Shown here piece after piece: positions 1 through 64,000 of a stretch of 64,000 nt of DNA (position 1 is the stretch's first letter; the number at the start of each line of letters is the position of its first letter). The notes under the pieces were generated by a model, which ran no database searches, was not told the origin of the DNA, and saw nothing but the letters and a program-made list of their open reading frames with translations. Source of the DNA: Tillus elongatus. Taxonomy: Eukaryota; Arthropoda; Insecta; Coleoptera; Cleridae. The stretch lies in the NCBI GenBank assembly GCA_964006375.1, contig OZ023269.1, positions 3,038,001-3,102,000 on the forward strand. The letters are read 5' to 3'. A program made the position numbers and the translations under genes.

Positions 1-1371
<1,371 letters not shown>

Positions 1372-1588
1372 AATAAAGCTCAATATATCCGTTATTATAC
1401 AAGATATGAAAAAATATTGTATACATTAATTATACGGTGTCTTGAGCCACACCTTAAAAAATTATTGCTACCATCACAGGGTGGCCCATAAGTCGTTGGT
1501 GATACAAATAATATTTTTTTAGTGGAAAACGCCTTATGCTTTTGCATTTTCCATCGAAATATAATGCATGTTTGTAAGTTGAGAAATT
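1372..1588 (+). repeat. Module E dispersed repeat
   Basis: This segment begins around AATAAAGCTCAATATA and includes CAGGGTGGCCCATAAGTC near 1480. Matching sequence lies at about 35495-35760 and 45951-46090 (both inverted), 60080-60160 (inverted, partial) and 63885-64000 (same orientation). In three places it sits between family A end-2 and MITE B, so the three may form one larger element. Confidence 0.7.
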
Positions 1589-1912
1589 CTGAACGCAGCA
1601 AGTGCGTTATGGTAGCGAATTTTGATTAAATGCTTCATATTTGAAAAGCTCAATTTGATATTAACCTATAAGGTTGACCAAGAAACAGATTTTTTCGGTT
1701 ACATTTTAGGTTTACTTTTGGAAATTTTTGTACGTTTTCAAACAATAAAGTTATTTTGATGAAACATGGCACATTGTTTTTACTATATAGGTTATACTGG
1801 TAACCAAATTTGATGCCTGCTTTCTGAAAAAAAACACATATTTGCTATTAAAAACATTTTTATGAAAATTCACTACCATAACGCACTTGCTACGTCCAGA
1901 ATTTTTTAGATT
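1589..1912 (+). mobile_element. MITE B, complete copy
   Basis: A roughly 320-bp element with terminal inverted repeats of about 40 bp. The left end reads TCTGAACGCAGCAAGTGCG and the right end is its complement at about 1870-1905. The interior matches 45641-45950 in reverse orientation and has no coding capacity. This is a typical non-autonomous DNA transposon; the parental superfamily is not recognised. Confidence 0.8.
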
Positions 1913-1972
1913 TTTATCGGTTTAATATATATTTCTATGGCCAATGAACGTAAAGTTCTAAGCCAATCTGAC

Positions 1973-1996
1973 AAACACACACACACACACACACAC
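1973..1996. repeat. (CA)n microsatellite
   Basis: Short uninterrupted CA repeat. Confidence 0.9.
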
Positions 1997-2689
1997 ATCC
2001 AAATTTTAAACTCGGCAGCAACTCTTTTGAAGGCATACTATAAACAATTCGATTAAACTAATAATTGAACCGTAAATTTTTTTTGCTGATTTGTTACAAA
2101 TCATGCTACCTTTCCTACACTAATCTGGAAAACGTGACGCTAACCCCTTTTAAATCCCGATTTTGAAAGCATTTCCCTATATTTTAAAATGCACTTACAG
2201 GCAGGTACATGCTGCAACATGTAATGTATATTTTTTGTTATCAGTACGTGATTATATGGGAGTAATAAGCAATTTAGCTGCCAATTAAGTTTAGCAACGT
2301 GCAATGTAAAACAAAGAACTAATTTTTCATGGATTACAACAACGTTTGTTTATGGATCACGCTGTTAGAGTTTGCCAACTAGTAAATTTCAATTTAGATA
2401 CAACATTATGTATATCTCATATAATCCCAGATATCGAGATGAATTTTGTAACGTTGTGAATCTATACTTCCGTGCAAACAAAGCTGATAGAGATGGCTCT
2501 ACAACAGTGGCATTATTTACATAAATCACAGGTTAATTCATCTACTATGTATGCAAAAGCAAAAACTATTATTCTGTATAGACACCAGTGTTTCATTCAT
2601 AAAGCCTTTTCATATTTAGTAAGTAATTATTTATAAGAGACATAACAGAGATAACAAGGACACAGTCAGCTGAGATAGCAAATAAAACA

Positions 2690-3984
2690 TCAGACATAAA
2701 CAATGGACCGGGCCGTAGATTATCTTCTTCTGTGCATAAACGATATGAAAGGAAACCAGTTATTGGAACTAACAAGACCTCTAAAACCATTAAAACATTA
2801 CCTCAAATGGGTCATATTGATTTTTCTCGCTTGAGGCACGAAACACAGTCGGAGGACATATTGGCGCACCTTGCACAAACTGCACCAGAATTTCAGTTAG
2901 TTGCGAAGAAGTCACAAGAAATAATCACTTTGTCTAATCAGAGTGACTTATCCTATAGAGTTAACCAGTGAAATATACGAACCCGAGATATGGACAGAAG
3001 GCGCTGCCACCAGAAGGTATTATTTCAAAAATATTTCAAATTTTTACCAGGAGGCCTCGTCACGCAATCTAGTTCCAAAATAAAGCTTGACTTGGATAAG
3101 ATGAGTGACTGCAAAACAGTAAAAACTTTGCACTACAATACCCAAAACTTCACGAGAAAAGTCAACGCTTTAGAGTTATTTACCAGGGAAGTTGCTGCAG
3201 CGTTTCTGTGTTTCACGAAGCATTGGTGCTTATCGTCTATGTATTGTATAAATGGCTACACCAATATCTCCAGTTAGTGCCGTCAGAGACATATCGATGG
3301 TGGTTTCAGTATTTTTGTTAAAGACGAGATTATACAATCTTGTAGGCCTCTTAGTGATGTTCATGTACTTTCTGCAGATTTCGTATTTGAGTGTTCCGGT
3401 ATCAGTTTTAACAATGGCCCGGCAATATTTGTAATCTATAGATCAGGTAACAGTGACTATCAGTTATTTAATGACAAACTAGAGAAGCTACTGGGGTTTG
3501 ATAACAGCAAGTTTACAAATATAGTAATATGTGGCGATTTTAATTTAGACTACAGTAAAAATTAAAGGAACAATAAACTATCTAATGACTTAATTTTCTC
3601 AAACCAGTTAGTAAACTTGGTAGTTGAACCTACACAAATGTTTAAAGGCTGCATCATGACTGATTATGTAATAACCAACATTAAAAAAATTTAAAGTGTA
3701 AAGTTATTGATCCGGGTCTGTCAGATCATACAGCACAGCTCATGCAGTGGTCTGAACAAATAAAAAGCCCAGGGAACTATTTTTGCATCTCAATACATAA
3801 CTTTCCAGGATACAAATTGTCAAAATATTTGTGACTTGTTCGATGTATTTTTCGAGCATGTTTCCTATTGTTACAATGTTGCTTTTCTTGAAACGTCTCA
3901 GAAAATTTATAATATATTTGTTAAAATAGTTGCAAAATTTGCCTCTGAAGACCTTACATATTACAAATAAATAACTTAAGACCA
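2690..3984 (+). pseudogene. LINE remnant: ORF1 tail and endonuclease domain
   Basis: A decayed non-LTR retrotransposon. The reading frame at 2732-2971 (HKRYERKPVIGTNKTSKT then LPQMGHIDFSRLR) resembles the C-terminal part of a LINE ORF1 protein. From about 3094 a broken frame resembles an apurinic-type endonuclease: a start like TLHYNTQNFTRKVNALE, then KHWCLSS, the GDFNLDY block at about 3532-3552, and SDHTAQ at about 3720-3740, which matches the conserved SDH active-site motif. At least three frameshifts or stops interrupt it, including a TAA right after GDFNLDYSKN. No reverse transcriptase follows, so the copy is cut off near 3984. The clade is probably CR1/Jockey-like, by resemblance only. 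Confidence 0.72.
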
Positions 3985-4017
3985 TTATCTGTTATCTTTT
4001 ATTGTTGAGTGTGATAC

Positions 4018-4170
4018 AAGGCGCACAGTGGTGGAATTGTTAGATGCATGGCTGATGAGCGAAGAGACGCCGGTTCAAATCTCACGCTGGCTGAATTTCT
4101 CTTTCACCTTTTTTTATACTTTTTTTCGTCTTTGATTCAACTTTAACGTTATCTGATTAGATTGTGTAAT
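4018..4170 (+). mobile_element. tRNA-derived SINE (family D-like)
   Basis: A tRNA-like head at 4018-4095 has a GTGGTGGAATTGTTAGA segment in the place of box A and GGTTCAAATCT at about 4071-4081, close to the polymerase III box B consensus. The tail runs through T-rich sequence to AACGTTATCTGATTAGATTG, which also follows the tRNA-like heads of the family D copies at 41508, 30228 and 26178 (opposite strand). The head differs from those copies, so it may be a subfamily. Confidence 0.65.
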
Positions 4171-4227
4171 TAAAATATTGTTTAGCAACGTTTTGTTGAA
4201 AATGCAAGATAAGCACTTTTAATTCAA

Positions 4228-4710
4228 GTTTAATAGTAGCTGTTGTTGCCCTTAGTTGGTGAAACCGTTCCACAGTTAAAATAGACGTAGAGATTTGTGT
4301 CATCAGAAGACACTGTTTTCTTCTCTACAACAGGATCCAGTTTTTACAGCATCCACACGCGAAAGAATTTTCTCTGCTAAGCCACAGAAAAAGTATCTAG
4401 TTCTGTATTTAGATCAGATTTTGAATATTTTTTTAATTTATTTAATTTATTTCTCTTACCTAATTTTTTTGTACAAAATGCTCTTTTAATAGCGAATTTT
4501 CTTATAAATGATTTTAGTAAATTTTCTTTGAAGAAACATTTGTTGAGAATTTTTGTATGAAAAATAATTCAATTGATGGAATATTTTTTTAACGAAATTC
4601 GTCAAAAATAAGGTTTTAATGGATTTTCGTGCAAACAAATTATTTTATTTTCAATTTTAATTACAGGCTAGGTATATCATTTGAATTTTATGTATCCTTT
4701 TAGCAAAACT
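4228..4710 (+). repeat. Family F dispersed repeat
   Basis: This AT-rich segment starts with TTGGTGAAACCGTTCCA and matches 60480-61380 in reverse complement over several hundred bases, including the blocks around AAGTATCTAGTTCTGTATTT and CAATTGATGGAATA. No protein is encoded. The first 80 bases also match the arms of foldback family C at 9615 and 14813. Confidence 0.7.
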
Positions 4711-4883
4711 TTGTGTCAAAAATAAGTAGCATCTTGATGCTACCTCGTAAAGTGTTTATTTTTTATCTATCCCAAGTGACGAAGGATCGACTATACTTGC
4801 TTGATAAAGACAATTTATTTCGTTGCTTTCCATATTTACTGAACTACTGTCAGAATTATGACATGTAAAATCTTATTACCATT

Positions 4884-5238
4884 TGTGTGTGTTTTGTTTC
4901 TTTAACGTCGGCCTATTTCCGCGACTATGGCCAATCACCGACGCCAGGGAGCAGTTTCACCCCACTATCCTGGAAATTTTGCCGAATCCCTACCTTTATG
5001 TAAGGACGGTAGGGATCTTTAACGTGCCCAACATCGCATGGACACGAGACAGACGGATTTACGCCCCCTCCGAAGGGCGGAACGTGCAGATATTCAACTT
5101 GCTCAAATACAATGCCAGAACCTCGGTTGATGTTAATGTTACAGTTTGTACTGAAAAAGTGAAAGAAGTGCCCTGGGATCGAACCCAGTACCCTTCGGTT
5201 CAAAGGCACACGTTCTTACCCCTGAACCACCGAGGTCC
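4884..5238 (-). mobile_element. tRNA-derived SINE, copy 1
   Basis: A SINE of about 355 bp read on the minus strand. Its tRNA-like head (5238 down to about 5164) has a box A-like TGGTTCAGGGGTA and a clear box B, GGTTCGATCCC, at 5175-5185. A body of about 280 bp follows. The copy at 9703-10057 is nearly identical over its full length and a third, partial copy lies at 52850-52992. The open frames across it on both strands are not genes. Confidence 0.85.
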
Positions 5239-5239
5239 T

Positions 5240-6580
5240 TTATTACCATTTAGAGGTGTCCTAATTATTTCATTTATTAAAGTCTTTAATTAATGTAATA
5301 ATTTACATGCTTACCTACAGAGGAGGCTGTCATTAAAAAAATGTCAATAACGTCATTTTTTAAAATCAGGAGTGCAAGGAACGTCAATTTCATTCGAAAA
5401 TGTATGTGTATTTTTGAAAACTAGAGTTGACATGTCTGAGCCTTTCGTCAAAACACAAATCTCACTAATTTTAATGAATTAAATCCATAATCTTGACGCT
5501 CGCTGTAAACAGGTACATATATTATATGCATTTAAAAACATAATAAAATTATGCTGATAAAGTTTGTTTTGCAAGTTGCCACTTACAAAATACGATGCTT
5601 TTAATGATGGGAGAATTCTTATAAAAATTTGTCGCCAATAACGCAGTTGATGGGTCAGGACTCTTACACAATTATTATTGTGAAGATCAGGAACATGTTA
5701 ATAATATATAATATCCTAAAATTGTAATACATAATTCTGGTATTTCAGGGAAATGGCTATGTTAGAGCAAGGTTACTGGTATAAACGACAAAAATGTTCG
5801 ATTAAGCGGATAAAGTCAGCTAACATTTGGAAATTCAAACGTCTAAGTTATACTTCTACTACTACATACGATAACAATTTCAAGTGGAGCCTTGACAGCA
5901 ATCTAGAGACGATTAACGCACCAAATCCTGAGCTCAAATGGGCCAAGTCTTCGTCTTAGCTTAGATTAGATGGGGTAGAGAATAATTTAATACAGGGGCG
6001 GAACAATGGAGTTCTCAAGGTGCCTATTGTGTATATCTTCTTTCCGCAAAAACGCTACCTGACTAAATGATACCATCTAATCATGACTTTATTCGCTAAG
6101 TTCACACTTTCGTTAGACTCATTCTAGAGGATTTTGTCACAATGTTTTGAGAACATTAACGCCGACATAAAAAAAGCACATTTCTTTTAAAATTTTTGTG
6201 TAAAGTTTGCTTAAAAGCAATGCAGAATGATATACAGTGTGATGATAAAGTTTAGTTCATTCATCAATGCGTAATTTAATTTTTTTAAGAAAAATTCTCG
6301 GAAAGGTTAATTTTATGTTTTCAGTTGCTAACTGATGAAGTAAAAAGTTCGGGACGTAAATTTTCATAATAATTGTACACTACTAGTAACGTATATTATT
6401 AAATTTAATTCTTTCAATTTAAATTTACCTTGTAGATCAGTTTTAGAGGCCCCAGTAAGTAACTACTTGAGGAATCTTATATTTTCTATGGAGATAGAAA
6501 ATTAAAATTTGGTACAGATATGTAAGTACTACAAGTCTATTTAAAAAGGTTGTGTTAAAAATTTGATTAAAGTTAAAACA
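5240..6580. other. No recognisable feature
   Basis: AT-rich sequence. Short open frames such as the one at 5753-5959 show no recognisable domain. I see no element ends or RNA genes. Confidence 0.5.
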
Positions 6581-6584
6581 GTTT

Positions 6585-7830
6585 TCCAGAAAAAAAATTT
6601 ACAAGGGGAATGTACCTGCAAAATTATAAATATGGCAGGTATTTTTCCTCATTAATTGCTTGGGCGGTTTTGTTTTAGTCAACCTAATCAAACTAGTTTT
6701 TGCTAACAAAACAACAAAAAGGGTTTATCAAAACAAATTATTAGTTATTCGCATTATGTTGTTTTTCTTTAATTTAGTACCCATGCTGCGTTTTAGTATG
6801 GCTCAAGATTCAAGATTCTAGCTTAATGGGAAATTAAGTTATCAAATTTAAAATATTTTTACGAAAATTCTCTACCAAATAACGTACTTTCTGCACCCAG
6901 ACCCTTTTCAGCACTTATTTACTGTTGTTGTATCCATGCTTTTTTTAATGATAAAATATTGTAGCTCTCTATGTGGGACTGACAAACAAGGCAACCTCAA
7001 ATTCATTTTGGGAAAAATATTTTAAACAAATTACAATCTAAACATAATTTGAAAATCTTGTTTCGCTTCTTCATCGCGAGGGTTCTCCTCTAACTTCTGC
7101 ATGCATACAACGACCCTTAATGAACAAAAAGAACACTGTAAACAAAAATATATCTTGAGAGCAACCCCCAAGAAAGTTGCGGGACCTGCGGTGAATAGGG
7201 GTTCTGCGCGGAGTATACAGGATTTTAGGGAAGTATAGGTGTAATATGAGATAAAGCAACTTATAGAGGTTCAATTAATCTGTTTTTTTCGGATATTCCA
7301 CTCACATTTCCTTTTTACCTTCTTCCCCGCTCAGCACCCCTATTAACTTCTGATCCCGTAACTTTCTTGGGGGCTGTTTGCAAGAAATTTTCTCATGATA
7401 TGTACATCCAGAAAGGGTTCTGAACATGTTTCTGATTTTTTTAATTCTTCCTTGTGCTAAACTGCAAAATTTCCGAAAATTTAATTTTCATTTACAAAAG
7501 GAATGTCCCTGCCGAATTATAAACCTGGCAGATTTTTTTTTCTCTTATTAATCGCTTGGATGATCCGTTTTAGTCAACGTAGTCGAACCAGTTTCTGAAA
7601 ACAAAATAACAAAAAATGTTTTTTAAAACAAATTTTCTGTTATTTTTAAAATTTAGTACACACGCTGCCTTTATATGGGTTTTAATATGTATCAAAACTG
7701 AAAATTCTAGTTTGCTTGGAAATTAAGTTATCACTATTTGAAATAGTTATACGAAAATTGGCTACTATAAAGCAGTTTCTGCACCTAAACTCTTCTCGAC
7801 ACATATTGACTATGACTCTTAAGTAATACA
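6585..7830. repeat. Diverged direct repeat pair with inverted core
   Basis: Two diverged direct copies, about 6585-6950 and 7485-7825, share blocks including AAATTAAGTTATCA and a degenerate MITE B end (TACCAAATAACGTACTTTCTGCACCCAG near 6872-6900, split here only for description). Between them, 7159-7206 and 7331-7385 form an imperfect inverted repeat around AACTTTCTTGGGGG. No coding capacity is visible. Confidence 0.6.
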
Positions 7831-9600
7831 GTACCTACATGCATTGATTAACAACCTGAATCTGATCAACACGAACACTTTCTTGTTTGTTTGATTGGAC
7901 GTTAAAATCATAATATTATATCATAGTCGACGGACGAAGGCATTTGTTAATGTTAGGTTAAAATTAAAAGTTGGATTATTATTTACCTACCCCTGTTTGT
8001 ATTAACCTCAGGATATAGGTTGTTATTTTGTCTTGTAAGATTCTAAGGTAACTATTAGCGGAGTCTATTTCGAGGTTATCTTCTTCTTCTTTGTTAATTA
8101 CATCGGTTAGTTTCAAGGTTATGCTTAGCACGCGCACATTTCCCTCATGACTCCTGTAGGTTAACAAATGACAAATAGTGGTGTTGTCAGATAAAACTAA
8201 GGGAGATGGGTGACTTTTAAATACAGTGAAAATGCGAAGCTTAATATTTATACATAATACAGCGTAGTTCTAGATTGCGTTTAAAAAAATTGAATCACTT
8301 TCATTGCAATTTTTATTTTGTTGGTGTTAGTCCAAGCCTCTGCCCTCTCAAATATGTTATCGCCAAGGTATTTGAGCTTCACAGCGTCTGATGCAACGTT
8401 TAGGAATGTAGTAGAAATAACTACGCTAACAAATCTATTTTTGCAAAAGAAATTGTCAATTATCAACATATATCCGCAGTAAATAACCGTATAGTCACAG
8501 CGTTTTTGTAATGGCAAGGGCAAACTTGACTTTTTTAAAGCTTTAAATGTATAAAAGCACATGCACGACAATAATAACCTTGTTTTAAATCAGTAAATAT
8601 TTTTATGGATTCATGTTTCTTGGAAACTCTTATTTCTAATTAAATGTGATAAATGAAATACGTCTTAAATACGATAAATAAAAAACGTCCAACAAGCATT
8701 TGTGAACGCAGAGCAAAAGTCGCTACATATGTATTAACTATTGCACTTTCAACATATTTTAAATGTTTTTTGAGACAAGTCACAAAAGATATCGATGAGA
8801 TATGATTAATTAATAAATATTCTCTAAAATTTGTTAATAGAATTTGGGGAATATTAGATTAAGAGATAATTAAGGAATCTTAAGATATTATTAGGGTATC
8901 CGGAAATGTTAAAGGCACCACAATTTCACTAGTGTACGCTCCATTTGTTTTTCCGCAAGTGAGCACAAACAAAGAAAATCAATACGGTATTCCATCTATG
9001 AAAATACCTCTCCACTTCAGAAATCGATGTTGAAGATTTGCCTGTTTGAATATTTTCACAGAAAAAGTAAATAATTGTGTGTTCGAAGTGGTTATTTTCA
9101 GAAGGTAGTCATTTAACAAATGTATTAACGGTTAGAAGAGAATGTTGTGGAAACTGAGGGGATAAATTATGTTGAATTGAGAAAAGCGAGAAATTATCTG
9201 TCAAGAGCAAAAAACGCTATAATATATCCTTCTTATACAGTATATAAGAGACCGAGCAAAACAGAACGTCTGTTTTGCAATTGACGTAAGAGATGAATCA
9301 AAATATATGGGATATCTATTTATTATAAAAAAAGGTCTACGCGAGCAAAAATCGTATTGGCAATATTTAGAGGGCCCTTCGGTGGCCAGTGTGTAAGAAA
9401 TAAAAGGCTTCTTTTGTGGCCAGTCTAAAAAATATATGAAAGTTCTTTTAAGCTATTTCTTTACGCAAGTTGTAAAAATGTACAACATTCAGGCCTCTGT
9501 CATAATCTTATTTTAAAGTATCTATGCATATTTCCAAGCCTTAAGGAAATTGGTCTAAACCGGTCTTTTATGGCAATCAAGACGCAGAACGCTCATAATT
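7831..9600. other. No recognisable feature
   Basis: AT-rich sequence with only short, unrecognised open frames (7979-8167 and 8281-8571 on the minus strand). No repeats shared with the rest of the window were noticed. Confidence 0.5.
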
Positions 9601-9614
9601 ACAATTACTTAATT

Positions 9615-10295
9615 GTTGTCGCCCGTACTTGGTGAAACCGTTCTACATTAAATACAGACGTAGACTACTTCTTTGGCTCCAAAAATATTTGTTTTCTTCT
9701 GTTGTGTGTTTTTGTTTCTTTTACGTCGGCCTATTTCCGCGACTATGGCCAATCACCGAAGCCAGGGAGCAGTTTCACCTCACTATCCTGGAAATTTTGC
9801 CGAACCCCTACCTTTCTGTAAGGAGGGTAGGGATATTTAACGTGCCCAACATCACATGGACACGGGATCTACGGCTTTACGCCTCCTCCGAAGGGCGGAA
9901 CGTGCAGACATTCAACTTTCTCAAATACAATGCCAGAACCTCGGTTGATGTTAATGTTACAGTTTGTACTGAAAATGTGAAAGGAGTACCCTGGGATCGA
10001 ACCCAGTACCCTTCGGTTCAGAGGCACACGTTCTTACCCCTGAACCACCCAGGTTCTTTTGTTTTCTTCTCTGAAACCGGTTTCGCTGTTTAGCAGCATC
10101 ATTAGATAGGACAAAATTAAATTCATTTATACGCATTCACGAGAAATACAAATAAATTTGCTTATAAATCAATTTAATTTTTTTCTGTCTGAGGATGCTG
10201 TCGAGCAGCAAAACTATTTATAGAGAAGAAAACAAACATTTGAACACAACAAACAAAGAAATAGTCTCTACGTCTGTATTTACTAATATTTCTCG
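9615..10295. mobile_element. Foldback family C with SINE between its arms
   Basis: The left arm (about 9640-9712) and right arm (about 10200-10292) are imperfect inverted repeats that include the block ATACAGACGTAGACTACTTC and its complement. The same arms without a SINE form the tight hairpin at 14851-14960. The SINE at 9703-10057 occupies the loop here. Confidence 0.65.
9703..10057 (-). mobile_element. tRNA-derived SINE, copy 2
   Basis: Nearly identical to the SINE at 4884-5238. Read on the minus strand, it has a box A-like TGGTTCAGGGGTA and box B GGTTCGATCCC at the right-hand end, followed by the shared body. It lies inside the loop of a family C foldback element. Confidence 0.85.
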
Positions 10296-10402
10296 TTATT
10301 GTTAATACCGTCTTTAAAGTAGCTAAAAGCTGTTATTTTACTAAGTGCAACTATCAGTAAAAACAGTTACACCTTTCGATCTCCTGGCTACTGTACATTA
10401 CA

Positions 10403-13290
10403 ATGACTAACTACACACAAACCCACGGTTCTTCTCAGAACCAAAAGACCAGAAATGTTGGACCCTCAGTCCGAATTTGCCAGTTAAACATTGAAGGCAC
10501 AAGCAGAGCCAAATGTCAATACTTATCCAAACTTTTACAAGATAACGATATTGACCTGATCGTCGTCCAGGAGACTCATCTGAAAGACGAAAAAGAGCTC
10601 CGCGCTAGAGGCATGATTGCGGGCTATAAAGTTCTGGCAGCAACTTACGACCGAGCGTACGGTATTGCCACCAACATACGAAACACAGTTGAGAATGCAG
10701 TACTGATAGATGAATCCATCACCAACAATATCCACGTAATCACTGCCCAGTTAGGAGAGGTAGCAATTACAAATGTCTACAAGCCCCAAATACGCAATGG
10801 CCTCAAGACGTCCTACATCAACGTAATCATCCAGCGGTCTACATTGGCGACTTTAACAGCCATCACCAGAAATGGAAGTATCAAAGCAACGAGATGAATG
10901 GCGAGCTTCTAATCAGATGGGCCGAAGATCATAACTTACACTTAGTATTCGACGCGAAAGATCAGGGAACATTTAAATCTGATGCTTGGCAAAGAAAGTA
11001 CAATCCCGACCTCTGCTTTGTCTATAAAGACAGAACCAAGCTTCCACTAGTGACTTCACGTAAGGTGCTCCCTGACTTTCCACAGAGCCAGCACCGACCC
11101 GTCCTCATCTAGATTGGTATTCAGGTTCCCTTGGTGTCGTCTATTCCCCGACCACGCTGGAACTTTAGCAAAGCAAAAATGCCTCAGATTTATCTCACCA
11201 ACGAGCGCAAACAACAAACAATTTGTAGGCTTGGTACCAAGTACATCCAAGAACACCATCTCTAGAGGCTACTGAAAGTAATATATCCCTGGCTGTAGTA
11301 ATACAAGCGAAACCCTTCACCAAGAGTTTATTGAGAGTGGTGACCAGGAAGTGGCGGACGAACTCCTACATAGTCTGGAAGCTGCACGCAGACTAAAGTG
11401 GTCCGAAACAGTTGAGGCTATGGACTTCAAACAACCCAGCAGGAAAGTATGGTCCCTCCTACGTAAACTGGGGAGTGGTAGTGTGCCGATCCGTGACAAC
11501 CCTGTCGTAACGCCAAATGCTGTTGCCTCACATATTGTCTCTATTCTAGGGCTCCCAGAGACCGAGAACACACTACCCAAGTTAAGAGGGAGTGCAAGCG
11601 CCTAAAAGCCGTCACCGATTTGCAGTCAGAATACTTTCGGCCCTGCACCCATGAGGATATTACAAAGGCACTGGAGGATATTAGGCCGGGTAAGGCTCCG
11701 GGATTCCATGGCATACACCTTGAGTTTCTAATAAATCTAGGAAGAGACGCCCGTGGCTGGTTGGCTAGGCTCCTCACTAACATTCTAAATGCAGGAATTA
11801 TCCCTCGCTTATGAAAACAAACAAAGACACTTGCGATTCTAAAACAAGGAAACCAAACGACAGGCCAGAGAGCTAGCGCCCCATCGCGCTCCTAAGTACT
11901 AGTTACAAACTATTAGAACGGCTTTTGTACAACAGCATAAGCCCAAAGATCCTAGAAAGCCTACCAGTTGAGCAGGCTGGATTCACACCGGGGCGAAGCT
12001 ACACCGACCAGGTCCTGTCACTTACAACCCATATAAAGGTCGGGTACCCGATGCAGCTAAAATCATCTGTCGCATTCATAGACCTAACTGTGGCATATGA
12101 CACCGTTTAAAAACAAGGACTGCTCTACAAACTCCTTCTTCAAATACCCTGCAAAACAACTGTGGGACTAATGGATAACATGCTGAGCACTAGATTGTTC
12201 CGTGTCCTCATGGGAAATGCTCTGAGCGATTGGAAGAAACTTAATAACGGTCTACCTCAGGGCTAGGTTCTGGCTCCACTCCTGTTCAAATGTTACCTCG
12301 CCAATATGCCCACAACAAGATCCAGAAAATTTGGCTATGCTGATGACTGGGCAATAGCAACCAGAAGCAAATCAATGGAAGAAACAAATGAAACGCTAAC
12401 TGACGATCTGGACACCCTGGGGAAATACTTCCGCAACTGGAGACTTCAACCTAGTGCAGGCAAGACGAAGGTGGCATGCTTTCACCTAAACAACCGCATG
12501 GCTCAATAGAGAACTCAACTAGTACTTCGGTGACAAGGCTGCTTCACCATAACCGATACCCTAAATATTTAGGAGTAACTTTTGATATAACTTTATCCTT
12601 CAAACAACACCTAACTAAAACTGCCTTAAAGCTCAAAACAAGAAATAACATCATACAAAAACTATGCGGCACTTCATGAGGTTTCTCCGCTGCCACGCTT
12701 CCATGCTCCGCCTCAGGACTCGTTTACTCTACGGTGGAGTATTGTACTCCGGTCTGGCAAAACAGCTCACATGTTAAAATGATCGACGTCCAATTGAACC
12801 ATACGATGCGCTTATTCTCGGGCACAATCAGAGCTACACCAGGTTACTGGCTACCAGTTCTGAGCCACATTCCACTCCCAGCGATACGGAGATCCACTGC
12901 ACTTCTCAGATAGTACAACAAGATTCTTCAAAACCCACAACTACCAATAAACACATATATCAATGACATAGGAAGGAATAGGCTACGCTCAAGAAAACCC
13001 CCAATCAGAACAACTGGAGACCTGGCGGCTGATGACTTTAATCCAATAAACGAGTGGAGGCGAAATTGGACCGAGACAGCCCAACCGAAGCTCCACAACA
13101 TGCCGTGCATGACAACTACTCCAGCCGGCTTCGAACTACCACGCAAGACATGGACAACACTTAACCGGATTAGAACCAACCATGGCAGGTGTGCCGATGC
13201 CTTCTACAAGTGGAACATAATACCCTCCCCACAGTGTGACTGAGGTGCTGAAAGGCAGACGAACCGCCACATCACGGAACATTACAACCT
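10403..13290 (+). pseudogene. Non-LTR retrotransposon ORF2 (endonuclease + RT), broken
   Basis: Most of a LINE ORF2 is present. The N-terminus begins MTNYTQTHGSSQNQK and leads into the endonuclease: SVRICQLNIEG, then VVQETHLKD, GDFNSHHQKW after a frameshift near 10840, and SQHRPVLI near 11088-11112 in place of the usual SDH. RT follows: DIRPGKAPGFHG at about 11660-11710, EQAGFTPGRSYTDQV at 11970, catalytic motif FIDLTVAYD at 12075-12100, LPQG followed by an in-frame TAG near 12265, and the catalytic box FGYADDWAIA at about 12330-12360. The C-terminus has a Cys/His cluster (QCD, then HITEH) at 13230-13285, with a TGA where a Cys or Gly codon is expected. Frames change at least six times. The sequence resembles Jockey/CR1-group elements of invertebrates. 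Confidence 0.85.
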
Positions 13291-13422
13291 GAGGGCATAT
13301 GGGGGTCATTATATAAATAATTTGGACATTCAGTTGTGAATTTTGTTATATTCTTGTGTTCTACATTGTGTTATATGCTGTACTATTGACTTACACGATA
13401 TTATGTGATGTGTGCCATACGA

Positions 13423-13431
13423 TAAATAAAA
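13423..13431 (+). promoter_or_regulatory. Likely LINE polyadenylation signal
   Basis: The LINE 3' untranslated region runs from about 13290 and ends in GATAAATAAAATTAAG near 13423. The AATAAA fits a 3' processing signal, and LINE-like sequence seems to stop shortly after. Confidence 0.5.
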
Positions 13432-13619
13432 TTAAGAAAATAGTCCTTGCAATCACAAAAACAAATGTGTGAGTCTCCTTGATATTAAAAAATACCTGAC
13501 TAGACGTAGTATCTAAATAAATGTAAGAAATCATCAACGATAAAATATGTTTAACTGCAAGAAAAATAAATTTGTAATTTTAGTGAATTTTTGGGGAATC
13601 GCGACTTTGGAATTTTCTT

Positions 13620-13905
13620 AGAAATCCTTATTTCTAATTAAATACGATATGGACATCGATTTCTCAGGTGTCTTTATTTTTGATAACTAGTACACCTAGA
13701 ATGGGTAATTTATTATTAATTTCTAATTCGTGGGTAAATTTTATGGAATCAAATTTACTGTTTAATTTGGCAATAAGATCTATAAAATTTACTCACGAAT
13801 TAGAAATTAACAATACATTACCCTTTATAGATCTATTAGTTATCAAAAATGAAGACACTTTAGAATTCGATGTCCATATAGTATTTATCTAGAAATAAGG
13901 GTTTC
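13620..13905. repeat. Palindromic PLE segment
   Basis: The left half is an imperfect inverted copy of the right half, centred near 13763. For example AATTTCTAATTCGTGGGTAA on the left matches TTACTCACGAATTAGAAATT on the right, and the outer edges ATACGATATGGACATCG and CGATGTCCATATAG also pair. The right half encodes PLE RT sequence (IKFTHELEINNTLPFIDLL), so part of a PLE was duplicated in inverted orientation. Confidence 0.75.
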
Positions 13906-14590
13906 CTTTAAGTTTCCTTTAAGAAAAAGTAGATACACAAAAGAATTAAAGCATGTTAAGAACGTGGCCGATTATAACGGATACACTGCTTGCCTAGTGG
14001 AGAAATTAATTAACAAACAAAAAACACAGAAAATGTTGGCGGAATCAACGACTTTTAGAAGAGAGAAGGCCGAAAAAACTTTGTTTACTGACCATTTGAA
14101 CCTCGAATCACAAGGGGTCTAGATAGAATTTAAAAAAAAACAATTTGCAACTAACATTTTAGACAAAAAATACTTGTAAAAACTTGCTGGGTAACCCAAA
14201 GACATGGATAGTATGGCCAAAGTGTCGAGAATTTATGAAATAAGTTGTGAAGATTGTGATCTTAAATACGTCGGACAAACAAGAGGATCCATTGGTATTG
14301 GATCCAAAGAATATTTAGCACAATTAAGATACTGTACTATAGATAGATCTTCCATCGCCCGACATATTTGGAATAATAATAATCACGTTAATGGGGAGAA
14401 TCTAAAAATAATAAGAAATGTTAGAAAACAGGGATAGCTAAATGCTTTCGAAAGTATATATAGATAATAAAAGGATACAGATATTTCCGCCAAACAAAAT
14501 ATGTTAATTTTGGTGTCGTTGAACCTCCCTAAATCGTTAGTGACCGACTACATGCAGAAGAATATTAATGGAGTTGTGGGTGTAAGATAT
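13780..14590 (+). pseudogene. Penelope-like element: RT end and GIY-YIG endonuclease
   Basis: Downstream of the palindrome the broken frame continues as a PLE polyprotein. IKFTHELEINNTLPFIDLLVIKNEDTLEF matches the last part of PLE RT. A connecting region with several stops follows, including KNVADYNGYTACLVEKL in another frame. At 14204-14437 an open segment carries a GIY-YIG-type endonuclease: RIYEISCEDCDLKYVGQT, then SSIARHIWNNNNH, which is the order found in PLE endonucleases. The C-terminal tail LNLPKSLVTDYMQKNINGV ends near 14560. PLEs are RT elements distinct from LINEs. Stops at 13891, 14121 and elsewhere show this copy is dead. Confidence 0.8.
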
Positions 14591-14790
14591 TTTGAATTTT
14601 TCGTCCTCTAATGACACTAACTGGGTTAATGAAACGATCGTCAGCTTTTAAAAAAAAATGTGGTGATTTGGGTTCTCCAAGTGTGCTTATCAGTGCTCAT
14701 TACAGGTTACACTCTTCTCCAAGTGTGCTTATCAGTGCTCATAACAGGTTCCAATATTCACTTAGTTTTCGATCAATGTTGAAGTGAGCA
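14591..14790 (+). repeat. PLE tail with degenerate hammerhead-like motif
   Basis: At 14596-14635 the tail reads CTAATGACACTAACTGGG, then a complementary strand, GAA, the self-complementary ACGATCGT and C. This resembles a type I hammerhead core with a G-to-A change in CUGAUGA and one extra base after it. The related tail at 46370-46530 keeps CTGATGA but has lost the stem III symmetry. Downstream sequence (GTGATTTGGGTTCTCCAA) recurs at 18668 and 46470, and a 30-bp part is duplicated here. Confidence 0.55.
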
Positions 14791-14812
14791 AGTTCTTTTG
14801 GATTCATTGAAT

Positions 14813-14965
14813 GTTGTTGTCCTTACTTGGTGAAACTAGTCCATACTACCTACAGACTTGGAGTCTACTTCTCTGGTTTCACTGTTGGGTTTTGTTTGTT
14901 TCACTTACAGAAACAAAATCCAACAGTAAAGCCAGAGAAGTAGTCTCCAAGTCTGTATGAAGTTC
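14813..14965. repeat. Family C foldback hairpin
   Basis: Arms at about 14851-14895 and 14915-14960 are inverted repeats with only a few mismatches around CAGACTTGGAGTCTACTTCT and its complement. It is preceded by TTGGTGAAACTAGTCCATA, the family C/F opening. The loop is about 20 bp. Confidence 0.8.
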
Positions 14966-15131
14966 TTTTGGGTTCTATATTAAGTTTTTCCTAGTTATTG
15001 CGAAAAATCTTGGTAGACACTTTCTTGCTTTGTTTTTTTTCTTAGTAAAATAATTAGTTCTAGAAACTATTTTTGTTGATTAAATGGAAGAGCAACCATT
15101 GGTTGAATGGTGCCAGCACATTTTTACAGTT

Positions 15132-15134
<3 letters not shown>

Positions 15135-15213
<79 letters not shown>
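15135..15213. repeat. (TA)n microsatellite
   Basis: About 39 TA units. The flanks do not match family A. An (ATT)n run follows at 15232-15252. Confidence 0.95.
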
Positions 15214-15216
<3 letters not shown>

Positions 15217-15254
15217 CTTCCAAATAAATATACTATTATTATTATTATTATTAT

Positions 15255-16390
15255 CGTTATATTGAAATATTTAACAATGACGCTTGTTTTCTCTCATTCA
15301 AATGCTTTAAACGCAACACCAAAAAATATCTTTAAAAACAAGCGAACTTAATATTACTTCTTCTCGGATTCTTTTCTTTTCTTCGATTCTTGTTCTTACT
15401 TATTCTAGTTCATTATGTTTATTTGCTTTAATTTTCTGTGTTCTTTGCTTAATGATAGTTTATAAGGCGGAGGCTGTACCCAAGAGAGGTTAAGGGGGCG
15501 CTAAGCCTAACAAATTTGTATTGGCTGTTTTATCCCCATTCTTTTTGTTCAGAGATTAAAAAAATTGTATTACTTATTTATTTATTATCATTGGTTAAAG
15601 CTGTAACTGCTAAGGAATACGTTTTTTGCAATGACTATTATGGTGTGGTGTGGTTTTTATAAATAGGCATTTTAAGCTTGAGATATATATTTTATCTTTA
15701 TCAAAAAAACAAGTTATTTTGAAATGTTTTTGGCAGCTAATAGTATTTAAACCTTTTTAAAGCTTATATGAAATAACAAAAAGTCTGTGTAGATGCTTAT
15801 TCTACGATGCTGAAACATGTAAATTCTAATTTATTCTCCGGGTTGCATATCTTACAAATAGTGGCAGAGTGAAATTGCTTGTCGTTTTTGATACCACTGT
15901 TTACCTACAAAATTATTTTATCTTTTTATACGTAAGAGCACCTTCTTAAACTCTACACTCCTGAAATGTAGAGCTGGTATAGCTGAGGCTGTAAAAGTTT
16001 ACCCAGTAGAAGAATCTCTGAAAAATATGCTGAACTCACTTTGGTTGCAGGATGAATCTGAATGTACAATAACAGGAGAATAAAAATAGACTCTACATGA
16101 ATGCGAACTACCTCATATAGTCCTGTAGGATTTACGGAGGTTTTACCACGTGAAAATATTGTACATTAGTGAGAACTGAATAATGAATGACATCGCGGTG
16201 GAGATAACTCTTTCTGCAGTGTCATTGACTTGATAATTTTATTTTATTAGGTCGGTTAACTTTTAGCCCATCTCTAGTCGAGAAATTTGACTCTTAAAAC
16301 TCATATAATCTTCGAATGAGTCACTACGTCCTATCATAAAGTTACACATAAGGATATTCGTTATCCTTCGCTGCTATCTTTTATTGACTT
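15255..16390. other. No recognisable feature
   Basis: AT-rich sequence without recognisable coding segments, repeats shared with the rest of the window, or RNA genes. Confidence 0.5.
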
Positions 16391-16394
16391 TGTT

Positions 16395-18612
<2,218 letters not shown>

Positions 18613-18614
<2 letters not shown>

Positions 18615-18623
18615 TATATATAT

Positions 18624-18660
<37 letters not shown>

Positions 18661-18663
18661 TAT
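18613..18663. repeat. (TA)n microsatellite
   Basis: Right-hand TA tract of the mariner-A insertion, with one phase slip near 18635. A PLE-tail sequence follows on the right. Confidence 0.95.
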
Positions 18664-18790
18664 GTGTTGTGGTGATTTGGGTTCTCCAAATGTACTTATC
18701 GGTGCTCATCACGGGTTCCAGTTTTTACATAGTGATTTAACTTACCTTTGTAGTACACTTACCAACTTATTTCCTTATATCATTATGTCT
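18664..18790 (+). repeat. PLE-tail fragment
   Basis: GTGGTGATTTGGGTTCTCCAA and GCTCATCACGGGTTCCA match the PLE tails at 14660-14760 and 46455-46530. No coding sequence. Confidence 0.6.
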
Positions 18791-19790
18791 TTAAAACCAC
18801 CTTGGACCTTTTTGTTGGTAATTGTGCAAGGAGGGGTTGACATATAGTTATTGACACATAGTTAAAGTCACAACCAGTACTCAGACCAGCGGATAGCATA
18901 TACTTTGTGGTGTGTCTACGTCTGTATGGGAATGGCGGAACAGGTAGTAGTAGTAATGGTAGTTTTTCGAAGTTTTTCGGTATGTAATTACTACTTACAT
19001 TGACAACGGTTCTATACTATTAATATTTTAGAGACTCTAGCTAGTGTGAGAGTAATTACATTTCCTTCCATAAGATAAAAAAATATGATATATTGCCATA
19101 TGAAATGAAGCACCAACAAATTTCCATCAAACAATATTTTAATTTAATAGCCGCGTTAAAACGTCCCATTAATATAACTTATGTATATGTAGGAAAACTG
19201 CGAAGCCTGTTAAATATAAGTAGTATATCTTTACATTAACAAGGTGCTTGAGAGCGTAATTTAGGAGAGCAATGTAAATATCTAAGATAATTCACCCCAG
19301 TGGCGTAGTTTGCGATTTATTTCTGACAGTTTCAATGCATTACCGTAACCACGGCCTAGGCTATTTTTCAACATATTGTAACGTGTTTTATTGCTAACCA
19401 GCTTTTGCCAGAGTCTTTCCTGTCCCCATTTCATTTTATGTTGTGTTGAGCTTCCCACTAAGTACGAGAACCATCTGAAGTGACTCCCCATTTCAAATGG
19501 TTGTTATTTTTTATTTAATAAAACCATTTTATATTTTCTTAACGTACTTTACAAGTTCCAGACTATCTAAAATACACACTTTCTTTTCGGATAAATTAAA
19601 CAGAGTTCGGAATTTAAACAAGCCATGCTATATTTGTTATGACACAAGATAATACTAAAGAGTATCTAGTTCTAAAAACATGTTTTGGTGGCAACAAAAC
19701 CTTAATCACCCTAGACCTGAAAGAGATCTGCCTGCTGTTTGGCGGTTTTGTGGTATTTATAGTATGCGTCTCCCGTCACCGTTATCAGGA
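18791..19790. other. No recognisable feature
   Basis: AT-rich. A 69-residue open frame on the minus strand at 19282-19491 (SYLVGSSTQHKMKWGQERL within it) has no recognised family and no supporting context. Confidence 0.45.
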
Positions 19791-19858
19791 TCTTTAGTGG
19801 GGTCGGTAATGTTTTTTTTTATGTCAACAACACACCACGAGAGCTTGCAGCCCAAATA

Positions 19859-21560
19859 CTATAGTACCGTGGGTGTCGACAAGGAGGAAAGAGGCAACTT
19901 GTTAATTCTGGACTTGAAGGTTTGGAGGTTCGGAGGAGAAGGAAATACATGTGCCGGCAAGGAATTCCACAACTTGTAAGTCCCAGGGACAAGAGAGTGG
20001 ATATAACAAGATGTTTTATGGCTGGTGACCTGGACAGTAAAAGGGTGCATTCGCTCTGTTCCCCTGGCAGATCTGTGGGGGGCAGCAGGTGGAGGGACTA
20101 TGGAAGAAAGCTCATCTGAGCAATGCTTGTGCAGATATCTATTAAAGAGAGAGAGAGAGAGAGAGAGAGAGGGCACCAACGGCACGTCGGTGGGCAACGG
20201 ATGACAGCCTTTGGGTGAGGGCAGGGTCACCGATAAGACGTATAGCTCTCTTCTGAATGGGGTCCAGGATAGCGAGTGTAGAAGCGGCAGCGGTACCCCA
20301 GATGTGGAAGCAGTATTTGAGGTTTGGTCTTATTTGTGAAGTATATAACGTATAGAGATTAGCTGGTGAAAAGTATTTGCGAGCCCGGAAGAGGAAATCT
20401 AATTTCTTAGCAGCCGCTTCTGCAATTGATGTGACATGTTGGTGCCAATTGAGATTTCGATCCACAGAAATGCCAACTAGTGAAAAGGACTCATTATTTT
20501 GAATAACTTGGTTGTTCATTGTGATGGGTCTAGGGCTGGTGTATCTCTCATGACATAGACTGAAATTTGGTGGGGTTGAATGGAACAAGATTTCTACTTC
20601 CCCAGTAGGGGCTAAAGCTGAATCTTGAGGGACTCCTGCATTAATTGGATACAGTTTAGAGGAATGGCCATCCACGACAACAGAAATGCTCCGGTTGGAG
20701 AGGAAATTTGCTGTCCAGGTACAGAGTTTTGGTGGTAGGCCATACGTCGGAAGTTTATTAAGCAGCGCTGCGTGCCAGGCCTGGTCTAATGCTTTGGATA
20801 TGTCTAGAGCGGCAATCTGGGATTCCCCGTGTAGTTCCATAGACTTGTTCCAAGAATGGGTGACAAAGGAAAGGAGGTGGGCAGTTGATCTACGCTGAGG
20901 GAATCCATACTGCCTGTCGTGGATTAGACTGTGTTTTTCCAGAAATTTTAGCAATTTGGTGTTTATATACTTTTCCATCACTTTAGAGACGACTGAAAGG
21001 AGAGAAATAGACCTGTATTTGCTAGGAAGTGCTTTGGATCTTTTACTGTGGACGAGTTGTACTCGAGCAGTTTTCCAGTTATTAGGAAATATGCCTCTAT
21101 TGTAAGATGTCTAAAACAGACGAGTCAGGACAGGAGCAAGTTCTGGTGCGCATTTTTTGTCAACAATTGCTGGGATCTCGTCAAGACCAGAGGCTTTCCT
21201 GGTATTAAGAGAAGAGAACATCTTTCGTATCTTTTTAGTTTTGAAAATGATATCCGTCATTTTATAAGCGACATTAAGGACTGTTGGTGGTTGAACATTT
21301 AGAGGTGGGTTGTGATTCGAATTGCGGGCGAACAACGAGGCAAAAAGTTCAGCCTTGCCCGGGGTGGTGAAAACATTTCGTGCCCTGAAACAAGAGATGG
21401 GAACGTGCTCTTGCAGAAATTATTCCCAACAGATACATGTTGTGTTGGGTACCAGAATCTGAGAAAGCAACGATTTAAAATATGGACTTTCCAGGAAAAG
21501 AGAGCAGTTGTCTTTCATTGGGGTTATATGTTCTGTAGCTCCAACCCTGGTCTTTACCGT
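19859..21560 (-). pseudogene. Non-LTR RT with catalytic core deleted
   Basis: Read right to left, this is the second half of a LINE ORF2. RNARKASGLDEIPAI-type sequence begins near 21335, followed by GIFPNNWKTARV-like and SISLLSVVSKVMEKYI sequence. One long frame (20981-20142) continues with HDRQYGFPQRRSTAHLL, the motif A region ALDISKALDQAWHA, and NAGVPQDSALAPT. It then jumps to GEVEILFHST and the thumb (LVGISVDRNLNWHQHV), so the YADD catalytic box is missing. A (GA)n expansion at 20146-20171 shifts the frame, and the C-terminus continues to 19859 with YKLWNSLPAHVFPSPP. The closest resemblance is to insect I/Jockey-group LINEs. A second 3' fragment of the same family lies at 25423-25905. Confidence 0.85.
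20145..20172. repeat. (GA)n microsatellite
   Basis: GA run inside the LINE pseudogene. It encodes SLSLSL on the minus strand and causes a frameshift relative to the C-terminal segment. Confidence 0.95.
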
Positions 21561-21786
21561 TAACATTTCGTATTAATAATGTTCTCTATTTATTATTAAC
21601 ATATAAAAACCAAAGCGCCCTGACCTATTAACCTTCTGTGCCCTTTAAGCAGGTTTCTCGGAAAACTAGTATCAAGACGACGAAACATTTTGAAAAAGCG
21701 CATAATACCCTATTAACCATGCCATTTGGGGTTACCAAAAGGCTTCATAGTTATCTTTTTATAAATAAAATAATTGTCAAAGGTAT

Positions 21787-21788
<2 letters not shown>

Positions 21789-21881
<93 letters not shown>
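21789..21881. repeat. (TA)n microsatellite
   Basis: About 46 TA units immediately upstream of a LINE RT fragment. Confidence 0.96.
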
Positions 21882-21883
<2 letters not shown>

Positions 21884-21884
21884 A

Positions 21885-22210
21885 CCGTAACATTTATTGA
21901 TGCAACACAAGCTGTTGGTAAAAAATGGACGACGTGCTTCTCTTCAGAACAGCTAAAAGTCAACACTCACCCTTGTATAATTAAAATAAAAATTACTGAT
22001 TGCTTCACCAAAAATAGCGCATTTGCTGTCAGAATAAACGCTGAATTCTCAACAACAAAAGCAATTCTCACAAGAGTACCTCAAGGACCGATATTGGGAC
22101 CTACTCTATATAAATTAATTGTAAGCGACATACCAAGTCAGCAAGGTTCCTCATTGTTGATTAATGCAGTCGATACTAAGAGAGCAAATTATGCTAATTT
22201 ATCTAAATAA
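21885..22210 (+). pseudogene. Jockey-like RT fragment
   Basis: The frame [16 protein letters not shown] resembles degraded RT motif A (FLDVxKAFDxVW). LTRVPQGPILGPTLYKLIVSDIP is a clear RT motif around the conserved PQG. The YADD box is degraded to NAVDTKRANYANL. Stops end the frame at 22210. It is a short, truncated LINE remnant next to a TA tract. Confidence 0.7.
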
Positions 22211-22377
22211 AGCTACAACATATTGCAAGGACTGGGGAATGCCCATAATCTAGAAACGACAAATCAATTCACTTTTACCACAAAAAATAGTAGCGTTGCC
22301 TGCTGGGTTTGTTTTTATATAAGGCTGGTTTGTTATCAGAAATCAATTCGTTGCCCATGTCGCTACGCAATTTATTG

Positions 22378-22450
22378 ATTGTTGTTGCCCTTACTTGGTG
22401 AAACTGGTCTATACTACATACAGACTTTGAGACTACTTCTTTGGCTTCAA
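22378..22450 (+). repeat. Family C arm (single)
   Basis: TTGTTGCCCTTACTTGGTGA followed by CATACAGACTTTGAGACTAC matches the left arm of the foldback at 14813. No partner arm is visible. Confidence 0.6.
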
Positions 22451-22640
22451 TTTATTAAATTTATCTCTACGCTCGTGCTGCCTCTGGTGTAAGGGGTTGT
22501 ATCGTCGGCGAACCGTACTACGAAATGTACATTGTCAAGTAAATAAATAATATTAAAGATACCAGGAGAGGACCAAAAATGTAGCTCAGTGGTATTCCAC
22601 TGAAGTGACCCAGTCATGACACACATATTGCCTATCGTTA
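22450..22640 (-). pseudogene. LINE RT fragment, 3' side of the array insertion
   Basis: On the minus strand this encodes, in two frames, SGIPLSYIFGPLLVSLIL (the GxPQGSxLGPLLF motif, degraded) and LDNVHFVVRFADDTTPYT, which contains the FADD catalytic box of RT. Upstream on that strand the frame reads QYVCHDWVTS and runs to the edge of the 306-bp array. It continues beyond the array at 24152-24225. One frameshift separates the PLL and FADD segments. Confidence 0.75.
22628..22640. repeat. 13-bp target-site duplication, left copy
   Basis: TTGCCTATCGTTA directly abuts the left end of the 306-bp array. An identical copy lies at 24152-24164 on the other side. Confidence 0.85.
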
Positions 22641-22833
22641 AAACACTAAGGGAGTAGCGAACGTGTCGCCACCTAGTTCGGAACCAAGTACTTGTTGTCA
22701 CGCCCGCTCCAAATAATACAGAGTATTAAAAATAGAGACGGTATACAACTAACTAACAATTCAAAAAATTGTTAGCCCTGGCCCATTTCTACCCCAATAT
22801 AGGGACAAAGTATGTAAGACTAGATGCATTCTC

Positions 22834-22902
22834 GCAACAATTAGAACCGTAGACCGGTTTCGCTCTCATTAGAGCTCTTCAGTACGGCATACTAATTGCA
22901 GC
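22834..22902 (-). ncRNA. Type I hammerhead ribozyme, unit 1
   Basis: Read on the minus strand: stem I outer strand GCAATTAG, inner strand GCCGTA, core CTGAAGA, stem II GCTCT-AATG-AGAGC, GAA, self-complementary ACCGGT, then C17. Cleavage is predicted after GTC, between plus-strand positions 22852 and 22851. TACGGT then pairs with GCCGTA (6 bp), followed after a small internal loop by CTAATTG with CAATTAG (7 bp). All invariant core bases are present. Stem III is too short to close well in a monomer, as in other animal hammerheads thought to work as dimers. Confidence 0.92.
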
Positions 22903-23139
22903 AAAAATGCACCAAAAATATCACGGCTATCGTATAGCCAGTCTTAAAACACTAAGTGAGTAGCGAACGTGTCGCCACCTAGTTCGGAACCAAGTACTTG
23001 TTGTCACGCCCGCTCCAAATAATACAGAGTATTAAAAATAGAGACGGTATACAACTAACTAACAATTCAAAAAATTGTTAGCCCTGGCACATTTCTACCC
23101 CAATATAGGGACAAAGTATGTAAGACTAGATGCATTCTC

Positions 23140-23208
23140 GCAACAATTAGAACCGTAGACCGGTTTCGCTCTCATTAGAGCTCTTCAGTACGGCATACTA
23201 ATTGCAGC
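23140..23208 (-). ncRNA. Type I hammerhead ribozyme, unit 2
   Basis: Identical in core and stems to unit 1, placed 306 bp further on. Confidence 0.92.
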
Positions 23209-23445
23209 AAAAATGCACCAAAAATATCACGGCTATCGTATAGCCAGTCTTAAAACACTAAGTGAGTAGCGAACGTGTCGCCACCTAGTTCGGAACCAAG
23301 TACTTGTTGTCACGCCCGCTCCAAATAATACAGAGTATTAAAAATAGAGACGGTATACAACTAACTAACAATTCAAAAAATTGTTAGCCCTGGCCCATTT
23401 CTACCCCAATATAGGGACAAAGTATGTAAGACTAGATGCATTCTC

Positions 23446-23514
23446 GCAACAATTAGAACCGTAGACCGGTTTCGCTCTCATTAGAGCTCTTCAGTACGGC
23501 ATACTAATTGCAGC
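23446..23514 (-). ncRNA. Type I hammerhead ribozyme, unit 3
   Basis: Identical in core and stems to unit 1. Confidence 0.92.
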
Positions 23515-23751
23515 AAAAATGCACCAAAAATATCACGGCTATCGTATAGCCAGTCTTAAAACACTAAGTGAGTAGCGAACGTGTCGCCACCTAGTTCGGA
23601 ACCAAGTACTTGTTGTCACGCCCGCTCCAAATAATACAGAGTATTAAAAATAGAGACGGTATACAACTAACTAACAATTCAAAAAATTGTTAGCCCTGGC
23701 CCATTTCTACCCCAATATAGGGACAAAGTATGTAAGACTAGATGCATTCTC

Positions 23752-23821
23752 GCAACAATTTAGAACCGTAGACCGGTTTCGCTCTCATTAGAGCTCTTCA
23801 GTACGGCATACTAATTGCAGC
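23752..23821 (-). ncRNA. Type I hammerhead ribozyme, unit 4
   Basis: Same core. One extra T lies in the stem I internal loop (CAATTTAGAACC on the plus strand), which should be tolerated. Confidence 0.9.
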
Positions 23822-24065
23822 AAAAATGCACCAAAAATATCACGGCTATCGTATAGCCAGTCTTAAAACACTAAGTGAGTAGCGAACGTGTCGCCACCTA
23901 GTTCGGAACCAAGTACTTGTTGTCACGCCCGCTCCAGCGGGCGTGACTCCAGGAGCGGGCGTGACAACAAGTACTTGGTTCCGAACTAGGTGGCGACACG
24001 TTCGCTACTCACTTAGTGTTTTAAGACTGGCTATACGATAGCCGTGATATTTTTGGTGCATTTTT

Positions 24066-24134
24066 GCTGCAATTAGTATGCCGTACTGAAGAGCTCTAAT
24101 GAGAGCGAAACCGGTCTACGGTTCTAATTGTTGC
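24066..24134 (+). ncRNA. Type I hammerhead ribozyme, inverted unit
   Basis: The inverted partial unit carries the same motif on the plus strand, with CTGAAGA at about 24085-24091, GAAACCGGTC at 24107-24116 and predicted cleavage after 24116. If RNA were made across the array, this copy would be antisense to the other four. Confidence 0.9.
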
Positions 24135-24151
24135 GAGAATGCATCTAGTCT

Positions 24152-24164
24152 TTGCCTATCGTTA
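24152..24164. repeat. 13-bp target-site duplication, right copy
   Basis: TTGCCTATCGTTA, identical to 22628-22640. Confidence 0.85.
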
Positions 24165-24225
24165 TTTAAATAGATAAAGTAGCACCAACCGCACGCTTAC
24201 CAGAATTACACTACTTTAATTTCTG
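24152..24225 (-). pseudogene. LINE RT fragment, 5' side of the array insertion
   Basis: On the minus strand the sequence entering the duplication reads FIYLNNDRQ, and the other flank continues with YVCHDWVTS. Joined across one copy of the 13-bp repeat this gives the familiar YLxNRxQYV element of LINE RTs. The fragment is short and soon runs into a MITE B end near 24240. Confidence 0.6.
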
Positions 24226-24239
24226 AAGCAGAGCGTAAT

Positions 24240-24290
24240 AAAAGGTCTGGATGCAGCAAGTGCGTGATGGTGGTGAATTCTCATACAACT
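24240..24290 (+). repeat. MITE B terminal fragment
   Basis: TCTGGATGCAGCAAGTGCG followed by TGATGGTGGTGAATTCTCAT matches the left end of MITE B. The partner end is missing. Confidence 0.65.
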
Positions 24291-24299
24291 GATTTGGCA

Positions 24300-25150
24300 C
24301 CAAACATTTTTTAAATTTAAATGCTTATAACCGTTTTTTTTTTCGACGTGAATAAAAACTGATTTAGTTACGTAATATACAATGAACATACAAAACACTG
24401 TTATAATATTTTAGGAATTGTTTTCAAAATTGTATTTGCGATAATAATCTTTTCCCTTTGACAATTTTGAGCCGCCTATTATTAGTTGCTAATAAATCTT
24501 GTCGACATTTCCCAGAATCTTTGATAAATGTTACCTTAATACTTTAAAATGAAAACATTCATCATTTTGTTAGAAAGTTTACACATATTTCGATCTGGAA
24601 ACTAGGTTTCTTTCATGCGGAACTGTTTCACGTTCCCCTCACATATTTCCAAAGTCATAATGGTCCAGATACAAAGCAAGGAACTGCTTGTTAAAATATC
24701 ACGTAGGAAAGGGATACTACTACTACCCCATTTAGTCGAAATTGAAACCGAAATAATCGTCTTAACAGAATTTCGCCGTTGATTAACATGAAGGCACATG
24801 TGTAACCTAACATTCCTTTAACTTGTTCGAATGTTCCCTCTGTTAGAATAAACCAACAACCCTTTAATTGATGCGTAGATTAACAGACACAGAACATCAT
24901 GGATAATGTGATTAAGCAAATTAGGTAAATAGATTTCACCAGTGAAGATTACACAACGAAAGTTTTTTCCAAAAACTGTTAATTAGCCTGTTTAAATATA
25001 AATGTTTGGCATCAAAACGTTACGTCCAACCTTTTTTTTTATAATAAAACGTAACTGTCCTTTTATTAAAACAAATATCGAGCGTGGAAAATTACGTAAC
25101 TTGCTAATTATTTAATTATTATTAATTATATGTTCTTGTATTTTGATAAA
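24300..25150. other. No recognisable feature
   Basis: AT-rich sequence with no identifiable element or gene. Confidence 0.5.
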
Positions 25151-25159
25151 AATAAGTAA

Positions 25160-25230
25160 TTTCGGTAACTGAAATGATGTTTGCAAATTTGATTAAAATG
25201 GGCCCATTATCTTTTAAGTTATCGGTGTGA

Positions 25231-25309
<79 letters not shown>

Positions 25310-25422
25310 ATATGTATGTATGTAAGTATAAATTAAAACTGACCCTGGATATGGGTTCTAGGGGGCCTAGTTCGCGCTCGTTTAAACAATTTTTTTCTAA
25401 ATGCAAAAGTCGGGGTCTCCTG
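25160..25422 (+). repeat. Family A copy with intact TA core
   Basis: The end-2 edge (CTTTTAAGTTATCGGTGTGA) runs into (TA)n at 25233-25307, followed by the end-1 edge on the other strand (TGACCCTGGATATGGGTTCT, then GGGGCCTAGTTCGCGCTC). The order end-2, TA, end-1 is the basic architecture of this family. Confidence 0.85.
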
Positions 25423-25905
25423 ATTTTTTATTTATTTCAACAACACACCACGAGGGCTTACAGCCTAAATAATATCGTACCATGGGTGTTGACAAGGAGG
25501 AAAGAGGCAACTTGTTAATTCTGGACTTGAAGGTTTGGAGGTTCGGAGGAGAAGGAAAAACATGTGCCGGCAAGGAATTCCACAACTTGGAAGTCCTCGT
25601 GACAAAAGAGCGGGCATAACAAGATGTTCTATGTCTGGTGACCTAGACAGTAAAAGGGTGCATTCGCTCTGTTCCCCTGGTAGATCTGTTGGGGGCAGCA
25701 GGTAGGGGAACTATGGAGGAAAGCTCCTCTGAGCAGTGCCCGTGCAGATATTTATAAAAGAGAGAGAGGTCACCAACGGCACGTCGGTGGGCAAGAGATG
25801 GCAGCCTTTGGATGAGGGTAGGGTCACCGATGAGACGTATAGCCCTCTTTTGAATGAAGTCCGTGATACCGAGTGTAGAAGCGGCAGCTGCACCCCAGAT
25901 GTGGA
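25423..25905 (-). pseudogene. LINE C-terminus and 3' end, second copy
   Basis: Same family as 19859-21560. On the minus strand it carries SSKGCHLLPTDVPLV and, in another frame, MWNSLPAHVFPSPPNL with KSRINKLPLSSLSTP. The 3' end is followed by a TAAATAAAAAA-like tail (plus strand TTTTTTATTTATTT at about 25423-25437), as expected for a 5'-truncated LINE insertion. It is inserted within a family A copy. Confidence 0.8.
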
Positions 25906-26177
25906 TTTTTTTAAAATTTTGCTAAAACAAGCACTTGCGAAGCCACGGGAGAAGTCTACGACTGTATTAAATATGAAACGGTTTCAATAAGTTAGGGCAA
26001 GAACAAACAACCAGATATGCTATTCAAATTGAATTAATTTTTAAAAGTTTTTATCTCTTCTTTATATTTTTTTTTTACAAAAACTCGCCAAAAAATTCTT
26101 CGGAATAACAACAATCTGATCTGTTAACGGTAAAGTGAAACGAGACTAAAAAAAAATCATAAAAAATGAAGTCACTA

Positions 26178-26262
26178 ACTAGGATTAGAACTCGTCATGT
26201 AGGACTAGACTATCGGATATAGATGGGTTAGCTGACTCGTCTACGCTCGACATGGCAGACTA
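26178..26262 (-). mobile_element. tRNA-derived SINE module, family D
   Basis: Minus strand: a box A-like segment near 26225-26242 and a box B-like AGTTCTAATCC near 26190-26201. Matching modules lie at 30228-30310 and 41508-41592. In all three the surrounding sequence is also homologous, so the SINE is now part of a larger dispersed repeat. Confidence 0.65.
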
Positions 26263-26339
26263 GCAGGTATACCCAGTAGTATCTAAATTGTATAACGTCG
26301 TTTCTATTTACACCAAACAATTTTTATTTACAATTGATT

Positions 26340-26775
26340 TTTTGCTCATACTTGAAAGAAATGAAGGAAAATAATGACTTATACACAGATCTAGGGACTT
26401 CTGAGTCATTTCGTGTCGTATTTTTCACTCAAGTTCGTACTCCTGCCATAATTATGAATTTTAACTTTGTTTCATCAGATCTAATTGATGAAAAATTAAT
26501 TTATATCTAACTTTTTGTCTTTCCACATGGAGATCTGAATTTTGGTACGTGGGATACAATTTATGACAGAAATCAGCGTACCCAATTTGGTTGCCCTTAG
26601 TGTGTTATTTGAGGAGGTAGAATTTTTTCCCAAAGAAAACACAAAATTTTCCGGGAAAACTTAGGCCAATTTTTCTGGATAACGAACTTGTCCAAGTCAT
26701 TTGCAAAGGAAAGGTTTGTGCCAAATTTGATCAAAATCGGCATATTATTTTTTGAGTTATCGGTGTGATACATAT
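26340..26775 (+). repeat. Family A end-2 variant
   Basis: TTTTTTGCTCATACTTGAAAG to GAGTTATCGGTGTGATACATA matches 30380-30800 and 41660-42095. It ends where the foldback element begins. Confidence 0.75.
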
Positions 26776-26807
26776 ACAGGGTGTTTCTAAATTGATGCGA
26801 AAAATTT

Positions 26808-28051
26808 TACAGGATGATTTCTTGGTAAAAAATAAGGGGTGTCTTTTTCTAAAGTTTTTCTTGAAACCCCTTCTCCTCCAAGTTACAGCCCTTTGAAATT
26901 TTGGCAAAAGAAAAGTTTTCATTAAATTTCTCCATTAATTTAAAAAAATGAAATTTTGTAGATGCATAAGGCTAACAAAATAACAGTTTTAAATGGATTT
27001 TGTAACCTTATAATGTTATCACAAGAGGGTGAAAAAACCTACCCTTACATTATTTTTTATCAGTACTTTTTGTTGTGTGTACCGTTTTCTATTTAAAAAA
27101 AATGACTTAGAAAGAAGGATTAATTTAGCAACTTTCTCATGTCTTGACATTTTCTCATAAAATTGTTTGTTTCATCACAAAAAAATTAAATATTACTCAG
27201 ATCGATGTCACATGAATTTACAGAGTGGTTGTTATTTGCTGAAAAATCAAGTGCGTGGTATTATTGCCTGTGAGGTTTTCTGAAAACCTTAGTTTATTCA
27301 AGTCCTGTTGACCTCAGAAATCATATTATCGCATCATGTGATATAAGAAACACACCCGGTCTTTTTCATAGAATACGAAGTTTAATGAGAAACATACTAG
27401 TCATGCGTTCTCTCAGAAGGGGGGCATTTTCAACATTTATTATGATGATACGTACTGACATTTTGTTAATATTTCTTTTCGTTTCTTAGTTTGTTAATTA
27501 TTAATTATAAAATAGTAGTACAATAAATAGTTGTTGTTTCTGTAAAAGCCAGAACAATACATATTAACATAATAGTGTAATTATAACGTTATTTGACACC
27601 CTACCACGTACTTGATTTTTCAGCAAATAACAACCACTCTGTAAATTCATGTGACATCAATCTGAGTAATATTTTATTTTTTTGTGATGAAACTAACAAT
27701 TTTATCAAAAAATGTCCGGACATAAAAGAGTTGCTAACTGACTATTTCTTTCTAAATCATTTTTTAAATAGAAAACGGTGCACATAATAAAAAGTACTGA
27801 TAAAAAATAATGTAAGCGTAGGTTTTTTCACCCTCTTGTGATAACATTATGGGTTACAAAATACATTTGAAACTGTCATTTTGTTAGCTTTATGCATCTG
27901 AAAAATTTCGTTTTTTAAAATTATTTCATAACGGAGAAATTTATTGAAAATTTTTTTTGCCAAAATTTCAAAGGGCTGTAACTTAGAGGAGAAGGGGTTT
28001 CAAGAAAAAGTTTATAAAAAAGACATCCCTTATTTTTCGCCAAAGAATCAC

Positions 28052-28057
<6 letters not shown>
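26808..28057. mobile_element. Foldback DNA element with about 450-bp inverted arms
   Basis: The left arm (26808 to about 27258) and right arm (about 27600-28057) are inverted repeats with scattered mismatches; examples are AAATAAGGG near both outer ends and AACAACCACTCTGTAAATTC at the inner edge. The ends read TACAGGATGATTCTT-like and TACAGAGTGATTCTTTGG. The central loop is about 340 bp. It lies between family A end-2 and a TA tract, in the place where a family A TA core is expected. Short open frames in the arms are not recognised proteins. Confidence 0.85.

Positions 28058-28135
<78 letters not shown>
28056..28135. repeat. (TA)n microsatellite
   Basis: About 40 TA units between the foldback element and family A end-1. 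Confidence 0.97.
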
Positions 28136-28138
<3 letters not shown>

Positions 28139-28280
28139 ATATAAAAATTGAAACTGACCCTGGATATGGGTTCTGAGAAGCCTAGTTCGCGCTCATTTGA
28201 AGATATTTTTTTCGAAATGGAAAAGTCGGGATCTCCTCATTAGTGAATTTTTTTTTAGAAAATTTACTCACAAAACCATC
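28136..28280 (-). repeat. Family A end-1 module
   Basis: ACTGACCCTGGATATGGGTT, CCTAGTTCGCGCTCATTTGA and AAAGTCGGGATCTCCTCATT precede the palindromic edge TTAGTGAATTTT ... AAAATTTACTC. Confidence 0.85.
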
Positions 28281-29220
28281 CAGTATACATTAACGCATCA
28301 GTCGACATTTCTATACTATGTAATGTAATGTTGAGTAAATATTTTAAATGTAATGCACATATTTATAAGCTTGTTTCAAATAGACACGCATCGCACTATT
28401 CTCATATCCCACTATCATGCTGAGTGTAACACATCCTGAGGCAGACCACACATAGCACATCATTACCACTGTGGTTACACGAAGAGGTGGTTACAGTAAA
28501 GTGCTGGCTTTGCATTCTGTCCAAGTCTCGCTAAATGCTGCAATATGCAACTCAGCCTCTCACCAGATAAAACTACAGTCGTGCGAGATAAATGTACTAT
28601 GATACGCTTGACACCTGCCTTCCAAATCTCACCAAACCAATGAGAAAAACCAGATTGAACTTGTAGCCGAGACTATAACATGTTCTTGCACTTCACTGAA
28701 CTGATGACCCGCTGTTTCTAGAATTATTCACTGTCACCAATTATAGCGTTACTTTGTACTTTGTGTAGTGTTTCGCTGATAGCGCCTTTCTAAATGAAAT
28801 ATCTCTTAATTGTTCCAGAGAAAGACACTCATATCATACGAAACTAAAATTGTAGCGACCAAACTTCTTAAAGCGGTTTTGTCATAAAAGATGTAAAAGT
28901 CGAATAAACTTTAGGGAACCGTCATTTATAAAATAGTATCTTCAACTGTTTTGTTGGGAAAGAAAGACTTTGCTGCAGAAAGTTAAGTGCTCGTTCGTTT
29001 GTAAAATTAAAAGAACAATTCAGTCTGAAGCCAAATAGTTCTACAAGTTTACTAAATATATGATGGTTACATTACTGACAAAGGCAAAAGCGGTCTTTTT
29101 TTTAATTACAGCGTATCTTTGAGAGACGAAGTTGGTTTCCTTGCGATCACTGTGTTAGATGCTTCAAATCGAAACAATATAATTGTACAATTTTAAAAGC
29201 TAAAATTAGATACAACTAAG
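28281..29220. other. No recognisable feature
   Basis: No gene, RNA or repeat recognised. Confidence 0.5.
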
Positions 29221-29236
29221 CACTGGTTTTTATAGA

Positions 29237-29320
29237 AATATGTTTATTGTTTTTGTAAACTTGAAAAAAGCATTCGATAATGCTGACTGAAAAATATTGT
29301 TTCTCCAATGGCCCAACTAG
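29237..29320 (+). pseudogene. Possible LINE RT motif A relic
   Basis: One frame reads NMFIVFVNLKKAFDNAD, then a stop, then KILFL. This resembles RT motif A (FxDLKKAFDxVDHxIL). The relic is too short to be more than suggestive. Confidence 0.35.
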
Positions 29321-29676
29321 CAAACTGAACCTAAAATGAGTAGTTATTACGTAATCGCCACTAATTCTGCGACTCGGTCGTAAAATAGCTTACGCATTAG
29401 AAATGACCACTGCGTAATATTCACCACTTATAACTACTTATGAGCTACGCAACTTCAGGGCTGCTTTCAAGGTATTAGAAACGTCGTCATTACTCATAGA
29501 ATGACTTTAAAGTTCCGCGAACTTGAAGGTAGCAGCCAACAGTAGCCGAAAATATCGTTACTGAAATGTTACATAAAAGTTGCAGCCATTTTCACTTAGC
29601 TCTAATAGTTGCCGAAAAATTAAGCGCATGGGCTAAATACAAAGACTTACAACAAGCAAACATTAAATGTCATCTT

Positions 29677-30129
29677 TTAAAACTGTTTAAAGCTATAGTA
29701 AGATTTTGTCTTTAAATATGCTGGAATTTCATTTTTAAAACTGCGTCTGCTCAAGTTTATAAAAACATTACGCAATTTATTGATATATTTTATTTCAGTA
29801 AAAGAGGGAAAGTTTTCAAATCTATCAGTCGAATGTAAAGGGGGACTCATTTCTAACTCATTTCTGGTAGGGTAAGAATTAATGTCAATATTTCGCTTAA
29901 CTGAAGAAAGATTGTTGTAAATAAGCAACAAACACTTATAAATGTATAGGCATGGTAGTGGCATTATATTATATTTAGTAAAAAATGGTTGACAAGGCTC
30001 TATTGGTTTAAGACCAAATATTAATCTTAGGGTCCTTTTCTGCTGTATAAATATTCTGCCAGACTGAACTGCGCTACCCCAAAGAACCAGATGATATGAT
30101 GACGCCGAATAAACAAGAGTAATAGACAT
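29677..30129 (-). pseudogene. LINE RT C-terminal fragment
   Basis: A 150-residue open frame matches the region after the RT thumb in several LINE families: YHLVLWGSAVQSGRIFIQQKR at the N-terminus (the YGIxLWG...Q-K-RxxRxI block), PLPCLYIYKCLLL in the middle, and YINKLRNVFINL followed by KNEIPAYLKTKSYYS at the end. The start codon is incidental because upstream RT domains are absent. The family differs from the LINEs at 10403 and 19859. Confidence 0.72.
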
Positions 30130-30227
30130 TAATAAGGTTGTTAAGATTTAGTGTGGCTGCAACAACAATCTGATTAGATAACGGTAAAGTGAAATGAGAT
30201 TTTAAAAAAAACGATAAAAATTAAAGT

Positions 30228-30310
30228 CACTCAATAGAATTAGAACTCGCCACGTAGGAGTTCATTATCCGATGTAAACGCCTTGGCCAACTTGGCCACG
30301 CTCGACATGT
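30228..30310 (-). mobile_element. tRNA-derived SINE module, family D
   Basis: Minus strand: a box A-like TGGCCAAGTTGGCCAA segment near 30285 and a box B-like AGTTCTAATTC near 30237. Homologous to 41508-41592. Confidence 0.6.
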
Positions 30311-30379
30311 ATGTACTAACAGGTATATCCCGTAATACATGCTAATCGTCTAACGTTACTATTTACACAAAACAATTTT

Positions 30380-30819
30380 GATTTGCAATGGATTTTTTGC
30401 TCATATTTTAACGGAATAAAAGAAAGTAACGGCTTAGACACATATCTAGAAGCTCGCTAGTCATTTTTTGTCGTATTTTTCATTCATATTCGTACTCCTA
30501 CTATCATAATAATCACTTTTGACGTTTTAACTTTCTTGAATCGGATTTAATTAATTTGCCTCCACCTTTTTTTGTCTTTTAACAGAGATATCTGAACTTT
30601 GGTACATCAGATACTCTTTTTGACGTAATTCAGCACACCAAATTTGGGGTTGCCCCTACTTTGTTATTTCCGAAGATATACATTTTTTTCGAAAGAAAAC
30701 AAAATTTTTGGGAAAACCTGGGCCAAATTTCCTAACCAACGAACTTTTTCAAGTCACTTGCAAAAGAAAAGTATGTACCACATTATATAATAAAGATAAA
30801 TAAATAAATAAATAAATAA

Positions 30820-30823
<4 letters not shown>
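30380..30823 (+). repeat. Family A end-2 variant
   Basis: Homologous to 26340-26775. The edge before the TA tract is replaced by (TAAA)n at 30796-30824. Confidence 0.7.

Positions 30824-30916
<93 letters not shown>
30824..30916. repeat. (TA)n microsatellite
   Basis: About 46 units, preceded by a TAAA run. It is followed directly by AGTCGGGATCTCCTTATTAG, so the first 60 bp of end-1 are missing. Confidence 0.96.
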
Positions 30917-30918
<2 letters not shown>

Positions 30919-31199
30919 TCGGGATCTCCTTATTAGTGATTTTTTTTAAAGAAAATTCACTTAAAACCTTTAAAATGAAGGACAAAATAACAATAAAAAA
31001 CAAGTTACGACATGTGGGTGGTAACAACATTTTTAACCTCTTCTTTCACTTCAACCAAGCATTCTAATTTACTCTCAGTGCGAGTCTTCATAATGACTTA
31101 TTTTTAAATAGCTTTAGTCACTGTTAATATACATTAATCAGAGTGTTTTATTTGTTTATTATCGTTATATATTATTTTATAATTATGCTTTTGCATTTG

Positions 31200-31201
<2 letters not shown>

Positions 31202-31282
<81 letters not shown>
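31202..31282. repeat. (TA)n microsatellite
   Basis: About 40 TA units. The flanks are not recognised as family A. Confidence 0.96.
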
Positions 31283-31285
<3 letters not shown>

Positions 31286-31289
31286 ATGT

Positions 31290-32480
31290 TCTGCTAATTT
31301 TAGGGTATCAAGTTTATTTACACATATATTGAAATCATTAAAAATTGATGCAAAAGGAAATTGTCAATTAGATTCCTACAAAATTAAATTGAATCCATAT
31401 TTAAGGAACATAAATGCAGTCGGATGCTATAGTAATTCCATAAAACCATTACTGAAAAAATAGTGAATGCGGGTAGGCAATTTAAAATTTTACGAATAGT
31501 GAAAGTTGCTGAAAACCAGAAAACCACCCTAAGAAATTAAGAGCAGATTATTACTAAAAGCGGTGAAGGTTTTGATGTTTTATTTTATTTTAATTTGCTT
31601 TCTAATTGGTCATTTGTTTTCAAAAAGTCTTATCAATATAGCGTTCGCTCAAATTGTAACATTTCCTGAGTTCAGTTTTCCTCTTCACTTTTCGATGACA
31701 ATTTACTCCAGAATTGTATCTAGGATATACACATACAACCACTAAAAAAAGCGCTACATACAAAAAGCCTATTACAGCCTACTCAACATCTGGAAATTCA
31801 GGTTTTAATATGTAAGCTGACCCAGATTATAGTAAAATCATTGTCCAGTATCCAGTATTTGTCTGTGCCAAGGGATTGTTGAATCAAGCTAGTAAATACG
31901 ACCTATAATGCGGCCCGATGCCTCAGCTGTATGTTCCAAGTTATGATAATGTTCCCTCCATTAACATAAAACGCAACTGAAAGAGAACCCCGAAATTCTA
32001 CTACCGTCTTTTGTTTGGAAGATCACCTGTCGCAATTAACACAAACATTAAGTATTGCTTTATCTATCTACACACACAAACGAAAATCCATCTTTAATCT
32101 GTCTGTTGGTTGGAGATAGCGTGACAGATGTAATAGAAACCATTACATGATTACATCATTCTAGGTTACCGTATAATTAGCTGCAATCAGGAATTAAGTT
32201 GGCGATCCTATACTCAAGATGATTGATTCAGAACAATTTTTATTTTAATTTTGGTTAAAACAAACTTTCAGTTCTAATTATCAATATCTTTAATAAAATT
32301 CTATCAGATTAATTTAACCTTTCACAAGTATTATTTTTGTTCTCCCAGATTGAGTTTATCTTTTTAACGAATTTCCACAAACCAAATTGCTATGTGGAAA
32401 ACGCGATTTCTGAGCTTTGAAAATAATATTTTACCGCGAATTCAGACCCCTGAAACCCATATTCGGGCTCAGTTTAAACT
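31290..32480. other. No recognisable feature
   Basis: An open frame continues from the TA tract to 31463 (FRVSSLFTHILKSLKIDAKG within it) but matches no family known to me. The remainder holds nothing identifiable. Confidence 0.45.
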
Positions 32481-32488
32481 TTTATATG

Positions 32489-32489
<1 letters not shown>

Positions 32490-32555
<66 letters not shown>
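32490..32555. repeat. (TA)n microsatellite
   Basis: About 33 TA units preceded by ACCCATATTCGGGCTCAGTT, a degraded family A end-1 edge. Confidence 0.96.
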
Positions 32556-32556
<1 letters not shown>

Positions 32557-32644
32557 GATATAAAACGTAAACTATATGCCAAAGTTTGGACTTCTATGTT
32601 ACAAGAAAAAAAAGTTATAATAAAATATTTTGTGTCAGATTATT

Positions 32645-32690
32645 TCTATGAAAATTCACTACCATAACGCAGTTGCTGCGTGCAGGCTTT
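32645..32690 (+). repeat. MITE B terminal fragment
   Basis: AAATTCACTACCATAACGCA followed by GTTGCTGCGTGCAGG is one end of MITE B, joined directly to a mariner-B inverted repeat. Confidence 0.7.
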
Positions 32691-32691
32691 T

Positions 32692-34513
32692 ATGAATGCG
32701 GAGATACCCCATATGTATGGTCTAATATTATAGTTTTCAATACAGAGTGGAAATTTAATACCAGAATATTAAAATTAAACAGTTTACCCTGAAATTCGTA
32801 TTTCGAAAATAAACCTAATAAAAACGTCCCTTTCTTATAATAAATGTTTAAAATGTTATCCATTTACTTACACACCACGAAATAATCTGCTCTGGAATTC
32901 TTCACTCACTCTTATCTTAAATTTCTTATCTTTGCTTTTATCTAAAACGTACTTTGTATCATTAATCGTTTCTTATTAACTACCAATTTTTGTAGTGTAA
33001 AAAGTGAAAGTTAACAGTTTTGTGGTGTATTGTGTTGAATGCACGGTCTCCTAATAAATTAGTCGTAATTTTGTTCCGATAATTTCAATTAGTTTTTGGT
33101 CTAATAATACGATACATAACTGAAACTCTGCGAACAGAAATATTGATGATGATTAGGTATGGTGATATGTCTAGAACACAGGCACAAGTCGTTAACCTAT
33201 TTATTGAAAAAAAAACAACAGATTTGCCCCCACTAACCTAGGGAGCTGTCTAAGATACATTCACAGTTTCGTGATTATGGGCACGTTAAACCACTGCCTA
33301 GGAGACCCAAGTTTGTTGGAGAAGATGTGAAACTCAATATTTTGTTGGCTTTTCAAGAAGAACCAACAACTTCTACCCATCAAGTTATACGTGAAAATGA
33401 TGTTAGTCAATCAACAGTTTTAAAGTGTCTCAAAAACGAAAAAATGCATCCCTAAAACTACAACACGTTCAAGAGTTGATTGACGGTGGTTCTGATACAA
33501 GACTACAATTTTGTGAACAACTGCTGAACATGTTACATCGAAATCTTATTTCTTCTACTGACGTTCTGTTTTCCGATGAAGCAACATTTCTTTTGAATGG
33601 CGTTGTAAACAGGAAAACTTAAAAATACTGGGCTGCCGAAAACCCCCACTGGATGCGACAAACACACACTTAGCGTCCTCAGAAGTTGAACGTTTGGGCT
33701 GGTATCATTGGTAATCACGTAGTTGGACGTGTTTTTATAGAATATCTAAACGGTCCAAGATTTCTAGAAATGCTAAGAGAACAGGTTGTCCCAATGTTAG
33801 CAGAATTGTATCCAAATGTAATGGAACCTAATATTTCCTATGAAAGGATATGGTTTCAGCAAGACGGTGCACCGCTGCACTTTGCTCTTCAAGTACGGGA
33901 GTATTTACACGAATTATTTCCACAAATATGGCTTGGACGAAGAGGTTTCGTAGAATGACCCGCTAGATCACCAGATCTTACACCTCCTGATTTATTTTTA
34001 TGAGGACACCTTAAAAACAGAGTGTATAAAATGCAACCTGCTCATTTAGATGACTTGTAAATGAAAATAACAACGGAAATTAGGAACGTAAGGCCGGACG
34101 TGTTGAACAGAGTTATGGAAGAATTAAAGAGCAGATTATTTCGTTGTGTGCAAGTGAATGGAGAATATTTTGCACATATATTATAAGAAAGGGACGTCTT
34201 TATTAAGTTTATTTTCTAAATTTAAATTTCAGGGTCAACTGTTTAGTTTTAATATTCCGGTAGTAAATTTCGACCCTGTATGGAAAACTGTAATATTAGA
34301 CCATACATATGGGGTCTCTTCGCATTCAGAAATATGTGATCCATCGAATTGTTGAAATAATGTAAGGTTGCTATTATAAAGAAAAGGATAAAGTGGTGTG
34401 GGTAAACTAGTGGGAGTTTAATTTTTTCAACTATGATTATAAGATAATGTTCGACAAACTAAACTTCACGTGTCTCAGCGTTTTCCACAAAAACTATTTT
34501 TTGCTGAATAATT
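32692..34513 (+). mobile_element. Mariner-B element, copy 1
   Basis: Flanking inverted repeats match for at least 155 bp: left from about 32692 (GAATGCGGAGATACCCCATA) and right to about 34345. The right arm extends to about 34513, matching the left arm of the second copy at 43125-43340. The left arm is therefore truncated where MITE B sequence begins. A broken transposase lies between. Confidence 0.8.
33103..34186 (+). pseudogene. Mariner-B transposase, broken
   Basis: A DUF4817-type Tc1/mariner transposase related to mariner-A but distinct. The N-terminal part reads TETLRTEILMMIRYGDMSRT; the start codon is lost compared with 43724. Stops or frameshifts occur near 33240, 33455, 33620, 33672, 33958, 34003 and 34058. 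Catalytic positions look preserved: FSDEATF (about 33572), QQDGAPLH (about 33860) and LTPPDLFL (about 33985). The C-terminus NGEYFAHIL ends with TAA at 34184-34186, in the position of the FEHLL signature in mariner-A. It is inactive through stops rather than loss of active-site residues. Confidence 0.85.
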
Positions 34514-34599
34514 AATTTTAGGGTGAGGGGGGGGGGGGGTGGTTGGTTGGCGAGGTGGAAAAGACTGTAATTCTTTGACTTGAAACTTCATTTTCTGTT

Positions 34600-35374
34600 G
34601 GATGTTAGCACTGTCGATGATATTTGCGAAGAAGAGACTGAAAATTTTAATTCATGGGAAAAGTGAAATGACGATTCCAACTGTTTCGGGAAAAATATGT
34701 ATAAGTGGTGAGTTGGTGGGTAATAAACGAACATGCAATATTTGTTTTCACGTTTATTTTACAGGCCTAGAGAGCAACTCCCTGTGAATGTTAGGAGCCG
34801 ACAGCATAACATTGTGTTGACTTTACCAGGCTTGCGTGCAAATCCAAAGCAACTTGGTCATAATCCGAAGGTTGAAGATGTTTGGAAACTTCACTTTTCG
34901 CCAAATATAACGACCGAAATTATTCGATGGACGAACATCAAAATTACGCAAGTTCGGAAAAATACATGAATCCAAGTAGTCCAATTTTATCCACCATTGA
35001 TGAAATTGAAATGGTGGCATTCTCTGGAATGCTGATTTACAGTTCTGTTTTCAAGTCGGGTAATGAGAATATCGATTACTTATTTGCAACAGATGGCACT
35101 GGACGAGACGCTTTCCGTTGTACAATGCCAAAGCCAAAGTTTATATACCAAAAAGCCAGCTCGATACGGCATCAAAATCATATGTCTGACGGGTGCAAGG
35201 AACAATTACCTCCCCAATGCGTACATCTACACTGGCAAGGGTTTAGACTCTATTTTCTTAGCATCACCTAAAAAGATGCTAAATATTTCCGCTCAAGTTG
35301 TCATAAGGTTATTGAAGCGCATCCAGAAGACCAATAGGAATATTGCAGCTGAGATTTGGTTCAGTTCTTTGTAA
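34600..35374 (+). pseudogene. piggyBac-like transposase with internal deletion
   Basis: Frame segments at 34733-34969, 34882-35271 and 35063-35374 together resemble a piggyBac transposase different from the one at 54206. The N-terminal part reads LPGLRANPKQLGHNPKVEDV, then NIDYLFATDGTGRDAFRCTM. The sequence then skips the central region and resumes at KKPARYGIKIICLTGARNNY, NAYIYTGKGLDS and NRNIAAEIWFSSL. In the last block Asp-Asn of the usual TADNWFSS is Glu-Ile, so the second catalytic Asp is lost. No C-terminal half or Cys-rich domain is seen. The element is truncated and dead. Confidence 0.8.
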
Positions 35375-35464
35375 GTTGTACAAGAGCTAAAATGAAGAGG
35401 CCTCACCTATGTGGGAACTTTAAGGAAAAATCAGACAGATATTCCTACGAGCTTTAACGCAAAC

Positions 35465-36308
35465 AACCATAACGCACTTGCTGCGTCCAGAATTTCTTTT
35501 CTTACTAACATGCATTACATTTCGATGGAAAATGCAAAAATGCAATAACATAAGGCGTGTTTGATTAACAAAAAAAAAAAAAGAAAGTTTGTATCACCAA
35601 CGACTTATGGGCTACCCTGTGATTGTAGAAATATTTTTTTTAAGTTGTAGCTCAAAACACCCTATAATTAATATATACAATTTTTTTTTCATATCTTGTA
35701 TAATGACATGATGACATGATATATTTAGTTTTATTGATTTTTTACGAAAACTCGACAAAAATTATATACCATTAAAACGATAAACTCTATAGCTAACACT
35801 ACTGCCAAAACATCAGAGAAAGGGTCTATTTGAAATGAATTTTCTGGAAATATTTTAGTAAAATGAAGGACAATGACGGTTGGAACTAAGACTTCAGGGT
35901 TTGTAAAACATTCTTCTTGAGACATTTTATTTCCATAGCCCGTATTAGATTTAAGTTCTTTGCCTAAATGTTGCCCATTTTGACGTTTGAAGTCGCCACT
36001 TTGACGTTTTGAGGAAAACCCTAATTTATTTTTCTTTAAATGCCTATAACTTTTTTGTCTTTTGACCTACAAAGCTAAGTTTTAGTGGGTAACTCATCTG
36101 TAAAGATATAAACCTGCGTACTAAATTTGGTTGACCTTACTTTGTTAATTCCGGAGATATATATTTTTTTCTAAATAAAACACAAAATTTTCCGGGAAAA
36201 CCTGGGCCGATTTTCCTGGCTAACAATATTGTCCAAGCCATTTGCAAAAGGAAGGTATTCACCAAATTTAATCAAAATTGGCCTATTATTTTTTGAGTTA
36301 TCGGTGCG

Positions 36309-36312
<4 letters not shown>
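35465..36312 (-). repeat. MITE B end + module E + family A end-2
   Basis: Order from the left: MITE B terminus (CATAACGCACTTGCTGCGTC), module E (about 35495-35760, ATTTCGATGGAAAATGC), then family A end-2 to GAGTTATCGGTGCGATACAT. It is the inverted counterpart of 800-1912 without the MITE B interior. The open frame at 35731-35925 (minus) lies in this repeat and is not considered a gene. Confidence 0.75.

Positions 36313-36392
<80 letters not shown>
36313..36392. repeat. (TA)n microsatellite
   Basis: About 39 units in a family A copy that is complete on both sides of the tract. Confidence 0.97.
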
Positions 36393-36394
<2 letters not shown>

Positions 36395-36515
36395 GAAACT
36401 GACCACGGATATTTGTTCTGGGGAGCCTAATTAGCGCTCATGTGAAGAAATTTTTTCAAAATTCAAAAGTCGGGATCTCCTCATTAGTGAATTTTTTCAA
36501 GAAAATTCACTAATA
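36393..36515 (-). repeat. Family A end-1 module
   Basis: Runs from ATTGAAACTGACCACGGATA through AAGTCGGGATCTCCTCATTA to the palindromic edge TTAGTGAATTTTTTCAAGAA/AAATTCACTAA at 36484-36512. Confidence 0.88.
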
Positions 36516-36723
36516 AGACAGTGAACTACAGTTAATGGGGTTGCATTGTCCCAAAACAAGGTAGTATACAATTGGGAAATTTTATGAAAGATGGCAGGAA
36601 TGATTCAAATTGTTATTATGTTAAGGCTATACTAGTTCATAGATTATATAATTTAGATAATTATTTTTATCTTTGGGTGATGAATAAAAGGCCTTTTCTT
36701 TCCAAACAAATACTTTATTCCTT

Positions 36724-36770
36724 GTCCCGACGCGTTTCGACCTTACCTAACAGGTCATCCTCAGGGGAAT
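36724..36770 (-). ncRNA. Hammerhead-like motif, left arm
   Basis: Mirror image of the motif at 38644-38690, on the minus strand. Confidence 0.55.
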
Positions 36771-38643
36771 CTATAATTTATAAAAGGCTTGTCAGAAAAA
36801 CTGAGTTTTCCGGTAGGCTACTTCTGCGAGGGTACAACGCAGGAATATATAAGATAAAATGAATTAACAACAGCTAACCCCAACACTAAGTCACAAGGTT
36901 AATAGTTAACATGTCAAGCTACAAAAGCTATAAGAACACAAGTATACGGTCACTAATTACTACATGCAATAAAATTGAAAACAACTACAGGTCAACAATT
37001 AAAATACAATAAAAAGGATAATCTATCTCTAGATCTTCAAAAATTACAATATGTCTAATATTAAAAAGCTTAAAAAATTCTCCAAAAATTTAAGTTCTAG
37101 CTGAAGACAACAACCGGAGTAAGAGCAGACAGCACAAACATCAGCAAGCCATGCAGCCGAGAAGAAACTTTCTGAGAAAAATCAAGTGAATGGGAATTGA
37201 AACCAACGCGAGTTTTTACCGTTGTTTTAAACATGAAAAATGAAAAAGCGCCAAGATGGCGAAATTTACTTACTTGTCTTGTCAAACAGGACTAAAAAAC
37301 TATACAGTTGAATGCCCAAGGAACACGCTTCATCTGTTGTTATAGGGTTGATCTATTTGGTATCATAAGTGCCAACAAATTGGAAAATAACAACTCTTGG
37401 AAATTAAGAAAGAATTTTTGTTTTAAAATTTAAAAAGTGAGATATAACGTGCATAACACGTGATGGAGAACAAAAGCCGGCAGAACATCTCGGCGCAAGG
37501 TCGATAATTAAACTGAAACAGGGAAATGACAAGTGACATTTGACACTTGGTAGAAGTGACGTATCGACCACGGAAAACAAAGACGCTAGAAACGAAGGAC
37601 AGGTCCGGAGTGGGCCAAAATGACCTGACGTAAGGTCGGCTTCCTGATCGAGAATGAGAACGGCAATCAACAAACTGACAGACGTGAGAAAATCGACTCG
37701 AATCGTATATTTTCGAGTCGATTTTCTCACGTCTGTCAGTTTGTTGATTGCCGTTCTCATTCTCGATCAGGAAGCCGACCTTACGTCAGGTCATTTTGGC
37801 CCACTCCGGACCTGTCCTTCGTTTCTAGCGTCTTTGTTTTCCGTGGTCGATACGTCACTTCTACCAAGTGTCAAATGTCACTTGTCATTTCCCTGTTTCA
37901 GTTTAATTATCGACCTTGCGCCGAGATGTTCTGCCGGCTTTTGTTCTCCATCACGTGTTATGCACGTTATATCTCACTTTTTAAATTTTAAAACAAAAAT
38001 TCTTTCTTAATTTCCAAGAGTTGTTATTTTCCAATTTGTTGGCACTTATGATACCAAATAGATCAACCCTATAACAACAGATGAAGCGTGTTCCTTGGGC
38101 ATTCAACTGTATAGTTTTTTAGTCCTGTTTGACAAGACAAGTAAGTAAATTTCGCCATCTTGGCGCTTTTTCATTTTTCATGTTTAAAACAACGGTAAAA
38201 ACTCGCGTTGGTTTCAATTCCCATTCACTTGATTTTTCTCAGAAAGTTTCTTCTCGGCTGCATGGCTTGCTGATGTTTGTGCTGTCTGCTCTTACTCCGG
38301 TTGTTGTCTTCAGCTAGAACTTAAATTTTTGGAGAATTTTTTAAGCTTTTTAATATTAGACATATTGTAATTTTTGAAGATCTAGAGATAGATTATCCTT
38401 TTTATTGTATTTTAATTGTTGACCTGTAGTTGTTTTCAATTTTATTGCATGTAGTAATTAGTGACCGTATACTTGTGTTCTTATAGCTTTTGTAGCTTGA
38501 CATGTTAACTATTAACCTTGTGACTTAGTGTTGGGGTTAGCTGTTGTTAATTCATTTTATCTTATATATTCCTGCGTTGTACCCTCGCAGAAGTAGCCTA
38601 CCGGAAAACTCAGTTTTTCTGACAAGCCTTTTATAAATTATAG

Positions 38644-38690
38644 ATTCCCCTGAGGATGACCTGTTAGGTAAGGTCGAAACGCGTCGGGAC
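38644..38690 (+). ncRNA. Hammerhead-like motif, right arm
   Basis: Order on the plus strand: TTCCC, CTGAGGA (fits CUGANGA), an extra T, GACC ... GGTC as stem II, GAA, self-complementary ACGCGT, C, then GGGA pairing with TCCC as a short stem I. Predicted cleavage lies after GCGTC at 38685. The extra T between A9 and stem II departs from the consensus, so activity is uncertain. PLE terminal repeats are known to carry minimal type I hammerheads. Confidence 0.58.
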
Positions 38691-38749
38691 AAGGAATAAA
38701 GTATTTGTTTGGAAAGAAAAGGCCTTTTATTCATCACCCAAAGATGTCA

Positions 38750-39410
38750 ACCCCAAACATTTTGACGTTTAGGAACAGTAATTATTTTTATTTTTAACAT
38801 GATCCATTACTTTGTAAACTATAATCGTTGAATAGCTTCTCAAAATAAACATCGAAAGTCATGCGATAAACCTTGCGATTCTAACGTAATAGGATCTTCA
38901 CATTCGTTCGCGTGAAATTCAATGCTGAACACATACAATAGTCTCAAAGTAGGCAAACTTTCGACTGAAAAAGGGGACATTGTTGATCTGAAACTTCTCC
39001 ATATAACTACCCGAACTTGACCTTTCATTTCCTAATAGGAACTTGATTACGTTGTAATTTTCAGCAGTGTAATTGTGTAATTGCTTTCATTATTTTAGCC
39101 GTTCCATGAGTCAACAGAGATAAAAGCTTTGTTTTGGTGGCAGCGTCTATCTATGCCCGTGCTCACTCATAGTCTATTGCTAATCCCTTTCAATAGTAAT
39201 AGGTGATTTACGAAATGAAAAAGGTTATTCCTCTTGTATGTGCTTTGTAGCTCGTCGCCTGATGCATTTGAAACGAAACTGTATTACATCGTATATTATT
39301 TTTCTTTTGAATTTGACCTCTTTTCGCGACTTGGAGCAACAATAGTTTTAAGAAGCTGTTGTTTATTAGTATTGATTTTATATTTATGTTTATTAGTTAA
39401 TTTTTATTAA
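38750..39410. other. No recognisable feature
   Basis: No identifiable gene, RNA or repeat. Confidence 0.5.
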
Positions 39411-39524
39411 AAAAATTCACTAATAGAGAGGTATCGATGGTGAGACTTTGCAAAAAATTTTTTCGAATGAGCGCGAACTAGGACCTCTAGGACCCATATC
39501 CGGGGTTCGTTTCAATTTTTATAT

Positions 39525-39528
<4 letters not shown>
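39411..39528 (+). repeat. Family A end-1 module
   Basis: AAAAAATTCACTAATAGAGA, then GAGCGCGAACTAGG and GACCCATATCCGGGG to the TA tract. Confidence 0.85.

Positions 39529-39609
<81 letters not shown>
39529..39609. repeat. (TA)n microsatellite
   Basis: About 40 units; left half of a TA core split by the insert at 39609-40067. Confidence 0.96.
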
Positions 39610-39613
<4 letters not shown>

Positions 39614-40063
39614 GGGGTTAGGGCTGACAAAAATAATTCTCCCGACGTTTTGGCTTTTCGTTTTATTTTAAATCTAGGGGTAAATTACACTTTAATGTTT
39701 ATAATGTTAAAGTAACTAAACTAATTAGAGATAACTTGTGATAGATATTATACAAAGGGATAAGTAATGCTTCACTAGAGAGTCGTTATTTTGAGATATT
39801 CTCTCTCTCGCGTCTTACGTGGTTCTCTTGAGATGTTCTCTCGCCCGCGTCTTACGTCGTTCTCTCGCTCGCGTCTTACGTCGTTCTCTCGAGATGTTCT
39901 CTCGCTCGCGTCTTACGTCGTTCTCCCGCTCGCGTCTTACGTCGTTCTCCTCGTGCTTCTTCCAGAACGGAAATGCCTTCGCGTCCAAACAGGCTGGCCA
40001 CACGTAACTGTTTTACTTCGAGCGGCTTTCGAATAATCATAGGCGGCTCGTGCGGGTGGATCC

Positions 40064-40067
<4 letters not shown>
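39609..40067 (+). mobile_element. 459-bp insert with TG...CA ends, possible solo LTR
   Basis: The insert begins TGTGGGGTTAGGGCTGAC and ends GGATCCCACA, so TGTGGG and CCCACA form a 6-bp terminal inverted repeat starting TG and ending CA, as in LTRs. It splits a family A TA core, with end-1 to the left and end-2 to the right. Its length suits a solo LTR, but no internal retrotransposon sequence is available to confirm this. A minisatellite lies inside. Confidence 0.45.
39797..39957 (+). repeat. CGTCTTACGT minisatellite
   Basis: The block TCTCTCGCTCGCGTCTTACG recurs six to seven times with a period of about 23-24 bp, in places lengthened by GAGATGTTCTCTCG. Arg/Glu-rich frames on either strand (for example RERENDVRRERENDVRRERE) come from this repeat and are not genes. 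Confidence 0.85.

Positions 40068-40118
<51 letters not shown>
40067..40118. repeat. (TA)n microsatellite
   Basis: About 26 units; right half of the split TA core. Confidence 0.95.
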
Positions 40119-40120
<2 letters not shown>

Positions 40121-40870
40121 ATCTGATAACTCAAAAAATAATAAACCGATTCCGATGAAACTCTGCTAGTACCTTTTTCGTATTAATGGCTTGGATGAGT
40201 TCGTTAGCCAGGAAAATCGAACAGGGAAAATTTTGAGTTTTCCTTCTAAAAAAAATTTTTTTTCTCCGAAAATTACAGAGCTGTTTTAATTAAATTTACT
40301 ACATATGTTGCCTTGGGAAAGACCTTACTATGTACCAAAACTCAATTTTGTAAGTTTATATAAAATTGAGTTATTCAAATTTTGAGTTTTCTTTCGAAAA
40401 AAAAATTTTTCTCCCAATATTACAAAGCTATTTTGATGAAATTTTTATTGTTTGGTTGCGTCTTTACAGAATTTTTACTGAATAAATTTACCCAACTTTC
40501 TTTCTCACAGTCATATAGATAGCCATAGTGATAGTCATAGTCGTAGTCATAGTAATAGTAATTGTTTTACAACAATTATAGACCGCTAAACCATAGACTT
40601 AACTAAAACTAGTGCCAAAGCATCAGAGAAAGTGTCTATTTAAAGTGAATTTTCTGGAAATATTTTAGTAAACTGAAGGGCAATGATGGTTGAAGCTGAA
40701 CATTAAGGGTTTGCAGAACACTCTTGACATAATCCGTATGTCTTTCAGATTCATTGCCTAAATGTTGCCAATTTTGACGTTTAAAATCGCGACTTTGACT
40801 CCAAGTTTTTTTCTTTAAATGCCTATCCACTTTTATGTCCTTAAACCTAAATTTTGGTAAATGGTTCACC
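40119..40870 (-). repeat. Family A end-2 module
   Basis: Starts CATCTGATAACTCAAAAAAT at the TA tract. The later part (from about 40560) turns into an inverted family A segment leading to the next TA tract, so two partial copies meet here. Confidence 0.65.
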
Positions 40871-41073
40871 CTTTATACAAACACGCGTACCAAATCTGGT
40901 TGGCCTTACTTTGTTATTTCCGGAGATATACATTTTTCCCGATAGAAAACACAACATTTTCCGGGAAAACCTGGGCCAGTTTTCCTGGATAACGAACTTA
41001 TACAAGCCACTTACAAATTGAAGGTACTCAGCAAATTTGACAAAATAGGCCCATTATCTTTTAAGCTATCGGT

Positions 41074-41076
<3 letters not shown>

Positions 41077-41150
<74 letters not shown>
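41077..41150. repeat. (TA)n microsatellite
   Basis: About 36 units flanked by end-2 on the left (GCTATCGGTGTGATAT) and end-1 on the right. Confidence 0.97.
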
Positions 41151-41152
<2 letters not shown>

Positions 41153-41262
41153 TGAAACTGACCCAGGACATGGGTTCTAGGGGGCCTAGTTCGCGATGTT
41201 TGAAGAATTTTTTTTCTAAATTCAAAAGTCTGGGTCTCCTCATTAGTGAATTTTTTAAAGAA
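41151..41262 (-). repeat. Family A end-1 module
   Basis: From ATTGAAACTGACCCAGGACA through GGGGGCCTAGTTCGCGATG to the edge TTAGTGAATTTT/AAAATTTACTAA. Confidence 0.87.
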
Positions 41263-41507
41263 AATTTACTAAAACAAGCACTTGTGAACCCACGGGAAAA
41301 GTGTACGACTGTATTAAATATGGAACGGTTTCAGTTAGTTAGGGCAAGAGCAAATAACCAGATATGCTATTCAAATTGAATTAAGTCTTAAATTATTAAT
41401 TTTTTTTTTATACAAAAACTCGCTAAAAAATTCATCTAAATAAACCAATCTGATCAGATAACGGTGAAGTGAAAGGAGACTGAAAAAAATCATAAAAACT
41501 GAAGTCA

Positions 41508-41592
41508 CTAACTAGGATTAGAAACTCGACATATAGAACTCGACTATCGGATGTACAGGGGTTAGCCGACTCGGCCACGCTCGACATGGCAG
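41508..41592 (-). mobile_element. tRNA-derived SINE module, family D
   Basis: The best-preserved copy. Minus strand: GAGCGTGGCCGAGTCGGCTA (box A region, 41562-41580) and GAGTTTCTAATCC (box B region, about 41514-41527). The T-rich and AACGGTGAAG-containing tail lies to the left. Confidence 0.68.
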
Positions 41593-41649
41593 ACTAGCAG
41601 GTATATCCAGTAGTATGTTAATTGTATAACGTCTTTTCTATTTACACCA

Positions 41650-42093
41650 AATTCTTTTATATTTAGAATGGATTTTTTGCTCATATTTGAACGACATGAA
41701 GGAACATAATGACTTAGACACAGAGCTAGAAGCTTGTTAGTCATTTCGTGTCGTATTTTTCACTCACGTTCGTACTCCTACCATAATTATCAATTTTGAC
41801 GTTTTAACTGTGTTTCATCAGATTTAATGAACTAAAAATTTATTTACCTCTAACTTTTTTGTCCTAACATAAAAGTCTAAGTTTTGGTACATAGGATACT
41901 CTTTATGACAGCAACTAGGGTACCATATCAAATTTGGTTGCCCTTACTTTGTTATTTTAGGAGAATTTTTTTTTTCGTAATGAAACACAACTTTTTCTGG
42001 GAAAACTTGGGCCGATTTTCCTGGTTGATGAATCCAAGCCACTTGCAAAAGGAAGGTGTGTACTAAATTTCGGCCTTTTTTGATTAATAGGTG

Positions 42094-42095
<2 letters not shown>
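41650..42095 (+). repeat. Family A end-2 variant
   Basis: Homologous to 26340-26775 and 30380-30823. Ends TTAATAGGTGCGATAT at the TA tract. Confidence 0.75.

Positions 42096-42178
<83 letters not shown>
42096..42178. repeat. (TA)n microsatellite
   Basis: About 41 units between end-2 and end-1 of one family A copy. Confidence 0.97.
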
Positions 42179-42181
<3 letters not shown>

Positions 42182-42315
42182 ACATAAAAAAATGGAAACT
42201 GACCCTGGATATGGGTTCTAGGAGGCCTAGTTCGCGCTCATTTGAAAAACTTTGTTCAAAATTGAAAAGCCTGGATCTCCTCATAGTGAATTTTTTTTCA
42301 GAAAATTCACTAACA
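42179..42315 (-). repeat. Family A end-1 module
   Basis: From ACACATAAAAAAATGGAAAC through GGAGGCCTAGTTCGCGCTCA to AGTGAATTTT...AAAATTCACTAA near 42285-42312. Confidence 0.87.
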
Positions 42316-42319
42316 AAAC

Positions 42320-42960
42320 AGCGATAACAGGAAAGTAGAGCTAGCTATTCTGTGCACATCCAACCACAATTCATTTTGAAGTAACTCCTTGGACTTAACG
42401 AGCAGTAGATGCTTTTAAAATTGAGAGGCACTTTTTTGTTTTCTTTACAAAAGGTAATTAGTTGTTAATAGGGAGACTAAGAAGAACGAGCAATGAGCTA
42501 ATGCATGCTGCAAAGCAAGTAAGCTTAGTGTAATTACTCGACGATGACTGTCCCCAATACTGATACATTTGGGATTTCAGATAGCTCTTGAACCTGTTTT
42601 CATTGTTCCTGGCTCAAGCTTGAGATTATTACCCAGATTATCTGATAACGTCTATGTAGAATTTCTGGCAGGAAAATCATGATACAAAGCATCCAATTAA
42701 ATTGGTTCCAGGCACAAATACGATAAGCAATGATGTTTGCTTCTTGCTTAGGGAAAAATTGAAGCTTAAATGTGCAACGACTGTAAAAATGATTCGGTTG
42801 ACTGAAAAAGTATCTATTTATATTATTGACGTACCAGTTGTTACATGTTTCTACACTCAAGTAGAAACTTGTGTAATTATGTGAATCACAATATGCCAAG
42901 TTATAAGGTGCTCTTCATTATAGCGAGAACAAAATCTTTGTTAATTTTGATTTTTTTAAA
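42320..42960. other. No recognisable feature
   Basis: Nothing identifiable. The open frames here (42600-42899 minus, 42702-42884 plus) match no known family. Confidence 0.45.
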
Positions 42961-42967
42961 ATATGAA

Positions 42968-43015
42968 TAAAAGATTTGGAACGCAGCAAATAAGTTATGG
43001 TAGCAAATTTTCATT
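42968..43015 (+). repeat. MITE B terminal fragment
   Basis: GGAACGCAGCAAATAAGTTA followed by TGGTAGCAAATTTTCATTGA is a diverged MITE B left end. Confidence 0.6.
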
Positions 43016-43094
43016 GAATATTTGAAATTTCAATAAACAATTTGTTAGTAACGTAGAAAACTGAATTTTGGTAAATACTATTATATAATAATAT

Positions 43095-44597
43095 ACAGAG
43101 TGAAACACACTTATGAAATAAAATTCATTATTCAGCCAAAAATATTTTTGTGGAAAACGCTGAGGCACGTAAAGTTTAATTTGTCGAACATTATCTTATA
43201 ATCATATTTAAAAAAAATAAACACCCACAATTTTACTACCACCACTTTTGTAATAGCAACCCTACATTTATTTATTACAGTTCGATGGATCACAATTTCA
43301 TGAATGCGGGATACCCCATAGGTATGGTCTAGTATTACAGTTTTCAATACAGGGTGGAAATTTAATACCGGAATATTAAAACTAGACAGTTTACCCTAAA
43401 ATTCAAATTTCGAAAATAAACTGAATAAAAACGTCTCTTTCTTATAATCAATGTTCAAAATATTCACCATTCACTTGCACACAACGAAATAATCTGCTTT
43501 GGAATTATTCACTGACTCTTATCTTAAATTTATTTTCTTGCCTTTTATCTGAAATGTACTTGGTATCTTTAATCGTTTCTTATTGACTACCAATTTTTGC
43601 AGTGTGAAAGGTGAAATTTAAAAGTTTTATTTTATTTTGTGGTGTATTGTGTTGAATGCACCGTCTCCTAATAAGTTGGTTGTAATTTTGCTCCGATAAT
43701 TTCAATTAATCTTTGATCTAATAATGCAATACTTCACTGAAACTCTACGAACAGAAATATTAATGATAATTAGGTACGGTGATATGTGTAGAACACAGGC
43801 ACAAGTTGTTAACCTATTTAATGAAGAACATTCAGATTTGCCCCCACTAACCCAAGAAACTGTGCCTAAGGTACATTCACAGTTTCGTGATTATGGACAC
43901 GTTAAACCACTGCCTAGGAGACCCAATTTTGTTGAAGAAGATGTAAAACTCAATATTTTATTGGCTTTTCAAGAAGAACCAACAACTTTTACCCATCAAG
44001 TTTGTGAAAATGATGTTAGTCAGTCAACAGTTTTAAGGTGTCTGAAAAACTAAAAAAATGCATCCCTATAAACTACAACACGTTCAAGAGTGGATCGTGT
44101 TGTCAATATAGTGAACAACTGCTGGACATGTTACATAGAAATGTTATTTCTTCTACTGACTGTTGAAGCAACATTTCTTTTGAATGGCGATGTAAACACG
44201 CAAAATTGCAGATACTGGGCTGTCGAAAACCCTCACTGGATGCGACAAACACACCCTCAATGTCTTCAAAAGTTGAACGTTTGGGCTGGTATCATTGATG
44301 ATCACGTAATTGGACCTGCTTTTATAGAAAATCTAAACTGTCCAAAAAGTCTAGGAATGCTAACAGAACTGATTGTACCAATATTAGCAGAATTGTATCC
44401 ATATGTAATTGAACCTAATATTCCCGATAAAGGGATATGGTTTCGAGAAGACGGTGCACCGCTTCACTTTGATCCTCAAGTACGGGAAGATTTACACGAA
44501 GTCTTTCCACAAAGATGGATCACCACATCTTACACCTCTTAATTTCTTTCTATGGGGATACCTTAAGAACAGAGTGTATAAAACACGAAAAAATTGA
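43095..44597 (+). mobile_element. Mariner-B element, copy 2 (3' truncated)
   Basis: The left terminus TACAGAGTGAAACACACTTA is present. The region 43125-43340 is the inverted counterpart of 34300-34510 in copy 1. The transposase starts at 43724. The element ends abruptly near 44597, where a SINE-free relative of the 41400-41850 repeat begins in opposite orientation. Confidence 0.8.
43724..44597 (+). pseudogene. Mariner-B transposase, broken and truncated
   Basis: The start MQYFTETLRTEILMIIRYGD is supported by alignment with mariner-A and copy 1. The helix-turn-helix region runs to about residue 110, ending in a stop at 44053. The next segment (44090-44542) has lost the FSDE part around the first catalytic Asp (it reads LLLTVEATFLLNG). 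It keeps NVWAGIIDDHVIGPAFIENL, and the second position reads REDGAPLH, so that Asp is present. A deletion removes the WPARSP region. LNFFLWGYLKNRVYKTRKN in another frame ends the copy, with Asn in place of the third catalytic Asp. Confidence 0.83.
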
Positions 44598-45044
44598 AGG
44601 TAAATTAATTTTTAATTAATTAAATTTGAATGAAGAAAGTTAAAACGTCCAAATTGATTGGGTAAGAATGTGAGTTAAAAATGCCACAAGAAATGATTAA
44701 CAAGCTCGTAGATGTGTGTCTGATTCGTTACTTTCTTTATTTCGTTAAAATATGAGCAAAGCGAGTTTTTGTATAAAAAATAATTTGATAAAGAAGAGAT
44801 GAAAGTTTTAAGATTTAATTCAATTTTAAGAGCATATCTGGTTGTTTGGTCTTGCCCTAACTTAGTGAAACGGTTCCATATTTAATACAGCCGTAGACTT
44901 TTCTCGTGTCTTCACAATTGCTTGTTATAGTGAATTTTCTTTAAAAAAATTCGCTAATAAGGGAATCCCTACTTTGGATTTAGAAACATTTCTTCAAATG
45001 AGCGCGAACTAGGCCCCCTAGAACCCATATCCTGGGTCAGTTTC

Positions 45045-45046
<2 letters not shown>
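44598..45046 (-). repeat. Family A related module and end-1
   Basis: The first 330 bases are a reverse-complement relative of 41265-41850 lacking the SINE, including a family C/F block (TTAGTGAAACGGTTCCATA, TACAGCCGTAGACTT). From about 44930 the end-1 module runs toward the TA tract (GCGCGAACTAGGCCCCCTAG). Confidence 0.7.
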
Positions 45047-45116
<70 letters not shown>

Positions 45117-45118
45117 AT
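45047..45118. repeat. (TA)n microsatellite
   Basis: About 31 TA units plus a GTATG variant edge. The right flank jumps into the middle of end-2 (GTCTGTAAGGTTACAGACAA), so an internal deletion has occurred. Confidence 0.95.
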
Positions 45119-45544
45119 AAAGGGTGAAGAATTCACCAAAATTAAGGTCTGTAAGGTTACAGACAAAAACATTAGAGGCATTTGAGGAAAAAAAAATTGG
45201 GTCTTCCCCAAAACGTAAAAATTTGCGTTTTGAAACGTCAAAATTGGAAACATTTAGACAAAGAACCTGAAAGAAACACGGATTATATAAAGAGTGTTCT
45301 GCAAACCCGGTAATTTTTTAATTCCTGTTTTAATACTAGCATTGATTTCTACTATATCGTTTTGTTGTGACTAGACGGAATTTCAACCCTTTGTTTAGAA
45401 GCTTGATCTAATTTTTATTAAACGACTGTGAAGAAAGATTTTCTACGAGATCAATTTTCCGAGGAGCTGGTTTTTCGTTGTTAATTTGACAGTTGAGCAA
45501 TTGTTTCAATTTTTTGTTTTGAATATTAATAATAAAAAGTATAT

Positions 45545-45636
45545 GAATCTGGCTCCGCGTCTACGGGTATTATACTAATAGATTGCTTTCCAAAGATTAA
45601 ATCGTTAGTGATCGACTACCTCGAGAATATTATAAA
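45545..45636 (+). pseudogene. PLE C-terminal fragment, left of nested insertion
   Basis: AAATCGTTAGTGATCGACTA with CTCGAGAATATTATAAAAAG matches 14530-14565 (KSLVxDYxxxxI). It is separated from its continuation at 46370 by a nested repeat. Confidence 0.6.
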
Positions 45637-45952
45637 AAGTCTGGACGCAGCAAGTGCCTCACGGTAGCGAATTTCCATTTAAATGTTTGTAATATCAAAT
45701 ATGAGTGTTTTTTAAACAAAGCAGGCATCAAATTTGATTACCAGTGTAACCTATATAGTAGAAATAATGTGCCATGTTCCATCAAAATAACTTTATTGTT
45801 TGAAAATGTACAAAAATTTCCGAAAGTAAACTTAAAGTTTTCCTGAAAAAACTGGTTTCTTGGTCAACCTTATAGGTTAATATCAAATTGAGCAATTCAA
45901 CTTTGAAGCATTTAATGAAAATTTGCTACCATAACGCGCTTGCTGCGTCCCG
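45637..45952 (-). mobile_element. MITE B, complete copy
   Basis: TCTGGACGCAGCAAGTGCC at the left and GCGCTTGCTGCGTCCCGAA at the right are its terminal inverted repeats. The interior is the reverse complement of 1615-1870. Confidence 0.82.
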
Positions 45953-46369
45953 AATTTTTTTTCTTACACACATGCATTATATTTCGATGGAAAATTCAAA
46001 AATACAAAAATGCAATAACATAAGGCGTATTCAATTAAAGAAAAAAAGTTGTATTACCAACGACTTATGGACCAGCCTGTAATTGTAGAAATATTTTGTT
46101 AACATTCTGCTTGAGACATTTTCTTTCCATAGCTAGTATGAGTTTTAGGTTCTTTGTCTAAATATTGCCAATTTTGACGTTTTAAATCGCGACTTTCACG
46201 TTTTGAGGAGAACCCCAATTTGTTTTTCTCTAAATGCCTAAAACTTTTTGTCTTTCAACCTACAGAGCTAAGTTTTGGTACGTAATTCACCTATAATGGT
46301 TTATAAACCCACGGAGATATAAATTTTTTTCGAAAGAAAACACAAAATTTTCCCGGAAACCCTGGGTAC
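45953..46369 (-). repeat. Module E and family A end-2 remnant
   Basis: Continues the same order as at 35465-36312, ending at CCCGGAAACCCTGGG. With MITE B it is nested in a PLE tail. Confidence 0.7.
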
Positions 46370-46530
46370 CAATAGAGTTATGGATATAATTGATGTAGAA
46401 TTATTCATCCTCTGATGACGCTAACTTGGTTAGTGAAACGATTTTCAGGTTTTTTTAATGTGTTGTGTTGATTTGGGTTCCCCAAGTGTATCTATAAGTG
46501 CTCATCACAGGTTCCAATCTTCAGTCAACG
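46370..46530 (+). repeat. PLE tail with hammerhead-like core
   Basis: AATAGAGTTATGGATATAAT resumes the PLE tail. At 46412-46440 the sequence reads CTGATGA, an extra C, GCTAAC-TTG-GTTAGT, GAA, ACGATT. The catalytic core is kept but stem III is no longer self-complementary. GTTGATTTGGGTTCCCCAAG matches the other two tails. Confidence 0.6.
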
Positions 46531-47115
46531 AACTGCTTGTGATTAGTTACTCTTGTAGCTTAAAAAATTCGTACTTTTAAAAAAAATAATTTTACCTAGT
46601 AAGTGAACTATATAATCCACCAACAGTTTGCTTTATTTTAGCATATTCAAGCTAAATTTACTTTTGTGTGGTGATAAAGAAACATATCCGGTAGAAAATA
46701 TAAAAGCAACTTGCACACACCCTATCGCAAAGCATAGCTAATGAGCGTTGAAAAATTACTAGAGGTACATTTAAATTCTTGAGTTGAATCTAGGTGATAT
46801 TAAATCCAGAAGTCACGAAAATGTAGTAAAGTTTATCCATAAAATGTTCCGTTTCAAATAAAAACCTTTTTATAACCTGACTCTAATACATATTCTATAT
46901 GAGTATGTGAAAGATTTTTTATGCTTTCCATAGTAAGAAGATTTTTAAAATCGATTTTCCTACAGGCCGTTATCTTGTGTGAATTTTGTGTAACGCACCC
47001 ACATACGTCATTTGAGGAATTTAGAATTTTAAGGTTTTTAACCTTGTTGCTTTATTAGAGTGTATTTTATGGAGATGAGTGTTATAGCCACAAAACATAC
47101 ACTGTGCAAATGAAC
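46531..47115. other. No recognisable feature
   Basis: AT-rich, without identifiable features. Confidence 0.5.
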
Positions 47116-47116
47116 A

Positions 47117-48550
47117 TATAGTGTGTAAAAGCCAAATGGAATAATGAACATACAGTGTGTAAAAGCCAAATGGAATAAATTTTATTTATGTGGATTACTG
47201 AACATTCTTATAAGAAATCCTGAAACACGTCAAATTTAAATTATAAATTGACATTTTTCAACGTGAAAATGCGATCCCTACCTTCATCTACCTTCGAATG
47301 TCAGGTACAACCCCCAATTTTTTAAAGGGGAAGTATAGGCCTGTGATATTTCGCTTGAAAGGCCTGTTCATTCTCTATTCAAAAATGTTATCGTTTTTAA
47401 TTTCTTTGCAACAATTAAGATAGAATAAAATAAAATCATGTGGTTACCGAAGTTTGCTATAAAATACTCAAAACTTATTACAATATTGTAATTAGTATAC
47501 TCAAAACTTATTTCCCGTTTAGGTCTTGAAGATAAGAAAGTAAGCAAAAACCATAGTAACGTGCTTTTTACATTGTATCCATTAAAAATACATTAAAGAG
47601 TTTCCGAAACAATGTTAGTTTGTTTAAAACGGTTAAGCAAATTGTTTTGTAATTATAAGTTGTCATTTAAATTGTGAGTATTATAACTTTAGTTTGAATT
47701 TCGTTATCTTCAATTCTGAAAAATGGTTAGATTAACGAAAATGCATAAAATAACAGTTATACAAATGATTGGTTACGGAGATAAAACCCGAACACAACAT
47801 GAAGTAACTCGCCTATTTCATGAGAAATTTCCTGGCTTACCGCCTATATCCCAAGGAACAATTAGTAAAATAGACAAACAGTTTCGCGAGTTTGGTCATG
47901 TAAGGCAGATAAAAAAAAACAACCAATGCACTAAGTGAAGAAATCAAATTAGATGTGATGCTTGAATTTGTGGAAAACCCACATACATCGGCTAGACAGG
48001 CATCCACTACATTTAATGTTAGCCATGCATCGATAGTTAACATACTAAAAGAAAATAAAATGCATACCTATAAAATGATACCTACTCAGGAGCTCATGGA
48101 AGACGATTTTAATAGGAGAACTTATTTTTTAAGCGAATGATGGATATGTTGGATAACAATATTATCCGATTAGAAGAGGTTATGTTTTCTGATGAGTGCA
48201 CTTTTTCGCTTAACGGTCATGCTAATCGGCAAAATTGTCGCTACTGGGAAAAGACAAATCCTCACTGGATCAGAGAAGAACACACGCAATACCCTCAGAA
48301 GGTTAATATTTGGGCAGGGAGTTTTTGAAACCATATCATTCGTCCCTTTTTCATTGAGGGTAATTTGAATGGCGATAATTATTTGACACTACTTCAAAAT
48401 GATGTCATTCCAACTTTGGCAATTTATATCCTGATCCAGAAACCCCTCGAGTTCCAGTGAATACGATATGGTTTCAGCAGGATGGAGCACCACCACATTA
48501 CCAACTCAATGTCCGGGAGTACGTCGATGCAAGATTTCCCAATCGGTGGT
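47117..48550 (+). mobile_element. Mariner-A element, 3' truncated copy
   Basis: The left terminus TACAGTGTGTAAAAGCCAAA starts at 47151. A partial duplicate of the first 30 bp lies directly upstream at 47117-47145. Sequence then follows 16647-18614 closely up to AATCGGTGG near 48549, where a MITE B copy replaces the rest. Confidence 0.88.
47723..48550 (+). pseudogene. Mariner-A transposase, broken
   Basis: The start MVRLTKMHKITVIQMIGYGD matches the complete copy. The same poly-A frameshift (47931 region) and the same in-frame TGA after WAGSF (48326-48328) occur here as at 17211-18292. Two further frameshifts are private: a lost T near 48128 and a lost base near 48420. The first and second catalytic Asp are intact (FSDECTF and WFQQDGAPPH). 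The third Asp region and the C-terminus are missing because of truncation. Confidence 0.88.
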
Positions 48551-48795
48551 TCATTGTCCAGGATAATCTAAACAGTTTTTTCGGGAACATTTTAATTTTA
48601 TTTTCTGGAAATTTTGGTACTTTTTCAAGCAATAAAGTTATTTTCATGGAAACATGCTACATTGTTTCTACTACATAGGTTATACAGATAACCAAATATG
48701 ATGCCTGCTTCCCTTAAAAAATACATATTTGCTATCAAAAACATTTTGTATGTAAATTAACTACCATAACGCACTAGCTGAGTCCAGATTGTTAA
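48551..48795 (+). mobile_element. MITE B, partial copy
   Basis: TTTTTCGGGAACATTTTAAT through AATAAAGTTATTTTCATGGA to the terminus CCATAACGCACTAGCTGAGT matches 1690-1905. It interrupts the mariner-A copy. Confidence 0.78.
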
Positions 48796-48799
48796 GTGT

Positions 48800-50190
48800 A
48801 TCAACATTTTATTGAGATCCAAGGCCAAGTAAGGTAGTAGGTCTGATACTTTACTATGTCATCAATAAACTCAACAGACCTTGGCAGCCCAAATAACTTT
48901 GCTTAGTTACCATACCTAGATATCTTTACCTAGGTCCCTCAGAAAATCGGTGTACGAATATTGTACGAGTATCCCATAAATTAGATCGCTCCCTGGACAA
49001 TATTACTTTGAATCAACTAAGTGCTTTTATTGACTGCGATCTTTTTGCATAAACAATCTGTATAAGCTACATTTCTATATATAGTTTGTCCAAAAATAAT
49101 ACCATAACTTTAAGCACTCAACACCTTTTAAAACGAACAAAATTGCAATAGTACTCTTGTTCGAAAAACTTTGGTAGTACAGCTTATAAGGGAGTGGGAT
49201 GCAACATGTCTCTCAAATATTCTTTTTTGGACTACCGACCTCTCCCCAAGAATTTACAGGCAGCAAAAATAAAGTTTAAACGTTAATATACAATTCAGTT
49301 ATTGGTATATATAAACGATTACGATTACGATTATGGTTACTAAAATTACTTGTTTTCTGAACAAAATTATGACAGTTTTGTTATTTAATTTTCACTTAGA
49401 TGCAATATTAAATATACATTGTCAGAATTTAAGCTGATCGCACCACATGCATCATAATCGTAAAACTTAATATGTTCCATTATTCCTAAGAGTTGAGAGT
49501 CAATTTAGCTGAGTAAGCAAAACGACTAAAGGGATTTTAACTTCCGACTGGACTAAAGTGTGCATAGGTGAACGAGGTGCAATAATAAAATGTAACATGC
49601 AGGTGTAAAGCATCCAGATAAATAATATGTTGCGTGTTCCTGGTTTACATACATATGAGTAAGTATAAACTTTGACGCTGGGCTAAATTAAAGTAGACCG
49701 TAACGTACAGTAGTAGCACATAACTGTATGATTGCATTACATAGTTCTATACGAAGTTATAGTTTGTAATAACTACGCGACATGAAGTTTAATATTCATT
49801 TCTCGCGAATGCCTCGGATAAACTCACAACACTGTACGCATTTTCATTTTGTGTACCTTATATAACAATTACTCACAATCCCTGAAGTAGGTGCTTAGCT
49901 TTCCTCGAGGTTTAAAGCATCCCCTTTCCAGCTTATATGCAGAAAACTAAGAAAAATTTAATGAAATAGAAATTGATGGCAAAATTATAAGGATTTAAAG
50001 CACAAACCTTTTAAAATTACCTGCAGTTTATCAAGATAATCTTTTTGAATTTTTTATATTTTATTAACGTTTTTCATTCCCATAACGCATCTGCTGCGTC
50101 ATTATTTTTTCATAGTAGGTATTAATACCATATCGTTCAACATAACACACTTTATGCCTCAGTATTTCTTTTTCATGTTTTTAGGTAAAT
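48800..50190. other. No recognisable feature
   Basis: No identifiable gene or repeat except a lone MITE B-like end (CCCATAACGCATCTGCTGCG) near 50080. Confidence 0.5.
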
Positions 50191-50204
50191 TATACAGTAC
50201 AATA

Positions 50205-51835
50205 CAATTAAGATTAGATTAGATTTTATTGTGACTCGGCTCTTTCAGTCCCTCCACTGCGACCTTAAGTCTATTGTGGCTCACGTCTAATTATTTAGAT
50301 TTCACCTATCCATTCCAGCTTCCTGAGGGAGTCGATCTTTTCTTGAGGGTGAGAGTTTGTTTGGCAGGTGTACTGCCATCTAAGTGAAGTCGCTTGCCCG
50401 TTTTGAAGCTCAAAGAGAGATAACCTCTCTACGAGTTGGTCTGGACCCGACATCCGTCAGTGTTTGCATCGAGGCGGTATCATGAAGTCCCGCTCTCGAG
50501 CAGCATCTAATTTCCAGTTGTAATCCACCCATATAGATCTCAGCTCCCCTCAGGCTCTTTTAAACCTGACAGCTAATAGTGTTAAGACTCAAGGCAACAT
50601 CCCATCGAGTCCCGCTCCCGAGCATCACCCCAGCGAGGCCGTCCGTCCGTTTCGTAGCACACAGTATGGGCTCCAAACTCCAAGTATTTACCACTCATCA
50701 GAGATCAGAGCCACCCGGGACGTCTGGACATACGACACACGCCAGGGCTCAATCCAGGGCGGTATCATCTGGAACCCCGCTCCCGAGTAACAACCAAGCG
50801 ATGCCAATTGTCAGTCTCTGAGGCCACAGGGGAGGCGCCAAACTCCGGGTGCATATCACTCCCCAGAGATGTCTGCCTCCCCCCAGCCTTACCTGCACCA
50901 GACCCCCTCCAGTGTTTCATTGACTCGAAGCGGTATCATGAAATCCCGCCCTCGAGCAGCATCCAGGCAGGGTCGTTAGCCTGTATCGATGCTCACAGAG
51001 TAGGCCCAGGTCTCCAGGTGTAATCTACCCCTAGAGACCCCATCCACCTCCGGGTTCGTCCAGGTCCAACACCTGCCAGCGTTAGCTTAAATTTCACCCA
51101 ACAAATCGAGCTTCCGACAGGAGACGACACCTGCGAGGTAAAACTTTGTTTGACAGATGTACTGCCATCTGAGCGAAGTCGCTTGCCCGTCTCAAAGCTC
51201 AAAGAGGGATAACCTCTCTCCGAGTTCGTCGGGACCACACATCCGTCAGTGTTTGACTCTGTGCAGTATCATGAAGTCCTGCATCCGAGCAGCATCCAAG
51301 TGAGGTCGTTTGTCCGTTTCGATGGTCACTGAAGAGGCCTCAACCCTTAGTTTTATTCCACCCCTAAAGATCTCAGCTCTCCTCCGGGTTCGTCTAGACC
51401 CGACACACACCAGTGCTAGACTCAAGGCGACATCCCATAGAGTTCCGCTCCTGAGCATCACACAAGCGAGGCCGTCCGTCCGTTTCGAAGCACACAGTGG
51501 GGGCCCCCCACTCCGGGTGTTTACCACTCATTAGAGTTGTCAACCCCCTCCGGGTCGTCTAGGCACACGACACACGTCAGCACACAACCCAAGGCGGCAC
51601 CCATCCGAAACCCCGCTCCCGAGTAACAACCAAGCGCGGGCAACCATCCATTTCTAAGCCCAGAGTGGAGGCCTCAAAATCCGGGTGTACATCACTCCCC
51701 AGAGATATCCGCCTCTCTCCAGGCCCACATGGACAAGACCCCCGCCAGTGTTTGATTCCAATTAGTCGCCTTTTACGACAGGCAGGAGTTACCTTAGGCC
51801 TATTCTTTTAGTTAGTCCCCAGACCCACAGGGAAC
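50205..51835 (-). repeat. GC-richer block with about 165-bp internal repeats
   Basis: This block has clearly higher GC than the rest of the window. Landmark sequences such as CGCTCCCGAG recur near 50475, 50591, 50760, 50931, 51263, 51424 and 51591, giving spacings of mostly about 161-171 bp. Larger units at about 50360-50800 and 51148-51630 are similar at an offset of roughly 790-835 bp. On the minus strand it ends in CACAATAAAATCTAATC, with an AATAAA, and begins TTCCCTGTGGGTCTGGGG. It contains TCGTAAAAGGCGACTAA on that strand, near 51765. Short open frames across it look like repeat translation only. I cannot place it in a known class. Confidence 0.7.
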
Positions 51836-52314
51836 TCTATTGTATTATTCACTCCATCTCTATAATTGTGGTTTTCCAAAATCAAAACCTGATTACATTT
51901 ATCTGCATAAACTAGTGATTCTTAACCTGTGAGGTGCGTTACCATGGGGAGGGCGTAATAAAAATAAAAGGAGGGTGTGAACATATTGAGAAAAAAATGT
52001 TATCAAAAAATCTTGTTCATTTACTGAAAGAAAAGGAATAGGGGTTTTGTTGTTATGGTTGCTGGAATCCATGCTATGGTTTTTTGCCATTAGCTCATTT
52101 TTCCAATTCAGAAGATATAGTCAAATATTTCCAGACCAGAAGATAACTGATATCGGTTAAATATAAACAATAGTGTCGGATCATCACATAGGCCTGTATT
52201 GGTCCTAAACAATGTATGTAATAATAAACTTATCAATATTAAATAAAAAACAAGATTAGACAAAGTTTTTCGAAAAAAAGATGCCATATTAGAAATTGAC
52301 ACTAAGCTCTTTTT

Positions 52315-52445
52315 CGTGAATTTTCTTTAAAAAATTCACTAATGAGGAGATCCCGACTTTTGAATTTTGAAAAAATTTTTTGAAATGAGCGCGAACTAGG
52401 TCCCATAGAACCCATATCAAGGGCCACTTCCAATTTTTATATGTT
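52315..52445 (+). repeat. Family A end-1 module
   Basis: GTGAATTTTCTTTAAAAAAT/TCACTAATGAGGAGATCCCG, GAGCGCGAACTAGGTCCC and GAACCCATATCAAGGG lead to the TA tract. Confidence 0.88.
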
Positions 52446-52616
<171 letters not shown>

Positions 52617-52670
52617 ATCATGTAAAAAAATAATGGTTGATTTTAATCAAATTTGGTGACACAACAACAC

Positions 52671-52811
52671 AACATTTTCCGTGAAAACCTGCGCCGATTT
52701 TCCTGTCTAACGAACTTCTCCAAGCCACTTGCAAAAGGAAGGTACTTTTGCAAGTGGCTTGGAGAAGTTGGTTAGACAGAAAAATCGGCGCAGGTTTTCA
52801 CAGAAAATTTG
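52671..52811. repeat. Inverted repeat hairpin in family A end-2
   Basis: Arms of about 65 bp with a few mismatches around a 7-bp loop (52738-52744): AACTTCTCCAAGCCACTTGC on the left matches GCAAGTGGCTTGGAGAAGTT on the right. It is a foldback of end-2 sequence. Confidence 0.88.
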
Positions 52812-52849
52812 TGTTTTCTTTCGGAAAAAAATTATTCACACGTTCCACT

Positions 52850-52992
52850 TTCCTAAATGCAATTCCCTCGGTTGATGTTAATTTTTACAGTTCGTACTGA
52901 AAAAGTGAAAGGGGAACCCTGAGAATAGAACCCAGTACCCTTTGCTTCAGAGGTACACGATCTTACCATTGAAACAACGAGGCTCTTTTATA
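52850..52992 (-). mobile_element. tRNA-derived SINE, partial copy 3
   Basis: Tail-to-head part of the SINE at 4884. The box B region is diverged (TGGGTTCTATTCT on the minus strand) and the head ends near GAGCCTCGTTGTTTCAATGG. Confidence 0.7.
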
Positions 52993-52999
52993 TATAAAA

Positions 53000-53905
53000 A
53001 AAGAAACGATATTTTGCTACGAACAACGATAACTTCAACGTTAAGATATCACGTCACCTATCTCGCAAGAAGTCCTCTAACAAGTAAAGCTCCCTCGAAC
53101 CGCCGTTACAGAAGAAAAAACGCCAAAAACTCTCATTTTTCGTTAGTCGTTTGAGACAATCTATAGGAATACTAGAGAAATAAATATGAGAGGCCACAAG
53201 CAGAAAGAACCTCTTATATTTCTATTTAAATAAACATTTCTAATTACCTGAATCATACAAATACGCTAAACATTTGTAACGATATATAAGATATTTTTGC
53301 TAGTTTAATTTAGAGGAATTCGTTGAACACATCGCCTACTTCCAGAAAAAATTGCCAAATTCCTATTGTTGGTTTTCAACAGCCGTAAGTCATTGAATTG
53401 ATTCTATTGTAAGATCTTATTTAATTTTGACTCTAACGTAAACAATCTCTAAAAATAGATGTTCCTGGTAACAATATATTTTAAATTATAAGGTAGTAAA
53501 CTAAATTAAATAGGTTGGTTAAGTATTGATCAAAGAGACTTTTTTAAGAATGAGAAATTCTTGTGCCTCATGTGAAATAAACGTCCAACAACGCCAACTC
53601 GAAATACCCTCAAAGCGTATTCGAATAGAGTCCTTCCAGGTAAGTTATTTATGTTTTCTTGTGGAAAAGTTAATAGAGGTAGTAGGAAAGGGCAAGAAAG
53701 GCCATTATCTGGAAAAAGCTAAACGTAATCAAAGTATACGAGAAATGCTAGTCGCCAAGCGGCAAACAACACTACTAGCCCTAGTCAAACTCCATGCGAA
53801 CACTATTGCCACTTTCATTTTTAGATCCCCTTTCATTCCATAAAAACTAAACGTACAAGATTCTTTCCTTTTATTAGTATTAGGTGGAATAATTTTACTA
53901 ACAGA
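53000..53905. other. Unrecognised stretch with one exon-like open frame
   Basis: A 105-residue frame at 53526-53843 (MRNSCASCEINVQQRQLEIP within it) contains CAGGTAAGT at 53637-53645, a perfect 5' splice-site consensus. The upstream part from ATG at 53550 could be a short coding exon. No domain is recognised and no acceptor or further exon can be assigned. Confidence 0.25.
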
Positions 53906-53909
53906 AGAT

Positions 53910-56132
53910 TTAACCTTCATCTGCATGACAGGGTATCTGGGTACCCAATTCTGTTTTAAAAGTGATGTTTTTATTTGTTAATGTTGATATTTATGCCTAA
54001 GGTGTTGTGACCTCTCAGAATTCATTATAAAAAACCATTTTGTGCCAATGTAGTATTTTTTATAACTTTTGAAAATTATATAATGTACATTAATTTTTTT
54101 ATACTTATTCCTCACATCAGGGGTACCCCGGTACCTACTAAAATAAACATGTATTTTGTTGCAAATCTTCAACTTTCGGGCACAGTAATAAAAAATTAGC
54201 ACTCTTTATTTGAAAAAGCATATTAATTTTATAATATTTTTTATTACAATAATTCTTCTATAGTTTGCAATATTTGTTTTCTCACAATGTTCGTCGCATA
54301 TTGGGCGGCTACAAACGTCACACGATTTTCTGTTTTTTCTCTGTATTTTTGTAGCAGCTCGACACACGTAGCATTTACCTGTTACTGGAAGGCGTCGGGT
54401 TTTATCTCTGGGATGATTCTTTTCTACAACCGGTGGGGGCAGTTGGTATGCTAATGGACCTCCTAACATGCACTCACAAAAAAAATATACATATACAAAA
54501 AAAAACATGCACCCAATTCCCGATTTGGTACTAAAATGTTGTAACACCTTTGGTGATTTGGCTCTCAATTCTATGCTCGGTCTAGATAATTGCTTTCCAA
54601 GTTCTTGAAGAAATTTTCCACGATATTTTTTTTTCTTCTGAAGAGGGTTATTTTCAGTATAAATAATATATGCTGCTAATCCTGCTATATCAAGCATGTT
54701 ATAAAACATTGCAAGAGGCCAACGGTTTGTTCGACGTTTGACAGAGTAGTGCGACACCATCTTATCCATATTATCAACACCACCTTTCCCTGAGTTGTAA
54801 TAATTGATTATTTCAATTTTTTTCTTTGGACCAGATACATTTGCAGTGTCGTGCATTGTAGATAAGAGTATTGCAGCTTTTCCCTGTTTTGGTACGTATG
54901 AAACCAGTGTCATATTATCCTCAGAAAATCCAAACGTAGAAGAATGTTCTTCCCTACTTTTATTTGCCAACATCTCTAGCGGTATATAAGGTTTATTTTT
55001 TTTAGCGTACCCACAACAGAAAGTTTTCATGACATTAGAAACCGAGGCTAAGGGAAGTGTGGTGAAAAAATTATCCATCATAACATTTCTCCCACTATTT
55101 TTATAATGAATGCATAAATCTTTTACCACACGCTCACCTTGATTTTGTTCACGACTTTGCGATGATTTCCCTGTATAAATTTGCCCCACAAGAGGGTAAG
55201 AATTAGCTGCATCGCACACCCACCACATTTTTATACCATATTTGGCAGGTTTGGCTGGCATTTACTGCGTGAACCTGGTCCTATCTCTATACGGAAATAG
55301 TTGTTCCTCTACCGTTAGGCATTCAGACAATGTATAATTCAGTTTCAAATTTTGCATCAATAGAAGCCAAAGTTCTAAGATATCAGCTGCTTTATCAGTT
55401 TTCAATCTATCGGTTCTGGTATTCATATTGTCAAAGCGTACAAATCTTTGGATGGAATATAATCTGTTGACTGACATTGTCGTACGGTACAATGGGTAAC
55501 CATCACTTTTCCACAAGTCTCTCAGATTTTCTTTCTTAGACTGTCGCACTCCAGCAGTAATCAGTATCACGAGATAACCATCAAATTCTTCTTGTGTGAG
55601 AGGTTTCCAAATTTTTGGTGGTTTGTTGGAATGCTGTTTATTCCACTCCGCGTGGATGGTTTTGGCTTTGCGGTTTGTTTCTCGAATTATAATGTTGCAC
55701 ATTTCTGGAGCAAAAATGCGTGCGAAAGTTACCCGAACTGAGAGAGAATTTGCTGTCTTCAAAGGCCCAGATTTTTTTCGCAAAATATTTTGTGACAGCG
55801 TTTGACGAGCAGGCATTGGGGGACTGGTTTTCCAGATAGTCCCGATTTTAAAACGCAAAACTAGGTCAGTCATCACAATTATCAACCTCAACCTCTAGCT
55901 GCTCATCTTTAGCATTGTCTTCCTCGGCAATTTCAATTTCATTCTCAGTGTCAAGCAAAACATCTTATATGTCTGATTCTTCTGCTTGATTATTTGTTGA
56001 TGACAACAAAGACGGTAAATATTCGTCTTCTGATTCAGAGTCTTCAATTTGTTCATTGTCGTTATCACTCTCTGAATCAGATTCCATAGCATTTAATTCC
56101 TGAAGATAACTAACTTGCCGTTCATAACTCAT
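53910..56132 (-). mobile_element. piggyBac element, nearly full coding region
   Basis: A TTAA at 53910-53913 is followed by CCTTCATCTGCATGACAGGG and TATCTGGGTACCC, resembling a piggyBac terminal repeat. A related subterminal GGGGTACCCCGGTACC lies at about 54120. The transposase reads leftward from about 56132 and ends at 54206. I could not find the matching 5' terminal repeat to the right, so that end may be lost or diverged. Confidence 0.7.
54206..56132 (-). pseudogene. piggyBac transposase (stop-interrupted)
   Basis: An N-terminal acidic region (MSYERQVSYLQ, then a Ser/Asp/Glu-rich stretch) is followed by a TAA near 55965 and a frame change near 55895. One frame then runs 55891-54206, broken only by a TAA at 55262-55264. 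Before that stop, GVRQSKKENLRDLWKSDG and RFVRFDNMNTRTDRL are typical of the family. The first catalytic position reads TVEEQLFPYRDR, where VDEQL is usual, so Asp is Glu. After the stop, PAKPAKYGIKMWWVCDA, NVMMDNFFTT (second Asp) and KGGVDNMDKMVSHYS (third Asp) are kept. A Cys/His-rich C-terminal domain (CYVCRA ... CDVCSRPICDEHC) is intact. It is recently inactivated compared with most elements here. Confidence 0.9.
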
Positions 56133-56199
56133 TCTGTAAATAATCAGATACATAGAAAAAATGTCAAAAATTACAACCAAAATGTAGTTTATTATCATT

Positions 56200-57300
56200 T
56201 ATCACTTTTGTAATCTACGTACCGTTTGAATTCAGAACTGGAAACTTCCCTAAATTTTTCTGCCATTCCGAAAATTCACTAATCATAGTACAATTGCCAA
56301 TCGAAAATAGTGTTGTTTAGTCAGCGGTGGACACCAGACTAAATAAATGCTCTAGCATCCACATAATTGGGATTAGTGAATTTAAACTGGTTTTTAAGTA
56401 AAACGAAAACATTGCCGACGGCGAACTCGCTAAAGGTGACTCATCCAATTTTTAGTTCTTACACCAAATGCAGTGGGCGTATACTGAACTGGGTCGCAAA
56501 AACATGAACACATATAAAAAGAATCCATTCGAACGTTGTAGACGTGACATGTGCACCTAAAGATAATATAAAGTGAGTAAACTAATTTTTTTTATATCAC
56601 TACACAGCTATTTTGTGTGTTTTTCAAAGTAAATAATTTATCAGAACGTTTTGATTTAGAAAGGCCGATAAAACATAAAAACACAAAATCCATTAATGAA
56701 TGCTAGTTAACCCAAAATTTATCATAAAAAATTTGTTGTTTAAGGAAATTATAAAAAACATAGTAATTAAAAGATTAATAAACTGTTCGATAATTTTTTG
56801 AATTAACGAAGGAATATTAATAATTTGATAAATATATTTGGAACCAATAAAAGAATAAACATAAAAGCAAAAGTATAGAAATTCACAATAATCAAAAAAC
56901 AAAACACAGGTTCTGGCGCTAGGTGTTGTTTCTTAAAACCATTTGTGGGGCATTTTGAAACCATTACCTGAGTAAATAGAGAGTCCGCCTGAGAAGCTAA
57001 CATAAAAGGTAGATTTATGATATGTTACAATCAGGTGATTGATGTTTTAATTGATACAAGAGGTGTATTTATCTAATCGTTATATTTTCTGAAATACAAG
57101 TGCTACATAAAAACATAGAGCGGGTATACGTACAACACATACGAAAACCAAAACACACACAGATGAATAATACCCGAACACGTTTAAAACATGTTAACGC
57201 CTACATTAAACAAAAAGGAAACGGGCTTATAAAATAAAACTTCTAGAGAGCAATGCACACGTCAATAAAACTTAAAAGAAAAACTATAAACATATATAAC
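56200..57300. other. No recognisable gene
   Basis: AT-rich. Near 56270-56385 AAAATTCACTAATC and ATTAGTGAATTTAAA flank about 90 bp, echoing the palindromic edge of family A, but no larger match is seen. Confidence 0.4.
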
Positions 57301-57307
57301 TACACAC

Positions 57308-59120
<1,813 letters not shown>

Positions 59121-59229
59121 GGTAGGGCCAACATATAGTCGAAAATTATCTGTTATGCAACCCTGCATATTTTAAGTCTGATTTCTTTCCCGGTTTGAAA
59201 GTTATGGCCTTGTTACTTTGGCGTACCTG

Positions 59230-59780
59230 TATATATAATAATTGAAACTGACATCGGCTATCCTACAGTTTGGGTAACCTCACCACCAGATTCTTCTGCG
59301 CACGAATGTCTCCACCTAGCGTCGCCCGACACAAGACGGACGTCTATACTTTACCGTTAAACGTCGAATCTTGTAGGCAAACAGTTTGCGATAACATAAC
59401 TGTACATTGTTTAAATTGCAATAACTAATTTAGGGTAGTTTACATTTCTCTGAACATAATGCGGTTGTATATGGTGGTTACTGTCGTGTATTTGAATGAT
59501 TCTGATGATATTAATTATTGCATTCTCGTTAACATATTGATTATCGCGGTCAATTTGTTTCGAAATACTAAATTGTGTTCCCATTATTGCCAATAATTGC
59601 ACAAAGTCAATACACAAGAAACAATAGCCGAACAGGCTATCGCAATATCATAATAGCTAGATATCGATATTCGATGTACTCGTTATCTCTCACGAGTACG
59701 GAGAAGAAATAATAGAGTAAATGTCCCTATATTTATCATATTGGTGACTACACATACTCGCTTAAGCATATCTCTAACTA
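59230..59780. other. No recognisable feature
   Basis: A short ATTGAAACTGACATCGGCTA near 59245 echoes family A end-1. Nothing else is identified. Confidence 0.4.
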
Positions 59781-59814
59781 GAAGTCGAAACGCGTTAAGA
59801 AAATAGCAAAAAAA

Positions 59815-60170
59815 ATTGAAAATATGTCTTTTCTTTTAACAAAAGCAGGAATGAAATTTCGTTGCCAGTATAACCTATATAGTAGAAACAATGTACCATA
59901 TTTCATCAAAATAACTTTATTGTTTGAAAATATAAATGATTTTTCGAAAATAAACTCAAAATGTTCCCGAAAAAACTGGTTCCTAGCCAACAAGCGTTAA
60001 CCTAATAGCAAATTGAGCTACTGAATTTTGAAACATTTAATAAAACTTCGCTACCATAACGCACTTGCTGCGTCCTGAGTTTCTTTTCTTACAAACACGC
60101 ATTATATTTCGATGGAAAATGCAAAAATGTAATAATATAAGGTTTGTTCGATTAAAAGAAAAGTTTTTAA
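59815..60170 (-). mobile_element. MITE B and module E, diverged copy
   Basis: The interior blocks AACCTATATAGTAGAAACAA and AAAATAACTTTATTGTTTGA lead to the terminus CGCTACCATAACGCACTTGC at about 60050, followed by module E (ATTATATTTCGATGGAAAAT). A second partial interior copy follows at 60175-60310. Confidence 0.72.
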
Positions 60171-60479
60171 TAGTAAATCTGTCTTTCCTTAATGAAAGCA
60201 GCCATGTTACCAATATAATAGAAACAATGTGGCATAATTAATCAAAATAACTTTATTGTTTAAAAAACTGCAAAATTTTTCCGAAAATGAACTTAAAACG
60301 TTTTCGAAAACACTGGTCCGACTTTTCTGGCCAACGAACCTCTTCAAGTTATTTACCCACCTACCAAATTATAATTATTCACAAAAACATTTTCGACGAA
60401 GCTTGGTGATTTCTACGAAAGCACAACAAAATTACTGCAAAAATTGCCAAAATATTTTTACACAAAATTTTTCTAAAAG

Positions 60480-61380
60480 AATACATAAAATTAAAATTAT
60501 AAAGCTAATCTGTAATTAAAATTGAAAATAAAATAATTTGTTTGCACGAAAAACCATTAGGCCATTATTTTCGACGATTCTCGTTTAGAAAATGTTCCAT
60601 CAATTGAATAGTTTTTCGTAAAAAATTCTCAACAAATGTTTCTTCAAAGAAAATTTCTTAAATTTGTTTCCAAGAAAGTTCGCTATTAAAACATTTTGTA
60701 CAAGAAAATTCGCCAATAAAAAAAAATTTAAAAAAACTGTTCCGATTTTCCTGGCCAACGAACAATTTCAAATTAGTTACCCACCTACCAAAATATAATT
60801 TTTCCCAAAAACTTTTTCTACGACACAACAAAAATTTCGTGAAAATTTGCAAGCAATTGTTTCAAGAAAATCCGTAAAGATTTTTTTTATAATAACTTAT
60901 TAAACATTAATCTTTCATTACGAAAGTTTCATAAAAATATCTTACAAAACATGATTTCTACGGAAGCATAAAAAAATTCTGCGGAAACTGGATAAATATT
61001 TGTTTACACCAAATTTTGCTAAAAGAATACATAAAATTCAAATTATATACCACATCTGTAATTAAAATTCAAAATAAAATAACTTGTTTGCACAAAAATC
61101 CATTAAAACCTGTTCCATCAATTGAATAATTTTTCACACAAAAATTCATTAAATGCATTTATAAGAAAACTCGCTGTATATCTAAATACAGAACTAGATA
61201 CTTATTCTGTGGCTTCACGGAGAAAATTATTTTGCCTGTGGATGCCTTAAAAATTGAGTCCAGCTGTAGAGAAGAAAACAACCTCTTCTGATGTCACAAA
61301 TCTCTACGTCTATGTTAACTATGGAACGGTTTTACCAACTAAGGACAACAACAGTTGTTATTAAAGTTGAATTAAAAGTC
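60480..61380 (-). repeat. Family F dispersed repeat
   Basis: Reverse complement of 4228-4710 over its best-conserved parts, including AAATACAGAACTAGATACTT near 61185-61205 and ATGGAACGGTTTTACCAACT near 61320. Internal duplications are visible: 60480-60680 and 61020-61160 share AAATTAAAATTGAAAATAAA-like blocks. Confidence 0.7.
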
Positions 61381-62700
61381 TTCAAAGTGCTTATCGAGTT
61401 TTTGAAACATTTTTGACCATCTCAGTTAAAACGTTGCAGTATTTTAGCAACACCTGAGTGTGTTATAGTTCTTTCTAAATGCAAATCATTAAGAAGATGA
61501 CATACTTTTCTACATGGTTTCTAACAAGATTTCCCAAACCGATCTTAATTTGAGCTTTTTCAGTTAAACACATCATTTCAAACCGTACAACTAGTATTGA
61601 CGTTAATTCAATAAACTTGAAAGTTTATCAAGAATTACCTACAGCATGATATAGATTGCTGATTTCCATAGTTTTTATTTTAATCTGTAAAAACTAAACT
61701 GTAATTGTGAAGCGTTTTATCTTGCCCGTTCTTTCAGATACTGATTCTAAACGCAGTATGAACGAATCGGTGTGTGTGTGGTGTTGGTATTTTGGCTGCG
61801 GTGTTTACAACATTCGCGCATTTACTGCACGAATGGGAAAAGCAAGGCTCATGATAACCTGTAAAAATATGCAGATGTCCTATTTGTTTAAATAAATAAA
61901 GTTGCGAGTGCTTTCGGTGAAACTGGAAGTATATTTAGAATAAAAATGTATCTCCAGATACATTATACGCCATTACACTTGCTTATAAAATTTCATCAGC
62001 ATCATCGTTTTAGTTTTAAAGTTATCTACTTGGTTCTATACTTTATCCCAATCTGTATTTTGGTAGTGCATAACTCACTTTTTACTTTTTTTACATGTTT
62101 TTGCTATAGAATATACTAATGCACTGATTGAATCATTGTTTTGTCGAACGTTATCTTATTTTTTGCTTGGCATATTTATTTCGCAGCAACATTGTATAAA
62201 GGCAACTTGTAATTTTTATTTTGCATATTACATAATTTAGGTAATAGTGTAAACCGAAGAAAAATATGTTGTCTGCCTCAAGATGTAAAATGTGAAAATG
62301 TGAATTTTGTTAGGTATAAGTTACAAGATTAAAAAGCGGAGGGGTAAGTTTTGGTTTTGTGAAAGGAACTCGTATACTGGTATAATTCCGGGAAGGGTGA
62401 AGGGTAGAGGTCGTAGATGGAGAGTGAAGCCGAAGCAGACTGTAAATTAAAGCTGAACAACGAAGCAAGTGCCTATGTCGAGCTCGAGCGCCTAACAGAC
62501 AGGGAGGAGCTGTTTGCCATACGTTATTTCCAGCGATTATTGTGGTTTTTACTGCTAGAGAATTTACTACACTCTGCCATCCACCCTTAGAAATATTCTA
62601 CGACCTGCATCTACTAAGAATTTTGATCTCATTCGGAGATTTATTGTAATCACCACTGAAAATATTACGAACATTGATAAAGCCATTTTAGCAAAGCACT
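61381..62700. other. No recognisable feature
   Basis: AT-rich, with no identifiable gene or shared repeat. Confidence 0.5.
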
Positions 62701-62721
62701 CAACCCAGTGTAATAATTGGT

Positions 62722-62770
62722 AAAGTCTGGACGCAGGAAATGCTTTATGGCAGCGAATTTTCATAAAAAT
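62722..62770 (+). repeat. MITE B terminal fragment
   Basis: GTCTGGACGCAGGAAATGCT followed by TTATGGCAGCGAATTTTCAT. Another fragment, CAGCGAGTGCGTTATGGTAA, lies at about 63017. Confidence 0.65.
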
Positions 62771-62794
62771 GATCTACACATTTCAACGAAAATT

Positions 62795-62806
62795 ACACAC
62801 ACACAC

Positions 62807-62899
<93 letters not shown>
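62795..62899. repeat. (AC)n(TA)n compound microsatellite
   Basis: Seven to eight AC units followed by about 45 TA units. Confidence 0.96.
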
Positions 62900-62901
<2 letters not shown>

Positions 62902-63187
62902 AATATTTTGACCTGAGTTCGGCAATCATACAGTTAAGCTCTCCTTACCAACCAGAATCTTGCCCACGGTTTTATAGCTCCCTCGTCATTTTCTCTTGTA
63001 AAAAAACTTTAACTCAGCGAGTGCGTTATGGTAACGAATAAGGTATTTGAATATATTTAGTTTTTGTGTTAATGTTATGATCAAAATGTACACAACTTAG
63101 GGGCTTTAAGTTTCTTTTTTTTTAACAAAATAAAAAAATTTCCCACAAAATATGGTAACAGGTTTATCTGTAATGTTCAAGGATTAA

Positions 63188-63189
<2 letters not shown>

Positions 63190-63261
<72 letters not shown>
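63190..63261. repeat. (TA)n microsatellite
   Basis: About 36 TA units, followed by a PLE-type end. Confidence 0.96.
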
Positions 63262-63265
<4 letters not shown>

Positions 63266-63307
63266 TATACTTGGTTCTCGGGTTGAACTGCGTCCAGAAT
63301 TTATTAA

Positions 63308-63350
63308 AACTCGACGTTTCGGCTCCTGTTTTGGAGCCATTTTCAAGATG
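63308..63350 (-). ncRNA. Degenerate hammerhead-like PLE end
   Basis: On the minus strand: TTGAAAATGG where CTGANGATGG is expected, stem II GGCTCC/GGAGCC, GAA, ACGT, C, then GAGTTTT. Stem II is perfect but the core is mutated, so it is probably a relic. Confidence 0.45.
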
Positions 63351-63399
63351 TAAAGGAAATATGTAAGGACACTATAAGGCGTTAATCTGCCTACTCCTT

Positions 63400-63882
63400 A
63401 GAGCGTTTAAGTTACTAACGAGGAGATCCCTACTTTTGAATTTAGAAAACATTTCTTAGGTCTGTAGGATTAAAGACAAAAAAGCTAGAGGCATTTAAAG
63501 AATACAAATTGGGGTTTTCCTCAAAACGTAAAGAGTCGCGATCGAAACGTCCAAATTGGCAACATTTAGGCAAAAAACCTGAAAGAAATACGGACTATGT
63601 AAAGAGTGTTCTGCAGACCCTTAAGTTTTAGCTTCAACCATCATTTCCCTTCATTTTAATAAAATATTTCCAGAAAATTAATTTCAGATAAACACATGCA
63701 CTGATGCTTTGGAAGTAGTTTTGGTTAAGTTTATGGTTTAACGGTCTATAATTTTCAGGTAATTTTCGAAAAAAAAATTCGTTAATAAGGAGACCGCGGC
63801 TTTTGAATCCTAAAAAGATTTCTTCAAATCAGCGTAAATTACGCCACCTAGAATCCATATCTGATTTTACTTTCTGTTTACA
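63400..63882 (+). repeat. Family A rearranged copy
   Basis: A short end-1 edge (AACGAGGAGATCCCTACTTT) joins the middle of end-2 (GTCTGTAGGATTAAAGACAA) and is followed by a second end-1 edge at 63773-63880 (GTTAATAAGGAGACCGCGGC). Confidence 0.7.
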
Positions 63883-63884
63883 TA

Positions 63885-64000
63885 TATACAGGGCGACGCA
63901 TTTCCACGGTAAAGCTCAATATAATTGTTATTATGCAAGATACGAGAAAAAAATGTGTACGTTGCCTATAGGGTGTCTTGAGCTGCATCTTATAAAATTA
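63885..64000 (+). repeat. Module E start (cut by window edge)
   Basis: ATACAGGGCGACGCATTTCC is followed by TAAAGCTCAATATAATTGTT and GGGTGTCTTGAGCTGCATC, matching 1374-1470. It continues beyond the window. Confidence 0.65.

Follow-up and report, generated by a model that had tools for sequence, protein, structure and literature searches.

A two-armed hammerhead retrozyme insertion with Penelope-like ends in the beetle Tillus elongatus

Introduction

This study asks what kind of element occupies positions 22641–24151 of a 64,000-nucleotide stretch of the Tillus elongatus genome (the window, meaning the whole stretch of DNA that was analysed), and how it came to be there. A preliminary description had recognised a 306-bp tandem repeat with a hammerhead ribozyme in every full unit, and had proposed an animal retrozyme family with RNA that cuts itself into monomers. 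Penelope-like elements (PLEs) have been put forward as a strong candidate for the mobiliser of metazoan non-LTR retrozymes, because the two coexist, because both occur as tandem copies and because both carry hammerheads (PMC7229834, in the portion of the text available). The ends of this copy, of its relatives and of the PLEs in the same genome carry most of the argument below.

Results

The insertion in the window

What occupies the locus is a single insertion of an animal non-LTR retrozyme, non-coding and 306 nt long; elements of this kind are already known. The tandem repeat was recovered as claimed, with a period of 306 bp and 4.2 copies (22638–23936), but the structure is more than a tandem repeat: the insertion has two arms, and its ends resemble those of PLEs. 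Positions 22641–24151 are an exact insert between two copies of TTGCCTATCGTTA (22628–22640 and 24152–24164), a 13-bp target-site duplication (TSD). With position 1 of the unit set at the base following the hammerhead cleavage site, the long arm (22641–23936, minus strand; about 4.2 units, the putative first cDNA) has its outer end at site B (unit 214) and its inner end at unit 141, while the short arm (23952–24151, plus strand; the putative second cDNA) is an inverted part-unit with its inner end at unit 142 and its outer end at site A (unit 36). This short arm makes up the final 200 bp of the insert and is joined to the long one head-to-head through a 15-bp fold-back filler (23937–23951). As an inverted repeat it was delimited at 23952–24152, the last base being a 1-nt overlap between unit and right TSD; the left TSD shares 3 nt of microhomology with the unit (22638–22640). 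Both outer starts (unit 214 and unit 36) differ from the cleavage site. The two inner ends fall at adjoining unit positions, 141 and 142 (chance about 1%), and this was taken as coincidence because the inner ends of the other copies are distributed over the unit (KS p 0.12).

No coding frame of at least 150 aa (stop to stop) starts or is contained in 22641–24151, and no frame of that length in the insert combines reverse transcriptase and GIY-YIG domains, so the insert itself is not a PLE. A search of the 64-kb window for a tRNA gene, which bears on the idea of a tRNA-like promoter, gave none. The unit has a GC content of 0.41 (under 50%), and folded as a circle it reaches a predicted −103.1 kcal/mol, compared with −71.3 (SD 4.9, z −6.5) for 100 dinucleotide shuffles. 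The proposed assignment to an animal retrozyme family was borne out by the type I hammerhead, the 306-bp unit, the low GC content, the tandem and dispersed copies, the TSDs and the coexisting PLEs; the element belongs to the animal retrozymes, with an amphibian-like stem III.

Elsewhere in the window there are LINE fragments, at 20142–21110 (minus strand) and 10361–11109 (plus strand), comprising an RVT_1 frame, with the best named relatives of the RT from Callosobruchus beetles, and endonuclease frames. Pieces of DDE_Tnp_1_7 transposase, which we take to be piggyBac-like, are present as two adjoining frames and one separate fragment (54206–55894, minus strand, and 35036–35371, plus strand).

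Other copies and the rule governing their ends

The search for further copies that the preliminary description had recommended gave 183 unit matches in the 1.72-Gb assembly (30 contigs). Scoring covered the best 40 of 686 first-look candidates and the list of matches is incomplete, which biases the sample towards young copies. Examined were 34 loci, namely the window and each of the 33 other distinct loci among the matches listed, three of them completed with further stretches, and segments below 94% identity (old copies in L024, L036 and L044) were excluded from the end counts. Three loci on contig C10 (L017, L018 and L027, 14.04–14.92 Mb) have a common target and TSD, TAATACTTAATTA, and look like segmental copies of one insertion because target and TSD are identical; the arm lengths of L018 differ from those of the other two. 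With L018 and L027 counted under L017, the 34 loci represent 32 independent insertions.

Two arms were present in 28 of the 32 (a sample from the best 40 of 686 candidates). In all 27 complete two-armed insertions, one outer end lies at unit 35–47 (site A) and the other at unit 203–218 (site B), and neither an A/A nor a B/B insertion occurs among these 27 copies, again from the best 40 of the 686 candidates. The expectation at random, with equal odds, is 0.5^27 = 7e-9, the site windows having been set from the same data. Median starts are 38.5 (A) and 208.5 (B) when half of the microhomology is trimmed. The exception, L038, is two-armed with ends at 207 and 280 and lacks a convincing TSD. Four insertions are one-armed (L030, L032, L042 and L045, starting at 41, 37, 208 and 39), and L045 has no clear TSD. 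TSDs of 9–15 bp (one mismatch allowed) flank 24 of the 27 two-armed copies; those of the remaining three are 16–20 bp long, and two of these three lie in simple repeats. Each of the 27 has at least one arm longer than a unit, and in 18 both arms are longer, the measured extents ranging from about 0.3 to 10.8 turns of the unit (longest up to 3,293 nt, in L035).

The target flanks of the 27 insertions show a symmetric tendency, with A and then C or G before the TSD and a GTTA-like sequence after it (G in 12, T in 15, T in 13 and A in 17 of 24 at the first four bases), which may represent the cutting preference of an endonuclease. Old copies (L052, L053 and L054; 78–90% identical) lie within a few kilobases of young ones, possibly through clustered insertion.

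An older subfamily was sought with a query about 79% identical to the window's unit, and the best 40 of 6,653 first-look candidates gave 39 clusters. The A/B arrangement was found in all eight clusters in which both ends could be classed (best 40 of the 6,653). The remainder combine an A end with a query-limit end (9), a one-armed end (7) or an unclassed end (5), or a B end with a query-limit end (2) or a one-armed end (2), with six others. An unclassed end occurs in eight clusters and may reflect decay, unlisted short matches or true exceptions. TSDs of 8–14 bp flank six of the eight A/B clusters, in two cases with a single mismatch. Seven of the eight have TCAC at site B, and in three the full TCAC-N3-GTG precedes the match end.

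A probable common template for both arms

Divergence between arms averages 0.0071 within a locus and 0.018 between loci, and none of 10,000 permutations gave a value as low (25 loci in which both arms reach 150 nt or more, L041 taken as it stood before completion). Variants of an insertion recur across its units and in both arms: non-reference states are common to the two arms at 9 of 9 positions in L047, 7 of 7 in L041, 6 of 6 in L039 and 4 of 4 in L037. The fit is imperfect, the nearest arm being the locus's own (ties included) in only 16 of 25 loci. Misfits are mainly short arms, which carry private changes, and in L035 an insertion sets one arm apart from the other. On this evidence from the copies themselves, a monomeric RNA circle would be the best explanation of the shared variants.

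A poor fit to a strictly monomeric template comes from G90A, which is mixed within the arms of six loci (L017, L022, L031, L032, L044 and L045). This mixing speaks for another template, a linear multimeric transcript of one array, copied by the PLE machinery. An array made from one RNA is homogeneous and its transcript would be homogeneous too; an Anolis PLE also used unprocessed RNA in vitro (PMC11167929, in the part available). This alternative is nevertheless unlikely. Arms of up to 3,293 nt would require RNA carrying many uncut hammerheads, and most within-arm variants are confined to single units of one arm, with no ordered pattern common to both. The circular monomer is thus retained as the preferred template.

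The predicted hammerhead ribozyme

A strict descriptor identified five type I hammerhead motifs in the window, four on the minus strand and one on the plus strand. The first three copies lie at 22830–22900 (C3/C17 at 22882/22852, with cleavage predicted after C17), 23136–23206 (23188/23158) and 23442–23512 (23494/23464); the fourth, at 23749–23818 (23801/23771), has one additional base in stem I, and the fifth is the plus-strand copy of the inverted arm, at 24068–24138 (24086/24116). No motif was found in the window outside the array and the inverted piece, nor in 60 first-order Markov windows of 64 kb. The complete hammerhead ascribed to the array units was therefore found in four out of four, with each part named for it (CTGAAGA, a 5-bp stem II with an AATG loop, GAA, ACCGGT, the GUC triplet and a stem I of 6 plus 7 bp), and the copy in the inverted piece, which had escaped mention, adds a fifth. 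Comparison with Rfam covariance models, also suggested beforehand, gave a divided answer: the gathering score was reached nowhere in the window, but all five copies were significant against Hammerhead_HH9 (29.7–30.4 bits against a gathering score of 52; E values 3.6e-5 to 5.8e-5 in a 1.7-kb search and 0.0014 to 0.0022 in the full window). Matches to MIR1861 and mir-4526, likewise below gathering, arise from the fold-back and were set aside.

The ACCGGT segment is self-complementary. It cannot form a loopless 3-bp stem within one molecule, where helix III would be a single A–U pair around CCGG, and the predicted ribozyme is therefore likely to work in dimeric form. Stem I contains an internal loop, and loop 2 is 4 nt long. 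The core elements CTGANGA and GAA each occur in 46 of 47 aligned sequences, and in old copies the hammerhead segments are the best conserved, the stems and GAAACCGGTC scoring 0.92–0.97 against a mean of 0.853. Self-cleavage into 306-nt monomers, as originally proposed, is plausible.

Could the hammerhead be inactive, the copies spreading by another route? The Rfam scores below gathering would allow it, as would the one-pair intramolecular stem III and the fact that the lowest-energy fold of the isolated motif (−31.0 kcal/mol) is not the catalytic one (−12.8 kcal/mol). The idea is improbable, however, given that the motif is conserved in the copies and that efficient cleavage by dimers is described for amphibian hammerheads whose stem III is just as weak (PMC7229834, available portion); a double-hammerhead fold is moreover possible (−45.9 kcal/mol), though the lowest fold of two copies lies at −67.1. 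An active, probably dimeric ribozyme remains the preferred reading.

Outside animals, the hammerhead pattern had no matches in prokaryote genomes and was matched in seven viral contigs, six of which fail the structural descriptor; the one that passes the strict descriptor is IMG/VR contig IMGVR_UViG_3300037485_002668 (L001).

Penelope-like elements of the same genome

GIY-YIG frames are abundant in the genome (14,221 first-look candidates, of which 150 were scored, all those listed over the cut-off). Open frames with RVT_1 and GIY-YIG domains are present in L077 and L068, and the frame of L077 has named relatives from Aromia, Molorchus, Tribolium and several mosquitoes, among others. By sequence, the PLE frame has no match among solved structures. 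The terminal sequence was found in 16 of the 21 loci searched for PLE ends. In all eight two-armed PLEs, one arm stops at site 1 (...CCAAGTGTACTTAT) and the second arm reaches site 2, having an additional tail of about 34 nt. Seven of the eight have TSDs of 11–13 bp, three with one mismatch and one of these three in a simple repeat, and L062 has no TSD. L076 consists of a single arm with a deletion in its tail, which the script scored as short. PLE hammerhead cores lie upstream of site 1 (87 nt before it in L077), and the order of elements is alike in retrozyme and PLE: hammerhead, then site 1 or A, then site 2 or B. In many copies among L057–L078 the core is followed by the self-complementary ACGATCGT, and PLE hammerheads may therefore also work as dimers via stem III.

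The resemblance may extend to an end motif. PLE tails end in TCACATAGTG in L072, L075, L076 and L078+L068 and in TCACTTAGTG in L066, the rest being variants with further changes. Unit positions 199–208 of the retrozyme read TCACTTAGTG and end at 208, the peak of site B, so that the site-B 10-mer agrees at 10 of 10 positions with one PLE copy (L066) and at 9 of 10 with four others. The next best place for the PLE tail motif in the retrozyme unit has three mismatches. The chance of such a match is about 4e-6 (the per-register chance times three), uncorrected for the choice among PLE variants. In old retrozyme copies the motif is unremarkable in conservation (0.87, rank 155 of 306). Site A has no clear counterpart in the PLE ends, and no longer homology to the retrozyme was found in L077 and L078+L068. 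Retrozyme-like fragments near L059, L067 and L072 were considered as PLE terminal repeats and rejected; they match three distinct regions of the unit and seem to be separate remnants of some age.

These ends bear on the idea that a LINE mobilises the retrozyme by target-primed reverse transcription, with twin priming yielding the inverted arm by chance. LINE twin priming does give inverted arms between TSDs (PMC2837659, available part), and LINE fragments are present in the window, yet this reading is very improbable: the retrozyme ends have constant positions inside the unit, each of the 27 insertions having one A end and one B end, and the end rule, with what may be the same end motif, recurs in the PLEs of this genome. 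Growth of the array as satellite DNA by unequal exchange, with the hammerhead as a relic, has so little probability that it can be dismissed, for although the tandem units are of satellite size and certain hammerhead repeats were initially classified as satellites (PMC7229834, as far as available), what was found is not long head-to-tail arrays without TSDs but short two-armed inserts dispersed in the genome, contradicting it by their TSDs, and with the hammerhead the best conserved part of old copies and its core parts each in 46 of 47 sequences. Insertion of the Penelope type, with head-to-head arms and one arm per internal start site, describes 27 of 27 retrozymes and 8 of 8 PLEs.

Sites A and B in the predicted circular fold

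In the predicted fold of the circular unit, sites A and B face each other across one helix, with pairs 39:209 (P 0.63), 36:213 (0.95) and 35:214 (0.97). Of nine units folded, including some that share about 79% identity with the one in the window, eight show the pairing at least partly; it is partial in L054plus and absent in L054minus. Double changes that keep the pairing were seen at 33:216 (5 of 47 sequences) and 43:205 (2 of 47), in related copies and so not as independent events, and over five pairs of the helix there are 10 broken cells in the 47 aligned sequences. The positions of the A and B ends correlate weakly (raw r −0.42, p 0.03; after trimming r −0.13, not significant). The idea, suggested by one locus, that RNase III-like cleavage of this helix gives rise to the 3' ends was dropped.

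Discussion

The preferred interpretation, which we regard as likely on the sequence footprints, is that a PLE protein copies a single RNA circle, starting at both ends of a break in the DNA. Transcripts of a genomic array would be cut by their own hammerheads and closed into circles. A Penelope-type protein, with reverse transcriptase and GIY-YIG endonuclease, would make a staggered cut in genomic DNA, offset by about 12 bp as the TSDs suggest. Both DNA 3' ends would then serve as primers for reverse transcription of a single RNA, the first entering at site A (unit ~39) and the second at site B (unit ~208). Each cDNA would then travel round the circle for about 0.3 to 10.8 turns before the two were joined head-to-head. 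From the insertions we thus infer ribozyme activity, circularity, use of the PLE protein and simultaneous cDNAs from one molecule. With no more than moderate confidence, this can be taken further: the circle may be a dual-entry template on which the two reverse transcriptases of a PLE complex, each primed from a different end of the DNA break, enter at the facing sites, move round the circle one behind the other and make both arms at once, retrozymes may be the SINEs of Penelope elements, and the PLE tail may follow from the same rule of one end per site.

Among PLEs, in the available text, the Anolis PAc protein cuts and extends both strands and begins synthesis internally, at two sites by which the tail is delimited (PMC11167929). 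Adineta Penelope has inverted repeats arranged head-to-head, with palindromes where they join, and its TSDs measure 8 and 9 bp (PMC3846280). The retrozyme shares with these elements (same portions of PMC11167929 and PMC3846280) the hammerhead, the TSDs, the head-to-head repeats and the two internal starts, palindromic junctions and a 30–40 bp tail completing the comparison. It differs in that PLEs encode reverse transcriptase and endonuclease whereas the retrozyme is non-coding, and in the spacing of the start sites, 34 nt in the PLEs of this genome and about 169 nt in the retrozyme, although the latter are paired in the predicted fold. The Anolis protein in vitro used start sites that were alike on both strands, and hammerhead mutants were without effect on insertion (PMC11167929, available portion); both results are counted against the circle model with one site per end.

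Compared with metazoan retrozymes as described in the available part of PMC7229834, the agreement includes a type I hammerhead in tandem repeats of 150–450 bp, low GC content, TSDs (>4 bp), absence of LTRs and coexisting PLEs. What differs is that the ends are mapped here, to two fixed starts, one per target end, with head-to-head arms and a PLE-like motif; the terms 'inverted' and 'head-to-head' are absent from the main text of that paper, its supplement aside. The newt and axolotl hammerhead repeats covered there are similar in their units of about 330 bp, their one-base-pair stem III with a palindromic tetraloop and their dimers, but their hosts are vertebrates and the present one is an insect (PMC7229834, same portion). 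Dolichopoda pDo500 is likewise an insect hammerhead repeat, with a proposed double-hammerhead form. Stem III of that dimer is intrastrand and stems I and II are interstrand, whereas here the shared helix would be stem III (PMC2837043, available part). No account of retrozymes with twin priming or head-to-head arms was found in the literature searched, which covered the main texts of mostly non-subscription papers. The insertion end rule and its match to PLEs are new here, without a claim to priority.

The footprints tie retrozymes to PLEs by an end rule and a similar end motif, and suggest a small RNA circle as the template. They also yield an exact prediction, namely that synthesis starts at two positions, one for each end of the DNA, on the two facing strands of a single helix. 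If this is true, retrozymes would be to PLEs what SINEs are to LINEs, and the end rule would likewise explain why one arm of a PLE insertion has a tail.
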